Assembly: GCA_013002205.1 (NCBI GenBank)
Contig: JABDKN010000093.1
Span: 1 to 63,289, forward strand
Length of the DNA: 63,289 bases
Direction of reading: 5' to 3'
From: Granulosicoccus sp.
GTDB taxonomy: Bacteria; Pseudomonadota; Gammaproteobacteria; Granulosicoccales; Granulosicoccaceae
The notes under the pieces were generated by a model, which made no database searches, was not told the DNA's origin, and saw only the letters and a program-made list of their open reading frames with translations. Below, one piece after another: positions 1 to 63,289 of the stretch. How positions within the stretch are numbered: the stretch's first letter is position 1; each line of letters opens with the position of its first letter. The position numbers were made by a program, and so were the translations under genes.

Positions 1-399
1 GTTCATGTCAAGGTCGAACTCGCCATCATCCAGCTCGGCGAGTTCTGCCAGGCGCAGGAACAGAACGCGCAAGCGTACGATTTCGGCCTGCAGTTCACCC
101 AGTTCGGCCGCTGCCAGCCAGCTCGATGTCGTCGATGTCGTCGATGCCCTGGAATCAATGTCGGCGGCGGCAGCAAGCGCAGGGGCCATGGTGGAATCGA
201 GCTGCAGGGTGGCTTGCCAGTAGCCACGGACGGCAGCTGCATATCCCACTCCGAGACTGAACACGCTCAAACACAGCAGCAACAGGCTTGGAGCGATCCT
301 GCTGCCGTGCTTTAATCGCCAGATTGAAAGCCTGGCCAGCCACAGCCGCAGTCCGGGTGGCAAGTGCCTTACACCACGAGGTGTCGAGAATGTTTTCAT
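1..399 (-). CDS. M23-family peptidase, N-terminal part (runs off the window)
   Basis: The minus strand stays open from an ATG at 399 to the window edge (133 codons) and has two stop codons just upstream of that ATG. The product has a basic start, one membrane segment at about residues 37-56 and then a charged helical stretch (LQAEIVRLRVLFLRLAEL, then a DDGEFDLD acidic motif). This matches the N-terminal anchor and coiled coil of the envelope M23 metallopeptidases usually encoded between lpxC and secA; the catalytic domain lies outside the window. An AGGTGATG ribosome-binding-like site precedes the start. A triplicated gtcgtcgat element gives a Ser/Thr-rich linker (STTSTTSS). The family call rests on the N-terminal motif and the location only. 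Confidence 0.7.
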   Translation of the reverse strand, partial: MKTFSTPRGVRHLPPGLRLWLARLSIWRLKHGSRIAPSLLLLCLSVFSLGVGYAAAVRGYWQATLQLDSTMAPALAAAADIDSRASTTSTTSSWLAAAELGELQAEIVRLRVLFLRLAELAELDDGEFDLDMN

Positions 400-928
400 G
401 AAATCGTTTCATCACCTGATCGATACGGCGACTCGCGCAGCAATGCAGCAAGATCGTCGAATGAAGGAGGTAATTTCACGGATTGTGCCAGCGGCGACGC
501 TTTCGCATATTCAATTCTGCCGTCTGGAAGCCGGTAGACTGCGAATCACGGTCGATAATGCCGCGTGGGTGGCAAAACTGCGCTTCTGCGAGCGTCAATT
601 AACTGGCGCCCTGCGCGCCGAATCACTGGATGTTCACACCGTCAGCTTTCATGTGGCGCCGGTAGAGGTGCCGGTGGTACGAACCACGCTGCGCAAAACG
701 AATACCGTCTCACCCAGGGCTGCTATGGCCGTGGCTGCCCTGGCAGAGAGCATGACAGAGAGCACGGCAGAGAGCACGGCAGAGACCTCCGGCCAAGGCT
801 CCACCCCGCCGGGCAGGCCGGGCAGGACTCGGGGTGATGTCGCCGACGAACGCTCAGTGGTCAGGGGATCCGGCGACCGCCTGCGGCAGGAACTGCTGAA
901 GCTGGCAGCAAAACTGCGCGAATCCTGA
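398..928 (+). CDS. dciA: DciA-like protein (DUF721), probable replicative helicase loader
   Basis: This is a 176-residue protein. Residues 1-100 look like the DUF721 pseudo-KH fold: a helical start (MKSFHHLID), then LRITVDNAAWVAKLRFCERQ. DciA proteins load the DnaB helicase in bacteria that lack DnaC; that role is family knowledge. The C-terminal half is a low-complexity linker built from 12-base repeats (AEST units, about residues 116-130), followed by a basic-helical tail (RLRQELLKLAAKL). It converges on lpxC, which ends 76 bases away. The start is the most upstream ATG and shares the CATG at 397-400 with the divergent M23 gene, so the two coding regions overlap by 2 bases. Later ATGs at 443 and 461 are possible but would remove part of the fold. 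Confidence 0.75.
   Translation: MKSFHHLIDTATRAAMQQDRRMKEVISRIVPAATLSHIQFCRLEAGRLRITVDNAAWVAKLRFCERQLTGALRAESLDVHTVSFHVAPVEVPVVRTTLRKTNTVSPRAAMAVAALAESMTESTAESTAETSGQGSTPPGRPGRTRGDVADERSVVRGSGDRLRQELLKLAAKLRES
743..786 (+). repeat. 12-base tandem repeat inside dciA
   Basis: The unit GCAGAGAGCACG is repeated about three and a half times with small changes. It encodes repeated Glu-Ser-Thr/Met-Ala units in the linker of the DciA-like protein. Changes in copy number would keep the reading frame. Confidence 0.8.
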
Positions 929-1004
929 GCAGTTTACTGATCACCAGGCACTTCCAGTCCAGCACAGCCCGCATGCCCGGCTCAACCGGATGGCATGTCG
1001 ACAA

Positions 1005-1928
1005 CTAGCCGACAGCTTCGAAAGGCTGGGTGTAGGAAATGGGTGCGACCGCGACGTTGTCATCTTCGAATTGCACTTCTTCCCAGGACTGAGGCTGGTT
1101 GAGCAACTCGCGAACCAGCAGGTTGTTCAGTGCGTGGCCGGATTTGTACCCATCGAACGAGCCGATCAGGCTGCGTCCCAACAGATACAGATCGCCAATG
1201 GCATCGAGAATCTTGTGCCGTACGAATTCGTTCTTGTACCGCAGACCGTCTTCGTTGAGAACACGATAGTCGTCGATGACGATGGCATTTTCCATGCTGC
1301 CGCCAAGCACGAGGTCTCGCTTGCGCAACGCTTCGATATCGCGCATGAAGCCGAATGTGCGGGCACGGCTGATGTCCTTGACAAAGGAAGTCGTGGAGAA
1401 ATCCACCTCGGCCGTACGGGTGTCACCGCGGAAAACGGGGTGGTCGAAATCGATGGTGAACTTAACCTTGAAACCGTTGAACGGTTCGAATCGGGCCCAT
1501 TTCTCGTTGACACGTACTTCAATCGGCTTCTTGATGCGGATGAAGCGCTTCGGTGCGCCCTGCTCCAGAATGCCGGCGGATTGCACGAGAAAGACAAAGG
1601 GCGCAGCACTGCCGTCCATGATCGGTATCTCATCGGCACTGACGTCGACATGACAGTTATCTATACCCAGGCCCGCCAGAGCAGCCATGAGATGCTCGAT
1701 CGTGGATACCCGGATTCCATCGTCGTTGTACAGCGAAGTAGCCAGCTCGGTGCTGCGTACGCCCAGAGCATCGTTGCGAATAATGGCTGGAGGATTGAGA
1801 TCGGTACGACGGAACACGATGCCCGCATTGATAGGGGCCGGGCTGAGAGTCAGGAATATCTTCTTTCCCGTGTGCAGGCCTACGCCTGTTGCACGAATCG
1901 AATTCTTTAATGTTCTTTGTCGTATCAC
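1005..1928 (-). CDS. lpxC: UDP-3-O-acyl-N-acetylglucosamine deacetylase LpxC
   Basis: LpxC is the zinc-dependent deacetylase that commits UDP-GlcNAc to lipid A synthesis. The 307-residue product aligns along its full length with E. coli LpxC. The zinc ligands H79, H238 and D242 and the catalytic H265 fall at the same numbers (motifs [25 protein letters not shown]). I chose the GTG at 1928 because it gives the family start MIRQRTLK, and AGCAGGATT lies just upstream as a Shine-Dalgarno site. A TTG at 1988 would add 20 residues that the family lacks. It is the last gene of the division cluster, 286 bases after ftsZ, and a hairpin lies in its leader. The C-terminus is the usual regulated tail region, but no proteolysis signal can be proved from sequence. 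Confidence 0.97.
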
Positions 1929-1979
1929 GATGTAATCCTGCTGCAACCGGGAAAGCTTGCCTGCCCATGTATATAGCAC

Positions 1980-2005
1980 CTCTGGCAAATTTCACAGTGC
2001 CAGAG
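1980..2005 (-). promoter_or_regulatory. Inverted repeat in the lpxC leader
   Basis: CTCTGGCA and TGCCAGAG form a perfect 8-base inverted repeat around a 10-base AT-rich loop, about 52 bases upstream of the lpxC start. No T-run follows on the minus strand, so a simple terminator is unlikely. It could be an RNA hairpin in the leader or an operator; the role is unknown. Confidence 0.45.
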
Positions 2006-2059
2006 ACTGCCGGGATAACGATGGAGTGCAATTTCTCCGGTCCAGCCACCCTTGTCCGC

Positions 2060-2078
2060 ACCTGACGACGTCAGGTCC
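2060..2078. repeat. Short inverted repeat in the ftsZ-lpxC gap
   Basis: ACCTGAC and GTCAGGT flank GAC, giving a 7-base stem. No T-run follows on either strand. It lies about 140 bases past the ftsZ stop and may be a weak transcript-end structure. The rest of this 286-base gap shows no gene. Confidence 0.3.
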
Positions 2079-2214
2079 GGGCTAATAGCGTCCGTTGTCG
2101 AGGCGAATTTGAATCGCTCGCGGGAGTGCCCGGACGGACACTCCCTCGAACAGCCGGAATATTACTGGATAATACGACTCTCTGCCGATTCCTTAAGCAG
2201 GTGTAATGCTCATT

Positions 2215-3435
2215 TCAGTCAGCCTGACGACGTAAAAATGCTGGAATATCAAGGTATTCCACATCGTGACCGTTGGTCGCAGGACCTGTTCCCTGAGACG
2301 CGCTTCTGGCCGTCTTTCTCTGCACTGTGGGCTTGTCGTAATTGGCATAAGGCGAGTGCTGCGATGGACTGGATTGATGGTGTCCCCCTGGACCACCCTG
2401 GGCATACACAGATGCACCTGCGCTGACTGCACGCTGCTGTACGGCCTGCTGTACTGAACGCAACTGGTGCGTCTGTGCCTGCTGGCCCAGGCCGGTCGCC
2501 ACGACGGTAACGCGCAGCTCTCCTTCCAGTGCCTCGTCGATGGCGGTACCTACCACGACGGTTGCATCATCTGCGGCAAAAGAGCGAACCACATTGCCCA
2601 CTTCCTCGAACTCGCCAATAGCCATGTCCAGGCCAGCCGTTATGTTGACCAGGATGCCACGCGCACCGGCCAGGTCGATGTCCTCGAGCAATGGACTGGA
2701 GATGGCCATTTCGGCAGCTTCGGTGGCACGCTCATCACCACGACCGATACCAGATCCCATCATGGCCAGACCCATCTCGCTCATGACGGTGCGCACGTCG
2801 GCAAAGTCAACATTGATCAGGCCAGGATTGGTGATCAGCTCGGCTATGCCCTGCACTGCACCGCGCAGAACATCGTTGGCCGCACGGAAGGCATCGAGCA
2901 GACTGATATTCTTGCCCAGTACCGACAACAGTTTTTCATTGGGAATGGTAATCAGTGAATCGACATGCCCGCGCAGTTCCTCGATACCCGATTCGGCAGT
3001 ACGCATTCGCTTGTTGCCTTCAAAGGGAAAAGGCTTGGTGACGACCGCGACGGTCAGCACACCCATTTCACGGGCGATCTGTGCCACGACGGGAATGGCT
3101 CCGGTACCGGTACCACCACCCATACCGGCGGTGATGAACAGCATGTCGGTTCCTTCGATGAGATCCTGGATACGATCACGATCTTCCATCGCAGCCTGAC
3201 GTCCGATCTCCGGATTGGCACCGGCACCAAGACCTTTGGTGATGCTCTGGCCGATATGCAATACAGTCTGTGCATGCATGCCCTTAAGCGCCTGCGCATC
3301 CGTATTGGCGCAGATGAAATCCACGCCTTCAATGCCGGACTGCACCATGTGCTGCACGGCATTGCTGCCTCCGCCACCGACACCGACCAGCTTGATGACG
3401 GGGGAATCATTGATTGAGTCAACGAGTTCAAACAT
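2215..3435 (-). CDS. ftsZ: Cell division GTPase FtsZ
   Basis: FtsZ is the tubulin-like GTPase that forms the division ring. The 406-residue protein has the tubulin signature GGGTGTG at residues 106-112, an early glycine-rich loop (GVGGGGSNAV) and T7-loop type residues (NVDFADV). After a variable linker rich in Gln, His and Ser it ends with the conserved C-terminal peptide DIPAFLRRQAD, the docking site for FtsA, ZipA and other partners. The ATG at 3435 is preceded by a strong TTAGGAGAA site. It lies downstream of ftsA with a 213-base gap, large enough for its own promoter. Confidence 0.98.
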   Translation of the reverse strand: MFELVDSINDSPVIKLVGVGGGGSNAVQHMVQSGIEGVDFICANTDAQALKGMHAQTVLHIGQSITKGLGAGANPEIGRQAAMEDRDRIQDLIEGTDMLFITAGMGGGTGTGAIPVVAQIAREMGVLTVAVVTKPFPFEGNKRMRTAESGIEELRGHVDSLITIPNEKLLSVLGKNISLLDAFRAANDVLRGAVQGIAELITNPGLINVDFADVRTVMSEMGLAMMGSGIGRGDERATEAAEMAISSPLLEDIDLAGARGILVNITAGLDMAIGEFEEVGNVVRSFAADDATVVVGTAIDEALEGELRVTVVATGLGQQAQTHQLRSVQQAVQQRAVSAGASVYAQGGPGGHHQSSPSQHSPYANYDKPTVQRKTARSASQGTGPATNGHDVEYLDIPAFLRRQAD

Positions 3436-3556
3436 TTCTGAAGTTCTCCTAATCTAATTAATTGAGTCGTACGTTCTCTATGCGATCGGATTCTTGCGTT
3501 CCGTTATCGCTCCCGGGTGTTGCACTACATGAGGTAGATCTGAAAATCTGAAACAC

Positions 3557-3584
3557 ACTTGAAAATCACTTGAAAATCACTTGC
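3557..3584. repeat. Short direct repeat in the ftsA-ftsZ gap
   Basis: ACTTGAAAATC occurs twice head to tail and is followed by a partial third copy (ACTTGC). It lies between ftsA and ftsZ in an AT-rich stretch that could hold ftsZ promoter or operator elements; no factor is recognised. Confidence 0.5.
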
Positions 3585-3648
3585 AGTTAAATCGAAAAAC
3601 CAGTCTCGAGCCTTTACGCCTGAGCGCCAGTGCTCGAAATATTGCCAA

Positions 3649-4884
3649 CTAGAAGTTCTGCTTGAACCACTCGGTCATCCGCTTGAACAGTCCCTCACGG
3701 GTACGTGTGTCAACCTTTTTACCGGGTGGATTCCTGCGACTGCGCTGCCCGTAGAGCAGCAAGCCGACACCTGTGGCATGTATCGGATTCCGAGCAACCT
3801 CGGACAACCCATTGACATGCTGTGGTACTCCCAACCTCACTGGCATGTGAAAAATCTCCTCGGCCAGTTCCACCACGCCCTCCATTTTTGACGTACCACC
3901 TGTCAACACCACTCCGGCTGCACAGGCGTCCTCGAATCCGCTGCGTCTCAGTTCACCCTGAACCAGTCCCAGCAGCTCCTCATAGCGCGGTTCAACCACC
4001 TCCGCCAGAGTCTGTCTTGCCAGGCGGCGCGCATTGCGATCACCGACTCCTGGCACTTCGATCATGTCGTCCGGGCTGGCCAGCTGGCGCAGCGCACAGG
4101 CATACTTGACCTTTATTTCTTCGGCAAATTGCGTCGGCGTGCGAAAGGCGACGGCAATGTCATTGGTAACCTGATCACCGGCGATGGGTATGACGGCCGT
4201 GTGCCGGATGGCACCTTCGGTGAAGATCGCGATATCGGTCGTACCACCACCCATGTCCACCAGCAGCACTCCCAGGTCACGTTCATCATCCGTGAGTACG
4301 GCATGGCTGGATGCGAGCTGCTCGAGAATGACGTCCTCCACTTCCAGATTGCAGCGCTGGATGCACTTGGCTATGTTCTGGGCAGCGCTGATCGAGCCCG
4401 TCACCAGATGCACTTTGGCCTCGAGCCGAACACCGGACATGCCCACGGGCTGATGAATACCATCTTGATTGTCGATGATGAATTCCTGGGGCAGGACATG
4501 CAGGATGCGCTGGTCTGCCGGAATCGCAACTGCCTTGGCTGCATCCACGACACGATCCACATCGTCCTGTTCGACCTCCGAATTCCTGATCGCCACGATT
4601 CCGTGTGAATTGAGACTCTTGATGTGGGAGCCGGCGATGCCTGCGAAAACCGATCTGATTTCCACGCCCGCCATACGCTCGGCTTCCTCGACTGCCTTGC
4701 CGATGGCATGAACCGTACTGTCGATATTGATAACCACGCCTTTCTTGAGTCCCTGCGAGGGGTGTGAACCCAGCGCAATGAGCTCGACGTTGCCATCGCG
4801 ATCCACTTCGGCGACGAGCGCGACGATCTTCGATGTACCGATATCGAGTCCGACGACCATCTGCGTTTCTGGTGATGCAACCAT
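3649..4884 (-). CDS. ftsA: Cell division protein FtsA
   Basis: FtsA is the actin-like ATPase that tethers FtsZ to the membrane and recruits later division proteins. The 411-residue product shows the ASKHA fold signatures VVGLDIGTSKI near the start, LLVDMGGGTTDIAIF in the middle and AGVVLTGGTSKMEG near the end. It ends in an amphipathic membrane-binding helix (LFKRMTEWFKQNF). I chose the ATG at 4884 (MVASPETQ) because it matches the family start and has GAAAGGGA upstream; the open frame reaches 57 codons further, but that part is unlike FtsA. It follows ftsQ by 49 bases. Confidence 0.96.
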   Translation of the reverse strand: MVASPETQMVVGLDIGTSKIVALVAEVDRDGNVELIALGSHPSQGLKKGVVINIDSTVHAIGKAVEEAERMAGVEIRSVFAGIAGSHIKSLNSHGIVAIRNSEVEQDDVDRVVDAAKAVAIPADQRILHVLPQEFIIDNQDGIHQPVGMSGVRLEAKVHLVTGSISAAQNIAKCIQRCNLEVEDVILEQLASSHAVLTDDERDLGVLLVDMGGGTTDIAIFTEGAIRHTAVIPIAGDQVTNDIAVAFRTPTQFAEEIKVKYACALRQLASPDDMIEVPGVGDRNARRLARQTLAEVVEPRYEELLGLVQGELRRSGFEDACAAGVVLTGGTSKMEGVVELAEEIFHMPVRLGVPQHVNGLSEVARNPIHATGVGLLLYGQRSRRNPPGKKVDTRTREGLFKRMTEWFKQNF

Positions 4885-4933
4885 TACGATCCCTTTCTCA
4901 TTGCAAAAACTCCAGTACCGGCGTTTGTGTCCA

Positions 4934-5779
4934 TCATCGAACCTGTCCCTCCTGCGGCTCAGTGCCGGTGATGCCATAACCGACACCACCCAGGGCAAAA
5001 CCATTGCTGTAACGCATGTCGAATCGTGCGGTGGATAACGTCGCACCCTGTTCAATTTTCACCGCCATGCGCTCATAGACATCCAGAAAACGCTGCATGC
5101 GAAGTTCCTGCGCTTCGTAGCCCAGACGCACCGTCACCTGATTGGACAAGGTGAGTGTCTGCGAACCACGTTCATCTTCATCCAGCAGATCCAGGGTCAG
5201 GTCAAAGGCGGCCAGCTCTCGCTCATAGGCGCGAAACGCATCGAGCAACACACTGTGTCTTCCCTCGGCACCACGTATCTGGGGAAGCTCGGCAAACACC
5301 TCACGCCACTGGTGATACCGTGGATTGTCCAGCTGCAGCTGTGGCGGGGCGAATAATGCGAGGCGTTTGCTGAGCAGCTGGTCATCGTTCCAGCGTGCAC
5401 TGGGCTCATGTTCTTCGACACGCACTTCTATACGGCCGGGCCAGACTCGACTGACCCTGGCTTGTGCAACCCAGGGCAGGCGCTCGACCGATGCGCGCAC
5501 ATTGTCGATGTCCAGCCCGTAAAAACCCTTGTCCATGTATCCACTGACCACCTGTGTCAATTGCTCCCGATCCACGTAGTCAACCGTTCCCAGAATGTCC
5601 ACGTTGATGACCGGGAAGCGGTTGGGATCACGAGCCAGATGAGTCACCAGTACGAAGCTCAGCAGCAGCAGTGCCAGACCCAGCGCACCAATCGTCCAGC
5701 GCGTCGTCGGGGACAGCCGGGCAGTGGCTCTGGGCAGTACCGGTGCGTTGCCCAACAGTTGTGTCACCTGAGTGCTCAT
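4934..5779 (-). CDS. ftsQ: Cell division protein FtsQ
   Basis: FtsQ is a bitopic inner-membrane protein that links cytoplasmic and periplasmic division proteins (FtsB/FtsL complex). The 281-residue product has a cytoplasmic head, one membrane segment at about 30-48, a POTRA domain (FPVINVDILGTVDYVDREQL, then WVAQARVSRVWPGRIEVRVEE) and the FtsQ beta domain. Its ATG overlaps the ddlB stop as ATGA, which suggests coupled translation. The size and motif order fit the family well. Confidence 0.95.
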   Translation of the reverse strand: MSTQVTQLLGNAPVLPRATARLSPTTRWTIGALGLALLLLSFVLVTHLARDPNRFPVINVDILGTVDYVDREQLTQVVSGYMDKGFYGLDIDNVRASVERLPWVAQARVSRVWPGRIEVRVEEHEPSARWNDDQLLSKRLALFAPPQLQLDNPRYHQWREVFAELPQIRGAEGRHSVLLDAFRAYERELAAFDLTLDLLDEDERGSQTLTLSNQVTVRLGYEAQELRMQRFLDVYERMAVKIEQGATLSTARFDMRYSNGFALGGVGYGITGTEPQEGQVR

Positions 5780-6735
5780 GCGGCGAGTTTCTCAACCGGC
5801 AGGGTATCGGCGAGTATCTGCAGACACAGGGTCTCGAAGTCCAGACCGGCTGCACGCGCGGCGATGGGCACCAGCGAATGACTGGTCATACCGGGTGCCG
5901 TATTGCACTCGATGAACTGTGGCGCGCCGCTGGCGTCGAGCATGAAATCGACCCGGCCCCAGCCTCGGCAGTCCAGTGCCCTGAAGGCTCTCATCGCCAT
6001 GTCCTCAATGGTCGCAATCACCTCAGGCGGTAGTTCCACCGGGCAGTTGTATACCGTGTCATCAGCCAGGTACTTGGCCTTGTAGTCATAGAATTCGTCG
6101 GCACCCTTCATGCTGACCAGGGGCAGGACTGTCTGACCGATGATCCCTGCCGTGACCTCGATGCCCGTCATGCGCTGTTCCACCAGTACCGGCCCGTAAC
6201 GCCGCGCATCGGAGAAGGCTGACGCAAGCTGCTGTGAATGATTGACCATGGTCACGCCGATACTGGAGCCCTCGAGCGTCGGCTTGACGACGATCGGATA
6301 ACCAATGGCAGTAGCAGCCTGCCCGGCTTCCTCCATAGTGAGCACCTCGAAGGCCTGAGGAGTCGATACGCCACTCAGCGACACAAGTCCCTTGGCACGC
6401 CACTTGTCCATACACAGGGCGGAAGCAAGAACACCGCTGCCGGTATAGGGAATGCCTGCCAGTTCCAGCGCAGCCTGTACCACGCCATCCTCTCCCCCAC
6501 GCCCGTGCAGTATGAGAAAGGCGCGGTCGAACCCGCCTTCGCTGAGCACCCTGGCGATATCCCTGCCTGCATCGACGGCATGTGCTTTGATACCTGCCGA
6601 AGTCAGCGAATCGAACACCTGCTGTCCGCTCATCAGGGAGACGTCACGTTCGGCCGACCAGCCGCCCATGACCACGGCAACCTTGCCGAATCGTTCGGGT
6701 TGTATGTGTCTCATGTCCGGCACCGACTCAGACAT
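5776..6735 (-). CDS. ddlB: D-alanine--D-alanine ligase
   Basis: DdlB is an ATP-grasp ligase that makes the D-Ala-D-Ala dipeptide for peptidoglycan precursors. The 319-residue product shows [16 protein letters not shown] near the start, the HGRGGEDG loop, the ATP-grasp segment ([15 protein letters not shown]) and the metal-binding end ([17 protein letters not shown]). The start at 6735 lies 8 bases inside murC and is preceded by GAGGAGGA at a good distance; an ATG at 6714 is an alternative. It overlaps ftsQ by 4 bases. Confidence 0.96.
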
Positions 6736-8200
6736 GCTTGTCCTCCTCTGCCTGTGCAGCAGCATCCCGGGGAAAATACTCGGGCAGCGAGGTGGCAAGT
6801 CCACCGACGTTGCCCGCTCCGAGCGTCAGGACGATATCGCCATCATCGATCACTCGTGAGAGCGCTTCGGGTATATCGGCAATATTCTCGACGAAGATCG
6901 GCTCAACGACACCCCGATTACGAATGGCACGTGCCAGCGCACGTCCGTCGGCACCATAGATGTGCTCTTCGCCTGCCGCATAGACTTCACTGAGAAGCAG
7001 TATGTCGGTCAGGGACAAGGCTTCGGCGAAGTCTTCGAACAGATCTCGTGTGCGCGTGTATCGATGCGGCTGAAAGATCACCACCATGCGCCGCTCCGGC
7101 CAACCCCCGCGAATTGCCTTGAGTGTGGCGCTCACTTCGGTCGGGTGATGCCCATAGTCGTCGAGCAGTTCCGCGCTGCCACCTGCAAAATGCAGCAGCC
7201 CATGCGATTGAGCCCGTCTGCCGACACCGGCAAAGCGGGACAATGCGCGCTTGCTTGACTTGACCGGAACACCCAGCTCCAGAGCCACCGTGATGGCAGC
7301 CAGGGCATTCAGCACGTTATGGCGTCCCGGCATGTTCAGCGCAATGTCGCGGATCCTGCTGCTGACGTCACCGCCATCATCGATGCGCACGTCGAAGTAC
7401 ATGCGCAACCCTTCCTGACGCACATTGGTCGCCTGCACATCGGCCGACTCGTCGAAACCATAGGTGCGTACCGGACGTCCCACCCGAGGCAGGACATCAC
7501 GAATATGCTCATCGTCGATGCACACGATGGCCAGGCCATAGAAGGGCAAGTGCATGAGAAAATCGACGAAGGTCTGTTTGAGCCTTTCGAAGTCCCCGCC
7601 ATAGGTCGACAGATGGTCGGCATCGATATTCGTCACGATTGAAATGACCGGTTGCAGATACAGGAAGGAGGCATCACTTTCGTCAGCCTCTGCCACCAGC
7701 CATTCGGACTGTCCCAGATAGGCATTGGACGAGGAGCTGTTGAGGCGACCACCGATGACATAGGTGGGGTCCATGCCGCCTTCGGTCAGCAGGCTGGCCA
7801 CCAGGCTTGTCGTGGTGGTCTTGCCATGCGTGCCTGCCACCGCGATGCCTTGCTGAAAGCGCATCAGTTCGGCAAGCATCTCTGCACGACGCACCACCGG
7901 TATGCGCAACTCGCGAGCACGTACCAGTTCGGCATTGTTCTCCGGGACGGCTGTGGAAATCACCACGACATCCGCATCCTCCACATGCTCTGCCATGTGT
8001 CCCTGCTGCACGATGATGCCCAATCCCTGCAGGCGCCTGGTCAGTGCATTGCCGCCCAGGTCCGACCCGCTGACATGAAATCCCAGGTGATGCATCACTT
8101 CGGCGATACCGCCCATGCCAACACCACCAATACCGATGAAGTGCATCGCGCGCACCCGTCGCATCTGGCTTTTCACGATCGGTGCGATATCGACGACCAT
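6728..8200 (-). CDS. murC: UDP-N-acetylmuramate--L-alanine ligase MurC
   Basis: MurC adds L-Ala to UDP-MurNAc, the first amino acid step in the peptidoglycan stem. The 490-residue product has the nucleotide-binding start [17 protein letters not shown], the ATP-binding loop [29 protein letters not shown] and FQPHRYTRT, all typical of MurC. The ATG at 8200 shares its A with the murG stop (TGATG) and has GGAGG upstream. A longer open frame reaches 8296 but lies within murG and adds unrelated residues. Confidence 0.97.
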
Positions 8201-9288
8201 CAGCAGGAGACCTCCAGCAGCGCGTTGGCAACCGCTTCGGCCGCCCGTGGCCTGAAGCAGGATCGGGCTGCCCTGCTCATGTGCTCGAGCTCGCAACGAT
8301 CATTACTCAGTCGCAGCAGTGCGCTAGCCAGAGTGTCGGCATCGAGTGTTGTCTGCGGCATCAATATCGCACCACCTGCGGTGGACAGATGCTGCGCGTT
8401 GCGCGTCTGGTGATCATCGACCGCATACGGGAACGGCACCAGGATGCTCGGCACACCCAGGGCACTGAGTTCGGTCACGGTCATTGCACCGCTGCGGCAG
8501 ATGACGACATCGGCATCACTGTAGGCACCGGCCATGTCATCGATGAAGCCGACGACGGTAGAACTCAATGATGGATTGCTGGCGCTGGCCATCGCGTAGC
8601 GCTCACGCACCGCTTCGCTCTCCTGAGTACCAGCCTGATGGCGGACACGCACCGGCAAAGCCAGTTTTGCCATGGCCTCTGGCACGCATTCGTTCAGCGC
8701 CCGGGCACCGCGACTCCCGCCGACGACGAGAACCTTCAGGGGTTGTTTTCCGTCGCCTTGCACGATCCGCTGTGTACTGGCCAGGCTTGCAATATCGGCA
8801 CGCACCGGATTTCCCACGACCTGTACCGGGGTGCGACTGTCGAAGGCCCCTGGCCAGGCCGCGAGTACGCAACGAGCCATACCGCTGAGCCAGCGATTGG
8901 TCATGCCGGCCACCGCGTTCTGCTCATGCAGTACCAGAGGCCTGCGCAGGAGCAGGGCTGCAATACCGACGGGCCCGGAGACAAAGCCGCCCATACCGAG
9001 TACCGCGCGTGGTTTGAGTGTATGTATGAGGCGGATGCTCTGCAGGCAGGAGCGCAGTAATTTAATCGGGCCGATCAGGCTCTGCAGCAGATCCTTGCCG
9101 CGCAGTCCCGCCACCGATATCCAGTGGATATCGATACCGGCTGCAGGCACCAGTCGCGCCTCCAGGCCGGTACGCGTGCCCAGCCAGACCACTGGAACGT
9201 CCAGCTGTCTCAGCACTTCGGCCACCGCCAGCGCTGGAATCACGTGACCACCGGTTCCACCGGCCGCAACGACGATGGGACGGTTCAT
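8200..9288 (-). CDS. murG: Lipid II synthase MurG (GlcNAc transferase)
   Basis: MurG transfers GlcNAc from UDP-GlcNAc to lipid I on the inner face of the membrane to make lipid II. The 362-residue GT28 protein starts with the glycine loop [17 protein letters not shown] and has [17 protein letters not shown], the second glycine loop [13 protein letters not shown], and the sugar-nucleotide pocket ([19 protein letters not shown], then [12 protein letters not shown]). It overlaps ftsW by ATGA and murC by one base. Confidence 0.97.
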
Positions 9289-10526
9289 GAGCTGCCTCCT
9301 GCCGGCATGCCCTGATTGGCGCGCAGTGCAAGTGATGCCCGTTGCCGCAGGTCGGATTCAATGCGCAACAGCAGACTGAACGTGATGATGAAAACCACGG
9401 CACTGCTGCCGCCATAGCTCATCAGGGGCAAGGTGATACCTTTGGTTGGCAACAGGCCCAGATTCACACCCATATTGATGAAAGACTGCAGGCCTATCCA
9501 AACCCCGATACCCAGGGCCAGGAATCCGGCAAAGCGGTTGCCCTGCTCGTCAGCACTCTTTGCCAGGCGAAAGCAGCGCCAGACGATGAAGCTGTAGAGC
9601 AGGATCAGGCAAACTGCGCCGATCAGTCCCAGCTCCTCACTCAACACGGCGAACAGGAAATCGGTGTGTGGTTCCGGCAGGTAGTCAAGTTTCTGTACGC
9701 TGCTGCCGAAACCGACTCCGCCAAGGCCGCCGGTGCCTATCGCGATCAGGGACTGGCTGAGCTGGTAGCCCGACCCGTATACCTGCTCTGGTGCAAACGG
9801 TTCGGTGAAACTCATGAACCGCGCCAGGCGATACGGTGAGCTCAGGATCAGCATCGAGGCGACAGCGCCGAGCACACCGACGATTGCCAGAAACTGGCTG
9901 AAACGTACGCCAGCGACCAGGATCATGATGATCGAGGTGGCAACGATGACAACGGCGGCACCAAAGTCCGGTTCGAGCAGCAGCAGCGTGCTGGCAATGC
10001 AGATCAGTGCCAGTGGGCGCAGGAATCCACCGAAAGTCGTCTGTACCAGATAGCCGCGACGCACCAGGTAACCGGCCAGGTACACGATCACGAAAAGCTT
10101 CACCGTTTCCGATACCTGTACGGTGAACACACCGAGATCGATCCAGCGCTGTGCACCATTGACCTCCTTGCCGATACCGGGAATCAGGACCAGCGTGAGA
10201 AAGCACAGGGATATGATGATCAGATGGGGACCGTACCTCTCCCACACGGTGAGCGGTATGCGGAACGTCACGACACCGGCAATGCAACCCAGTCCCAGGA
10301 AGATCAGCTGACGAATGACGAAATAAAAGGGCGTTCCGTAGATTTTCTCGGCAACGGGCATCGAGGCCGAAGCGATCATCACGGCACCGAAAAGACCCAG
10401 CGCCAGCACGGCCACCAACAGGGCATGATCGGTCAGGCGCGCAGGAGCACCCGGAACAGACATCTCGGTCATCGGACCGCCGGCCACCACCCGACCGGTC
10501 GCTACGCGGGACACCAGGGAGCTCAT
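9285..10526 (-). CDS. ftsW: Peptidoglycan glycosyltransferase FtsW
   Basis: FtsW is the SEDS-family glycosyltransferase that polymerises septal glycan together with FtsI. The 413-residue product is mostly hydrophobic (about ten membrane segments) and has the SEDS motifs GKEVNGAQRWIDLG, GYQLSQSLIAIGTGG, LPEPHTDFLFAVLSEELG and LLPTKGITLPLMSYGGSS. The NGAQRW motif replaces the more common NGSRRW. It overlaps both neighbours (murD and murG) by ATGA. Confidence 0.97.
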   Translation of the reverse strand: MSSLVSRVATGRVVAGGPMTEMSVPGAPARLTDHALLVAVLALGLFGAVMIASASMPVAEKIYGTPFYFVIRQLIFLGLGCIAGVVTFRIPLTVWERYGPHLIIISLCFLTLVLIPGIGKEVNGAQRWIDLGVFTVQVSETVKLFVIVYLAGYLVRRGYLVQTTFGGFLRPLALICIASTLLLLEPDFGAAVVIVATSIIMILVAGVRFSQFLAIVGVLGAVASMLILSSPYRLARFMSFTEPFAPEQVYGSGYQLSQSLIAIGTGGLGGVGFGSSVQKLDYLPEPHTDFLFAVLSEELGLIGAVCLILLYSFIVWRCFRLAKSADEQGNRFAGFLALGIGVWIGLQSFINMGVNLGLLPTKGITLPLMSYGGSSAVVFIITFSLLLRIESDLRQRASLALRANQGMPAGGSS

Positions 10527-11860
10527 GCGGCAAGTACCTCCCTGACTGCGGCTGCAAACTGCTCGCCGCGATCTTCAAAGTTTTTGAACATGTCAAAACT
10601 TGAACAGGCCGGTGACAACAGGACGACATCGCCACGCGTGGCATGTTCTCTGGACAGGTGCACCGCATCACGAAGGCTGTCGGCATTCACCATGCGCGCG
10701 CTGCCGGCAAGCTGTTCGGATATGCGTTCCCGATCCCGGCCGATGAGTACCAGCAGGCGTACATGCCGTTCGATACTGTTCCGCAATGGCAGGAAATCTG
10801 CCCCTTTGGATATTCCACCCATGATCAGTATGACGGGGCCCGGCATCGCCTCCACCGCCTTGATGCAGGCGTCCACATTGGTCCCCTTGGAATCGTTGTA
10901 CCAGCGGACACCGGACTGTTGTCCCAGGAATTCGGTGCGGTGCGGAAGGCCGGCGTAACCCCTCAGGCCTTCATGCAGGGCACTGAATGGCACTGCCAGC
11001 GATTCGATCAATGCCAGCGCAGCCAGTGCATTGGCCGCATTGTGATCACCCGGAACCGACAGTTCAGCCTGTGACAGCAGGGGATACTGATCATCACACA
11101 GCCAGATGTCACCGTCCCTGCTCGTGCGATGCCAGCGCGCCTGGTCGGCAGCATCCATCGCCAGTGTGAAATAATCGCATGGCGTGTCGAGACGTTCAGG
11201 CCAGGTCCGCGCATCATCACGGTTGGCGACGCAGTATGCTGCCCCGTCGAACACATGTCGTTTGATGGCCGCGTACTGTTCGATGTCATCGTAACGATCA
11301 AGGTGATCATCGCTGACATTGAGGACGGCCGCCGCGAGCGGCTTCAGCGAACGGGTGGACTCAAGCTGATAGCTGGACAGTTCCAGAATGAACACATCAG
11401 CCGGCAACTGCAGGCTGTCCAGCGCCGGTTGACCGATATTGCCGCATGCCACCGCCTTGATACCTGCATGCTGCAGAACGTGGGCAATCCAGCTCACTAC
11501 ACTGCTCTTCCCATTGGAACCGGTTACGGCAATGACGGGAACGTCCACGGCACCGGCAAACAGTTCGATATCGCCGATGACGTCGATGCCGCTGGCCACC
11601 GCTGCCTGAATCGCCGGCGTGGAACGCGGTACACCCGGACTGAGAATCAGCACCGGGTACTGACTGAACACAGACAGATCGAACTGCGTGAATACCTCGC
11701 AGCCCAACTGCTTCGCGTGCAAGGTGGCCGTGGCCTCATCGCATTCATCAGCGACATCGAAGGCAATCGCATGGCGATCGAGAAAACGTGCCACAGACGC
11801 ACCCGTCAGCCCGTAGCCCACTATCAGTACACGCTTGTCCTGTAGCTCGTGAATATGCAT
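10523..11860 (-). CDS. murD: UDP-MurNAc-L-alanine--D-glutamate ligase MurD
   Basis: MurD adds D-Glu to UDP-MurNAc-L-Ala. The 445-residue product has VLIVGYGLTGASVARFL near the start, the ATP loop VTGSNGKSSVVSW, DHLDRY, and the C-terminal domain motifs NDSKGTN and GGISKGADF. The ATG at 11860 overlaps the mraY stop by one base (TGATG). The open frame continues upstream to 12181 inside mraY, but that part has no MurD character. Confidence 0.96.
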   Translation of the reverse strand: MHIHELQDKRVLIVGYGLTGASVARFLDRHAIAFDVADECDEATATLHAKQLGCEVFTQFDLSVFSQYPVLILSPGVPRSTPAIQAAVASGIDVIGDIELFAGAVDVPVIAVTGSNGKSSVVSWIAHVLQHAGIKAVACGNIGQPALDSLQLPADVFILELSSYQLESTRSLKPLAAAVLNVSDDHLDRYDDIEQYAAIKRHVFDGAAYCVANRDDARTWPERLDTPCDYFTLAMDAADQARWHRTSRDGDIWLCDDQYPLLSQAELSVPGDHNAANALAALALIESLAVPFSALHEGLRGYAGLPHRTEFLGQQSGVRWYNDSKGTNVDACIKAVEAMPGPVILIMGGISKGADFLPLRNSIERHVRLLVLIGRDRERISEQLAGSARMVNADSLRDAVHLSREHATRGDVVLLSPACSSFDMFKNFEDRGEQFAAAVREVLAA

Positions 11861-12942
11861 CAGCGTATCTTCAGGGTGGAAAGTCCCACCAGCACCAGAA
11901 TCACGGTGATGATCCAGAAACGCACGATGATGCGCGGCTCCGGCCAGCCCTTCAGTTCGAAATGATGATGAATGGGAGCCATGCGGAAGATCCGCTTGCC
12001 GGTCATCTTGAATGATGCGACCTGCAGGATCACCGAGACCGCTTCCAGCACGAAAATACCACCCATGATGAACAGCACCAGTTCCTGGCGCACCATGATG
12101 GCCACGGCACCCAGTGAGGCACCGATACTCAAGGCTCCCACATCGCCCATGAATACCTGTGCCGGGTAGGTGTTGAACCATAGAAAGCCAAGCCCGGCCC
12201 CCACCAGTGCGCTGCAGAACACGGTCAACTCGCCGGCTCCCTTGATATTGGGAATGCCCAGGTACCCGGCAAAGATGGCGTGTCCTGCCAGGTAGGCAAT
12301 CAGGCCCAGCCCGGCGGCTACCATGACAGAGGGCAGGATGGCCAGACCGTCCAGACCATCGGTCAGGTTGACCGCATTGCTGCTGCCGACGATGACCAGG
12401 AACGCAAAGGGTATGAAAAACCAGCCCAGGTACAGAACAGCATCCTTGAAGAACGGGATGATCAGTTCCACCTCGACGCGCTCGGTAGCGGTCAGGTACA
12501 AGGCCAGCACAGTAACCCCGGCCACCACTGTCTGCCCCACCAGCTTTTCACGTGCCGTGAGTCCCACCGAATTGGACAGCACCACCTTGCGGTAGTCGTC
12601 GACCCAGCCGATGCCACCAAAGCCGATGGTGACGAACAGGATGATCCACACCTGCCGAACACCCAGGTCGGACCACAGCAACGTACTCAGGGTCACCGCA
12701 ACGATGATCATGGCACCACCCATGGTCGGTGTGCCAGCCTTGACCATATGCGATTGTGGCCCATCGTCTCGTACCGACTGGCCGATCTTGGCAGCAGTCA
12801 GCCAGCGGATCAGAGACGGCCCGACGAGCAGGCAGATGACCAGCGAGGTCAGTGCCGCGAAGATGGCGCGCAGGGTGATGTACTGCACCACCTCGAAACC
12901 CGGATCGAGCACCGCCAGCCACTGTCCGATGAGCAGCATCAT
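11860..12942 (-). CDS. mraY: Phospho-MurNAc-pentapeptide translocase MraY
   Basis: MraY makes lipid I by moving phospho-MurNAc-pentapeptide onto undecaprenyl phosphate. From the ATG at 12942 the product is 360 residues, the same length as E. coli MraY. It has about ten membrane segments and the active-site motifs [42 protein letters not shown] and the HHHFELKGW loop. The start overlaps the murF stop as ATGATGA; the second ATG, at 12939, is equally possible. Confidence 0.97.
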
Positions 12943-14366
12943 GTGACGGGTTTCCCTGCGCCTGCACTGCTGGTGCGCGCTACTGGCATCAGCGCCTTGA
13001 CGACGCGTTCCATTCGGGCACTGCGCGAGCCTTTGACCAGCACCGTCACACCAGCGCCCAGGCGAGTCCTGATATCGGCGATCAGTGCTTCCTGGTCGGT
13101 GAAATGTCGTCCTGCCAGCGGTGTGTTGCCGGCGAATGCCTTTTGCGCATGCGACGACAGTGGACCCGTCGTCCACAATCCATCCAGGCCACGCTGCCGT
13201 GCATAGGCACCGAGACGGGCATGCAACACTGGCGCATCCGGCCCCAGCTCCGCCATGTCGCCGAGCACCAGATAACGGGTACCATCATAGCGTGCCAACA
13301 CATCCACAGCCTGCCGGGCCGAGTCCGGGTTGGCGTTATAGGTGTCATCGATCAGCTTGGCCCCATCGCGCCCCGGCTTCTTCTCCAGGCGTCCCGGTAC
13401 GGAGCGCACCTGCTCCAGGCCTGCCATGAAGGTGGGCGCCTGGATATCCAGACACTGCACCGCGGCGACAGCGGCCAGGGCGTTCATGCCATTGTGATCG
13501 CCGCTGAGCTGGAAATGTGGGGAAAAGCTCTGGCCCATGGTCCTGAAGTTGAGCCCGCTGCCGGGCACTCCCTGTACATCTGCCGAGGGGCTCAGGCCAA
13601 ATTCCCGAGTATGGCAGTGCGCGGCGGCCTGGCGCATGACGTCTGCATAGTCGTCATCCGCGTTGATCACCGCGTAACCGTCTTCAGTCAATCCGCCGAA
13701 GATCTCCGATTTGGCCCGGGCAATGCCTTCGACACTGCCAAAGCCTTCCAGGTGAGCACGTCCTATATTGGTGATGAGCGCCACATCGGGTCGCACGATG
13801 TCTACCAGGCGAGCAATCTCTCCAGCGTGATTGGCGCCCATTTCAATGACTGCGTAATCGTGTTCCTTGCGCATGTCCAGCAAGGTCAAGGGCACACCGA
13901 TCTCGTTATTCAGATTGCCACGGGTGGCCAGTACCGGACCGATCTGACGCAGGATGGTGGCAATGATTTCCTTGACCGTCGTCTTGCCATTGCTGCCGGT
14001 GATGGCAATCGTCGGAATGCCGAAGTGAGTGGCCCAGCTCCTGGCCAGTTGACCCAGGGCGGTGCGGGTGTCCTCTACGCGAAGTTGCGGGACGGAACAT
14101 TCAGGGTGCTCGTGCGTCAACACGGCCGCTGCACCAGCGTCGATGGCAGCGCCAATGAAGTCATGGCCGTTGAACCGTTCACCCTGAATGGCCACGTACA
14201 GATCGCCGGATTCAAGCGTACGCGTATCGATGCTGACACCGGTGATGACCGTCGCACCCGCTGCAGCCTGGTTATCTCCCGCAGGAGTCGATGTGTCCTC
14301 ATTCGCCACGACGAGCTCTGCCTGCAAGGCGGATACACACTCATCAAGCGACATGCGAAAACTCAT
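12939..14366 (-). CDS. murF: UDP-MurNAc-tripeptide--D-alanyl-D-alanine ligase MurF
   Basis: MurF adds the D-Ala-D-Ala dipeptide to complete the pentapeptide precursor. The 475-residue product shows the substrate domain ([21 protein letters not shown]), the ATP loop [38 protein letters not shown] and [10 protein letters not shown], all typical of MurF. An Ala/Gly-rich insertion lies at about residues 25-40. It overlaps murE and mraY by 4 bases each. Confidence 0.97.
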
Positions 14367-15895
14367 GACGCCCGCTCCAGCACAGACAGTACCTGCGCCC
14401 GATCACTGAACGGGTGACGGGTGGTGCCGATGACCTGGTAATCCTCATGACCTTTACCGGCAATCAGAACCAGATCCTTCCTGGCTGCATGAGTGATGGC
14501 GTATTCGATGGCACGTGCCCGGTCTCCAATCACGGTGACTGCAGATGGATTGACGAATCCCTGCAGGGCATCCCGGATGATGTCCTCGGAGCGTTCCGTG
14601 CGCGGGTTGTCATCAGTCAGGACGACGTGATCAGCAGCTTCTGCGGCGGCGGCCATCGGTGCCCGTTTGCCGGGATCGCGATCACCACCACACCCGAACA
14701 CGACCCACAGGCTGCCATGGCAATGCACGCGGGACGCCTCGATGGCCGCACCCAGCGCCTGTGGAGTATGTGAGTAATCCACGACCACCGTCGCTCCGCC
14801 GGGCCGACCGAAGCGCTCCATGCGGCCAGCGACCGGAGCAACTGCAGCCAGGCTGTGACTGGCCTGATTGGCAGCCACGCCGCAGGCTCGCAGGCTGGCA
14901 TAGCAGGCCAGCAGATTATCGACATTGAAGCTCCCCAGCAGTGGCGTGTTGATCGACGCCGTAGCCTCTGCATCCTGAAGTGTGAAGTGCAGTCCCCGGT
15001 CATCACAGATGACATCGTGCGCAGTGATAGTGACGACATCGACACCGGGGTCGCTACCCAGGCTCGAGACGGCCGCGCCTGAGCAGTAGGCGTAGCGACG
15101 GACATCACCCGGCACCGCGAGCATTTCCTGACCAAATCGGTCACCACTATTGACCACCCTGCTGGCAAGACCCGGCCAGGAGAACAGCATCGCCTTTGCC
15201 GCGCGATAGGCTTCCAGTGTCTCGTGATAATCCAGATGGTCACGCCCCAGATTCGTCAACACCGCCACATCCAGATGCAGCCCGTCCAGTCGTCCTTCGG
15301 CTAGCCCATGAGATGAGGCTTCCAGTGCGACCACGCTGGCCCCCTGACTCTTCATCACTGCGAGCATCCGGCGCAGGGTGACGGCATCGGGCGTGGTCAG
15401 CTCGGTAGACTGCAGCGCATCGCCCATTCCCCAGCCCAGTGTGCCGATGTAGCCACATGGTTGGCCGATAGCGGTGAATGCCTGTGTGATGAAGCGACAC
15501 ACGGAGGTCTTGCCATCCGTTCCGGTTACCGCTATCACCGTCATGCCTTCATCCGGTGCACCGTAGAATCGGGAAGCTATCTCTGCGCATCGCCGGTCGA
15601 GCCCCTCTATGCCGATTACCGGTATCCCGGATTCACGCAGCGAACCGACCACCTGGTCGTGGAGCTGCATGGCCTGAGCAGAGCACACTACCGCCACGGC
15701 CCCGGCTGCCACTGCAGCATCGGCGAACCGCATGCCGTGCGTGGTGGCACCCGCAACCGCAAGATAGGCATCACCAGCGCGCACGAGCCGGCTATCCAGG
15801 CACACGCCGCTTACGCTGACAGGTGGCAGGGATTCGCCGGACAGATCCTCCAGCAAGCTGTCCAGAGTCCAGTTATTGGCCGTCGTCTGCTTCAA
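14363..15895 (-). CDS. murE: UDP-MurNAc-L-Ala-D-Glu ligase MurE (meso-diaminopimelate type)
   Basis: MurE adds the third stem amino acid. The 510-residue product has the ATP loop VTGTDGKTSVCRF, EASSHGLAEGR, YSHTPQAL and the DNPRTE motif, which in this family selects meso-diaminopimelate rather than lysine. The end contains GKGHEDYQ. The loop reads TDGKT where TNGKT is more usual. It overlaps both ftsI and murF by ATGA. Confidence 0.96.
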   Translation of the reverse strand: MKQTTANNWTLDSLLEDLSGESLPPVSVSGVCLDSRLVRAGDAYLAVAGATTHGMRFADAAVAAGAVAVVCSAQAMQLHDQVVGSLRESGIPVIGIEGLDRRCAEIASRFYGAPDEGMTVIAVTGTDGKTSVCRFITQAFTAIGQPCGYIGTLGWGMGDALQSTELTTPDAVTLRRMLAVMKSQGASVVALEASSHGLAEGRLDGLHLDVAVLTNLGRDHLDYHETLEAYRAAKAMLFSWPGLASRVVNSGDRFGQEMLAVPGDVRRYAYCSGAAVSSLGSDPGVDVVTITAHDVICDDRGLHFTLQDAEATASINTPLLGSFNVDNLLACYASLRACGVAANQASHSLAAVAPVAGRMERFGRPGGATVVVDYSHTPQALGAAIEASRVHCHGSLWVVFGCGGDRDPGKRAPMAAAAEAADHVVLTDDNPRTERSEDIIRDALQGFVNPSAVTVIGDRARAIEYAITHAARKDLVLIAGKGHEDYQVIGTTRHPFSDRAQVLSVLERAS

Positions 15896-17631
15896 GAGCG
15901 ATTGCCATCCACCGGTTGACGCAAAATGATCTTCACGGAGGATTCGGCCCGACGCTCATCGATATCGTCAGGTTCGATTCCACCCAGGCGCAGGCCATGG
16001 GACATGACATCGGCAAAGACAGGCGCCGCCACTGCACCACCAAAATGCTTGCCGGCCTTGGGGTCGTGTATCACCACCGTGATGGCGAGACGTGGATCGG
16101 AAACCGGGGCAAACCCGGAGAACACCGATACGTAACGGTCCTCTGCATAGCCACCGGATTGCGACTTGTGCGACGTACCGGTCTTGCCCGCTACCCGGTA
16201 ACCGGGAACACCTGCCAGCTTGCCCGAGCCGTTGTCGACGACTTTTTCGAGCATGGAGACGACATCCTGTGCAATCGGCTCCTCGATGACACGCTGGCCG
16301 GGCGGGACGCTGTCCTGCGCGAGAAATGAAACGGCCGGCATGACGCCCCTGTTGGCCAGTGCCGCATAGGCACGTACCAGTTGCAATGCGGACACTGAAA
16401 TGCCATAGCCATAGGAGATACTGGCCTGTTCGATATGGTGCCACAGGGTCGGGTGATTGAAATACCCTGCCACTTCGCCAGGAAACTCACTACCGGTAGG
16501 CCGGCCAAAACCGAACGAGTCGAACACCGACCACATCTGTTCCGGTTCCAGTTGCGTGGCCAGTTTGCTGATACCCACGTTACTGGACCTGGTGACGATG
16601 CCGGTCAGGTCCAGCCAACCGTGATCCTTGCCATCGTCACTGATCTCGTACTTGCCTATCGAGTAATGACCCGGTGATGTGTAGACGATGTCCTCAGGTT
16701 TGAACTTACCCGAATCCAGAGCCGCAGCAATGGTGAAGGGCTTCATCGTGGAGCCCGGCTCGAATACATCGGTCAGCGATCGGTTGCGCTGACGCCCGCC
16801 GCTTCTGTCTGCCATATCGTTGGGATTGTAGGTCGGGTAATTGACCATGGCCAGCACCTCGCCGGTCCTGACATCCATGACCACGACCGAGCCCGACTCC
16901 GCATCGTTCTCGGCAACGGCCTCCTGCAGGGCACGGTTGGCAAAGTACTGCAGCTGCCTGTCGATACTGAGGCGCAGGTCCTTGCCAGGCACCGCCGGCT
17001 TAAGTACCTTCATGCCCGCAATCTCGCGACCGTTACGATCCTTGATGATGCGCCGCTGCCCGCTCTCACCTGACAACCACTCGTTGTAGGCCATTTCCAG
17101 ACCCTCACGACCATTGTCATCGATGCCGGTAAAACCGATGATATGCGAGGCAGCACCTCCACTTGGATAGTAGCGTCGGTACTCGGACATCTTGTCCAGG
17201 CCCCTGACGCCCAGTGCCAGCACCTGGTCGACGATCTCCGGCTCAACGTGTCGTTTCACATAGATGAAGATTCGTCCGCGCTCGGCGGCCGATTCGATGC
17301 GCCCGATCAGCTTGTCCTCGTCCACACCGAGCAATGCGGCCACCGCTCGTATCGACTCCGGCTGATCGAGCAGTTCGACCGGATTGCCGAACAGCGAGGG
17401 AATGGGCGCACTGATGGCCAGCGGATCACCATGCCTGTCGAGCAGGTCTCCGCGACTGGCAGGAATCTCAACGGTTCTGATCTGTCGACGCTGTCCTTCG
17501 TTTCGGTAGAAGTCATCGTTGATCACCTGAACATAGACAGCGCGAAGGATCAGCGTCATCGCCAGGCAGGCGAATACCAGCAGGACGAAACCGCGTCGCC
17601 GGGACCAGTCTGATGCAGTGACTCTTGCCAT
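15892..17631 (-). CDS. ftsI: Septal penicillin-binding protein FtsI (PBP3)
   Basis: FtsI is the transpeptidase that cross-links septal peptidoglycan. The 579-residue product has a short cytoplasmic tail, one membrane segment at about 14-35, the PBP dimer-like domain (RGDLLDRHG) and the transpeptidase domain with S294-T-M-K297, the SSN motif at 349-351 and KTGTS. It starts 13 bases after the ftsL stop and overlaps murE by 4 bases. It is the likely target of PBP3-type beta-lactams, by family. Confidence 0.97.
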   Translation of the reverse strand: MARVTASDWSRRRGFVLLVFACLAMTLILRAVYVQVINDDFYRNEGQRRQIRTVEIPASRGDLLDRHGDPLAISAPIPSLFGNPVELLDQPESIRAVAALLGVDEDKLIGRIESAAERGRIFIYVKRHVEPEIVDQVLALGVRGLDKMSEYRRYYPSGGAASHIIGFTGIDDNGREGLEMAYNEWLSGESGQRRIIKDRNGREIAGMKVLKPAVPGKDLRLSIDRQLQYFANRALQEAVAENDAESGSVVVMDVRTGEVLAMVNYPTYNPNDMADRSGGRQRNRSLTDVFEPGSTMKPFTIAAALDSGKFKPEDIVYTSPGHYSIGKYEISDDGKDHGWLDLTGIVTRSSNVGISKLATQLEPEQMWSVFDSFGFGRPTGSEFPGEVAGYFNHPTLWHHIEQASISYGYGISVSALQLVRAYAALANRGVMPAVSFLAQDSVPPGQRVIEEPIAQDVVSMLEKVVDNGSGKLAGVPGYRVAGKTGTSHKSQSGGYAEDRYVSVFSGFAPVSDPRLAITVVIHDPKAGKHFGGAVAAPVFADVMSHGLRLGGIEPDDIDERRAESSVKIILRQPVDGNRS

Positions 17632-17644
17632 GATTTTCTCTCCG

Positions 17645-17914
17645 TCAGCGAACGATCATTACCGTGCCTTCCAGGCCCGGAAACGACATGTTCAAGCGCT
17701 CACGAGCCGCACGTTCAACCCGCCCATGTTCGGAGAATGTGCTCTCCTCTATCTGCAACTGACTCCATTGCACATCCAGTGCATCGATGATCTTCTGACT
17801 TTCACTGACCTGAATGTAGGACTGCACACTCAGGTATTTCGAATACAGCACGGCCATGGCCGTACAGAAACACAGCGCGGCAAGCACGATCAGCAGCAAC
17901 GCACTCTTCGTCAT
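17645..17914 (-). CDS. ftsL: Cell division protein FtsL
   Basis: FtsL is a small bitopic protein that forms a complex with FtsB and FtsQ and activates FtsWI. The 89-residue product has one membrane segment at about residues 5-24 and a periplasmic heptad-like helix (SESQKIIDALDVQWSQLQIE) ending in RVERAARERLNM, the usual FtsL tail. The location between rsmH and ftsI is diagnostic. It overlaps rsmH by ATGA. Confidence 0.93.
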   Translation of the reverse strand: MTKSALLLIVLAALCFCTAMAVLYSKYLSVQSYIQVSESQKIIDALDVQWSQLQIEESTFSEHGRVERAARERLNMSFPGLEGTVMIVR

Positions 17915-18858
17915 GCCACGCGCTCCGCGACCCTGAGCACTGCACTTCGCGCCCTGGGATTCAAGGCCAGTTCAGCCTTGCCGGCCCGAATCGCCTTGCC
18001 GATCAATTTCCACGGGTGCGTCTCGAGTGCCGGCTGTGGCAGGTGACGCGGAATGCGCGGATCGGGTACCGGCTGACGCAGGGCACGCTTGACCAGTCGA
18101 TCTTCCAGCGAATGGAAACTGATCACGGCGAGTCGACCACCCACCCTGAGCACCTCCACTGCCGCGGCAAGCGCCTGCGCAATTGCGCTCAGTTCGCCGT
18201 TGATCTGTATGCGTATGGCCTGGAAGCTGCGCGTCGCCGGATGATGATGACGTTCCCAGCGCGGATGCGCCGCCTTCACGATCTCGGCAAGCTGGCCGGT
18301 GCGCAGGATCGGCTCCCTGCCCCGCGCAGCAACGATTGCCCCGGCAATCCGTTTTGCGTATCGCTCTTCACCGTATTCGCGCAGCACCTGCACCAGATCA
18401 CCCTCGCTCACTCTTGCCAACCATTGCGCAGCGGTTTCTCCGCTGGCGTCATCCATCCGCATGTCCAGCTCGCCATCGCGCGAGAATCCAAAACCGCGCT
18501 CCGCCTCGTCCAGTTGCGGCGACGACACACCCAGATCCATCAGCAGGCCATCAACCTGACCCAACCAGCCTTGTCCCTGCACGACCACTCTCATGTCAGC
18601 AAAGTTTGCATGACAGATGGAAAATCGCGACTCGCCAGCAAACCTTGCCCGGGCATCGCCGACAGCCGCCGGATCCCTGTCCAGCGCCAGAAGCCGACCA
18701 GCAGTGCCAAGTTTTGACAGCAGGTACTCACTGTGTCCGCCACGCCCGTACGTGGCGTCAATGTATCGCCCGTCAGGCTGCACCGCCAGAGAGTCGACAG
18801 CCTCGTGCAGCAAAACCGGGACGTGACTCCGCCCTGTCGGCTCCTCAGAGGCCGCCAT
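17911..18858 (-). CDS. rsmH: 16S rRNA m4C1402 methyltransferase RsmH
   Basis: RsmH (MraW) methylates the N4 of C1402 in 16S rRNA. The 315-residue product shows HVPVLLHEAVD at the start, the SAM loop DATYGRGGHSEYLL, LMDLGVSSPQLD, RGFGFSRDGELDMRMD and the end motif NPRARSAVLRVAERV. Its start shares one base with the mraZ stop (TGATG). RsmI, encoded at 20998-21855, modifies the same nucleotide (ribose 2'-O), so this window holds both enzymes for C1402. Confidence 0.97.
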   Translation of the reverse strand: MAASEEPTGRSHVPVLLHEAVDSLAVQPDGRYIDATYGRGGHSEYLLSKLGTAGRLLALDRDPAAVGDARARFAGESRFSICHANFADMRVVVQGQGWLGQVDGLLMDLGVSSPQLDEAERGFGFSRDGELDMRMDDASGETAAQWLARVSEGDLVQVLREYGEERYAKRIAGAIVAARGREPILRTGQLAEIVKAAHPRWERHHHPATRSFQAIRIQINGELSAIAQALAAAVEVLRVGGRLAVISFHSLEDRLVKRALRQPVPDPRIPRHLPQPALETHPWKLIGKAIRAGKAELALNPRARSAVLRVAERVA

Positions 18859-19316
18859 CAGAAAGAAATATTCAGTAATTCAGCAGGCGCTTCCGCCGCA
18901 CTGGCGCCCTTGTGTTTCCACTTGTCGCACTCTGCTTCCCAGGCGCGTTCTTCCCACAATTCAAATTTCTTGCCCTGCCCGATCAGAAAGGCCTTCCTGC
19001 CAATTCCCGCATAGTCCCGCAGCTCTGCCGGCAGCAGCATGCGACCGGTTCCATCCAGTTCCAGCTCCGTGGCGTGACCGACAAATCGCCGCTGCGCCTC
19101 GCGGGCAGCATCGTCATGATTGGCCAGCGCCATGACCTTCTCTTCCAGTTCATCAAATATGGGCGGGGGGTAGATCAATAGACACCCGGCCGTCTTGTCC
19201 ACGGTCACAACCAATTCCTTGATACCGTGTTCTTCAAGCTTGTCACGGTGATTTTTGGGCATGGCAACGCGTCCCTTGGCGTCTACACTCAATTTTGTGA
19301 TGCCTCGAAATCGCAT
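18858..19316 (-). CDS. mraZ: Transcriptional regulator MraZ
   Basis: MraZ is a ring-forming DNA-binding protein with two AbrB-like repeats that controls its own dcw operon. In the 152-residue product the repeats centre on LSVDAKGRVAMPKNHRD and LELDGTGRMLLPAELRDYAG, each with the conserved D-x-x-GR-x-x-x-P. It is the first gene of the cluster. A promoter and TGG-type repeats lie about 20-80 bases upstream, consistent with autoregulation. Confidence 0.97.
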   Translation of the reverse strand: MRFRGITKLSVDAKGRVAMPKNHRDKLEEHGIKELVVTVDKTAGCLLIYPPPIFDELEEKVMALANHDDAAREAQRRFVGHATELELDGTGRMLLPAELRDYAGIGRKAFLIGQGKKFELWEERAWEAECDKWKHKGASAAEAPAELLNISF

Positions 19317-19333
19317 GACTGGCTGTCGTAAAA

Positions 19334-19380
19334 CCCACTTTTCACCACCAAATGGTACCGGGCCCCACTATACGACCACT
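19334..19380 (-). promoter_or_regulatory. Candidate MraZ-binding repeats
   Basis: Read on the minus strand, TGG-led pentamers occur at 19378 (TGGTC), 19367 (TGGGG), 19347 (TGGTG) and 19337 (TGGGT), with steps of 11, 20 and 10 bases. In E. coli, MraZ binds TGGGN repeats about 10 bases apart in front of mraZ. The last two sites lie between the promoter and the mraZ start. The match is by spacing and core only. Confidence 0.5.
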
Positions 19381-19395
19381 GCGCTGCACGGTCAA
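19367..19395 (-). promoter_or_regulatory. Sigma70-type promoter for mraZ and the dcw operon
   Basis: TTGACC (19395-19390) and TATAGT (19372-19367) are separated by exactly 17 bases and match the -35 and -10 consensus at 5 of 6 positions each. Transcription would start near 19360, leaving a leader of about 45 bases before mraZ. The candidate MraZ repeats overlap and follow it. Confidence 0.65.
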
Positions 19396-19782
19396 TGAAA
19401 ACCGAGTGCTAAGTTCATGTTTTTACTTGCAAAGAAGCACGTGCATGTTACTCAGCCGGGTTACTGTCTTATCAATTACTTAGGAGTTGTTTGTAGAAAT
19501 CACCTGAGTTAACTTTTACTCATCTGCGCAATAGTGCAGTGTCTTTACTCAACGTTGCAGAAAGTTTGCATTTCACAACATCTTGTCGAGTGTGGTGTTG
19601 TCCACGACCTGTTACAGCCACTGCAACGGCTGTCGGGTACAGGGCGGCGCCATGAGCATGCGGCGTCTCGGCCTGATGGTCTGTGCGCGGGCCAGTGGCG
19701 GGAGTGTTCCACGGCCGTTCAGAAACTCGGCGATCTGCCGTTTTGACAGGAACAGATCCGGCGAATCCGACAAGAGCAGCGT
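19396..19782. other. Intergenic region between mraZ promoter and DUF4145-like gene
   Basis: This stretch is AT-richer than its surroundings and holds no convincing gene; short open frames at 19534-19786 lack start signals and family features. It must carry the promoter of the divergent gene that starts at 19783, but I could not pick out a clear one. Confidence 0.5.
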
Positions 19783-20520
19783 GTGAAGCAAGTCGACTTA
19801 GAATGTGTCAAACGGTGGGCTACTTCGAGCAGCAACAAGCTCTCCTACCCGGCATCGATCAATACCAACTGCCCGGGCTGTCTGATGAGCGTGGTCTTCA
19901 CGACCCGCCGAAGGCACTACGATTCCCAGCGGGACACGCTGGCCTGTTCGGCTGAATGCCCCTCATGCAACACCAGTGCTCATTTCTGGATGATCAACAT
20001 GATCGCTCACGGCGATGAGAGCATCGACGATACGCCGGCTCTGTACATGATGCCTGCCACCGAAGCGCGCATGAACCTGTCGGCACTGAGCGACAGATTG
20101 CCGGAGAACGTACTGCAATACTGCCGAGCCACGCAGGAGGTCTACCAGTCGGGCAACCTGACGGCGACCCGCGTGATGGTGCAATCGACTCTGGATGCGA
20201 TGTTCGTCGGCTTCCTGCCAAAAGGCAACAGCCGCACTACCCTGTCAAAGCTGGTGCAGGACGCGCTGCCCTCCATGGACCTGGATCTGCCCATGGTCAA
20301 ACTGGCCACCTCGCTCAGGCCAGGTGAGCACCTGGATACCCTGTTCCATAGCAACACGCCCGCTACGCGTGAAATCGCCGATGCGATGATGTCTCTGTTA
20401 GAGCAACTGGCAACCTTACTGTATGTATTACCCGGAGAATTCGAGGATCTGGACAAGCACCTGATCGAACTGAGCGGGCAGTTGCAGCACCAACAGGACA
20501 GCCGCGATCCTGCAGACTGA
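19783..20520 (+). CDS. Zinc-finger protein with DUF4145-like domain, function unknown
   Basis: The 245-residue product starts with a probable zinc site (CPGC, then CSAECPSC, about residues 30-62). A segment follows that resembles DUF4145 (LPENVLQYCRATQEVYQSGN, then TATRVMVQSTLDAMF), a helical domain found in restriction-associated and stand-alone proteins. The rest is helical and acidic at the end. The start is a GTG with only a weak upstream site, so the N-terminus is uncertain. It stands alone, divergent from mraZ and convergent with the RNase P RNA gene. I assign no function; the family call is by eye. Confidence 0.6.
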   Translation: MKQVDLECVKRWATSSSNKLSYPASINTNCPGCLMSVVFTTRRRHYDSQRDTLACSAECPSCNTSAHFWMINMIAHGDESIDDTPALYMMPATEARMNLSALSDRLPENVLQYCRATQEVYQSGNLTATRVMVQSTLDAMFVGFLPKGNSRTTLSKLVQDALPSMDLDLPMVKLATSLRPGEHLDTLFHSNTPATREIADAMMSLLEQLATLLYVLPGEFEDLDKHLIELSGQLQHQQDSRDPAD

Positions 20521-20606
20521 AGAGAATTGATGGCCGTGGTTGCGGCATCACCGGCCCAGCTGATGCAGCACCCGGAAACCGGCTCATGTCTCTGCGCTGG
20601 AAAAAA

Positions 20607-20984
<378 letters not shown>

Positions 20985-20997
20985 AGGACAGATGGTA

Positions 20998-21855
20998 TCA
21001 CCGACCTTGCAGCTTCAGGGCACGATCGTAGGCCTGTTTTTTGGTGATGGAACACAATTCGGCGGCACATCGTGCTGCAGTCTTCACCGGCAGGTGGGGC
21101 AGCAGCACGGCAAGTGTCCTGTCAAGCTCTACGGTAATCTGTACATCTGCAGCCGCAGCAGCCGCCATGGGCAACCCTGCCACCACCAGCACGAACTCGC
21201 CACGTTGCTGATTGCTATCGGCCTGCACCGCTGCCAGCACATCGCCCACGTGCCCGTGGATCACGGTCTCGAAGCGCTTGGTCAGTTCCCTGGCCAGCGT
21301 CATGGGACGTTCCGGCCCGAATACCTGTGCCAGGTCGAAGAGGCTCTCGACGATGCGGTGCGGTGTTTCGTAGATGACGAGCGTATGTGACAGTTGTGCC
21401 AATGGCTGCAGCCAGACCTGACGCGCAGCGCTTCTGGAGGGGGGAAATCCGACAAACTGGAATCGATCGGTAGGCAGCCCGGAGATGCACAGCGCAGCGG
21501 TGACGGCACATGGCCCGGGCACGGGTGATACATGGATACCGGCCCGCTGGCAGGCACGTACCAGCTTGAAGCCGGGATCGCTGATCAGCGGCGTTCCGGC
21601 ATCGGTAATCAGCGCGGCGCTGGAACCGCCGCTCAGGTGCTCGATGACGGCAGCGGTGCGCGCCTCTTCATTATGTTCATGCAGGGGCCAAAGCCTGCTT
21701 TCAATGCCATGATGGCGCAGCAAGGGTAGACTATGCCGGGTATCCTCTGCGTAGATCCGGTCTACCTGTTGCAGCACCTGCATCGCGCGGACCGACAGAT
21801 CGTCACGATTCCCGATGGGCGTGGCCACAATGTAAAGAGTATGCTCCGACGACAT
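20998..21855 (-). CDS. rsmI: 16S rRNA 2'-O-ribose C1402 methyltransferase RsmI
   Basis: RsmI methylates the ribose of C1402 in 16S rRNA. The 285-residue product has the family motifs LYIVATPIGNRDDLSVRA, AEDTRHS, LITDAGTPLISDPGF, VPGPCAVTAAL and FVGFPPSR. The ATG at 21855 gives the usual family start and length; the open frame goes on for 62 more codons that overlap lpoA and look unrelated. The start shares a CATG with the divergent lpoA gene, so the coding regions overlap by 2 bases. Confidence 0.96.
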   Translation of the reverse strand: MSSEHTLYIVATPIGNRDDLSVRAMQVLQQVDRIYAEDTRHSLPLLRHHGIESRLWPLHEHNEEARTAAVIEHLSGGSSAALITDAGTPLISDPGFKLVRACQRAGIHVSPVPGPCAVTAALCISGLPTDRFQFVGFPPSRSAARQVWLQPLAQLSHTLVIYETPHRIVESLFDLAQVFGPERPMTLARELTKRFETVIHGHVGDVLAAVQADSNQQRGEFVLVVAGLPMAAAAAADVQITVELDRTLAVLLPHLPVKTAARCAAELCSITKKQAYDRALKLQGR

Positions 21856-23824
21856 GATTGATTCGACTCGCCTGCGACATCCTGTGCAACGTGTTGTGAA
21901 AACGACACTGATCGTGGTGCTGACCAGTGTGCTTGCCAGCGCCCTGGCAAGCTGTGCGACTCCGGCGGCCCAACTGCCGGACAGCCCGATGAACGCGAGA
22001 ATAACAGACCCGGCCGCACGTCGACATCTGCAGCAAGGCAATCCGATTGCAGCGGCAGACGTCTACACGCAACGCGCTGCCCGCAGCAGTGATGAAGAAC
22101 AACGGCAGGATTTTCTGTTGCTCGCTGCAGAGATACTGTTTGATCGCGGCATGGGAGCTCCCGGCCAGGAACGGCTGGCTGCCGTTCCTGAAGCACCAGT
22201 TACCCTGGAACTTTCGCATAGGCGCAACATCCTGGTGGCCAAGAGTCATTTGTTCGATCGCGATGCAGAAACGGCGTTGGCCTCCCTTCCCGACCCGGAC
22301 ACCGTGGAGAGTGACTTTCATCGCGCAAGACTCTTTGAAACGCGGGCACAGGCCTACGGCATCCTGCAGGACCCGGACAACGAACTCATTGCGCGAATCG
22401 ACCTGGAAGGACAGCTCGCAGATGAGGACATCATCAGGCGCGGACATGAACAGATCTGGCAGTTGCTGACCACACAGCCACTGTCCACGCTACGCAGCAT
22501 GACCACCAATGTGCGCGGCGATGTCTATCAGGGCTGGATAGAGCTTGCCCTGGCGCATGCCTCGGCGGGTATCGATGCAGAGAAGCGACGCGATGGAATT
22601 GCCCAATGGCAGGACCGCTTCCCCCTGCATCCGGCGAATCCCGGCTTTGTCGACGCACTCTACACACCCACCGGATTTGACCTGGAGGTGGATGGCAAGC
22701 CAATCAACCAGGTGGCGATCCTGCTGCCCTTATCCGGGAGCAACACGGCGACGGTTGCAGCGGCCATCCGTGATGGCGTCCTGGCCGCCTACGAGCACTC
22801 GAAGAGTCAACGGCAGGTACCGGTACTCAGATTCTATGATGTCGGCGACAACCCGGGCTATGCCAGGACCGCCTATGCCACTGCCGTGGCCGATGGTGCG
22901 GACGCCGTCATCGGCCCCCTGCGTAAGGAGGCCGTTGCGGCCATCGTCTCGCAACGCGATATACCCGTTCCCACCATTACACTCAATACCGTGGAATCAT
23001 CCGGCCTGGCTGGCCGCAGCAGCAACGTCATCCAGTTCGGCCTCGCCCCGGAAGACGAAGCCCGGGCGGCCGCCTCGCGAGCTGCCGCCCTGTCACTGAA
23101 GAACGCTATCATCCTGCAGGCTGATGATTCCCGCGGAGATCGCGAAACCCGGGCATTTCAGGACGCCATGTTCCTGTACGGTGGCGACGTCGTGCACGTT
23201 GCCGTGCTGCCCAAGGACGAGTACGACTACTCCACCCAGATCAAGGAAGCACTCGCGATCGATGAAAGCGACAATCGCTTTCGCACGCTGAGCAGCACGA
23301 TCGGCCAGAAACTGTTCTTCGAACCGTCCATCCGTAACGATGTGGACGTCATTTTCCTGGCCATCACCACTGAACAGGCACGATCAGTCCGGCCACAACT
23401 GGATTTCTTCCATGCCAGGGAAGTTACCCGACTGGGTACCTCACGCGTGGCAGCACTGGATGATGATCAGAAAAGCAATCAGGATCTCAACACCATCTTC
23501 TACCCCGATGCTCCATGGGTCCTCAGAAAATCCCTGCAGAATGATCCGCTGCGCCAGAGCATCCTGCAGAGTTTTCCAGCCGCCGAGGGTGCTTATGCGA
23601 AGCTTTACGCGCTTGGTACCGATGCCTATCAGCTGGTGACCAACCTCGATGTCCTGACTCAGGGCGAACGCCTGCAAGGCTACACCGGAGACCTGGAGCT
23701 TGGCACCGATGGCACGATACGGCGCCACCTGGACTGGGCTCAGTACGTGGACGGAATCAGCACCCCGGTCGAGAGCATCGATGCACCGCCGCTGCCTTCT
23801 ATTCGCTCCAGCGTCGTCAACTGA
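21854..23824 (+). CDS. lpoA: Penicillin-binding protein activator LpoA (lipoprotein)
   Basis: LpoA is an outer-membrane lipoprotein that reaches through the periplasm to activate PBP1a. The 656-residue product has a lipoprotein signal (residues 1-34, lipobox LASC) and a helical TPR-like N-terminal half. From about residue 280 it has a periplasmic-binding-protein-like LppC domain (QVAILLPLSGSNTATVAAAI, GADAVIGPLRKEAV, FFHAREVTRLGTSRV). It is followed by yraN, as in many gammaproteobacteria. The start codon is shared with rsmI in a CATG. Confidence 0.93.
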   Translation: MIDSTRLRHPVQRVVKTTLIVVLTSVLASALASCATPAAQLPDSPMNARITDPAARRHLQQGNPIAAADVYTQRAARSSDEEQRQDFLLLAAEILFDRGMGAPGQERLAAVPEAPVTLELSHRRNILVAKSHLFDRDAETALASLPDPDTVESDFHRARLFETRAQAYGILQDPDNELIARIDLEGQLADEDIIRRGHEQIWQLLTTQPLSTLRSMTTNVRGDVYQGWIELALAHASAGIDAEKRRDGIAQWQDRFPLHPANPGFVDALYTPTGFDLEVDGKPINQVAILLPLSGSNTATVAAAIRDGVLAAYEHSKSQRQVPVLRFYDVGDNPGYARTAYATAVADGADAVIGPLRKEAVAAIVSQRDIPVPTITLNTVESSGLAGRSSNVIQFGLAPEDEARAAASRAAALSLKNAIILQADDSRGDRETRAFQDAMFLYGGDVVHVAVLPKDEYDYSTQIKEALAIDESDNRFRTLSSTIGQKLFFEPSIRNDVDVIFLAITTEQARSVRPQLDFFHAREVTRLGTSRVAALDDDQKSNQDLNTIFYPDAPWVLRKSLQNDPLRQSILQSFPAAEGAYAKLYALGTDAYQLVTNLDVLTQGERLQGYTGDLELGTDGTIRRHLDWAQYVDGISTPVESIDAPPLPSIRSSVVN

Positions 23825-23877
23825 GCCGGCGTAGCCGGAGATCGACAGTTCAGGAAATCACCAGGCAGGGAAGCCTA

Positions 23878-24267
23878 ATGCAAACACACGAACGGGGAAA
23901 CCTGGCACAGGCCGTGGCACTGTCATGGTTGCAGAATCACGGATACGCACTGGTGCAGGCCAATTACCGCCGTCGTATCGGCGAAATTGACCTCGTCGTG
24001 CTGCACCCGGACCGGCAGACAGTCGTGTTCGTCGAGGTGCGTTATCGTTCGCACCAGCGGTTCGGGGGAGCCATAGAAAGCGTCGACAGGCGTAAACAGC
24101 AGAAACTGGTGCGCACGGCCGATGCCTGGTTGCAACAGCATGCAAGCAGCATGACACCTGCCCGAATCGATGTCATTGCCCTGTGCCCCGCCTCACCGCG
24201 GACCCCGCCCGAGCAACTCTGGCAGGGACACCAACTGAGCTGGATTGTCAGTGCTGTCGAGCAATGA
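23878..24267 (+). CDS. yraN: YraN family protein (UPF0102), endonuclease-like fold
   Basis: The 129-residue product belongs to UPF0102, a family with a Holliday-junction-resolvase-like nuclease fold and no settled function. The core IGEIDLVVLHPDRQTVVFVEVRYR carries the acidic and lysine/arginine active-site pattern (E..D...V.VEVR). It lies 53 bases after lpoA, matching the usual rsmI-lpoA-yraN neighbourhood, and converges on sspB with a gap of 12 bases. Confidence 0.93.
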   Translation: MQTHERGNLAQAVALSWLQNHGYALVQANYRRRIGEIDLVVLHPDRQTVVFVEVRYRSHQRFGGAIESVDRRKQQKLVRTADAWLQQHASSMTPARIDVIALCPASPRTPPEQLWQGHQLSWIVSAVEQ

Positions 24268-24279
24268 GGGCTACCAGGC

Positions 24280-24690
24280 CTACTTGACGATTTTCAGGTT
24301 GGGTCGTTTGACCTCCGGCGGCGCTGCAGGCCCCCTGACCATATCCGGTTTGCCGGGATCGGGGTTATCCGGCGGCGTGTCATCCTGCTCGCCGAACATC
24401 ATTCCCTGCCCGTTTTCGCGTGCATAGATGGCCAGCACACTGGACACCGGGACGTTTACATCCATTGCGGTGCCACTGAACCGCGCATTGAAAGTCACGG
24501 CTTCATTACCCAGTACCAGGCTGTGTGTCGCCTCGGGGCTTATATTGAGAATGATGCGGCCATTCTCGACGAAGGCCCGGGGGACCTCCACCTCGTCCTG
24601 GGACGTATCAACCAGCATGTACGGTGTGAAACCATTATCCACGATCCATTCATAGAGCGCCCGGATCAGGTAGGGTCGGCTGGAAGTCAT
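24280..24690 (-). CDS. sspB: ClpXP adaptor SspB
   Basis: SspB delivers ssrA-tagged proteins to ClpXP. The 136-residue product has the substrate-binding beta domain (SRPYLIRALYEWIVDNGFTP, then NISPEATHSLVLGNEAV), a flexible Pro/Asp-rich linker and a C-terminal ClpX-binding tail RPNLKIVK, similar to the XB motif of E. coli. It overlaps sspA by ATGA and is the last gene of the bc1-sspAB operon. Confidence 0.95.
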   Translation of the reverse strand: MTSSRPYLIRALYEWIVDNGFTPYMLVDTSQDEVEVPRAFVENGRIILNISPEATHSLVLGNEAVTFNARFSGTAMDVNVPVSSVLAIYARENGQGMMFGEQDDTPPDNPDPGKPDMVRGPAAPPEVKRPNLKIVK

Positions 24691-25313
24691 GAGTGCTCCA
24701 ATTTACGTTCAGCATCGCTCAGACTGGCCTGGAAGCCAGGTCGTGCGAACATGCGTTCTGCATAATGCAAAACCGGTGCGGCCGCGCTTGGCAGTACGAT
24801 GCCATAAGCGGGAAGTCGCCACAACAAAGGTGCCAGCGTGGCATCCAGAATCGAATACTCTTCACTGAAAAAGAAGGGCATGGCGGCAAACACCTCACTG
24901 GTAGCGGTCAGGGACTCACCCAGCCGTGCTGCCGCCCTCCGGGGAGTGAGGCTCTGGCCGTTCGCATCGGGCCGCAATGAATACCAGTCACTTTCTATCC
25001 GATACTGGGCCAGCCGTATTCTGGCCCGGGAGACGGGATCGACCGGCATGAGCGGAGGATGCGGATAGCGTTCGTCCAGGTAGTCGATGATGACTCGCGC
25101 ATCGTATAAAGCCAGGTCGCGATCCAACAGAGTCGGCAGAGATCCCTGTGGATTGAGTTGCAGTAGCGCCTCGTCCGCCTGTCCCGCGGGCACGGTCTCG
25201 ATTTCGGCCTGTATGTCCTTCTCCGCCAGCACCAGCCTGACTCGATGGCTGTCGATGCTGGACGCATCCGAGTACAGCACGATACCGGAGTGTCGATGGC
25301 CGCTGGCGGTCAA
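24687..25313 (-). CDS. sspA: Stringent starvation protein A SspA
   Basis: SspA is a glutathione-S-transferase-like protein that binds RNA polymerase and alters sigma70 promoter use under stress. The 208-residue product has the thioredoxin-like half (VLYSDASSIDSHRVRLVLAEK, NPQGSLPTL), the surface PHP motif (ERYPHPPLMPVDP) important for SspA function, and a helical C-terminal half. It lies 152 bases after cytochrome c1. Confidence 0.94.
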   Translation of the reverse strand: MTASGHRHSGIVLYSDASSIDSHRVRLVLAEKDIQAEIETVPAGQADEALLQLNPQGSLPTLLDRDLALYDARVIIDYLDERYPHPPLMPVDPVSRARIRLAQYRIESDWYSLRPDANGQSLTPRRAAARLGESLTATSEVFAAMPFFFSEEYSILDATLAPLLWRLPAYGIVLPSAAAPVLHYAERMFARPGFQASLSDAERKLEHS

Positions 25314-25465
25314 TGTGGATCCCCTTATGATTCGGCCAGTGGAGCAGTCATACCTGATCCACTGTCAGCGAGTTACAGATCGGAAGCCGGGCTGAATCCG
25401 GGCTGAATTGCCGCTGGCTGCCAGTTTCGTGAAACCAGACGACGCCCTGTTCAACGTGTACTGGT

Positions 25466-26359
25466 CTAGATGACGTCCTTCCAGTATTCCTTTTTCAGTT
25501 TGTAGGCAATGAACAGCAGGATAAACAGGAACAGCATGACGAAAATGCCTATACGGTGCCGTGTCAGCTTGATCGGGTCAGCCATATAGGCCATGAAATT
25601 GGTGATATCGGCAATCAGGTCGTCGTACTCGTCTTCGGTCATGGTGCCGGCCTCGACAAGTTCCAGGCCGGTGATTGGCCGTGTGCCGTGCGACTCTTCA
25701 CCATAGACAGGCGCCTGCCAGCCCTGCAGGTTCCACAACACGTGCGGCATTGCCGTATCCGGGAAGACCAGGTTGTTGACGCCGGTACCGACCCGATCGG
25801 GATCGACATAGTAGGATTTGAGGTAGGTATAGATCCAGTCCACACCACGCGAACGCGCCGTCAGGGCAAGGTTTGGCGGAACCACGCCAAACACCTGCCT
25901 GGCGTAGTCGACGGACATGGTATTGGTCATCAGATTACCGACTTTAGTGCGTTCTCCAGCGTCGTCAGTCGTGAATATCAGGTTGTCCTCGACATCTGCT
26001 TCGGACAATCCTGCATCCTGGGCCAGCCTGCTGTATCGCTGGTAATCGGCGGAATGGCATCCCATGCAGTAATTGACAAATGCCTGGGCGCCCCGCTGCA
26101 GCGACTTCTCGTTACCCTGGTCAATGCGCGGTGATTCCAGCTGCACACCCGTGCCCGCGGCGTGCGACTGATTGAGAAACACCAGCGATCCAGCTACCAG
26201 AATTGCCGTCGCGGCCAGAACGAGCAGACGCTGATGTCTGCCAATTTGCAACTCGATCCTGTTGAGCACCTGCACACGCCCTCTCTGTGTGGATAGACGA
26301 GCGGCCTGTTGACGCTCCGTTTGCTGCACCTGTCGCAGCGTTTCGCTGTGATTCATCAC
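25466..26359 (-). CDS. petC: Cytochrome c1 subunit of the bc1 complex
   Basis: Cytochrome c1 passes electrons from the Rieske protein to cytochrome c. The 297-residue product has the heme site CMGCH (residues about 98-102), the distal methionine region (FPDTAMPHVLW) and a C-terminal membrane anchor (IGIFVMLFLFILLFIAYKLKK). The N-terminus is unusual: about 44 polar residues precede the first hydrophobic segment, longer than a normal signal peptide. A GTG about 30 codons in, after AGAGAGGG, could be the true start. It overlaps petB by ATGA. Confidence 0.94.
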   Translation of the reverse strand: MMNHSETLRQVQQTERQQAARLSTQRGRVQVLNRIELQIGRHQRLLVLAATAILVAGSLVFLNQSHAAGTGVQLESPRIDQGNEKSLQRGAQAFVNYCMGCHSADYQRYSRLAQDAGLSEADVEDNLIFTTDDAGERTKVGNLMTNTMSVDYARQVFGVVPPNLALTARSRGVDWIYTYLKSYYVDPDRVGTGVNNLVFPDTAMPHVLWNLQGWQAPVYGEESHGTRPITGLELVEAGTMTEDEYDDLIADITNFMAYMADPIKLTRHRIGIFVMLFLFILLFIAYKLKKEYWKDVI

Positions 26360-27594
26360 TTGGTGACCCTCTCAGGCAGCGGTTTCGTCGCTTCTGACTT
26401 GCTGACGAAATACAGGGCAATGAAATAGCCGAAATAAATCAATGCACAGAGACGCGCGATGAAGGTTCCGGTTGGCGTGGGCACCTGCATGCCCAGGTAC
26501 CCCAGAATGATGAAGGCGATGGCAAAGGCGAACAGCATGACCTTGTAGGTGATCGAGCGATAGCGGATGGACTTGACCGGATTGCGATCGATCCACGGCA
26601 GCAGGAACAGCACCAGGATGGCGCCACCCATGGCCATGACACCACCGAGCTTGTCGGGTACGGCCCGTAATATGGCGTAGAAGGGTGTGAAATACCAGAC
26701 GGGGGCGATGTGCTCGGGCGTTTTCAAGGGATCGGCCGGTACGAAGTTGGCGTGTTCCAGAAAATATCCGCCCATTTCCGGAGCAAAGAACACAATGGCA
26801 AAGAAGATGATCAGAAAGACGATCGCCCCCATGAAATCCTTGACAGTGTAATACGGATGAAAAGGGATGCCATCCTTGGGAATGCCAGCAGCATTCTTGT
26901 TCTTCTTGATTTCGATACCGTCGGGATTGTTGGAGCCGACTTCGTGCAGCGCCATCAGGTGTGCGATGACCAGGAATACGAGAACCAGCGGCACCGCGAT
27001 GACGTGTAACGCGAAGAAGCGGTTCAGTGTGGCATCCGAGACGATGTAGTCTCCCTTCAGCCAGATGGTCAGGGCATCACCAATACCGAAGGGTATGGCA
27101 CCGAACAGCGAGATGATTACCTGAGCTCCCCAGTAGCTCATTTGACCCCATGGCAACAGGTATCCCATGAACGCCTCTGCCATCAATGCGACATAAATGA
27201 GCATGCCGAACACCCAAAGCAGTTCACGGGGCTTCTTGTAGGAGCCGTACAAAAGCGCCCGGAACATGTGAAGGTATACCACCACGAAGAACATCGATGC
27301 ACCCGTGGAGTGCATGTACCGGATCAGCCAGCCGTAGTCCACATCCCGCATGATGTACTCGACCGAGGTAAACGCCAGATCGCCATCCGGCTTGTAGTTC
27401 ATGGTCAGGAAGATACCGGTGACGATCTGGATGACCAGCACCAGCATGGCCAGTGCGCCGAAGTAGTACCAGAAGTTGAAATTCTTCGGTGCGTAGTACT
27501 TGGTGACATGCTCTTCGAGCAATTTGGTCATCGGGAACCGGGCATCTATCCAGCCCATCAGGCCTTCACCCTGCTTGTCGATATTTGCGCTCAT
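26356..27594 (-). CDS. petB: Cytochrome b subunit of the bc1 complex
   Basis: Cytochrome b carries the two b hemes and both quinone sites of the bc1 complex. The 412-residue product has eight or so membrane segments, the heme-ligand histidines in HSTGASMFFVVVYLHMFR and FFALHVIAVPLVLVFLVIAH, the PEWY-related motif as PVWYFTPFY at the quinol site, and MGYLLPWGQMSYWGA. It is the middle gene of petABC and overlaps both neighbours by ATGA. Confidence 0.97.
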   Translation of the reverse strand: MSANIDKQGEGLMGWIDARFPMTKLLEEHVTKYYAPKNFNFWYYFGALAMLVLVIQIVTGIFLTMNYKPDGDLAFTSVEYIMRDVDYGWLIRYMHSTGASMFFVVVYLHMFRALLYGSYKKPRELLWVFGMLIYVALMAEAFMGYLLPWGQMSYWGAQVIISLFGAIPFGIGDALTIWLKGDYIVSDATLNRFFALHVIAVPLVLVFLVIAHLMALHEVGSNNPDGIEIKKNKNAAGIPKDGIPFHPYYTVKDFMGAIVFLIIFFAIVFFAPEMGGYFLEHANFVPADPLKTPEHIAPVWYFTPFYAILRAVPDKLGGVMAMGGAILVLFLLPWIDRNPVKSIRYRSITYKVMLFAFAIAFIILGYLGMQVPTPTGTFIARLCALIYFGYFIALYFVSKSEATKPLPERVTK

Positions 27595-28274
27595 GCTGCC
27601 ACTCCCGAATCTTCTCCAATGATGATGGTGTTGTCATCGACATATCGATGAGGAGGAATTTCCAGGTTGGTCGGGGCAGGCACGCCCTTGTAGACACGCC
27701 CTGCCAGGTCGAACTTGGAACCATGACAGGGACAGAAGAATCCACCATCCCAGTCCGCGCCCAGATCAGCGGGGGCAATTTCCGGTCGGTAGCTGGGAGA
27801 GCAACCCAGGTGCGTGCAGATGCCGATCACTACCAGTGTCTGGGGTTTGATCGAACGGACCGTATTCCGAGTGTATTCGGGCTGTTGTTCCACTTCCGAG
27901 GCGGGGTCGGACAGGCGCTCGGATTCCGCTTCCAGGTTCTTCAGTGTTTCTTCGGTACGGCGCACGATCCATACAGGCTTGCCACGCCATTCCACTGTCA
28001 GCAATTGCCCGGGGGCGAGCTTGCCGATGGTCGCCTCGACCGGTGCACCTGCCGCCTTGGCCCGTGCACTGGGTGACATCGAGCCGAGCATGGGGGCCGC
28101 CAGTGCCACTGCGCCTAACCCACCCACTGCCACTGCACTGCGAACCAGCATCCGCCGGCGCCTGGGGTCGGCGACATGCTCAGCTACCGATGACTCTACA
28201 GCCGTCGGATCGCTGGTAGAAGCCCCTGCTGCCGACGCATCGTGGCCAGTGGTCTTCCGCTCATTCGCACTCAT
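27591..28274 (-). CDS. petA: Rieske iron-sulfur subunit of the bc1 complex
   Basis: The Rieske protein takes electrons from quinol and passes them to cytochrome c1. The 227-residue product has an arginine-rich Tat-like anchor (DPRRRRMLVRSAVAVGGLGA) and the 2Fe-2S motifs CTHLGC and CPCHGS. I chose the ATG at 28274, with GGAGATA upstream; the open frame reaches 28874 but that part has no Rieske features. Its leader region is shared with the divergent DegS-like gene. Confidence 0.96.
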   Translation of the reverse strand: MSANERKTTGHDASAAGASTSDPTAVESSVAEHVADPRRRRMLVRSAVAVGGLGAVALAAPMLGSMSPSARAKAAGAPVEATIGKLAPGQLLTVEWRGKPVWIVRRTEETLKNLEAESERLSDPASEVEQQPEYTRNTVRSIKPQTLVVIGICTHLGCSPSYRPEIAPADLGADWDGGFFCPCHGSKFDLAGRVYKGVPAPTNLEIPPHRYVDDNTIIIGEDSGVAA

Positions 28275-28623
28275 GCGATATCTCCAGGTCAATCGAATTC
28301 GGGTCAGTTGGCACCGTGGGAGTGCAACTGACGTTGAAAATAAGTGGTGATCGTAACGATGGGCCCGAGATCGGGCAATCTGCGAATACTGACAACCCCT
28401 GATTTTATCACAAGGAAATGGTTGTGCTGGACTGTTGCGCCAGTTCGGCAGGCGAATCCGCAACCACACCCCCAGGGCATGCTGTATCCAACGGCAGAGG
28501 GTATGCGGCCGGTACGCAGGAGGCACTCGACAGGCACTGAGCAGCTTGAGAGCCATGGCGTTACCATAGGCGGGTGAACGCAAGCGCAAAGACACATCGT
28601 CCGCCAGCCCGAGTCCACCACCC
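28275..28623. other. Divergent intergenic region petA / DegS-like gene
   Basis: These 349 bases hold no convincing gene. They should carry promoters for petABC (minus) and the protease (plus). A GCCCGA/TCGGGC inverted repeat lies near 28362-28376. On the minus strand TAAAAT near 28401 could be a -10 element, but I see no good -35. Confidence 0.45.
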
Positions 28624-29907
28624 GTGAACGGCAGGGCCCTGTTCTTCCTGCTCTGCCTGGTGCTTGGAATCGGCGGTGGCTGGTGGTGGTCGTCCGGCAG
28701 ACTGATACCCGAGTGGTCAGGAAGCTTCCCGTCCAGAGCCGGCGGTGTCGATGCCGGCACGGCGGGGCTTGCCAGTGTGGCCGACACGTCCGGCCAGTCG
28801 GGTGCCATCGATACGCAGGCGACACAGGATGCTGCAGACGCAGAATCGTCCCGGCCATTACCGCAGCATGACACGGACGGACAACCTTACGCGGGTATGC
28901 CCAGCACGGCGGTCATCAGCTACCACGACGCCATCATGAAAGTGGCTCCCGCCGTGGTCAGTCTTTACGCGGGCAGTTCGGCGGAAGTGGATCCGGATGG
29001 CTTGCAGGCCGGCACACAGACGGCCGGCAGTCAGGGCTCGGGGGTCATCGTCGACAGCAATGGCATCGTATTGACCAATCTGCACCTGGTAGCAGGTCTG
29101 GATAAGATCACGGTCGTTCTCAGCGATGGGCGCAAGTTGCCCGCCATCCTGATCGGCAGCGACCCGGAGACTGACCTTGCCGTGGTCAGAGTCGCCGCAG
29201 CCAACCTGCCTTTTGTCAGACTCGATGATGCCCCGCCACTGCGCGTTGGCGACGTGGTTCTGGCGATCGGCAATCCGTTCGGTGTCGGACAGACCGTGAC
29301 GCAGGGTATAGTCAGTGCCACTCGCCGCCGGGTTGCCGGCGGCAGTGTATGGCAGCATTTCGTACAGATCGATGCAGCCATCAATCCGGGCAACTCCGGT
29401 GGTGCCCTGATCAATCCCTATGGGCAGCTGGTCGGTGTCAATACAGCGGTTTACCGCGGCGATACCGGTGCGATCGGCATCGGTTTCTCGATACCGGCAG
29501 ATCTCCTGGTACAGGTAGTACCGCAGATCATCGAGTACGGGTCAGTCGCGCGTGGCTGGCTGGGTATCGGGGTCGAGGAATTGAACATGTACCCAAAACT
29601 GTACGCACAGGTCAGGCAGGGTGCAGTCGTCGCGGGTGTCGTCACTGACAGCCCGGCTCATCTCAGCGGACTGCAGCCGCTGGACGTGATCATCGGCATC
29701 AACCGCCAGAGCATCGATAACGGCACCCAGTTGCTGCTGGCCATTTCTGCCGAACCACCTGACACGCCGGTGATACTGACGATACTGCGCGTGAAACCCC
29801 AGCAGGGTCTGCCCCAGGATGGCCCGGATCTCGTCCTGGAACAGCGCGAAGTGACCTTATCGCTGGGCCAGCGTCCGACCCGGACGACGCCTGTGCAGCC
29901 ACGCTGA
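28624..29907 (+). CDS. DegS/AlgW-type membrane-anchored serine protease
   Basis: HtrA-family proteases with one PDZ domain and an N-terminal anchor sense misfolded outer-membrane proteins and cleave the anti-sigma factor RseA/MucA to release sigmaE. The 427-residue product has a membrane segment at about 5-22, a long Ala/Ser/Asp-rich spacer (30-95), the protease domain with H154, D184 and S258 (TNLHLVAG, ETDLAVV, NPGNSGGAL) and one PDZ domain at about 310-410. The spacer is longer than in E. coli DegS. The start is a GTG with a weak upstream site. Its end overlaps the convergent metalloprotease gene by 51 bases. Confidence 0.9.
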   Translation: MNGRALFFLLCLVLGIGGGWWWSSGRLIPEWSGSFPSRAGGVDAGTAGLASVADTSGQSGAIDTQATQDAADAESSRPLPQHDTDGQPYAGMPSTAVISYHDAIMKVAPAVVSLYAGSSAEVDPDGLQAGTQTAGSQGSGVIVDSNGIVLTNLHLVAGLDKITVVLSDGRKLPAILIGSDPETDLAVVRVAAANLPFVRLDDAPPLRVGDVVLAIGNPFGVGQTVTQGIVSATRRRVAGGSVWQHFVQIDAAINPGNSGGALINPYGQLVGVNTAVYRGDTGAIGIGFSIPADLLVQVVPQIIEYGSVARGWLGIGVEELNMYPKLYAQVRQGAVVAGVVTDSPAHLSGLQPLDVIIGINRQSIDNGTQLLLAISAEPPDTPVILTILRVKPQQGLPQDGPDLVLEQREVTLSLGQRPTRTTPVQPR

Positions 29908-32139
29908 AGCACCCGCAAGCAACAGCAGGAACCACGTGCCGGCAGACCCTCCACCAGAGCGCGCGGCACTGGGCGCACCTGCAGAATTCGCCGTGGTCGT
30001 CCCGTCCGGATCCCCTCCCGAACCGCCGGTCGCCAGGTGATCACTGGAGACTTCCCCGGTGGCGGATACCGTGGCCAGATTGTCCGCCGACTGCAATTCG
30101 TGAACGCCCTGCGGCACCACCTGTGCGGTAACCGGCGCATCGGTTGCCTGGAAGGCCACCGAGATGTCGAAGACCAGGCTGCGCTGCTCCATCGGCGCCA
30201 GCGCGACGACCTGACACAGTGCGCTGGTAGGTGTCTGTGCCTGACAGCCGGCGGGCCAGGCCAGCTGGTCCGGTGCACTGGTTTCGACGATCAGCTGCGC
30301 ATCGAGGGTCAGCGCCCCATCCGGGTTGGTAATCTGGAATACCACGCTGGTACCTGTGGAGGCAGCCGCCAGATTCAGATCGACGCTGTTCTGCAGACAG
30401 GTCCTGGCTCTGGACTGCAACACTTCGGCCTTGCTGCAACTGGAAAACTCGATGTCGGTCTGCGCGGAAATATTCGGCCACATCAGAGAGCGGGAGTTGT
30501 CATTGCAGACCGTATCCGTATCATGCTGAGCGCCCAGTGAGTGTCCGAGCTCATGTGTCAGCAGCACATCACCAAAACTGCTCGGCGTGGTCACGCCCAC
30601 ATCATAACCATCCAGGCGACAGGCGGTGTCGATCCACGCCAGCCCCAGAGTCACGTCGGTTCTGGGATTGCCGGTAAACAGATAGGTCAGCGCGCTACCT
30701 TCAAACAGGGTCTTGTACTGCAGCCGATAGTCTCTGAAGGAGCGCAGGATGGTTTCCAGCGTGACTGCACCCATCCGCATCGGATCGGCCTGATCTTCAA
30801 ACGTCAACGCCTCGTCGAGCGTCAATGCCAGCCCGAATTGCCGGTACACACCGTCGGCTATATTGAGATTGTTGAGTGCCGCAACCATGCCACCGCCCGC
30901 GAAATAGCGGTCGAACTGACTGTCCACGACGATCGACAGCGGAATGGATCTGACATCTGTCTGAACATCCCGCGATCGGCCCTGCATGCTGGTCTGCGGC
31001 GCTTGCGGGGGTGCCACCAGCGCATCCAGTCCCTGCACGGCATCCGCCAGCCCCGAATGGGCCTCACCGTCGAGCGCAGGCCTTTTTGAACGAGGCTGGT
31101 AGTAATCCAGGGTACCGATCAGGTTGGCAGGTTGCAGCCGATACTGCTGGCCATCGATGTTGACCACACCACTGATTTCATTCTGTGCCAGCACCACCCT
31201 GACCCAGCTATTGCTCAGCCCCTCGACGACGCCGTCATAGACGCCGATGGGCGGTGGCAACTGACTGGACAAACCACCATCGAGCCACTGGGTCTTTCTG
31301 GTCAGGGGGCTCGGACTGAGCAGCAGCTGCATGTCCATCCCCTGGACATTGACCTCGACTCTGAGCTCACCGCTATCCTGCCGCTGCCGGGAATCGAGCC
31401 GGCTGGCGGAAGCGAGGCGTTGCTCGACGATGGCCAGCCGTCGGTCAGCCCGGTCAAACCAGTATCGCGACAGTACACTGCCGCGCGGCCAGCGAAATTC
31501 CAGCGGCAGGTTCAGGGCCGTATGGCGATCCCGCAGGCGCATGAGCTGATCGCGCGCAGCCAGTGTGTCACCCAGTTGCTCCAGGGCGATGGCATCAAGG
31601 TACTGTGCTGAATCCGAATAGGCCGAGTCCGGAAATCGTTGATCCAGTGTGTGCAGGGCCTTGCGGGCAGCGGCAAAATCATAGCGGTCCATCACCAGCA
31701 GGTAGGCCGAGATATACAGGGCGTCGTCGGTCAATGAGCCTGCGGGATCGGCAGAGGCAATGGTGCCGAGGGCCAGCAATGCTTTATCCATCTCGCCGGC
31801 ATCCCGCAGAGACAGCGCTTTCAGGAAGACCGGCAGTGACTGCCCCGCATCGGCTGACTCCTGCAGGACCGCGATACGTGTCTGCACCGACGCCATGTGC
31901 CTGAAATGCGGGTGTCGTTTCTGCAACCGGCGCAAACTGGCCAATGCCCGGCGGTATTCCTGTGCCTCGATCTGGCTCAGCGCGGCTGCGTATTCCCCGG
32001 CCGCGGCCGACTGATCCGCGGAAGCCTGAGCACCGGTCGAGACAGCCCAGCCGGCCAGCACCCCGAGAGCGGCAAGCAGCACGCTCCGCCAGGCTCTCTG
32101 CAGCGGTCCGGGCGCTAAAGCCCTGGCGTCTCTAATCAC
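29857..32139 (-). CDS. Reprolysin-like (M12B) secreted metalloprotease with GlyGly-CTERM-like tail
   Basis: The 760-residue product has a signal peptide (1-40), helical TPR-like repeats (45-250) and a segment resembling the M12B propeptide (VYDGVVEGLSNSWVRVVL, about 300-336). A metzincin catalytic domain follows with HELGHSLGAQHD at 529-540 and a Met-turn methionine at 553. After a beta domain (590-700) it ends with a Gly/Ser-rich stretch, a hydrophobic helix and HRRRP. This is the pattern of GlyGly-CTERM tails, which rhombosortase processes before surface release. A secreted or surface protease is therefore likely; the substrate is unknown. It starts 3 bases after a HAMP-protein gene and is probably in an operon with it. 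Confidence 0.8.
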   Translation of the reverse strand: MIRDARALAPGPLQRAWRSVLLAALGVLAGWAVSTGAQASADQSAAAGEYAAALSQIEAQEYRRALASLRRLQKRHPHFRHMASVQTRIAVLQESADAGQSLPVFLKALSLRDAGEMDKALLALGTIASADPAGSLTDDALYISAYLLVMDRYDFAAARKALHTLDQRFPDSAYSDSAQYLDAIALEQLGDTLAARDQLMRLRDRHTALNLPLEFRWPRGSVLSRYWFDRADRRLAIVEQRLASASRLDSRQRQDSGELRVEVNVQGMDMQLLLSPSPLTRKTQWLDGGLSSQLPPPIGVYDGVVEGLSNSWVRVVLAQNEISGVVNIDGQQYRLQPANLIGTLDYYQPRSKRPALDGEAHSGLADAVQGLDALVAPPQAPQTSMQGRSRDVQTDVRSIPLSIVVDSQFDRYFAGGGMVAALNNLNIADGVYRQFGLALTLDEALTFEDQADPMRMGAVTLETILRSFRDYRLQYKTLFEGSALTYLFTGNPRTDVTLGLAWIDTACRLDGYDVGVTTPSSFGDVLLTHELGHSLGAQHDTDTVCNDNSRSLMWPNISAQTDIEFSSCSKAEVLQSRARTCLQNSVDLNLAAASTGTSVVFQITNPDGALTLDAQLIVETSAPDQLAWPAGCQAQTPTSALCQVVALAPMEQRSLVFDISVAFQATDAPVTAQVVPQGVHELQSADNLATVSATGEVSSDHLATGGSGGDPDGTTTANSAGAPSAARSGGGSAGTWFLLLLAGASAWLHRRRPGRTLAQR

Positions 32140-32142
32140 GAT

Positions 32143-32793
32143 CTAAGGTTGCTGCTGACCGGACTGATCACCAGAGGCCAGGTCTTCATTACCCGCCTCG
32201 ACCGACCCGTCGAAGTAACTCAGGACATCGCGGCACTCGATCATCGCCTGGCGCACACGCTCGTCATCCGGAGGCGGCTGGTTTTCCAGCGTATCGAGTA
32301 CACGGGTCAGGGTACGTGCCTGGTTGATCTTGCCCTGCACCTGTTCCAGAGCGCGATTCAGCGCCTCACACAGCTCACTGAATTCCTGCGCGTCATTACT
32401 GCGAAGACGAACATCGAGATTACCGTCGCCGATCTCGTTGAGTGCCCGCCTGATGGCCAGAATCGGATTGCCCAGTCGGCGCAGGATGTACACCGCGATA
32501 CCCGTGGTCACCAGGCCGTTGATCAGTAGCATCACCAGCAACCAGTGACCCAGCACACTGCCCATGTCCGGTATGGCCTCGTCCAGCGCCGCCATGTCCT
32601 CTGAGGCAAAGAACAGCGGTGCGTTACCCGCTACGAGATTTCCCAGAAACGTGTGATAGAAAACACCGAGAATCAGAGTCGATTGAACGATGAAGAACAG
32701 CGTCAACAACAAGACCCTGCGAATCTGGCGCATCTGGAAGGTTTTGTCGCGAACCAGCGACATTGGAAACCGTGCGTCAGAAGAACGCGCCAT
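32143..32793 (-). CDS. Short HAMP-domain membrane protein, function unknown
   Basis: The 216-residue product has two membrane segments (about 27-47 and 83-104), a small periplasmic loop of about 35 residues, a HAMP domain (about 105-157, RRLGNPILAIRRALNEIGDGNLDVRL) and a soluble acidic C-terminal tail with no kinase, cyclase or chemotaxis domain. HAMP domains relay signals from periplasm to cytoplasm; here the output partner is missing or separate. Only 3 bases separate it from the metalloprotease gene, so the two are probably co-expressed. A role in controlling the protease or envelope sensing is inference. Confidence 0.75.
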   Translation of the reverse strand: MARSSDARFPMSLVRDKTFQMRQIRRVLLLTLFFIVQSTLILGVFYHTFLGNLVAGNAPLFFASEDMAALDEAIPDMGSVLGHWLLVMLLINGLVTTGIAVYILRRLGNPILAIRRALNEIGDGNLDVRLRSNDAQEFSELCEALNRALEQVQGKINQARTLTRVLDTLENQPPPDDERVRQAMIECRDVLSYFDGSVEAGNEDLASGDQSGQQQP

Positions 32794-32929
32794 GACCTAC
32801 CCCTGTAATACTCGATGTATCGAGCGATACAGGGCAAATCGGCTTGACCGGCGCTTACTTGACTACCTGCCTGATCAGCTGCAGCCTTTCGCGAGCCATG
32901 CCCTCTCAGACTGTGGTGGGTTTAACAGA

Positions 32930-33985
32930 TCAGCGCCCGCGTCTTGTCTGAACAGCCTCCGCCAGCTGTTCGAGCAGTGGTACCGTATCATCCCAGCCAA
33001 GACAGGCATCGGTGACACTCTGCCCACGCACCAGTGGTTTGTTACTGGAGTTCTGACTGCCTTCGACCAGATTACTCTCGATCATGACCCCCATGATGCG
33101 GCGATCACCATCACTGATCTGGGCACAGATATCGCGGCATACATAGCTCTGTCGTCGATGCATCTTGCGTGAATTGGCATGACTGCAATCGATCATGACA
33201 CGTTCAGGCAAGCCTGCCCTGGCCAGCATGGCACTGGCATCGTCGACACTGGCTGCGTCGTAGTTCGTGTGCGATTTACCGCCGCGCAGAATCAAATGAC
33301 AATCCTCGTTGCCAGCCGTCTGGAAAATCGCTGAATGGCCGTTCTTGGTCACCGACAGAAAATTATGCGCACCTCGGGCGGCGCCAATGGCATCCACTGC
33401 AATCTGCATACTGCCGGCAGTTCCGTTCTTGAATCCGACGGGACACGACAGTCCGGATGCCAGCTCCCGGTGGCCCTGGCTTTCCGTCGTTCGGGCGCCG
33501 ATGGCGCCCCAGCCGACGAGATCGGCAATGTACTGGGGACTGATCAGGTCCAGGTATTCGACACCGGCAGGCAATTCCATTTCGTTGATATCGGCCAGCA
33601 GACGACGCGCTATCTCCAGGCCCTCGTTGATCTGGAAGGTGTTGTCCATGGTCGGGTCGTTGATCAGGCCCTTCCAGCCGATAGTGGTGCGCGGTTTCTC
33701 GAAGTAGACACGCATGACGATGCGCAGTTCAGCGGCCAGCGACTTGTTCAGACTGGCCAGCTTGCCGGCATATTCCAGGGCTGCCTCCGGATCATGGATG
33801 GAACAGGGTCCAACCACTACCACAACCCGATCATCGCGACCGTGGAGGATTTCACTGACATCGTTGCGACAGTGCGTGACCGTTTGCGCGGCCGTATCGC
33901 TCACTGGGATCAATGTCAGCAGATCATCCGGTGATCGCAGTTCACGCAGGCCGGTTATGCGCAGGTCATCGGTATTCGTACTCAT
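32930..33985 (-). CDS. 3-deoxy-7-phosphoheptulonate synthase (DAHP synthase, class I)
   Basis: This enzyme joins phosphoenolpyruvate and erythrose 4-phosphate, the first step of aromatic amino acid synthesis. The 351-residue product matches the AroF/G/H family: VVVGPCSIHDPEAALEYA, MRVYFEKPRTTIGWKGLIND, GARTTESQGHRELASGLS, VGFKNGTAGS, ILRGGKSHTNYD and MIDCSHANSRK. The metal-binding Cys, His, Glu and Asp positions look intact. Which aromatic amino acid inhibits it cannot be told here. It lies between hisG and the HAMP gene, 75 and 136 bases away. Confidence 0.96.
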   Translation of the reverse strand: MSTNTDDLRITGLRELRSPDDLLTLIPVSDTAAQTVTHCRNDVSEILHGRDDRVVVVVGPCSIHDPEAALEYAGKLASLNKSLAAELRIVMRVYFEKPRTTIGWKGLINDPTMDNTFQINEGLEIARRLLADINEMELPAGVEYLDLISPQYIADLVGWGAIGARTTESQGHRELASGLSCPVGFKNGTAGSMQIAVDAIGAARGAHNFLSVTKNGHSAIFQTAGNEDCHLILRGGKSHTNYDAASVDDASAMLARAGLPERVMIDCSHANSRKMHRRQSYVCRDICAQISDGDRRIMGVMIESNLVEGSQNSSNKPLVRGQSVTDACLGWDDTVPLLEQLAEAVQTRRGR

Positions 33986-34060
33986 TTCAAGGACTCGACT
34001 GAAGAAAATTAACTAAGGATCTGGTGTTTGATAAATAGCCGCGGCCAGGCGTCGTGCGTT

Positions 34061-36123
<2,063 letters not shown>

Positions 36124-36238
36124 TCAATCCTGACCAATCATGACTGACAGCGCTATGTCTGCACCTGCTTCGGCCCACAGCGGTGAACTCCGTCGAGGTG
36201 ACACCCTGCCCTGATCCACCGGCACGCTACGGTGCGGA

Positions 36239-38179
36239 TCAGTCCCGGGCAGGCTGGAATTTGGCCAGCAGTGTTTCCATCGACACGGCCAGGCCGCGCA
36301 GTTGCTGGGCAGCCGTATTGATATCCACGGCCGAAGACTGGGTATTCTTTGACTGGTCAGCCACGTTCATGATGACATCGCTGATTTCAACATTACCCAG
36401 CGATGCTTCCTGGATCTGGCTGCTGATTTCCCGCGTTGCGCTGGTCTGCTCATCCACAGAGGTGGCAATACTCGACTGCGTCTCGCTGATCTGCTTGACA
36501 ATGACATTGATGCCGCCGATGGCATCCACGGCCAGGCCGGCATCGGACTGAATCGATGCAATGCGCTGTTCAATCTCCTCAGTGGCCTTGGCCGTCTCCT
36601 TGGCCAGATCCTTGACTTCATTGGCGACTACCGCAAACCCTTTTCCGGCATCACCGGCACGTGCAGCCTCGATGGTGGCATTCAGCGCCAGCAGGTTAGT
36701 CTGCTCTGCAATGGAAGTAATGACCTTGATGACGCTGCCTATACCGGCTGAGGATTCGGCCAGTTGACGCATACTGCCATCAGTGTCTTCTGCAAGCTCC
36801 ACCGCTTTGTTTGCCACGCTGGCAGCGTCAGAGGCATGCGATGCTATCTGACGGATGGAGGCGCTCATCTGCTCTGTGGCGGAGGCGACGGATTCCATCG
36901 ATGTGCTGACACTGCCAGTAGTCTCTGATGCAGACAACGCCAGCAGCACGTTTTCATCGGCCGCCGCAGTAATTTTCGCACTCAGTGTGCTCAACAGGCC
37001 CGACGCCGCACTCAGGTCATTGGCACTCTGATTGATGTCGACGAAACTAGTATTCATATCTGCGAACAGGTTTTTCAATGCAGTGGCTATCTTGGCCAGG
37101 TCATCACTCTCGCTACCAACGTCGATGGCGCAGGTGAAGTCTCCGCGGGATGCCATACTGACCGCTTCGAGCAGGTGCTCGATTCGACGTCGCAGGGACT
37201 CCGCCTGGGCACTGTCCTGTTCGGCCCGCTTGCGTTCCACCTCGAGTTGCCGCAGCTTCTCTGCCTGAGCGTCTTCTGCAGCCTTGCGTGCCAGCGCACG
37301 TTGCTCGCGGGCTTCCTTCTCGGCGGCACTTTGTTGTTCTGCCAGCTCAGCGGCCGCCAGGGCATCCTGACGAAAGACGTTCACTGCCGCAACGATGGAT
37401 CCGATTTCATCCCGGCGTTCCTGTCCGGCAATGTCGATATCGGTATCGCCGGCAGCGAGCAGACGCATTTTCTCGGTGATATCCCGCAGCGGACGAACCA
37501 CGTGCCGCCGGTTCATCCACCACAGAATCAGCAGAAGCGGAACCAGCGTCAATGCGGCTGCCACCGCCAGTTTCAGCAGCTCGTTATAGATGGCGTCCTT
37601 GGTGGCACTCAGGTCCCAGGCGATCAGCAAGGTGCCAATACGATCATCATTCCTGCCCATGGTGATCGGCACCGATACCCGGTAGATCCCATCTGCAAAA
37701 CTTCTCCCGATGTCATCGGAGTCGTGTCCATTCCGGGAAAACGCTTCTTCGAACTGCGGACTGCCCAGCTCGGAATCGGTCAGGGTCTGTGCAGCCACTT
37801 CGCTGGACTGTGCGGGCAGGTACTGGAGCCACAACTCACCCTCAGCACCCAGCACCGATGCGCTGGTCAGATTGGATCCCCCGGTGGCGTGACTCAGCGA
37901 TGCCAGCACGTCCGCCACCGCACCACTCTTCCTCCACCGAAGGCCTCCGGCTATCTGTGCCGAGAGCAACTGGCTGATGGTGTCATGACTGGCCTCGGTT
38001 TCCTCCAGTGAGTGCAGGTACTTCATACGGGCAGACATGCCCAGTATGAGCATGAATGCCAGCACGCTGCACAGACCCGTTGTCAGGATCAGCGAACGAC
38101 TGATGGATGTCGATGGAGACTCAGCCGACTGAAGACGCGATTTCCCGACGCATCCAGTTTCCGGCGCGGTGTTATTCAT
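36239..38179 (-). CDS. Methyl-accepting chemotaxis protein
   Basis: The 646-residue product is a transmembrane chemoreceptor. It has membrane segments near 30-48 and 203-220 around a periplasmic sensor of about 150 residues, a HAMP domain (about 221-275), a long Ala/Glu/Lys/Arg-rich coiled coil (275-350), and a signalling domain with the hairpin tip [20 protein letters not shown] then [15 protein letters not shown]. The tip binds CheA and CheW. It is encoded 60 bases downstream of a periplasmic Cache-type protein, and the two probably form one operon. The ligand is unknown. Confidence 0.93.
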
Positions 38180-38239
38180 GTATGTGCACTCACTGATGTC
38201 CGGGACAGGCTGATGGATTAAGTATTGAGCGCTTGAGCG

Positions 38240-38851
38240 CTACAGCATCATCAGGCCTTCAGCGTCGATTCCGATGGTGATGGCACCGATGGCCTCGCCG
38301 GTGTCAGGATCGACGACGGTCACACTCACTTGAGTCTGGTAGCGTTGAGAGGATTCATCCAGTTCAACCTCGTCGACGAATACGGCATCGGGACCCACAG
38401 AATAGGATTTCTGCCATTTACTCTCATCGCCCTGCCAGTAGTCTGAAGTGACGTTGCTCTGGCCGACATTGAGACCGCGATTATCCATCGCGAAAATTTC
38501 GGTAATCAGCCCATTGGACTCCTTTTGCACCTGCTTGAGATAGGCGGACAGATCATTGCCCAGCACATCGGCAATCATTGGACCACTACCGCTGCGGGAT
38601 TGTGTGCGCCAGGCCATGTCCAGAGTATCGATATCGGTCTGTGACAATCCGCTGCTGGTAATATTCTGCGCCTTGATCGAGTCGATGACCACGGCATCAG
38701 ACAGCCATTTCTGCGCGTGCAAATCGATGAACGCGCGCGCCGCCTGCGAGATATCCGCATTGGATTGAGCGAGGCCGACTACCGGGGCGAGAGAGACGCA
38801 GCCGAGCAGTGAGGCTGCAAAAAAGAGAGTACGGGCGCCAGATTGGGTCAT
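38240..38851 (-). CDS. Periplasmic PDC/Cache-type sensor protein
   Basis: The 203-residue product has a signal peptide (about 1-29, ending GLA-QS) and a single soluble domain. The pattern MDNRGLNVGQSNVTSDYWQG, SVGPDAVFVDEVELDES, then VDPDTGEAIGAITIGIDAEG is that of stand-alone PDC (Cache-like) sensor proteins. There is no membrane anchor at the C-terminus. It lies directly upstream of a chemoreceptor gene, so it may act as a periplasmic ligand-binding partner; this is inference from position. Confidence 0.78.
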   Translation of the reverse strand: MTQSGARTLFFAASLLGCVSLAPVVGLAQSNADISQAARAFIDLHAQKWLSDAVVIDSIKAQNITSSGLSQTDIDTLDMAWRTQSRSGSGPMIADVLGNDLSAYLKQVQKESNGLITEIFAMDNRGLNVGQSNVTSDYWQGDESKWQKSYSVGPDAVFVDEVELDESSQRYQTQVSVTVVDPDTGEAIGAITIGIDAEGLMML

Positions 38852-39028
38852 GCGAATACCTGCTTTGATTGATGTGATGTGTGGTGAGAAACAACGCAGA
38901 AAGGGCGTTGTCTTCTACTCCAGGCATCGGCCTTTCAATGCAGGGCTTGATGGATCCGGGCGGCCAGTATGTTAGCCCGGAGCGGGTATGGCTGCATCCC
39001 GGGGAACAGCATCGGCATGGGGTATCGA

Positions 39029-39104
39029 TTCAAGCTCGGGGTAACACTTCAAGCTCGGGGTAATACTTCAACTTCGGGGTATCGCTTCATGCTCGGGATA
39101 AGGT
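39029..39104 (+). repeat. 19-base tandem repeat, four copies
   Basis: Four head-to-tail 19-base units start with TTCAAGCTCGGGGTAACAC; the second copy differs by one base and the next two by more. A partial fifth copy (TTCAGC) follows. The array is non-coding and starts 13 bases beyond the 3' end of mlaB, in the gap before the Cache-type gene. It may help end the mla transcript or bind a protein; no function is recognised. Confidence 0.85.
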
Positions 39105-39116
39105 TTCAGCTATCGA

Positions 39117-39410
39117 TCAGTTGATGAAACCGTCCACCTGACAGACTTTGGCCAACTGCTGCAGCCCCTCGGGGATATCATGGAACACAAGATCATGACC
39201 CGAGCGCAGAGCCAGGCCTTTGACCTCTATCATCAGGGCCAGTGCGGCACTGTTACACTCGGTTACGCCGTCGAAACTGATCTGCCGCAACTCACCGGAC
39301 TGAACCAGCGGGCTCATTTTGTCCAGAGCTCGCCGGGCCGTGGTGAAATCCAGAGTTCCGCCGACCACGCAGTGTGTATCCGTTTGCTCGAGCGTGAAAC
39401 CCTCATTCAT
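39117..39410 (-). CDS. mlaB: STAS-domain protein MlaB
   Basis: MlaB is the cytoplasmic STAS subunit that stabilises the MlaFEDB phospholipid transporter. The 97-residue product has the STAS pattern (GTLDFTTARRALDK, then QISFDGVTECNSAALALMIE) and ends in LAKVCQVDGFIN. The conserved helix-start serine/threonine position reads ECNSAAL. It is the last gene of mlaFEDCB and overlaps mlaC by ATGA. Confidence 0.9.
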   Translation of the reverse strand: MNEGFTLEQTDTHCVVGGTLDFTTARRALDKMSPLVQSGELRQISFDGVTECNSAALALMIEVKGLALRSGHDLVFHDIPEGLQQLAKVCQVDGFIN

Positions 39411-40012
39411 GATTTCGCATTTCTGTCCTTGAGCGTATCGATCAGGCCGGCAATACCGCCCTTGCCTATCTCGTTGGTGAAAGCGGAACGGTAACTGGTA
39501 ACCAGACTGAGGTTATTGACTTCAATGTCGTAGATACTCCAGCCATTTTTTTCCCGTAGCTTGTAGACCACCGGCACATCACTGGCGCCAGCCTGACTGA
39601 AGGTCGATCGCACAACGGCCCGGTCATCCCTGCTTTCGGGCCGGAATGGTTCAAACGTAATCGATTCGCCGCTGTATTCAGTCAATGCACCCGTGTAGGT
39701 GTTCAGCAGCAATGTCTTGAATTCCTTGACGAGTTCTATTTTCTGATCATTGTCCGCCTTGCGCCAGAATTTGCCCACCGCCAGTTTCGTCATCGTGTCG
39801 AAGTCAAGGTTGGGAACGATCAACTCGTCCACTCGGGATTGCAGGTAATCCGGATCAGATTTGATTCTGTCACCTTCGTTCTTCAATACATCGAGCATCG
39901 CCGTGATCGAGTCGACGACCAGCGTCTGGGCAGGATGATCCGCCGCATGCGATGCCACACCGACCATGCTCAGAGCCATGGCTGCCAAAATTACCTGAAT
40001 ACGTTTCAACAT
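39407..40012 (-). CDS. mlaC: Periplasmic phospholipid-binding protein MlaC
   Basis: MlaC carries phospholipids through the periplasm between MlaA at the outer membrane and MlaFEDB at the inner membrane. The 201-residue product has a signal peptide (MLKRIQVILAAMALSM, ending SHA-AD) and the MlaC/Ttg2D fold (IVPNLDFDTMTKLAVGKFWR, FKTLLLNTYTGAL). I chose the ATG at 40012 because it gives a clean signal peptide with AGGAAG upstream; 40057 would add 15 residues. Confidence 0.93.
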   Translation of the reverse strand: MLKRIQVILAAMALSMVGVASHAADHPAQTLVVDSITAMLDVLKNEGDRIKSDPDYLQSRVDELIVPNLDFDTMTKLAVGKFWRKADNDQKIELVKEFKTLLLNTYTGALTEYSGESITFEPFRPESRDDRAVVRSTFSQAGASDVPVVYKLREKNGWSIYDIEVNNLSLVTSYRSAFTNEIGKGGIAGLIDTLKDRNAKS

Positions 40013-40056
40013 GCCTAGTCTTCCTGTCATTGATTGAGTGGCAGCGTAACTGACCA

Positions 40057-40521
40057 CTAGCTTCCACCAGATCGGCTGAACAATACCTGACCAATGAGTC
40101 GTTCCAGCACGATTGCGGATTGTGTGAGCGAGATCTCGTCTGAGTCCTGCAGCATATCTTCCTCGGCTCCCGGATCCAGACCGATGTACTGTTCACCCAG
40201 CAGCCCTGCCGTGTAGATACTTGCCGTTGTGTCCAATGGGAAAGCATCGCTGAAACGGTTGTCGATAGTCAGAGTCACGCTGGCCTCAAAGGTTTCAGGA
40301 TCGTAGGTGATGTCGCTCACTTCACCTACCTTGACTCCACTAGCGGCAACCGGTGCTCTTGGCTTCAGGCCACCGACATTCTCGAACTTGGCCACCAGTG
40401 TGTATCCGGAAGTACTGGTAAAACTTGTCAGGTTACTCACTTTCATGGCCAGCACGAACATGGCTCCGAGAAACAGGAGCATGAACAGTCCGACCAGTAC
40501 TTCGATTGCACGTGAATTCAT
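40057..40521 (-). CDS. mlaD: MCE-domain protein MlaD
   Basis: MlaD is the inner-membrane MCE protein whose hexameric ring forms the periplasmic part of the Mla transporter. The 154-residue product has one N-terminal membrane segment (VLVGLFMLLFLGAMFVLAM), the MCE domain (YTLVAKFENVGGLKPRAPV, SGVKVGEVSDI) and the pore-loop region TAGLLGEQYIGLDPGAE. It lies 34 bases after mlaE. Confidence 0.94.
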   Translation of the reverse strand: MNSRAIEVLVGLFMLLFLGAMFVLAMKVSNLTSFTSTSGYTLVAKFENVGGLKPRAPVAASGVKVGEVSDITYDPETFEASVTLTIDNRFSDAFPLDTTASIYTAGLLGEQYIGLDPGAEEDMLQDSDEISLTQSAIVLERLIGQVLFSRSGGS

Positions 40522-40555
40522 TGTAAATCTCTTGATGTCTATTCTGGATATCGGG

Positions 40556-41329
40556 CTAGAACATGACTGCGGTCAGCAGGAAGTCCAGGCCGAGTATGGC
40601 CAGGGATGAATAAACCACGGTTCTTGTCGTGGCGCTGCTGACGCCCTCGGAAGTGGGAATACAGTCGGCACCTTCGAAGATGGCAATCCATGCAACGACG
40701 AAACCGAACACCAGACCCTTGATCAATCCATTGCAGACATCGCTGGTAAAACTGGTCGCATTCTGCATCTGGGACCAGTAAGCTGCGGCATCCACACCAA
40801 GCACTTCCACCCCGACCAGGTGACCACCCATGACGCCTACGGCACTGAACATGGCCGCCAGCATCGGTAGTGCCAGGAATGCAGCCAGGAATCGCGGCGC
40901 AAACACCCGCTTGTAAGGATCCACCGCCATCATTTCAAGGCCTGACAACTGCTCGGTCGCCTTCATCAGACCGATCTCGGCAGTCAGGGCTGAGCCCGCC
41001 CGTCCCGCAAACAGCAGACCCGTTACGACAGGGCCTAGCTCTCGTACCAGAGTCAGTGCCACCAGCGTACCCACCCGGTTCTCCTGACCGAAATCTATCA
41101 GTGTGTTGTACGCCTGCAGCGCAAGAACCATACCGACGAACAGGCCCGAAACCAGCACGATGGAAAGCGTCATGACGCCAGTCGAGTGCAACTGCCTGAC
41201 CAGCAGTGAGGGTCGCTTCACCAGGGAAAACAATGCCCCGAGTATATGCAACAGAAAGAGTGTCGCACGACCCAGCCGCTCTACCATGCTGAGCCAGGAG
41301 CGTCCGAATCGCTGCAGAAAATCGGTCAT
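40556..41329 (-). CDS. mlaE: ABC transporter permease MlaE
   Basis: MlaE is the membrane permease of the Mla phospholipid transporter. The 257-residue product has about five membrane segments and the family motifs VSGLFVGMVLALQAYNTL, ELGPVVTGLLFAGRAGSALT, EIGLMKATEQLSGLEMMAVDP and GFVVAWIAIFEGADC. It overlaps mlaF by ATGA. Confidence 0.95.
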   Translation of the reverse strand: MTDFLQRFGRSWLSMVERLGRATLFLLHILGALFSLVKRPSLLVRQLHSTGVMTLSIVLVSGLFVGMVLALQAYNTLIDFGQENRVGTLVALTLVRELGPVVTGLLFAGRAGSALTAEIGLMKATEQLSGLEMMAVDPYKRVFAPRFLAAFLALPMLAAMFSAVGVMGGHLVGVEVLGVDAAAYWSQMQNATSFTSDVCNGLIKGLVFGFVVAWIAIFEGADCIPTSEGVSSATTRTVVYSSLAILGLDFLLTAVMF

Positions 41330-42198
41330 CGCGCAGCTCCAGCCACCGGCTGCCCGGCGACCTGCGATTGCTGCCCGAACAAGTCGGTCTGGTAATCGGG
41401 GGCAGGTGCCTGGAATGGAACAGGCCCATCGGGCATGCCATGCAGGAACTGCTGCACCCAGGGCGAGTCGGAATTTTCCAGTTGATCAGGTGAACCTGCT
41501 TCCACCACGACGCCTTCAGAGATGATCACCGCATAGTCGGAAATGGACAAAGATTCCTTGAGATCATGCGACACGATCAGACTGGTCAGGCCCAGTGCGC
41601 CGTTGACAGTCTGGATAAGCTCCAGCAGTACGCCCATGGAAATTGGATCCTGACCAGTGAAAGGTTCGTCATACATGATCATCATCGGGTCGAAAACCAG
41701 TGCCCGCGCCAGCGCAGCTCGCCTGGCCATGCCTCCGGAAAGCTCGGCCGGTGCCAGATCACGCGCGCCACGCAGACCAACGGCGTGCAGGCGCATCAGC
41801 ACCAGGTGAGAAATAAGTGATTCGGGCAGATCCGTGTGTTCACGCAACGGATAGGCGACGTTATCGAACACCGAGAGATCAGTCAGCAGGGCGCCGGACT
41901 GGAACAGCATGCCAAGACGCTTGCGCAGCTCATAAAGCGCTGAGCGTTTCAACTTGCCGACATCCAGACCATCCACCGTGATACCGCCCTGGCTGGCCTT
42001 CAACTGTCCGCCGATCATTTTCAGCAGGGTTGTCTTGCCCGTGCCGCTCGGGCCAAGTATGGTCGTGACCTTGCCCCGTGGTATATCCAAGTTCAGGCCG
42101 CGAAATATATGCTTGCTTCCTCGAAAGAAGTGCAGGTCGCGGATGCGGACAAGCGTCGATCCATCTTCAGACATCGGATTTGGGGAACTCATGCGCAT
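41326..42198 (-). CDS. mlaF: ABC transporter ATPase MlaF
   Basis: MlaF is the ATPase that powers the Mla transporter. The 290-residue product has Walker A (GPSGTGKTT), the signature LSGGMARRAALAR, Walker B (MIMYDEPF) and the switch histidine (IVSHD). It has a C-terminal extension of about 25 residues beyond the usual end (FQAPAPDYQTDLF onward), longer than E. coli MlaF. It heads mlaFEDCB and is divergent from mlaA. Confidence 0.95.
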   Translation of the reverse strand: MRMSSPNPMSEDGSTLVRIRDLHFFRGSKHIFRGLNLDIPRGKVTTILGPSGTGKTTLLKMIGGQLKASQGGITVDGLDVGKLKRSALYELRKRLGMLFQSGALLTDLSVFDNVAYPLREHTDLPESLISHLVLMRLHAVGLRGARDLAPAELSGGMARRAALARALVFDPMMIMYDEPFTGQDPISMGVLLELIQTVNGALGLTSLIVSHDLKESLSISDYAVIISEGVVVEAGSPDQLENSDSPWVQQFLHGMPDGPVPFQAPAPDYQTDLFGQQSQVAGQPVAGAAR

Positions 42199-42265
42199 GC
42201 AATTTATGTGAAGTGTACCAGTTTGCCTGTCCTACTCAGTTGTACGGATAATTTAAGAAACACCT

Positions 42266-42296
42266 GGGCTGGAGACTCCGCACACATCGCCAGCCC
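42266..42296. repeat. Inverted repeat in the mlaF/mlaA divergent region
   Basis: GGGCTGG and CCAGCCC form a perfect 7-base stem with a 17-base loop; flanking CCTGGG/CCCAGG offers a second pairing. It lies in the region that must hold promoters for both mla transcripts. No regulator is recognised. Confidence 0.3.
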
Positions 42297-42445
42297 GCCC
42301 AGGACCCGTCCCCAGGTTTCCTATCGTTCATGCACGGTCAGCTACAATGGCCAGGTAACCTCAACTCCGGCCCTGACCTGCTGGCGCAACTGCGATGCCA
42401 AAACCATTGTTTCCTTCATTGTTACTCGCCTGTAATCATCGTGAG

Positions 42446-42535
42446 GGTCGGACCATGCTCGGTCGGACCATGCTCGGTCGGACCGCGCTGGGTCGGGCCG
42501 CGCTCGGTCGGACCACGCTCGGCAGGGCTGCGTGC
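42446..42535 (+). repeat. 15-base tandem repeat at the 5' end of mlaA
   Basis: Six head-to-tail units based on GGTCGGACCATGCTC; the first two are identical and later ones diverge. The repeat covers the start codon and the signal-peptide n-region of mlaA and encodes Leu-Gly-Arg-Thr/Ala-x units. The first two units each carry an in-frame ATG. Confidence 0.92.
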
Positions 42536-43345
42536 TGTCGACTGGCAATGGCCTTATCGACCCTTGTCATGGTCGGCTGCGCCAGTAATCCACCCACCGG
42601 ACCGGTCTACGACCCGTTTGAAGGCATCAACCGACAGATCTACCGATTCAATACAGCGCTGGACGATGCAGTTCTCAAGCCAGTTGCAAAGGGTTACCGG
42701 TTCGTATTGCCTGATCCGGTGGAAATCGGTATCAGCAACTTCTTCAGCAATCTGGACGATGTAAACGTCATTGCCAACGATCTGCTGCAGGGCAAGTTTC
42801 GCCAGGCAGGCAGCGACACCGGACGCTTCCTCTACAACACCACCGCAGGTCTGCTCGGGTTCCTTGACGTCAGTACACGCGCCGGCCTGGTCAAGCACGA
42901 TGAATCGTTCGGACAGACACTCGGGGTATGGGGCGTCGGCGAAGGCCCCTTCGTCATGCTGCCGCTGCTGGGACCCAACAATGGACGATCCACCACCGGC
43001 CTGGTGGTGGAGAAATTTACGACGGACGTGCCGCGACATACCATTGACGATACTGACGCCCGACTGGCCCTGTCAGCCCTGGACATCATTGCCCTGCGGG
43101 CTCGACTGCTGTCTGCCGGCAATCTGCTCGACGCAGCCGCACTGGATCCATACCTGTTATTACGCGATTTCTGGGTTCAACAACATCGTCGGTCGACCTG
43201 GGACGGAAAGCGGGAAGTCGGTATCGGCACGGCGACAATGGATGGTGACGACGACCTGGATGAACTCGATGAACTCGATGAACTCGACGAACTCGACGAA
43301 CTCGACGAACTCGATGAACTCGACGAACTCGACGCGCTGGACTGA
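42455..43345 (+). CDS. mlaA: Outer-membrane lipoprotein MlaA (VacJ)
   Basis: MlaA removes phospholipids from the outer leaflet of the outer membrane and hands them to MlaC. From the ATG at 42455 the product has 296 residues: a lipoprotein signal with lipobox VMVGC followed by ASNPPTG, the core (YDPFEGINRQIYRFN, LNTxxG-like YNTTAGLLGFLDV, GVGEGPFVMLPLLGP) and DPYLLLRD. Two features are odd: the n-region is made of six 5-residue repeats (LGRTx), and the end is an acidic tail of eight LDE repeats. A GAGGG site precedes the chosen ATG; an ATG at 42470 and an open frame from 42395 are alternatives. It heads mlaA-kdsD-lptCAB. Confidence 0.92.
   Translation: MLGRTMLGRTALGRAALGRTTLGRAACCRLAMALSTLVMVGCASNPPTGPVYDPFEGINRQIYRFNTALDDAVLKPVAKGYRFVLPDPVEIGISNFFSNLDDVNVIANDLLQGKFRQAGSDTGRFLYNTTAGLLGFLDVSTRAGLVKHDESFGQTLGVWGVGEGPFVMLPLLGPNNGRSTTGLVVEKFTTDVPRHTIDDTDARLALSALDIIALRARLLSAGNLLDAAALDPYLLLRDFWVQQHRRSTWDGKREVGIGTATMDGDDDLDELDELDELDELDELDELDELDELDALD
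43256..43342 (+). repeat. 9-base tandem repeat at the 3' end of mlaA
   Basis: Eight units of CTCGAYGAA (first unit CTGGATGAA), then a diverged unit and a half. It encodes (Leu-Asp-Glu)8 followed by LDALD, making a strongly acidic tail. Copy-number changes would keep the frame and only alter tail length. Confidence 0.95.
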
Positions 43346-43350
43346 GGTCA

Positions 43351-44355
43351 ATGGTCGGCACCCGCAGCGTTACAACCATGAATCCTGACCAGGAATCCCT
43401 GCTCAGGCTGGGCAGGTCCGTCATTCAGATCGAGGCGACAGCGGTTGCCCGGCTGGAATCCCGTATCGATGCGGAGTTCGTCCGCGCCTGCGAGCTGCTG
43501 ATCGGCTGCGAAGGTCGTATCGTGGTGTGTGGCATTGGCAAGTCCGGGCATATCGGGGCCAAACTTGCAGCCACCCTTGCCAGCACCGGCAGCCCTGCCT
43601 TCTTTGTGCATGCAGCCGAAGCCAGCCACGGTGATCTGGGCATGCTCAAGGGCAACGATGTCGTGATTGCCATCTCGTACTCCGGCAACTCGGCAGAATT
43701 GATGACACTGATTCCCGGGATAAAACGCATGGGCGTCCCGTTGATCAGCCTGTGTGGCGAGCCGGATTCGCCGCTGGCAAGTGCCTCTGACGTCAAGCTC
43801 AATACACGGGTGGAACGTGAAGCCTGCCCCCTGGGACTGGCACCTACCGCCAGCACGACCGCCACATTGGCGTTTGGCGACGCGCTGGCAATAGCATTGC
43901 TGGGTGCGCGTGGTTTCAGCGAGGAAGACTTTGCACGTTCTCACCCTGGAGGCCGTCTGGGACGGCGCCTGTTACTGCGCGTGGAGGATGTCATGGTTCA
44001 GGGATCAGCCTGCCCGCGCATTCGTGATACTGCGACCCTCGCCGAGGCTCTAGTGGAAATAAGCTCCAAGGGCCTGGGCATGGTTGCACTGATCGACGAA
44101 CAGGAGCGCTTGACAGGCATATTCACCGACGGTGACCTGCGGCGCACGTTCGAACGTGACCTGGACATACGCAAACTCGGCATTCACTCGGTGATGACGC
44201 GCACACCGGCCACCATCACCCGTGAGGCCCTGGCAGTCAATGCAGTCAGCCGCATGCAGACGCTGCGCATCACCGCCCTGCCCGTGGTGCGCGACGGCAC
44301 CCTGCTGGAGGGCGTAGTAACCATGCATGCCTTGCTCGGCGCCGGGGTGGTCTGA
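43351..44355 (+). CDS. kdsD: D-arabinose 5-phosphate isomerase KdsD
   Basis: KdsD converts ribulose 5-phosphate to arabinose 5-phosphate for Kdo synthesis. The 334-residue product has a SIS domain (VVCGIGKSGHIGAKLAATLAS, GDLGMLKGNDVVIAISYSGNS) and two CBS domains (from about residue 215; FTDGDLRRTFERD). It starts 5 bases after mlaA, with GAGG upstream; the ATG at 43378 (MNPDQESLL) is an alternative start. The usual next gene kdsC is absent; lptC follows directly. Confidence 0.95.
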   Translation: MVGTRSVTTMNPDQESLLRLGRSVIQIEATAVARLESRIDAEFVRACELLIGCEGRIVVCGIGKSGHIGAKLAATLASTGSPAFFVHAAEASHGDLGMLKGNDVVIAISYSGNSAELMTLIPGIKRMGVPLISLCGEPDSPLASASDVKLNTRVEREACPLGLAPTASTTATLAFGDALAIALLGARGFSEEDFARSHPGGRLGRRLLLRVEDVMVQGSACPRIRDTATLAEALVEISSKGLGMVALIDEQERLTGIFTDGDLRRTFERDLDIRKLGIHSVMTRTPATITREALAVNAVSRMQTLRITALPVVRDGTLLEGVVTMHALLGAGVV

Positions 44356-44361
44356 AACGCC

Positions 44362-44937
44362 ATGCTGTCGCGACTGGTTTCCCGCTACTGGTTTCTGCTA
44401 CCTCTGTTGATCGTGGTCGTGATTGCGGTGGACCGGCTCGAGGAGCCGGTGTTCATCGAAGTGGAGGAAACCATCGACATGCGCCAGACACGCTCCGACT
44501 ACTACCTGGCCCAGTTCCGGTCCCGCAAATTCGGCCCCGGAGGGCAGATCGAATATACCGTCGAGGGCGAAACACTGGCCCATTATCCGCACAATGATCG
44601 ATCCGAGATTACTGCGCCGCGTGTCGAACTGCTCCGCGAGGATACCCACTGGCAGATACAATCCGACACCGGGCAATTCGATCCGGACCCTGACCTGTTT
44701 ACCTTGTCCGGGGACGTGATCGTCAAACGCGTGGCACTTTCAGGCGCGCCGGTCACCATTCGCACCAGCACACTCAGTATCGCAACCGAATCCAATGAAG
44801 TCTCCACCGACGCCGCCATCGAACTCAGCGCACCGACGTGGCAACTGCAGGCTATCGGCCTGAAATCCGCCATCGATGACGGTAAGCTTTCCCTGCTCTC
44901 CAATGTCATCGGTCACTACCAGGTACCCGAACCGTGA
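44362..44937 (+). CDS. lptC: LPS export protein LptC
   Basis: LptC is the bitopic inner-membrane subunit of the LPS export bridge, linking LptB2FG to LptA. The 191-residue product has one N-terminal membrane segment (YWFLLPLLIVVVIAVDRL) and the LptC beta-jellyroll (ARHTR-like RQTRSDYYLAQFRSRKFG, VELLREDTHWQIQSDTG, LFTLSGDVIVKR). It starts 6 bases after kdsD and overlaps lptA by 4 bases. Confidence 0.92.
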   Translation: MLSRLVSRYWFLLPLLIVVVIAVDRLEEPVFIEVEETIDMRQTRSDYYLAQFRSRKFGPGGQIEYTVEGETLAHYPHNDRSEITAPRVELLREDTHWQIQSDTGQFDPDPDLFTLSGDVIVKRVALSGAPVTIRTSTLSIATESNEVSTDAAIELSAPTWQLQAIGLKSAIDDGKLSLLSNVIGHYQVPEP

Positions 44938-45482
44938 ATCCAGACGATCCTGCAAAGACGGCTTTTCCCGGTCGACCAATCCTGGCCCTTGCCCTGGTGA
45001 TCTGCACCTGTGCAGCTGGCCTGCTTCAGCGTCCTGCACAGGCACGCGAAAGCGATCTCTACCAGCCCATCGACGTGCGCGCGGACAAGTCTGAATTCGA
45101 CGAAAAAGCCGGCACGCAGACACTGATCGGCAATGTCGAGATCAGCCAGGGCAGCATGCGCATAACGGCTGACAGTATATCCATCGCGCTGCAGGACAAT
45201 GCACTCAGATCCATCACCGGCACCGGTTCGCCGATACATTTCGAGCAGCAGAACGAAGCCGGTGAGCTGATGCAGGGCAAGGCGCGACGCATCGTCTACG
45301 ATGCCCTGGCGGGCACGCTGACGCTGGAAGGTGCAGCGAGCCTGAGCCAGCCCAGGCAGGAGCTGGTCAGCGAGCGCATTATCTTCAACTCGCGCACCCA
45401 GAAAGTCAGTGCAGAAGGCAGCCCTGACGGTGGCAGGGTCAGCATCCAGATTCAGCCACCAGCGGGCGCAGATTCCAAGTGA
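44934..45482 (+). CDS. lptA: LPS export protein LptA
   Basis: LptA forms the periplasmic filament that carries LPS to the outer membrane. The 182-residue product has a signal peptide (about 1-36, with [15 protein letters not shown]) and the OstA-like repeats ([53 protein letters not shown]). The start is GTG within the lptC stop (GTGA overlap), and lptB begins the same way. Confidence 0.94.
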
Positions 45483-46207
45483 CACGAACGCTCGCAGCCA
45501 TCGATCTTCACAAGGCATACAAGAAAAGGCGCATCCTCGAAGGCGTCTCGCTGTCTGTCGACAGCGGCGATGTCGTCGGCCTGCTGGGCCCCAATGGTGC
45601 CGGGAAGACAACCTGCTTTTATATGGTGGTCGGCCTGGTGAAGCCGGATCAGGGCCAGATCACGATCGATGGTCTGGATATAACCCGGCATCCCATGCAT
45701 GCCCGGGCACGACTGGGGGTAGGCTACCTGCCGCAGGAAGCCTCGGTATTTCGCCAGCTGACGGTCAGCCAGAACATTCTGGCCATACTGGAGACCCGAC
45801 GGGAACTTGATCGGGAAACCCGGCACGACCGGCTCGAAGCCCTGCTCGAGGAGCTGCAGATCGCACATCTGAGAGACAGCCTGGGCATCAGCCTGTCCGG
45901 GGGTGAGCGGCGACGCGTGGAGATCGCCCGTGCCTTGTCGGCAGACCCGGGATTCATACTGCTGGACGAGCCGTTCGCCGGCGTCGATCCGATCTCGATA
46001 CTGGACATCCAGCGCATCATTACCCACCTCAAGGAGCGAAAAATTGGGGTGCTCATCACAGATCACAATGTCAGGGAGACCCTGGGAATCTGTGATCGCG
46101 CCTATATATTGAGTCATGGCAAACTCATTGCAGAAGGTACTCCCGAGACTGTTCTCGCCAATCAGGAAGTCCGAACCGTCTACCTGGGTGACAACTTTAG
46201 AATCTGA
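45479..46207 (+). CDS. lptB: LPS export ATPase LptB
   Basis: LptB is the ATPase of the LptB2FG LPS extractor. The 242-residue product has Walker A ([13 protein letters not shown]), the Q-loop region ([14 protein letters not shown]), the signature [15 protein letters not shown], Walker B ([13 protein letters not shown]) and the switch histidine ([10 protein letters not shown]), all very close to E. coli LptB. It starts at a GTG overlapping lptA by 4 bases. Confidence 0.97.
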
Positions 46208-46398
46208 GCGGCAACAGCTGACACCCCGTGCCGCCGCTAATTACCTGTAATCGTTACAGAACGCTACATGCGCCCATATTTTTTCCAGTTTGTAATTCAA
46301 GTTATATGGTCCATACTCACTGACGGCGAGGATTTTGCGTCTATAGGTTCGTAGCTGAACATTATTCTTCCTGGAATCGGTTTACCGGACACGCGTCG
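46208..46398 (+). promoter_or_regulatory. lptB-rpoN intergenic region with two inverted repeats
   Basis: No gene here. AGCGGC/GCCGCT (46207-46238) could form a loose hairpin right after lptB. CTGTAA-TCG-TTACAG (46245-46259) is a perfect 6-base dyad. The dyad resembles a LexA box but has 7 rather than 8 bases between CTGT and ACAG. An rpoN promoter is likely in the AT-rich remainder, but I cannot fix it. Confidence 0.4.
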
Positions 46399-47934
46399 AT
46401 GAAACAGTCTTTGCAGATCAAGATGGGTCAGTCTCTGGCCATGACCCCTCAGTTACAGCAGGCAATCAAGCTTCTGCAACTGTCCACCCTTGAACTGCAA
46501 AGCGAGATACAGACCGCTCTGGAAAGCAACCCCATGCTGGAAATGCAGGATGAGGAGGGCTCGGAGCCGCGCGAAGCCGATCTGGCCAACGAATCGCGCG
46601 AGACGCGTGAAGCCAATCGGGAGGCGGATAAGGCAGCGGCCGAGCAGAAGCAGACGGCCTCGGAAATCGAACTGGTCGGCGAAAATGTCCAGAGCGGTGA
46701 TGATGTGCTGCCTGAGGAACTGCCCGTTGACAGTGCCTGGGATGACATCTACGACTCGGCGACACCGGCCAGCACAGGCACCGCCGGCAGCGATGGCGAA
46801 TCCCGCGATTTCACCGAGTTCCATAATGCAGGCATTGCCAGCATCCAGGATCACCTCAACGAGCAGATTCGTTTTGCCCCGCTATCCGAGCGCGACCAGG
46901 TAATTGCCGAAACCATTATCGATGCCATCGACAACAATGGCTACCTGATCGACGATGTGGATGTACTGATAGACGGACTGAATCGCGACATTACAGACCC
47001 CGAGACACTTTTCGTGCTCGATGAGTTCGAAACGGTGTTGCATCTGGTGCAACATCTGGATCCGGCTGGCTGTGGTGCCCGCGATGCCAGCGAATGCATG
47101 AGTATCCAGCTCAGCCAGCTACCGGAGAGCGATGTGGTGAACCACGCCATGGGCATCGTACGCAACCATCTGGATCTTCTCGCCAATCATGACTTCGCCC
47201 GGTTGCGTCGCCTGTTCAAGATCAACGACGATCAGCTGCAGAAAGCCATATCACTGATTCGCAGCCTGAATCCAAGGCCTGGCCGCCAGCTGGTCAACGA
47301 CCACGACCAGTACATCGTACCGGATGTATTCGTCAAGAAGGTCAAGGGCGTCTGGCGAGTCGAGCTGAATCCGGATATTGCACCCAGGCTCGGTATCAAC
47401 GCGCTGTACGCCGGCATGGTCAAGCGCGCTGACAAGAGCGATGACAACAACTTCATGCGAAGCCACCTGCAGGAGGCTCGCTGGTTCATTAAAAGCCTGC
47501 AAAGCCGTAATGAGACACTGCTTCGTGTGGCTACGGCCATCGTCGAGCGCCAGCGCAGTTTTCTGGAATACGGCGATGAGGCGATGAAACCCCTGGTGCT
47601 GCGCGACATTGCCGAGCAGCTCAGCCTGCACGAATCCACCATTTCGCGCGTGACCACGCATAAATACATCCATACACCGCGCGGAATATTTGAATTCAAG
47701 TACTTTTTCTCCAGTCACGTCTCCACTGCCAACGGTGGAGAGTGTTCGGCAACTGCGATACGGGCCATGATCAAGAAATTCATTGCTGCAGAGGACGCCA
47801 CGAAACCGCTATCGGACAGTAAAATTGCCAGTACGTTAGTCGCTGAAGGAATACAGGTTGCACGAAGAACAGTAGCCAAGTATCGTGAATCCATGGCAAT
47901 TCCGCCATCGAATGAGCGTAAGCGGCTGAACTAG
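46399..47934 (+). CDS. rpoN: RNA polymerase sigma54 factor RpoN
   Basis: RpoN directs transcription from -24/-12 promoters with enhancer-binding ATPases. The 511-residue product has the Gln-rich activator region I (KMGQSLAMTPQLQQAIKLLQ), an acidic region II of about 80 residues (longer than in E. coli), the core-binding domain, the helix-turn-helix (LSLHESTISRVTTHKYIHTP) and the RpoN box ARRTVAKYR at 488-496. The order rpoN-hpf-ptsN is the classic one. Confidence 0.97.
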   Translation: MKQSLQIKMGQSLAMTPQLQQAIKLLQLSTLELQSEIQTALESNPMLEMQDEEGSEPREADLANESRETREANREADKAAAEQKQTASEIELVGENVQSGDDVLPEELPVDSAWDDIYDSATPASTGTAGSDGESRDFTEFHNAGIASIQDHLNEQIRFAPLSERDQVIAETIIDAIDNNGYLIDDVDVLIDGLNRDITDPETLFVLDEFETVLHLVQHLDPAGCGARDASECMSIQLSQLPESDVVNHAMGIVRNHLDLLANHDFARLRRLFKINDDQLQKAISLIRSLNPRPGRQLVNDHDQYIVPDVFVKKVKGVWRVELNPDIAPRLGINALYAGMVKRADKSDDNNFMRSHLQEARWFIKSLQSRNETLLRVATAIVERQRSFLEYGDEAMKPLVLRDIAEQLSLHESTISRVTTHKYIHTPRGIFEFKYFFSSHVSTANGGECSATAIRAMIKKFIAAEDATKPLSDSKIASTLVAEGIQVARRTVAKYRESMAIPPSNERKRLN

Positions 47935-48064
47935 AAGAATATATGCCCGAACAGCAATCCCTGACAGAACTGTTCCCCATCACTTTGAGCCTTCAGTGCC
48001 GGAGTACCGGGAATTATCGGGAATGCTGCCCCTCCCTGTACGGACACGCAATGGTCCTTATCTG

Positions 48065-48090
48065 TGCGGAGTCCCGTGTCGGGCTCCGCA
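48065..48090 (+). terminator. Hairpin between rpoN and hpf
   Basis: TGCGGAG(T)CCCG and CGGGCTCCGCA pair as an 11-base stem with one bulged T and a TGT loop, followed by the short U-containing tail TTTCC. It may be a partial terminator or attenuator 32 bases before hpf. The tail is too poor in T for a strong terminator. Confidence 0.5.
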
Positions 48091-48121
48091 TTTCCTATTG
48101 TCATATTATCAGGAGATGCCC

Positions 48122-48436
48122 ATGAACCTAACCGTAACTGGTCACCACGTTGACGTAACCAGCTCCATGCGTAATTACGTGACTGAGAAGATGGAACGCC
48201 TCCAACGCCACTCCGACAACGTTTTCGGGGTCCACGTAATACTGTCCGTGGAAAAAATGAGACAGAAAGCAGAAGCTACCATCCAGGTATCCGGTAATAC
48301 CCTGTACGCGGATACCACTGAACCTGATATGTACGCCGCCATCGATCTTCTCACAGACAAGCTGGACAGACAGCTGATCAGGCACAAGGAAAAGCTCAAG
48401 GCACATCGACGAACTGGTGAACCAGTGCTCGAATAG
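48122..48436 (+). CDS. hpf: Ribosome hibernation promoting factor HPF (short form)
   Basis: HPF binds the 30S decoding centre and helps form inactive 100S ribosomes in stationary phase. The 104-residue product has the HPF/YfiA fold (NLTVTGHHVDVTSSMRNYV, TEPDMYAAIDLLTDKLDRQL, RHKEKLKAHR). It is the short form without the C-terminal dimerisation domain. The ATG at 48122 has AGGAGA upstream; the open frame reaches back to 47996, but that part lies over the hairpin. Confidence 0.95.
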   Translation: MNLTVTGHHVDVTSSMRNYVTEKMERLQRHSDNVFGVHVILSVEKMRQKAEATIQVSGNTLYADTTEPDMYAAIDLLTDKLDRQLIRHKEKLKAHRRTGEPVLE

Positions 48437-48494
48437 GCATTCGGCACTTTTAATCCGGACTGCCTGGGCGCACAATAGCGCTCTCGCGGTGATT

Positions 48495-48540
48495 CAAAGG
48501 CCCTGTTACAGCCTGCAGCACGCAGGATTCAGGGCCTTTG
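48495..48540 (+). promoter_or_regulatory. Nested hairpin in the hpf-ptsN gap
   Basis: CAAAGGCCCTG (48495-48505) and CAGGGCCTTTG (48530-48540) form a perfect 11-base stem. Inside it CCTGC and GCAGG (48512-48526) form a second stem with loop AGCAC. The whole folds as a two-tier hairpin 32 bases before ptsN. No T-run follows, so it is more likely an RNA processing, stability or regulatory element than a terminator. Confidence 0.6.
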
Positions 48541-48572
48541 AGCGCACAGTCTGGTCAACTACTCGACATTTC

Positions 48573-49169
48573 ATGGTTTTATCCGATCTGCTCGAACCCG
48601 GGCGTATTCGCTGTAGACTCGGCGTACAGAGCAAGAAACGCACATTACAGACACTGGCTGAGTTGCTTGGCGAATCGCTCAGGGCAGACAGTGCAGAGTC
48701 GGTTGGTAATGCTCCCGACGCCGCGCAGGATGATGGTGCGGACGACTCCGAAGCCGCCACGCGCAAGGTGCGCAAGTCACTCAAGAACGACGCTCGGTCG
48801 GAGGATGCGCCCGAGACCCTGAGTGATATGCAGATCCTGGATGCGCTGATCAGCCGGGAACGCCTGGGCAGCACCGGACTGGGTCACGGCGTCGGTCTGC
48901 CGCACAGTCGCATGAGCAGTATCCAGCGACCGATTGCGGCATTCGTCACGCTCGAATCAGGTGTTGACTACGAATCGGCCGACGGTGAGCCTGTGGACCT
49001 GGTACTGGGCCTGCTGGTACCCGAAGACTGCAACGACGAACACCTGAAAATCCTGGCACAACTGGCGCGCCGCTTCAGTGACAGCTCGTTACGGGATTCC
49101 CTGAGGAGCTTTACCGACCCCGAGCGCCTGTATCAACACCTGGCCTCGCTCGAGCCTGCTGCACACTGA
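48573..49169 (+). CDS. ptsN: PTS-Ntr EIIA component PtsN, with an inserted acidic loop
   Basis: PtsN (EIIA-Ntr) is the terminal phosphate acceptor of the nitrogen PTS and regulates potassium uptake and other processes by contact. From the ATG at 48573 the product has 198 residues, against about 155-165 in most relatives. The phospho-accepting histidine is H111 in GLGHGVGLPHSR (H73 in E. coli). The extra length is a low-complexity Ala/Asp/Ser segment at about residues 38-82. The open frame extends upstream to 48417 over the hairpin, but that part is not PtsN-like. It overlaps hprK by one base. Confidence 0.92.
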   Translation: MVLSDLLEPGRIRCRLGVQSKKRTLQTLAELLGESLRADSAESVGNAPDAAQDDGADDSEAATRKVRKSLKNDARSEDAPETLSDMQILDALISRERLGSTGLGHGVGLPHSRMSSIQRPIAAFVTLESGVDYESADGEPVDLVLGLLVPEDCNDEHLKILAQLARRFSDSSLRDSLRSFTDPERLYQHLASLEPAAH

Positions 49170-50206
49170 TGTCGGCCAGGCAACTGACCGCGGGCGACGC
49201 GGTGCAGACACTGGGCAGGGAGCTGGACCTGCACTGGGTGGCCGGTCACGAGGGCAAGACTCGCCTGCTAACCCGTGACCTGGCACCGGGCAAGCGTCCC
49301 CGACTGTTGGGACCGCTGAATTTCAACAGTCCCAACCGCATTCAGCTGATGGGTGCCGCCGAAGTGCGACTGTTCAGCCAGAGCGCCTCTGTGGATGCCA
49401 CGCGCTTCGAGTATTCCCTGCCGAACACCTGCGACATGATCGTGATATCGGACATGCTGCCGCCACCACCGAGCATCGTGGACCTGGCGGAGCGCGAACA
49501 CATCGCCCTGCTGAGCTCTTCCCTGGACTACAGTCAGCTGCACAGCCGCATGCGTTTTCTGTTGACGCAACTGCTGGCAGAGCGCGAGATCATTCATGGC
49601 GTGATGATGGATGTCCATGGCACCGGCGTACTGATCACCGGTGATGCCAGCGTCGGTAAGAGTGAACTGGCACTGGAACTGATCAGTCGCGGGCACATCC
49701 TGGTGGCAGACGATGCACCGGAATTCACCCGAATCGCTCCCGGCACGCTCGAATGCCAGTGCCCGCCACTGTTGCAGGATTTTCTGGAAGTGCGTGGCCT
49801 GGGCGTTCTCAACATTGCGCTGATGTATGGTGATGCCCACACACGGTCGCGCAAGATCCTGCGCTGCATCGTGCATCTCAAACCGGTCAGCGGTGAGGAC
49901 TTCGGTGAGGAACTGGCAGCCATTGCCGGTGATCGGATCAGCGAACCGGCCGGAACCCGGCTGGTACTGGGCGTGAACGTACCCAAACGCACCATTCCGG
50001 TCGCCCCCGGACGCAATATGGCAGTACTCGTGGAAGCCGCAGTTCGTGACCAGATCCTGCGTGCCGGTGGTTACAGCGCATCGAAGGATCTCGTCAGCAA
50101 ACAGGAACGCGCCATGGTCGAGGCCGCCGGCCGGCTACAGTCGCGCCCTGCACCACCACCCAAATCGGGTACCGACGTCTCCGTCGACACCAAGTCGCCG
50201 CCATGA
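49169..50206 (+). CDS. hprK: HPr kinase/phosphorylase
   Basis: HprK phosphorylates Ser46 of HPr and removes that phosphate. The 345-residue product has the N-terminal HprK domain and the P-loop GDASVGKSELALELISRG (from about residue 158), followed by LVADDAPEF, the family signature LEVRGLGVLNI and the C-terminal region NVPKRTIPVAPGRNMAVL. The P-loop reads DASVGKS where SGIGKS is usual. A C-terminal Pro/Ser-rich tail of about 20 residues is extra. It overlaps ptsN and rapZ. The target serine is present in the neighbouring ptsH. Confidence 0.95.
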   Translation: MSARQLTAGDAVQTLGRELDLHWVAGHEGKTRLLTRDLAPGKRPRLLGPLNFNSPNRIQLMGAAEVRLFSQSASVDATRFEYSLPNTCDMIVISDMLPPPPSIVDLAEREHIALLSSSLDYSQLHSRMRFLLTQLLAEREIIHGVMMDVHGTGVLITGDASVGKSELALELISRGHILVADDAPEFTRIAPGTLECQCPPLLQDFLEVRGLGVLNIALMYGDAHTRSRKILRCIVHLKPVSGEDFGEELAAIAGDRISEPAGTRLVLGVNVPKRTIPVAPGRNMAVLVEAAVRDQILRAGGYSASKDLVSKQERAMVEAAGRLQSRPAPPPKSGTDVSVDTKSPP

Positions 50207-51063
50207 CACGCCTGATCATCGTCACCGGCCTGTCCGGTTCAGGCAAGAGTGTCGCCCTGCATACACTGGAGGATGAAGGCTTTTTCTGCATAGACAACCT
50301 GCCCTCCCATCTGCTCTCCGATCTGGTCGACAAGCTGCTGGCCAGCGGCTCTGCGCTGTACGACAAACTCGCCATCGGTATCGACATGCGCAGCGAACGT
50401 GCCTCGGCGGACAATCTCGTCAAGCTGCTCAGTGAGCTTCGCACCCGGAAAGACACGCAGGTGGAAGTACTCTTTCTCGATACCGACCGTAGCACCCTGG
50501 TCACACGCTTTTCCGAGACACGCCGCAAGCACCCCCTGAGCAGCCAGGAACTGCCGCTGATCAGTGCCATCGACGAAGAGGCCCGCCTGCTGGACCCGGT
50601 CAAGGCTGATGCCGAACTGGTCGTGGACACCTCGGCACTGAACCTGCACGAGCTGCGAGCCATCATCCGGACTTATGTGCTGGGCAGGACGCATGGCGGC
50701 CTGGCGCTGATCTTCCAGTCCTTCGGATTCAAGCATGGCACTCCCGCCAGTACCGATTTCATGTTCGATGTCCGCTGTTTGCCCAATCCGCACTGGGAAC
50801 CGGAACTTCGCGCATTCACCGGCCTGCAAACACCGATCATCCGGTTTCTCGAAGAGCAGGCGGATGTCGGGAACATGTTCGCCGACATCCGCGACTTCAT
50901 CCAGCACTGGCTACCCCGGTTCGAAGCAGAGAATCGCGCCTACCTGACCGTATCAGTCGGCTGTACCGGAGGTCGGCACCGTTCCGTCTATCTCGTCGAA
51001 CGGCTGGCCGACCACTTTGCACAGGCACGCGAAAACGTGTCCAGACGACACCGTGAGTTATGA
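50203..51063 (+). CDS. rapZ: RNase adaptor / nucleotide-binding protein RapZ
   Basis: In E. coli RapZ delivers the GlmZ small RNA to RNase E and so controls glucosamine-6-phosphate synthesis. The 286-residue product has Walker A GLSGSGKS at 9-16 and the family motifs FFCIDNLPSHLL, DMRSERASADNL, FKHGTPASTDFMFDVRCLPNP and VGCTGGRHRSVYLVERLA. It overlaps hprK and ptsH by ATGA. Confidence 0.96.
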   Translation: MTRLIIVTGLSGSGKSVALHTLEDEGFFCIDNLPSHLLSDLVDKLLASGSALYDKLAIGIDMRSERASADNLVKLLSELRTRKDTQVEVLFLDTDRSTLVTRFSETRRKHPLSSQELPLISAIDEEARLLDPVKADAELVVDTSALNLHELRAIIRTYVLGRTHGGLALIFQSFGFKHGTPASTDFMFDVRCLPNPHWEPELRAFTGLQTPIIRFLEEQADVGNMFADIRDFIQHWLPRFEAENRAYLTVSVGCTGGRHRSVYLVERLADHFAQARENVSRRHREL

Positions 51064-51329
51064 TCAAACGCGACCTTGAAATCATCAACAAGCTGGGCCT
51101 GCATGCACGGGCAGCGGCCAAGCTGGTCAAATTATCATCAAGCTTTGCATCGAATATAGATATCGAAAAAGATGGCCAGCGGGTGAACGGCAAGAGCATC
51201 ATGGGCGTCATGATGCTCGCTGCCAGTTATGGCTCCCAGGTAACCGTGTATGCCGAGGGTGAGGACGAGGAGGAGGCTCTGGCGGCGGTCGTCGACCTGA
51301 TCAACCGCCGCTTTGACGAAGAGGAATAG
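51060..51329 (+). CDS. ptsH: Phosphocarrier protein HPr / NPr
   Basis: HPr passes phosphate from enzyme I to EIIA proteins. The 89-residue product has the active histidine H15 in LGLHARAAAKLV and the regulatory serine S46 in NGKSIMGVMMLAA, the site used by HPr kinase. The presence of hprK two genes upstream fits with that serine. It overlaps rapZ by 4 bases and ptsI follows after 3. Confidence 0.97.
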   Translation: MIKRDLEIINKLGLHARAAAKLVKLSSSFASNIDIEKDGQRVNGKSIMGVMMLAASYGSQVTVYAEGEDEEEALAAVVDLINRRFDEEE

Positions 51330-51332
51330 ACT

Positions 51333-53084
51333 GTGAGTCTGATGTTCAACGGCATCGGCGTCTCCCGTGGCATCGCCATTGGCGATGCCTATCTGCTGCG
51401 CCGTAACCAGATCGACGTCACCTCCCGCACCCTGTCGAAAAAATCCGTACCCGGGGAAGTCCGGCGTTTCAAGCGTGCCCTGAAAGCTGCGCGCGCGCAA
51501 CTGCTCACAGCACGCGAGCATATACCCAAGGATGCGCCCAGCGACGTCAGTTCGTTCATCGAGACGCACATTCTGATGATCGACGACAGTGTGCTGTCAC
51601 AACGGCCGATCGAGATCATCAAGACTGAGCTGATCAATGCAGAAGCCGCCCTGCAGCAGCAACGTGAAGAGCTGATCAAAGTGTTCGGCTCGATGGACGA
51701 CAGCTACCTGGCAACGCGCATCGACGACGTCAATCATGTCATCGACTCGGTGTTGCGGGCGCTGGACGACAAGGCGGAACAAGTGGTCGGTGCAGAGCAC
51801 TGGAAAGGCCAGATCATCGTGGCTGATGACCTGACACCGGCCGATACCGTCACCATGCAGCATCACGGCGTGGCCGGATTCGTCACGGAAACCGGAGGCC
51901 AGTTGTCTCACACCGCGATCCTGGCGAGGAGCCTCGGCATTCCAGCCATCGTCGGTGTCTCCAGCATCCGGCGCTACATCAAGACCGGTGAAATCATCGC
52001 ACTGGATGGTCGCCTGGGCATGGTGCTGGCAGAACCCACGGACGACATGCTGAGTGCATTCCGCCGCCAGCAGAAGGACACACGGCAGCGCCAGCGAGAG
52101 CTTGACAAGCTCATCGACACCGAGGCAATCACTCAGGACGGTGTGCAGCTGACGCTCTCCGCCAATATCGAGATAGAGGAGGACCTGAAGGCACTGAAAC
52201 GTGTCAATGCCGACGGCGTCGGTCTGTATCGCACTGAATTCCTGTACATGAATCGTGACACCGTGCCCACTGAACAGGAACATTTCAAGGTCTATACGAA
52301 AGTGCTGCGAGCCCTCAAGGGATCACCCCTGACCATACGCACAGCCGACCTTGGGGCGGATAAGCAGGTCGACGGTCACGAGGCCAGTCGGTCACGACCA
52401 CAAGCCCATAATCCCGCCATGGGTCTGCGCGGCATACGCCTGTGCCTCAGTGACACATCATTATTCATTCCACAACTGCGTGCCATCCTGCGTGCATCGG
52501 CACGTGGTCCGATCCGTGTACTGCTGCCAATGCTGACCAACGTGGCGGAAGTAGCGCAATGCCTGAGGCTGATCGAACAGGTCAAGCAGTCGCTGCGCGA
52601 TGAGAACATCGATTTCGATGACGGCATGCAGGTTGGTGGCATGATCGAAGTACCGGCCGCCGCCATTGCAGCCGAGCAGTTTGTGCAGCACCTGGATTTT
52701 CTGTCCATCGGCACCAATGACCTGATCCAGTACACCCTGGCCATCGACCGCATAGACGATCAGGTCAACTACCTGTATGACCCATTACACCCGGCCGTGC
52801 TGGCGCTGATCAGAACGATTATCGATGCAGGACTCAAAGGCGGCATCCCGGTGGCCATGTGTGGTGAGATGGCCGGCGATGAGCGCTACGTCCGACTGCT
52901 GCTGGGTCTGGGATTGACGGACTTCAGTATGCCGCCTAATCTCATACTAGAGACCAAGCGAAATCTCATCGGCAGCCGGCGCAGCACCCTCAAGAAACAG
53001 GTCAACGCCCTGATGGCGGCACAGACCACTGAGGAGCGGCAGGCTCTGCTTGACAAGATCAATGCTTCCGCACCTGAACACTGA
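51333..53084 (+). CDS. ptsI: PTS enzyme I (phosphoenolpyruvate--protein phosphotransferase)
   Basis: Enzyme I takes phosphate from PEP and gives it to HPr. The 583-residue product has the HPr-binding N-terminal domain, the phosphohistidine H193 in GGQLSHTAILARS, and the PEP-binding TIM barrel (TLxxLGADKQ-like IRTADLGADKQ, GLRGIRLCL, FLSIGTNDLIQYTLAIDR, VAMCGEMAGDE). It lacks the GAF domain of PtsP, so it is the classic EI form, yet lies in a nitrogen-PTS gene set. The start is GTG. Confidence 0.96.
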   Translation: MSLMFNGIGVSRGIAIGDAYLLRRNQIDVTSRTLSKKSVPGEVRRFKRALKAARAQLLTAREHIPKDAPSDVSSFIETHILMIDDSVLSQRPIEIIKTELINAEAALQQQREELIKVFGSMDDSYLATRIDDVNHVIDSVLRALDDKAEQVVGAEHWKGQIIVADDLTPADTVTMQHHGVAGFVTETGGQLSHTAILARSLGIPAIVGVSSIRRYIKTGEIIALDGRLGMVLAEPTDDMLSAFRRQQKDTRQRQRELDKLIDTEAITQDGVQLTLSANIEIEEDLKALKRVNADGVGLYRTEFLYMNRDTVPTEQEHFKVYTKVLRALKGSPLTIRTADLGADKQVDGHEASRSRPQAHNPAMGLRGIRLCLSDTSLFIPQLRAILRASARGPIRVLLPMLTNVAEVAQCLRLIEQVKQSLRDENIDFDDGMQVGGMIEVPAAAIAAEQFVQHLDFLSIGTNDLIQYTLAIDRIDDQVNYLYDPLHPAVLALIRTIIDAGLKGGIPVAMCGEMAGDERYVRLLLGLGLTDFSMPPNLILETKRNLIGSRRSTLKKQVNALMAAQTTEERQALLDKINASAPEH

Positions 53085-53114
53085 GCCCTCCACCCCTTGC
53101 AAACGTTCCCTGGC

Positions 53115-53132
53115 GATGCGCCCCTGCGCATC
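53115..53132 (+). terminator. Short hairpin between ptsI and mgtE
   Basis: GATGCGC-CCCT-GCGCATC is a perfect 7-base stem with a 4-base loop, 31 bases after the ptsI stop. No T-run follows, so termination is uncertain; it may be an mRNA stability or attenuation element before mgtE. Confidence 0.35.
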
Positions 53133-53151
53133 ATGACCAACATCTAATGGA

Positions 53152-54498
53152 ATGATGGAACCTGAAACTGATGAGCAGCAGTCCAGTGTGCTGGTTGAGA
53201 GCATCAGTGATGGCCTGCTGACCGAGGCCCGCAAGATCATGCTCGCCATGCATCCGGCCGAGCTTGCGGATGCGCTGGAATCACTGCCTCCAGCGCGCAG
53301 GCTGGTGCTGTGGAACGCCATCGATCCTGAGCTCGACGGTGAGATCCTCATGGAGGTCGGGGACGAGGTTCGCGAGAGCCTGGTGCGTGACATGGACATG
53401 GAGGAGCTGCGCGCCGCGACCGAGCAACTGGATCTGGACGATCTGGCCGACTTCGTCCAGTCGCTTCCGGAGCACCTCACGGCGGAAGTGCTGGCCGGCA
53501 TGGGGCGCCAGGATCGGGAACGGCTCGATCAGGTTCTCGCCTACCCGGAGGACAGTGCCGGTGGCCTGATGAACCTGGATGTCATCACGGTACGCGGTGA
53601 TGTGACACTGGACGTGGTGTTGCGTTACCTGCGCCGCCGGGGCGACATGCCCAGGCAGACAGACCGACTATGGGTGACTGATCGCTACGGTCGATACGAG
53701 GGTGAACTGTCTCTCCGGCTGTTGCTGACCAACAGTCCCGATACGCTGGTCAGTGATATCTCACTGCGCAATATCGAGCCTTTGCATGTACTGACCACAC
53801 AGAATGATGTCGCACGCGCATTCCAGGACTTCGATCTGGTGTCGGCGCCGGTCGTCGATGACAACGGACGCCTGATCGGACGGATAACCATCGATGATGT
53901 CGTCGATGTCATTCGCGACGAGGCAGAGCAGTCGGTCCTGAGCATGGCGGGTCTGAACCAGGAAGACGACATCTTCGCACCCGTGCTCAGAAGTACCCGG
54001 AAACGTGCCTTGTGGCTGGGTGTGAATCTGCTGACCGCGTTACTGGCCTCCTGGGTCATTGCCCAGTTCGAAACCACGCTTGAACGGGTGGTGACTCTGG
54101 CCGTGCTGATGAGCGTGGTACCCAGCATGGGCGGCATAGCCGGCAGCCAGACGCTGACCCTGGTCATTCGTGGCCAGGCGCTGAACCAGATCAACAGGAA
54201 CAATCTGCGTGATCTGCTGACTCGCGAAGTGGCGATCGGCCTGCTCAACGGTGTGTTATGGGCGTTGATCGTAGCCGCCCTGGTCTGGTTGTGGTTCGAT
54301 GACCAGCAGATTGGAATGATCATTGGCGCAGCGCTGATCGTCAACCTGGTCACCGCCGCCTACGCCGGTGCCATGCTGCCGATGCTGATGCGGCGCCTGG
54401 GCATCGACCCGGCTCTGGCTGGCGGCGTGGCCCTGACCACGGTGACCGACGTGGTCGGGCTGGTTGCCTTTCTGGGACTGGCTACACTGCTGTTGTAG
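53152..54498 (+). CDS. mgtE: Magnesium transporter MgtE
   Basis: MgtE is a gated magnesium channel. The 448-residue product has the cytoplasmic N domain (AMHPAELADALESLPPARRL, EEHL-type repeats), two CBS domains (about 135-255) that sense Mg2+, and five membrane segments from about 285 with PSMGGIAGSQTLTLVIRGQA, the pore-forming family signature, and the end motif ALTTVTDVVGLVAFLGLA. It follows ptsI by 67 bases; the pairing of mgtE with a ptsN-hprK-rapZ-ptsHI set also occurs in Xanthomonads, from memory. Confidence 0.96.
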   Translation: MMEPETDEQQSSVLVESISDGLLTEARKIMLAMHPAELADALESLPPARRLVLWNAIDPELDGEILMEVGDEVRESLVRDMDMEELRAATEQLDLDDLADFVQSLPEHLTAEVLAGMGRQDRERLDQVLAYPEDSAGGLMNLDVITVRGDVTLDVVLRYLRRRGDMPRQTDRLWVTDRYGRYEGELSLRLLLTNSPDTLVSDISLRNIEPLHVLTTQNDVARAFQDFDLVSAPVVDDNGRLIGRITIDDVVDVIRDEAEQSVLSMAGLNQEDDIFAPVLRSTRKRALWLGVNLLTALLASWVIAQFETTLERVVTLAVLMSVVPSMGGIAGSQTLTLVIRGQALNQINRNNLRDLLTREVAIGLLNGVLWALIVAALVWLWFDDQQIGMIIGAALIVNLVTAAYAGAMLPMLMRRLGIDPALAGGVALTTVTDVVGLVAFLGLATLLL

Positions 54499-54522
54499 TC
54501 GCTCTGCCAGTGTGCAGATTCG

Positions 54523-54819
54523 CTAGTGACTGCGAGTCGCACCCACGAGCCGGGTTGCACTGTTGGAGGATATCCGCGCCAGCTTGTCGGTCTGGACCTG
54601 TGCGTACTCACACGATTCCTGCACCTGCCGCAGCAGCTCGGGGGTATCGATCCGAAAACCCTGGAACATGAATCGCGTCTCTGTCCAGGGTTTATCCAGC
54701 TCATTGACGTACATGCCGATTTCCAGCTGATTGCGATGAACCCAGCGAGTCTCGCTGACGATGCGTGTGGAAACGGCTGCCATTGGACGCTTGCCGGATG
54801 TTCGATTCAGTTTGATCAT
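54523..54819 (-). CDS. Stand-alone DUF3391 protein
   Basis: The 98-residue product has a short basic N-terminus and then a DUF3391-like domain (RWVHRNQLEIGMYVNELDKP, then TRFMFQGFRIDTPELLRQVQ). This domain normally forms the N-terminus of HD-GYP cyclic-di-GMP phosphodiesterases. Here no HD-GYP domain follows: the stop lies 25 bases from the convergent mgtE. I chose the ATG at 54819, with GGGAGAAGA upstream; the open frame continues to 55068 without family features. It may be a regulatory remnant or a deliberately separate domain. Confidence 0.75.
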   Translation of the reverse strand: MIKLNRTSGKRPMAAVSTRIVSETRWVHRNQLEIGMYVNELDKPWTETRFMFQGFRIDTPELLRQVQESCEYAQVQTDKLARISSNSATRLVGATRSH

Positions 54820-55262
54820 GCTCTTCTCCCGTGTCAGGGTGATCCCTGATCTCGTTGTGGGGAACCGGTTACTCGACTGTCGTTGAGTTCCGGCGTTGGC
54901 AGGCAATATATTCGCAGCAACCGCCTCGCGCCACAGGCTTGACAGCAGTTCGTGGGAGGCTTCACGATTTGCGCCCCGTCTCTGCAGATCTTGTGAATCA
55001 GCGCACTTTCGCGTCACCCTGGTGTAACGATTTTGACGCATGTTTCTGCTCGCTGGAGACACGGTCACCGTCCACTGACAAACCTCTGGCGGTCGCTGTC
55101 ATGTCAGGCACGGCACGCGGCAATCATCTGACGTCAGCTGACACAACTTGTAACGAAATGTCGACCAGTGCCCGGAAACGGCGACGCAGCGCGCTCCGTG
55201 AAAACTGTCCACAGCTTGTGCACGTTTTCTGCACCGGTTTTCCCCACTTACAGCGACGCGTA
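54820..55262. other. Upstream region between DUF3391 gene and nrdJ control region
   Basis: No convincing gene. Open frames on both strands lack start sites and family features. The stretch just before the NrdR-like boxes contains CTGTCCACA (55205) and TTGTGCACG (55217), loose matches to DnaA boxes, which I do not call as sites. Confidence 0.45.
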
Positions 55263-55309
55263 CCACTAGATATAGTGCCTGTCCAGGAATATAATCCCAG
55301 ATATAGTGT
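55263..55309 (+). promoter_or_regulatory. NrdR-box pair 1 over a sigma70 promoter
   Basis: Two 16-base sites, at 55263-55278 (13 of 16 to ACACTATATATAGTGT) and 55294-55309 (12 of 16), start exactly 31 bases apart, the standard three-turn NrdR spacing. Between and over them lie TAGATA (-35, 55267) and a perfect TATAAT (-10, 55290) 17 bases apart. NrdR bound here would block the promoter for nrdJab. Confidence 0.75.
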
Positions 55310-55409
55310 TTTGGGCGTTGACCACGCGCATGACCGACGATACACTTCGCGGCCGCTGGACAGTTGTCTGTGAGATCGATCACATTCTTACGGACATGCT
55401 GCTACTTCT

Positions 55410-55457
55410 GCACTATATATAGCGTATGGATACGCAACACCACACACTATGTTGTGG
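55410..55457 (+). promoter_or_regulatory. NrdR-box pair 2
   Basis: A second pair of sites, at 55410-55425 (14 of 16 to the NrdR consensus) and 55442-55457 (11 of 16), start 32 bases apart. It lies 87-134 bases before the nrdJa start and about 100 bases after pair 1. It may cover a second promoter or strengthen repression. Confidence 0.65.
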
Positions 55458-55543
55458 TCTCAAGGAGTGAGCACCCTGTTGAAACCATCCGCCTGACAGC
55501 GCCTCCGGGCAGTCAGGCCAGAACAAGGAGACTCTCTACACCG

Positions 55544-57712
55544 ATGAGTATTGTCGACGTCGTGGCGCTGAAAGACAGCCCTGCCAAGCCCGCATTGCTG
55601 CAACTTCCCCTCCAGGAAACTTCCCTGGACATCTGGGACAAGAAGTATCGTCTCAAGACCAAGGAAGGACAGAACGTCGACAAGACCATCAATGAGACTT
55701 ACACGCGCGTGGCACGCGCCCTGGCGGATGTTGAAACCAGCGAAACCGATCGGGCGCTCTGGTTCGAACGATTCGTCTGGGCGCTCGAGCAGGGTGCCAT
55801 TCCGGCAGGCCGGATCACGTCAAACGCCGGCGCCCTGGATCACAAGCCGGCCACCTCCACCATCAACTGCACCGTCAGTGGCACGATCGTGGATTCGATG
55901 GACGACATTCTCGGCAAGGTTCACGAGGCCGGCCTGACCCTCAAGGCCGGCTGTGGCATCGGGTACGATTTCTCGACCCTGCGCCCGCGTGGTGCCTATG
56001 TGTCCGGCGCCGGTGCCTACACGTCCGGCCCCCTGTCGTTCATGGACATCTTCGACAAGATGTGTTTTACGGTCTCCTCGGCAGGCGGCAGGCGCGGCGC
56101 ACAGATGGGCACCTTCGATGTCCGTCATCCGGATGTTCTCGAATTCATCAAGGCAAAACGCGAAGATGGCCGACTGCGTCAGTTCAACCTGTCCCTGTTG
56201 ATCACCGAAGACTTTATCCAGGCGGTCAAGGCGGATGAACAATGGCAGCTTGCCTTCCCGATTCGCCAGAAAGAGCTCGAGGACGGCGATATCGAACTGG
56301 ATGATCCGGATCAGATCGTCTGGCGGGACTGGCCATCGCATGACAATGTAGTGGCCAACGAAGAGGGCCTGGTGGCCTGCCGCATCTATCGCAGAATGCC
56401 GGCGCGTCGGCTATGGGATCTGATCATGGCGTCTACCTACGATTTCGCCGAACCCGGCTTCATCCTGATCGACAAGGTCAATGAGATGAACAACAACTGG
56501 TTCGACGAGTCCATCCGTGCCACCAACCCCTGCGGCGAGCAACCACTGCCTCCTTACGGGGCGTGTCTGCTCGGTTCGATCAACCTGACACGTTTTGTAC
56601 TCGACCCGTTTACTGACCAGGCCCGCTTCGACTGGGAGCGGTTCAACCGGACGGTCGAGATCTTCACCCGCATGCTCGATAACGTGGTGGAAATCAATGG
56701 CCTGCCCCTGGAGCAGCAACGCCGTGAAATTCGCAGAAAGCGTCGCCATGGCATGGGGTATCTGGGCCTTGGCTCGTGCATGACACTGATGGGCATGAAA
56801 TATGGCAGTGACGAATCACTGGCTTTCACCGAGAGGGTCACGCGCGAACTGGCGCTCACCGGCTGGCGCTCGGCCCTGTCCCTGGCCAGGGAGAAAGGCC
56901 CGGCGCCGATCATGGACGAAACCTTTGCCGTGACCGGCGAGATGCTCAGAAAACGACCGGAGATGAAGAAGGATGGCTATGCCGTCGGTGACCTGGTTCC
57001 CGGCCGCGTGCTGCATGCACGCTACAGCCGCTACATGCAGCGAATAGCCGAGGTTGACCCGATACTCGTCGATGAGCTGGCAGAATACGGTGCACGCTTT
57101 ACGCATCACAGTTCGATAGCACCCACTGGCACCATTTCCCTGTCCCTGGCCAACAATGCAAGTAACGGCATCGAACCCAGTTTTGCGCATCACTACGCAC
57201 GAAACGTCATTCGCGAGGGCCGCAAATCCAAGGAGAAAATGGATGTCTTCTCCTTTGAACTGCTGGCCTACCAGTCACTGGTCAACGACAAGGCCATGCC
57301 CTACGCCAGTACAGCAGAAAACCAGCTGCCGGACTGTTTCATGTCAGCAGACGATATCAAGCCGAAGGACCATGTCGCCGTGCAGGCGGCGGCGCAACGC
57401 TGGATCGACTCCTCGATCTCCAAGACTGCCAATGTGCCCACCGATTTTGCCTTTGACGAATTCAAGGACATCTACATGTATGCCTATGACCAGGGTCTGA
57501 AGGGCTGCACCACCTTCCGCTTCAATCCGGAGAATTTCCAGGGCGTGCTGGTCAAGGAGACCGACCTGGAAAATACCGAGTACCAGTTCACACTCGAAGA
57601 CGGTTCGATCGTCAGCGCACGGGGCAATGAGCAGATCGAGTATGACGGTGAAACGCATACGGCAGCCAATCTGTATGACGCGTTGAAAGAAGGCTATTAC
57701 GGCAAGTTCTAG
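55544..57712 (+). CDS. nrdJa: Adenosylcobalamin-dependent (class II) ribonucleotide reductase, large subunit NrdJa
   Basis: Class II reductases make deoxyribonucleotides with adenosylcobalamin and need no oxygen. The 722-residue product has the substrate cysteine region (STINCTVSGTI), GCGIGYDFSTLRPRG, NPCGEQPLPPYGACLLG with the radical-site cysteine, and the phosphate loop IAPTGTISLSLANNASNGI. I chose the ATG at 55544 (MSIVDVVALK), with AAGGAG somewhat far upstream; the frame is open back to 55364. The C-terminal redox cysteines are missing and appear in the next gene, so this is the split NrdJa/NrdJb form known from Pseudomonas aeruginosa. Two NrdR-box pairs lie upstream. Confidence 0.95.
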   Translation: MSIVDVVALKDSPAKPALLQLPLQETSLDIWDKKYRLKTKEGQNVDKTINETYTRVARALADVETSETDRALWFERFVWALEQGAIPAGRITSNAGALDHKPATSTINCTVSGTIVDSMDDILGKVHEAGLTLKAGCGIGYDFSTLRPRGAYVSGAGAYTSGPLSFMDIFDKMCFTVSSAGGRRGAQMGTFDVRHPDVLEFIKAKREDGRLRQFNLSLLITEDFIQAVKADEQWQLAFPIRQKELEDGDIELDDPDQIVWRDWPSHDNVVANEEGLVACRIYRRMPARRLWDLIMASTYDFAEPGFILIDKVNEMNNNWFDESIRATNPCGEQPLPPYGACLLGSINLTRFVLDPFTDQARFDWERFNRTVEIFTRMLDNVVEINGLPLEQQRREIRRKRRHGMGYLGLGSCMTLMGMKYGSDESLAFTERVTRELALTGWRSALSLAREKGPAPIMDETFAVTGEMLRKRPEMKKDGYAVGDLVPGRVLHARYSRYMQRIAEVDPILVDELAEYGARFTHHSSIAPTGTISLSLANNASNGIEPSFAHHYARNVIREGRKSKEKMDVFSFELLAYQSLVNDKAMPYASTAENQLPDCFMSADDIKPKDHVAVQAAAQRWIDSSISKTANVPTDFAFDEFKDIYMYAYDQGLKGCTTFRFNPENFQGVLVKETDLENTEYQFTLEDGSIVSARGNEQIEYDGETHTAANLYDALKEGYYGKF

Positions 57713-57725
57713 GGGAAGCCACATC

Positions 57726-58469
57726 ATGAAAATCAGCAAGAAAATCGTCAGCTACACAGTCGCCAAACCGGCAGAGAGCAGCGCGGGCAAGAACTCGACT
57801 GCCGACGCAGTGTCAGACAGTACATCAAAGACAAGTGGCCACCTGGCCGATGTCATACACATGCACGAGACTCTGGAACGTCCCAACAAGCTGATCGGCT
57901 CGACCTACAAGCTGAAGACACCCGATCACGTGTCGGCGCATGCCATGTACATCACGATCAACGACATCGTCCTCAACGAAGGCACCGAGCACGAGTTGCG
58001 GCGTCCGTTCGAGGTATTCATCAACTCCAAGAATCTGGAGCACTATCAGTGGATCGTGGCGCTCACCCTGATCATGTCGGCCGTGTTCAGAAAAGGTGGT
58101 GATATCACCTTTCTGGTGGATGAACTTCGATCCGTATTCGATCCGCGTGGTGGTTACTGGAACAAGGGCAAGTATATGCCCTCGATCATCGCCGAAATCG
58201 GCGAGGTCATCGAACACCACCTGATCGATATCGGCATGCTCAAGGGCAACGAGCCGGATGAAGTCCAGGCCAGGCTGATCGAGGACAAGAAAGCGGAACT
58301 GCGCGCAGAACAGAGCGCCAGCACCGATTCAGGCACCTCCGATGCCATCCCTGAGGACGAACCCTGGATGGCCAGCGCGACTCACTGTGCCAAGTGCAAC
58401 AACAAGGCCGTGATTCTGCGCGACGGGTGTCAGACCTGTATGAACTGCGGAGACTCCAAGTGCGGGTAG
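57726..58469 (+). CDS. nrdJb: Class II ribonucleotide reductase C-terminal subunit NrdJb
   Basis: The 247-residue product is the detached C-terminal part of the class II reductase, as in P. aeruginosa NrdJb. It has a TSCPD-like core (RPFEVFINSKNLEHYQWIVA, FLVDELRSVFDPRGGYW) and a cysteine tail CAKCNNKAV, then CQTCMNCGDSKCG, which should include the redox pair that re-reduces the active site. A variable linker (about 190-215) joins them. It starts 13 bases after nrdJa, so the two are co-transcribed. Confidence 0.93.
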   Translation: MKISKKIVSYTVAKPAESSAGKNSTADAVSDSTSKTSGHLADVIHMHETLERPNKLIGSTYKLKTPDHVSAHAMYITINDIVLNEGTEHELRRPFEVFINSKNLEHYQWIVALTLIMSAVFRKGGDITFLVDELRSVFDPRGGYWNKGKYMPSIIAEIGEVIEHHLIDIGMLKGNEPDEVQARLIEDKKAELRAEQSASTDSGTSDAIPEDEPWMASATHCAKCNNKAVILRDGCQTCMNCGDSKCG

Positions 58470-58564
58470 CCTGGGTTAGAATGGCTGCACAGGATTCGCA
58501 AGTTCAAGGATGTTCGACCAGTCGTATCGCCGTCTCTACTTACCGACATTTGTGAACTTATTCC

Positions 58565-58801
58565 ATGTCATCTAAAAAATGCAGAAGTTGCCACACTGTC
58601 ATGGTCGTGGATCGTTGCGAGTCCAGTGAATACGCCACGACGTGCTGGTACCAGTGCCCCCTGTGCAAGCAGGTGCGCCTGACCAGCGACCCGGTGACCA
58701 CGAGAGCCTCTTTAGTCGGCTCGGCGTGGCACAACGATGATGAGGGCGGCTACGCCGCCGACGCCGAACCGCTGTTTGGCACCGGATACCTGCTGACATG
58801 A
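58565..58801 (+). CDS. Small zinc-ribbon-like protein, function unknown
   Basis: The 78-residue product has two CxxC pairs at C6/C9 and C31/C34 plus C18 and C27, a zinc-ribbon pattern, and an acidic C-terminus. It overlaps the next gene by ATGA and follows nrdJb by 95 bases. I do not recognise a family. The position suggests co-expression with nrdJab or a short operon with the next two genes. Confidence 0.6.
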   Translation: MSSKKCRSCHTVMVVDRCESSEYATTCWYQCPLCKQVRLTSDPVTTRASLVGSAWHNDDEGGYAADAEPLFGTGYLLT

Positions 58802-59088
58802 GTGAACTGCAGCTCTCTGCCAAGCTGGTTGCCGACATCCAGTCCCTGCTTCAGGAGCACGATCCTGCGTCGCAGGATCCCGGCGTCACCTCGCAGTATC
58901 TGTGCGCAGTCGTCGGCTTCCTGCTGGGTCAGCAGGATATGCCCTCAGGCCAGAAGGCCGATGTACTGGATCAGTTGTCAGCCTTCATGAAACATGTGGC
59001 AGAAGATGTCGAGAGCCAGAAGACACAAGCCTCAGCCCCCACTCCACCCACACAAGAAGCCTTTGGCATCTGGAAACCTGCAAAATGA
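58798..59088 (+). CDS. Small helical protein, function unknown
   Basis: The 96-residue product is predicted to be helical (LSAKLVADIQSLLQEH; FLLGQQDMPSGQKADVLDQL) with a Pro/Thr-rich tail ending FGIWKPAK. It has no membrane segment or signal peptide. It overlaps the zinc-ribbon gene and the PpiC-type gene by ATGA, which suggests coupled expression of the three. I cannot name its family. Confidence 0.6.
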   Translation: MSELQLSAKLVADIQSLLQEHDPASQDPGVTSQYLCAVVGFLLGQQDMPSGQKADVLDQLSAFMKHVAEDVESQKTQASAPTPPTQEAFGIWKPAK

Positions 59089-59363
59089 GCCAAGCAACAG
59101 CGCGACACATTCTCGTAGACAGCGAAGACAAGTGCCAGAGCCTGATCGACGAGATCAAAGGCGGTGCAGACTTTGCAGCCGTTGCCCGCGAACACTCGAG
59201 CTGCCCATCCAAACGTGACGGGGGCAATCTGGGGACCTTCGGCAAGGGTCAGATGGTCCCGGAATTCGAAACTGCGTGTTTCGAAGGCGAAGTCGGCGAA
59301 GTCCAGGGCCCGATCAAGACCCAGTTCGGCTATCACGCCGTGGAAGTGACCGATCGCAGCTAG
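59085..59363 (+). CDS. ppiC: Parvulin-type peptidyl-prolyl isomerase
   Basis: The 92-residue single-domain rotamase matches PpiC: ATARHILVDSEDKCQSLIDE, DFAAVAREHSSCPS, GGNLGTFGKGQMVPEFE and IKTQFGYHAVEV. It has no signal peptide, so it is cytoplasmic. The ATG at 59085 overlaps the previous stop; the open frame runs back to 58902 inside the neighbour gene. It is the last gene of the small cluster after nrdJab. Confidence 0.92.
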   Translation: MSQATARHILVDSEDKCQSLIDEIKGGADFAAVAREHSSCPSKRDGGNLGTFGKGQMVPEFETACFEGEVGEVQGPIKTQFGYHAVEVTDRS

Positions 59364-59748
59364 TCTGAGTCTGCACCCTTAGTTCAGCAACACGGAGTTC
59401 CGCAACACGGGCGATTCCAGCAGGGTGCTGGGATGCTGGTGGGTGAGCACAGGAATCTGCAGCCCGGCACAGCGGGGAAACGTCGGACATCACCGGGGTT
59501 ACATGGTCATCGTCATCGCAACAAACTGTAAACAAACACGATACACAAGTGTGAACCTAGTCATTTAGTCTAGCTTTCTGCTATTTTATCGTGAAGTAGT
59601 TCGGATTTTCCTGGCCAGGATGGCGGAATCTGCCGGTTTCTGTTGCAATTTCGAGTACTGCATTGCGTTCGTGAAGACGTGTTTGCGCGGGAACCGGACA
59701 GGCAAAGAGTTTTGCCTTTATGTGCGTGAAAGACGATCGACCAACTCG
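59364..59748. other. Intergenic region before the GGDEF/EAL gene
   Basis: No convincing gene. It turns AT-rich from about 59510 (runs such as TGTAAACAAACACG and CTATTTTATCG), where a promoter for the GGDEF/EAL gene is likely. If that gene starts at 59620 instead of 59749 this region is shorter. Confidence 0.45.
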
Positions 59749-61617
59749 ATGAGTGCATTGACCGGCCACATCAAAATTTCAGAGTCATGGCCTGTCGCCT
59801 GTCCGTGGGCGAATGACAGCGTCATCGGCCAGGGACTGGCAGCGTCCACCGATGCCGCCTACCGTGCATTTGACGCTGTCCTGGCGACCTGGCAGGCATC
59901 CCCCTGGCTGCTGCTTCTGGCAGGCCTGTGTGCCCTGCTGCTGTTGTCCATGGGCATTCGCAAGGCTCGGCGCCTGCCTGCGCTCAAGCACAACAAGGCG
60001 GTCCAGAACACGCTCGATGCGCTCCCGGATGCTGTCGCCCTGTTCAATCAGGAGGGCAAGCTGACAGCGCTGAACGAGAAGCTGTCGCGCCTGCTGCCGC
60101 TGAAAATCGAACCGGCCGTGTATCCAAAGATGAGTACCACGGATCTTTATGCACAGATATCGCCCGACAATCTGGCCATCGAACGAGCCATGACAGTGGC
60201 ACGCGAGCAGGCGGCCAGCCTGGATTCGACGCTGAGCTTCGAACTGCCGAGCTACGGGCAACGCTCCCTCCTGGTCAAGGAACGCGCCACCGGCGATGGC
60301 GGCAAGAGCATCTCGGTTTACGGTGCAGTACCGACCCCCAGCCATCGCCTGCGTGACCCCCTGACAGCACTGGCCAACCGCACACGTCTGGTCCATGAAC
60401 TTGCGCAGCGGTGCAGTCGCACCAAGGGTGAACTGTCACTGATCATCGTCGATCTGAGAAGTTTCAGGCAGATCAATGACACCTACGGTCGCTCGGCCGG
60501 TGACGAATTACTCAAGCAGACTGCCATCTGCCTGCAACAGTCGATGCCGAACAATGCCTTGATCGCCCGCACGGCCGGTGATGAATTTGCCATCCTGCTC
60601 GAAACCGACCACGGTCGCCGCGCCATCGAATCAATGGTCGAGGAACTGCTCAAGACCTTGCGTCAGGGCCTGAACGTCAACGCCATGAACGTGCCGGTGC
60701 GGGCCAGTATCGGTATTGCCTACGCACCCGAGCACGGCAATACGGTATCCACGCTGCTGACCTCTGCCGACAGCGCCTGTGCACACGCCAAGCACGTCGG
60801 CGACAATACCCTGGTCGTGTTCAACTCGAAACAACAGCAAACGGCAAAACGTCGCCACCAGCTGGAAATCGGATTGCAACAGGCCATCGAGAGACATGAA
60901 CTGGCCCTGCAGTACCAGCCGCAGATCGACATCAAGAGCAAGATGACCTGTGGCATGGAAGCACTCATCCGCTGGCACAACAGTGAATTCGGACGCGTGT
61001 CCCCGGCCGATTTTATCCCGGTTGCGGAAGAGACCGGTATCATCAACCGCCTTGGTGCCTGGGTACTCAATCAAGCCGTCGAAGACTACCAGCGTTTATC
61101 ACGCTACGGCATGTCACCCACTGTGCTGTCGGTCAACCTGTCACGCAAGCAGTTCGAAGGTGGACAAATTGTCACCGATGTGGAAAAGCTACTGACCCGC
61201 ACCGGGTTCGAACCCACGAACCTGTGCCTGGAAATAACCGAGACGGCACTGGCCAGCGATTCGGATCGCCTGTGCAAACAATTGCTGGAGCTTACCTCGC
61301 TGGGTGTTCGACTGGCCATCGATGACTTCGGTGTCGGCTATTCCTCTCTGCTTGAACTACGTGACTACCCGATTGCCGAGGTCAAGATAGACCGGGCATT
61401 CATAACCAACATTGCCACTGATACGCACAGTCAGGACATCGTGGGCGCAGTGGTCGACATCTCCCGCAGCATTGGTGCGGAGGTGGTCGCCGAAGGTATC
61501 GAGAACCAGCAGCAGTTTGACAAGGTGGCCGAGCTGGGCTGCGATCGGGCGCAGGGCTATTTCCTGTGTGAACCCATGGCGGCAACCACCTTTCCCGACG
61601 TCGTCCTGGGTCGCTGA
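59749..61617 (+). CDS. Membrane GGDEF/EAL protein (cyclic-di-GMP turnover)
   Basis: From the ATG at 59749 the product has 622 residues: one membrane segment (about 52-69), a PAS-like region (77-197), a GGDEF domain (200-360) and an EAL domain (370-620). The GGDEF motif reads AGDEF (276-280), the usual DxD pair reads DLR, and no RxxD I-site is seen, so cyclase activity is doubtful. The EAL domain keeps EAL (404-406), the NLS asparagine (SVNLSRKQF), EITET, DDFGVGYSSL, KIDRAF and EGIEN, and should be an active phosphodiesterase. A start at 59620 would add a Cys-rich N-terminus. Confidence 0.9.
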   Translation: MSALTGHIKISESWPVACPWANDSVIGQGLAASTDAAYRAFDAVLATWQASPWLLLLAGLCALLLLSMGIRKARRLPALKHNKAVQNTLDALPDAVALFNQEGKLTALNEKLSRLLPLKIEPAVYPKMSTTDLYAQISPDNLAIERAMTVAREQAASLDSTLSFELPSYGQRSLLVKERATGDGGKSISVYGAVPTPSHRLRDPLTALANRTRLVHELAQRCSRTKGELSLIIVDLRSFRQINDTYGRSAGDELLKQTAICLQQSMPNNALIARTAGDEFAILLETDHGRRAIESMVEELLKTLRQGLNVNAMNVPVRASIGIAYAPEHGNTVSTLLTSADSACAHAKHVGDNTLVVFNSKQQQTAKRRHQLEIGLQQAIERHELALQYQPQIDIKSKMTCGMEALIRWHNSEFGRVSPADFIPVAEETGIINRLGAWVLNQAVEDYQRLSRYGMSPTVLSVNLSRKQFEGGQIVTDVEKLLTRTGFEPTNLCLEITETALASDSDRLCKQLLELTSLGVRLAIDDFGVGYSSLLELRDYPIAEVKIDRAFITNIATDTHSQDIVGAVVDISRSIGAEVVAEGIENQQQFDKVAELGCDRAQGYFLCEPMAATTFPDVVLGR

Positions 61618-61661
61618 AGAATTCAGCTTCCCGGCAGCGATGCAGGAAAACGATCTCAGGC

Positions 61662-62801
61662 TTACTGCGGATCCTGCCAGTCCATCTCCAGCTGTACCGG
61701 CAACTCCTCCGACAGCGGCAACAGCGCGCTGAAGGCGATACCAAGCAGTCGAACCCCCGCACGCTGCGATGACTTTCCCGAAGGCGACGGCTGGTGCCCC
61801 ATGGCCAGGGCACGATCCAGCAGGAATGGCAAGGCGCGTTCCGCAGCACCCTTGTCCAGCAGGCCTTTCGATGAAGAGTGCGCACGGGTAAAGGTGGAGA
61901 AATCGGCAAAGCGCACCTTGACGGTCAGCGTCCTGCATCCCAGCGACTTCTCCTCCAGCTGCCGCATCAGATCTGTACTGAGGGCCGTGAGTATGGTGAG
62001 CATCTCGGCGCGATCGCGAATATTGTCACCAAAGGTACGCTCCGCACCCATCGACTTGCGTGTTCGACTGGTCCTGACCGGACGGTGATCGATGCCACGG
62101 GCAACGCGGTAGTAGTACTGGCTGCTCCTGCCGAATTCGCGGGTCAGTTCAGCTTCGCTCCATTGACGCAGGTCGCCGCCGGTGTGAATGCCCAGCTCGT
62201 GCATGCGCGCTTCAGTCACCTTGCCCACCCCGTGAAACCGGCCAATGGGAAGGGTTGCGACGAATGCCTCACCCGCCTCTGGCAGGATGCAGAACAGGCC
62301 ATCCGGCTTGTCGTGATCCGAAGCGATCTTTGCCAGGAACTTGTTGTAGCTGACACCGGCCGAGGCCACCAGCCCGGTTCTGTCCAGGATCATCGTCTTG
62401 ATTTCGCGGGCAAGCCGCACGGCAGATCCGCCGAACAGGCTGTTCCGGGATACATCCAGATACGCCTCATCCAGGGACAGGGGCTCTATCTGATCGGTGA
62501 ATTCGCGAAACACGGCATGGATCTGCTGCGAGGCCTGTTTGTAGACCGGGAATCGCGGCTTGACGAAGGCGGCCTGTGGACAACGCCGTCCAGCCTCCAC
62601 GCTGGGCATGGCCGAATGAATACCAAACGCACGAGCTTCATAACTGCAGGCCGCGACAACTCCGCGACCATTCGGCTGCCCACCAACGATGACCGGTCGA
62701 CCGCGAAGCAGCGGATCGTCCCGCTGCTCCACCGAGGCATAGAAGGCATCCATGTCCACATGGATGATCTTGCGCAGTTTCAGCTCATCGCCGGCTTCCA
62801 T
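61662..62801 (-). CDS. dinB: DNA polymerase IV (Y family)
   Basis: DinB is an error-prone polymerase that bypasses damaged bases. From the ATG at 62801 the product has 379 residues with the catalytic motifs HVDMDAFYASVEQRDDP and LSLDEAYLDVS, the palm segment GVSYNKFLAKIASDHDKPDG, the thumb (PIGRFHGVGKVTEARM) and the little-finger domain. An ATG at 62852 would add 17 residues. I see no beta-clamp peptide at the very end and no LexA box upstream. It is divergent from minC. Confidence 0.94.
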   Translation of the reverse strand: MEAGDELKLRKIIHVDMDAFYASVEQRDDPLLRGRPVIVGGQPNGRGVVAACSYEARAFGIHSAMPSVEAGRRCPQAAFVKPRFPVYKQASQQIHAVFREFTDQIEPLSLDEAYLDVSRNSLFGGSAVRLAREIKTMILDRTGLVASAGVSYNKFLAKIASDHDKPDGLFCILPEAGEAFVATLPIGRFHGVGKVTEARMHELGIHTGGDLRQWSEAELTREFGRSSQYYYRVARGIDHRPVRTSRTRKSMGAERTFGDNIRDRAEMLTILTALSTDLMRQLEEKSLGCRTLTVKVRFADFSTFTRAHSSSKGLLDKGAAERALPFLLDRALAMGHQPSPSGKSSQRAGVRLLGIAFSALLPLSEELPVQLEMDWQDPQ

Positions 62802-63012
62802 GGTCGCTTCTCTACTTTTGCATTTGGGCGGCGAAGTTGATGACAGACTCATATAAGTCGCGCAATTGCTTTAGAATCAGGCGATCTGGAAACCCGGCAC
62901 GTCGTTTCCGCCGCGATTTACTCCGCGGTGGTGCTGATGCCTGATCGCCAGATCGATATCGGAGTTTATCAATCTGCTGTATTGCGCAGCCACTACAACG
63001 CGGAGCTGAATC

Positions 63013-63289
63013 GTGTCGAGCACTATCGGGGTCGAACTGAAAGGTGGTATGTACACCTTCATGTCGCTCAAGCTCTACACCAGTGACATGATGGTCATTG
63101 ATGAAAAGCTGGCGGACAAAGTGCAGCAGGCACCGGGGTTTTTCAAGGACACACCGGTGGTCATCGACCTGAGCGTTCTGGAGCAACAGGAGACCACGAT
63201 CGACGGTGCTGAATTGCTTCAGTGCATAAAGAGACACAATCTGGTCCCCATCGTGGCCAGCATCGGTAACAAATCTTCACCGTTGGCAC
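63013..63289 (+). CDS. minC: Septum site-determining protein MinC, N-terminal part (runs off the window)
   Basis: The frame stays open for 92 codons to the window edge. The product starts STIGVELKGGMYTFMSLKL and continues with APGFFKDTPVVIDLSVLEQQ, then NLVPIVASIG, the pattern of the MinC N-terminal domain that disturbs FtsZ. The start is GTG with CGGAG at a good distance. The C-terminal MinD-binding domain lies outside. It is probably the head of a minCDE operon. Confidence 0.85.
   Translation, partial: MSSTIGVELKGGMYTFMSLKLYTSDMMVIDEKLADKVQQAPGFFKDTPVVIDLSVLEQQETTIDGAELLQCIKRHNLVPIVASIGNKSSPLA

What the first reader, a model, noticed from the sequence alone, without database searches (positions are those of the whole stretch)
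42446..42535. Signal peptide of mlaA is built from six tandem 15-base repeats that also carry alternative start codons
Units of GGTCGGACCATGCTC run from the ribosome-binding area through the n-region of the MlaA lipoprotein signal. The first two units are identical and each has an in-frame ATG, so copy-number change would alter both the start options and the positive n-region without a frameshift. This could tune export of an outer-membrane asymmetry factor. The repeat is seen directly; a tuning role is inference.
Basis: partly seen in the sequence, partly recalled or inferred. Interest (0 to 1): 0.6.

Follow-up and report, generated by a model that had tools for sequence, protein, structure and literature searches.

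The report
Dispersed 15-base repeat inside mlaA
The odd repeated start of this outer-membrane lipoprotein gene is one copy of a short repeat that turns up, in several reading frames and either direction, in genes of unrelated bacteria, so it looks like wandering DNA that the signal peptide tolerates rather than a dial for protein export.

Summary
The repeat is real: five good 15-bp units plus a decayed sixth at 42446-42535 (Tandem Repeats Finder score 112; best of 100 shuffles 66). It lies in frame in the MlaA signal peptide. The 23 relatives I could read (of 24 with mlaA) lack it and have ordinary signal peptides. ATG 42455, in unit 1, has the best ribosome-binding site, though ATG 42395 aligns with the relatives' starts. 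"Export tuning" has no support. What matters is that the unit is not special to mlaA. The same genome carries it in the signal peptide of a polysaccharide-export protein, in another frame, and in a FxsA tail. Its close variant GGTCGGGCCGCG(C/T)TC forms arrays in Parahaliea, Halomonas, Modicisalibacter, Duganella, an acidobacterium and 18 of 36 Spirosoma genomes (reversed control 4 of 36). Arrays are read in five of six frames. Copy number differs between species at orthologous sites, and one Spirosoma permease loop holds the array in opposite orientations in different species. I read it as a dispersed, in-frame-tolerated minisatellite, shared across phyla, that landed in mlaA. How it spreads is unknown, and in this genus outside the window's genome it is at background. 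Ten paper searches found no description of it.

The parts
42337..42348 (+). conserved GTCAGCTACAAT, possible promoter -10 region of mlaA
   Evidence: a CTACAMT-type box was found by pattern upstream of mlaA in 20 of 23 relatives read; distance from its end to the lipobox Cys codon is 80-136 nt in 19 of them and 165 nt in one (G005), 229 nt in the window (alignment). Promoter role inferred; the consensus promoter scan marked another site (42223-42252), not this one
42395..42397 (+). ATG that aligns with the relatives' mlaA start codons
   Evidence: MAFFT alignment with six relatives; weak anti-SD pairing -1.5 kcal/mol
42446..42520 (+). five good 15-bp units (GGTCGGACCATGCTC x2, GGTCGGACCGCGCTG, GGTCGGGCCGCGCTC, GGTCGGACCACGCTC), read as GR(T/A)xL
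42521..42535 (+). decayed sixth unit GGCAGGGCTGCGTGC
   Evidence: 8 of 15 bases match the unit
42443..42446 (+). GAGG, likely ribosome-binding site, eight bases before ATG 42455
   Evidence: sequence; anti-SD -6.2 kcal/mol; inferred
42455..42457 (+). most likely start codon (in unit 1)
   Evidence: best anti-SD pairing of the four ATGs tested; inferred
42470..42472 (+). second in-array ATG (unit 2)
   Evidence: anti-SD -3.0 kcal/mol
42578..42580 (+). lipobox cysteine codon (VMVGC)
   Evidence: alignment with relatives
42455..43345 (+). mlaA coding sequence (296 aa from ATG 42455)
   Evidence: Pfam MlaA residues 52-245, E 2.1e-70

Best explanation
The array is one insertion of a dispersed 15-bp minisatellite family (core GGTCGGRCC, usual unit GGTCGGGCCGCG[C/T]TC, here GGTCGGACCRYGCTC). 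SHOWN: the family forms separate arrays at several places in the same genome, in either orientation and in five of six reading frames, in Gammaproteobacteria and Bacteroidota, and copy number differs between related species at orthologous sites. INFERRED: an array arose in or was copied into the mlaA signal peptide after this lineage split from its relatives. It was kept because 15 is a multiple of three, the unit has no stop in any frame, and an Arg-containing n-region that is cleaved off with the signal peptide is a tolerant place. It split the ancestral signal sequence and probably moved the used start codon into the first unit. Units then change number by slippage or unequal recombination. 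Effects on MlaA level or export are probably small and incidental. How the unit spreads between loci and between phyla is unknown.
For: Own genome: arrays at three places, mlaA, C115 (polysaccharide-export protein signal peptide, frame VGPRS) and C59 (FxsA tail, frame ERGPT). Relatives lack the insert: 23 mlaA genes read and 9 of 21 polysaccharide-export loci of relatives whose N-terminus my pattern could read. Genome collection scan: 21 loci; in 11 of them, from 9 genomes, at least one of the two matched units is GGTCGGGCCGCG(CTC), in 7 both. Same-genome dispersal: Spirosoma G396 at 7 places, G395 at 4, Parahaliea G393 at 5, reversed-pattern control 3 matches in 17 genomes. Spirosoma: 18 of 36 genomes, 44 matches in 33 places, control 6 matches in 4 genomes. 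Copy change at orthologous sites: esterase about 4 units in G425, about 1 diverged unit in its 93%-identical sister G413, none in the other 28 loci read; about 3 against about 2 units in L159/L198. Opposite orientation at the same loop of a MacB/FtsX-type permease. Arrays outside the matched Pfam stretch in 16 of 21 proteins with a hit above cut-off, 24 chosen proteins scanned. Unit stop-free in six frames.
Against: In the genus itself the unit is not above background outside G000: with the looser pattern relatives give 5 matches against 27 for the reversed control; stricter patterns give one match in G006 and one in G007, controls 0 there. In G000 two further single hits (C72, C279, 3 mismatches) are at the level of the control, which gave 5. 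Among 369 gammaproteobacterial genomes only G000 and G320 have convincing arrays; the other four genomes with a hit give 4 matches against 5 for the control. The collection scan itself could not be repeated with a control pattern. Ten of its 21 loci (eight actinobacterial) have other units and may be unrelated GC-rich coding repeats. Three genomes sent to (G006, G012, G404) had no match. Arrays have heterogeneous ends, I saw no target-site duplication, and no machinery was found. The esterase length difference (21 nt) is not a multiple of 15. Being stop-free in six frames is common for GC-rich 15-mers (100% of shuffles of the GCG units), so it is a permissive property, not evidence of selection. 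Chance convergence on one unit in two phyla cannot be formally excluded.
Confidence: 0.72

Rival explanations
1. Adaptive tuner: copy-number change in the mlaA signal peptide adjusts start-codon choice, n-region charge and so MlaA export.
For: Units in frame; two identical units with ATG suggest a recent duplication; the best ribosome-binding site is at unit 1.
Against: Absent from the 23 relatives read; the same unit sits in unrelated genes, frames and phyla; the n-region already has six Arg and no acid, so one more is unlikely to matter (inference). No strain data.
Confidence: 0.08
2. Independent local slippage: each array arose on its own from a local seed, and the shared unit reflects convergent GC-rich composition.
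For: Some arrays abut native motifs of like sequence (sulfatase RPNI, esterase RPNF); sister G413 has about one diverged unit where G425 has about four; other GC-rich 15-bp units exist in actinobacteria; background equals signal in most of the Gammaproteobacteria and in this genus.
Against: Same unit at 7, 5 and 4 places within single genomes with 3 reversed-control matches in all 17 genomes; 18 of 36 Spirosoma genomes against 4 of 36 for the control; opposite orientations at one site.
Confidence: 0.15
3. Templated synthesis: a sequence-specific enzyme such as a reverse transcriptase that makes tandem-repeat DNA produces the unit, and copies are captured at breaks.
For: Such enzymes exist: DRT10 makes RNA-templated tandem repeats (PMC12632851, passages seen). 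It would explain one unit in many contexts and both orientations.
Against: The DRT10 repeat described in the passages is 9 nt and the template loop poorly conserved between systems, unlike a unit shared across phyla; I did not look for a reverse transcriptase or template RNA in these genomes.
Confidence: 0.05

Closest known systems
[quoted passage not shown] PMC2996958)
   Same: Tandem coding repeats with patchy distribution across unrelated microbes, several loci per genome, often in membrane-targeted proteins; horizontal spread proposed (abstract and 12 passages seen).
   Different: PARCELs are defined by a 25-residue protein motif. Here the period is 5 codons, the shared thing is DNA read in five frames, and arrays are usually 2-6 units inserted in otherwise known proteins or between genes.
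Rickettsia palindromic elements (RPE)
   Same: Selfish-looking repeats kept in frame inside many unrelated proteins (recalled; only a search listing seen).
   Different: RPEs are palindromes of roughly 100-150 bp (recalled); this is a 15-bp tandem unit whose folding is unexceptional.
Bacterial minisatellites / VNTRs
   Same: Tandem units, copy number differing between related species at orthologous sites.
   Different: The same unit recurs at many loci and in different phyla; ordinary VNTR loci have unrelated units (recalled).
DRT10 tandem-repeat synthesis (PMC12632851)
   Same: Precedent for a bacterial enzyme that makes tandem-repeat DNA from a template (12 passages seen).
   Different: 9-nt repeats in the system described, poorly conserved template, no link to chromosomal arrays in the passages read.

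Membership tests
Minisatellite / VNTR | head-to-tail near-identical copies beyond chance | tested here: met
   score 112, 100 shuffles at most 66
Minisatellite / VNTR | copy number varies at the same locus | tested here: inconclusive
   met for other members of the family between species; for mlaA only presence or absence between species; no second strain available
Contingency (phase-variable) locus | unit not a multiple of three, or promoter spacing, so that copy change switches the gene | tested here: not met
   15-bp unit, in frame, downstream of the conserved upstream box
PARCEL | 25-residue amphipathic motif | tested here: not met
   5-residue period in the frames shown
PARCEL | patchy distribution across distant taxa and several loci per genome | tested here: met
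PARCEL | dyad symmetry of the repeat DNA | tested here: inconclusive
   core GGTC-G-GACC has 4-bp arms in this genome, broken in the usual unit; fold z-scores -0.9 and -1.8 for the two strands here, +1.2 and +2.9 for the L100 array
Rickettsia palindromic element | in-frame insertion in unrelated proteins | tested here: met
Rickettsia palindromic element | palindromic element of about 100-150 bp (recalled) | tested here: not met
   tandem 15-bp units; no unusually stable fold
DRT10-type product | reverse transcriptase with adjacent template RNA carrying the repeat | not tested

The most novel reading that the evidence does not exclude
GGTCGGGCCGCG(C/T)TC is a self-propagating or enzymatically made tandem DNA element that crosses phyla and enters genes in any frame and orientation, mostly at linkers, signal peptides and tails; its five-codon, stop-free unit makes insertion harmless, and it supplies new peptide linkers and, in mlaA, a new start region.
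Probability: 0.3. Interest if true: 0.85.

Novelty: new variant of a known kind. Interest (0 to 1): 0.58.

Why it matters
If the family is what it seems, bacteria carry a very short tandem element that is shared across phyla yet spreads within genomes without a known enzyme, and that rewrites protein linkers in frame. It would give a simple system to ask how minisatellites are born and moved in bacteria, and it warns that repeats at protein ends or signal peptides need not be tuned by selection. For mlaA itself it explains an odd signal peptide and an uncertain start codon.

Tried and rejected
Rejected: (1) MlaA-specific tuner, because the unit occurs in unrelated genes. (2) Hairpin or structured-RNA element: folding of both strands unexceptional, no Rfam match at 38500-44500 at the gathering threshold. 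(3) Phage or plasmid cargo: no exact pattern match in viral contigs, none for the mlaA array in plasmids; the L100 array gave two weak half-length plasmid hits. The phage record collection was not searched. (4) Operator-site array: GGTCCGACC resembles FadR/GntR boxes (recalled), but most arrays have GGCCCGACC and many lie inside genes; not pursued. (5) The exact 15-mer in what looks by eye like the DAHP synthase gene (C123, VGPCS motif) and a 1-mismatch copy in C90 are single copies and taken as coincidence. (6) In one search one of the three permease loci was aligned in the wrong orientation; one search is the corrected comparison. Literature: ten searches, including unit strings and peptide strings, found no description of this repeat; one search gave 27 papers of which 20 were listed, judged from the listing only; most subscription papers are not held.

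Weak points kept in view: relatives in the genus are below the control for the loose pattern; gammaproteobacterial hits outside G000 and G320 are at control level. The 20 array-bearing ORFs scanned were picked by me from the 23 listed, themselves chosen as gene-like; with mlaA and three permeases 24 proteins were scanned, 21 had a Pfam hit above cut-off, and the 16 of 21 count is not an unbiased sample (the three permeases are orthologs; the verrucomicrobial L103 has the variant unit GGTCGGGCCGGG(T/C)TC; no expectation was computed).

Full report
OBSERVATION. The window holds mlaA at 42455-43345 (Pfam MlaA, E 2.1e-70), with an ABC ATPase, an MlaE permease and an MlaD gene on the other strand beside it. 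At 42446-42535 the sequence repeats every 15 bases: GGTCGGACCATGCTC twice, GGTCGGACCGCGCTG, GGTCGGGCCGCGCTC, GGTCGGACCACGCTC, then a decayed GGCAGGGCTGCGTGC that matches only 8 of 15. Tandem Repeats Finder scores it 112; the best scores in 100 dinucleotide shuffles of the window average 45 and reach at most 66. Units 1 and 2 each hold an in-frame ATG.

WHERE TRANSLATION STARTS. From ATG 42455 the signal peptide is MLGRTMLGRTALGRAALGRTTLGRAACCRLAMALSTLVMVG, 41 residues with six Arg and no acid before the lipobox Cys. ATG 42455 pairs best with the anti-Shine-Dalgarno (-6.2 kcal/mol; 42395 -1.5, 42470 -3.0, 42548 +0.4). But an alignment with six relatives puts their start codon opposite ATG 42395, with the array filling a gap in the middle of the ancestral signal sequence. 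The most likely history (inference) is that the array split the old signal peptide and that the start now lies in unit 1. By eye several relatives also start without a clear ribosome-binding site, so use of 42395 cannot be excluded.

RELATIVES. Of 27 genomes of the genus searched, window's own included, 25 have mlaA; the two without are 63% and 76% complete. I could read the signal region in the window and in 23 of 24 relatives (G003 was missed by my pattern and again). None of the 23 has the array; their signal peptides are about 15-28 residues by the best in-frame Met, chosen by eye. Distance from the conserved CTACAMT box to the Cys codon is 229 nt here; the box was found in 20 of the 23, at 80-136 nt in 19 and 165 nt in one.

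THE SAME UNIT ELSEWHERE IN THE GENOME. A search of the window's own genome finds arrays at three places: mlaA; contig C115 (six units); and C59 (two units). Two more single hits with three mismatches (C72, C279) are at the level of the control (5 matches). C115 lies in the signal peptide of a Poly_export/SLBB protein (Pfam), where the same DNA is read in another frame, VGPRSVGSRSVGPRTVGPRT. Nine of the 21 loci fetched from relatives could be read at the N-terminus and none shows it, G007, G015 and G006 among them. C59 lies in the C-terminal tail of FxsA, in the opposite orientation, read ERGPT.

THE SAME UNIT IN OTHER BACTERIA. A scan of 84,980 species genomes for two adjacent units (22 fixed bases) gave 21 loci. 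In 11 of them at least one of the two units, and in 7 both, make the same choice at the free positions, GGTCGGGCCGCG: Parahaliea (2 loci), a K189A-clade genome (2), an unnamed gammaproteobacterium, Modicisalibacter, Halomonas, Duganella, two Spirosoma and an acidobacterium. The other ten (eight actinobacterial, one verrucomicrobial, one alphaproteobacterial) have other units and may be unrelated. In single genomes the unit recurs: seven places in Spirosoma G396, four in G395, five in Parahaliea G393 (two of them with three mismatches), two each in G394, G398, G399 and G320 (up to three mismatches; 14 of 17 genomes match; the reversed-pattern control gave three matches in the 17). In the genus Spirosoma 18 of 36 genomes carry it (44 matches in 33 places, up to two mismatches), against six control matches in four genomes; leaving out the two genomes that led me there, 16 of 34 against 3 of 34. 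Among 369 Gammaproteobacteria only this genome and G320 rise above control, and in this genus the relatives do not (5 matches against 27 for the control). So the family is patchy.

WHAT THE ARRAYS DO IN GENES. Arrays sit in front of sulfatase domains just after what look like signal peptides (Spirosoma twice, a verrucomicrobial genome with a variant unit once), between MarR and GNAT domains, between PA14 and OmpA domains, before a FecR domain, and at the tails of AraC, nitrate reductase delta and GNAT proteins. Of 24 chosen proteins scanned, 21 have a Pfam hit above cut-off; the array is outside the matched stretch in 16 (one touches its last residue) and inside in five. Five of six frames are used (GRAAL, VGPRS, ERGPT, PSAAR, RARPD). 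What is shared is therefore DNA, not a peptide.

HOW IT CHANGES. In an esterase, Spirosoma G425 has about four units, its 93%-identical sister G413 about one diverged unit (21 nt shorter, not a multiple of 15), and the other 28 loci read have none; 35 of 36 genomes had a match and the best 30 were fetched. At another site two species have about three and about two units. In a MacB/FtsX-type permease three species carry the array in the same loop, but G395 has it in the opposite orientation (read GRAAIGRAAG) to G420 and G431 (read RSRPDRSRPG and RTRPDRTRPG). That calls for separate gains at one tolerant site, or an inversion in place.

MECHANISM. Copy change by slippage or unequal recombination is the ordinary reading of the differences between species. 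Dispersal within genomes and the sharing of one unit by Bacteroidota and Proteobacteria need something more: copying from existing arrays by template switching, horizontal transfer of arrays with genes, or a templated enzyme. I could not decide between these. The unit is open in all six frames, but so are all shuffles of the GCG units and 43-59% of shuffles of the units seen in this genome, so this explains tolerance only.

KNOWN KINDS. PARCELs (PMC2996958; abstract and passages) are the closest published idea, a horizontally spread tandem coding repeat, but with a 25-residue protein motif. Rickettsia palindromic elements (recalled; listing) are the closest in-frame guests. DRT10 (PMC12632851; passages) shows that a bacterial enzyme can make tandem-repeat DNA, with 9-nt repeats. 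Unit strings and peptide strings gave no paper; one search gave 27 papers, judged chance hits from the 20 listed.

VERDICT. The mlaA array is real and in frame, but it is best seen as one landing of a dispersed 15-bp repeat family in a tolerant signal peptide. The tuning idea is unsupported. The family itself is the finding.

Noticed in passing
window 43249-43334: The C-terminus of the same MlaA is a 9-bp array coding (LDE)n, score 130, the strongest tandem repeat in the window. Unlike the N-terminal array it is shared by the genus: 20 of 23 relatives read have 6-18 DEL triplets, G005 and G016 have one, and in G015 the stretch reads N.
   Followed up: partly
window 39019-39101: A 19-bp imperfect tandem repeat (TTCAAGCTCGGGGTAACAC, about 3.8 copies) just downstream of a small gene (39117-39410, minus strand; STAS/MlaB-like by eye) at the end of the mla cluster.
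   Followed up: no
L136, L192, L103: Three sulfatases from two phyla carry the 15-bp repeat (in L103 the variant GGTCGGGCCGGG unit) directly before the start of the sulfatase domain, as if the array grew from or was aimed at the native RPN motif.
   Followed up: partly
L113 4018-4107; L107: Frankia and Saccharothrix hold GC-rich 15-bp arrays with other units (GGTCGGCCCATGCTC; GGGCGTACCCGGCTC, over 20 units with the flanking ones), possibly unrelated.
   Followed up: no
window 42395-42445: MPKPLFPSLLLAC ahead of the array looks like a leftover first half of the ancestral signal peptide, with a lipobox-like LLAC.
   Followed up: partly
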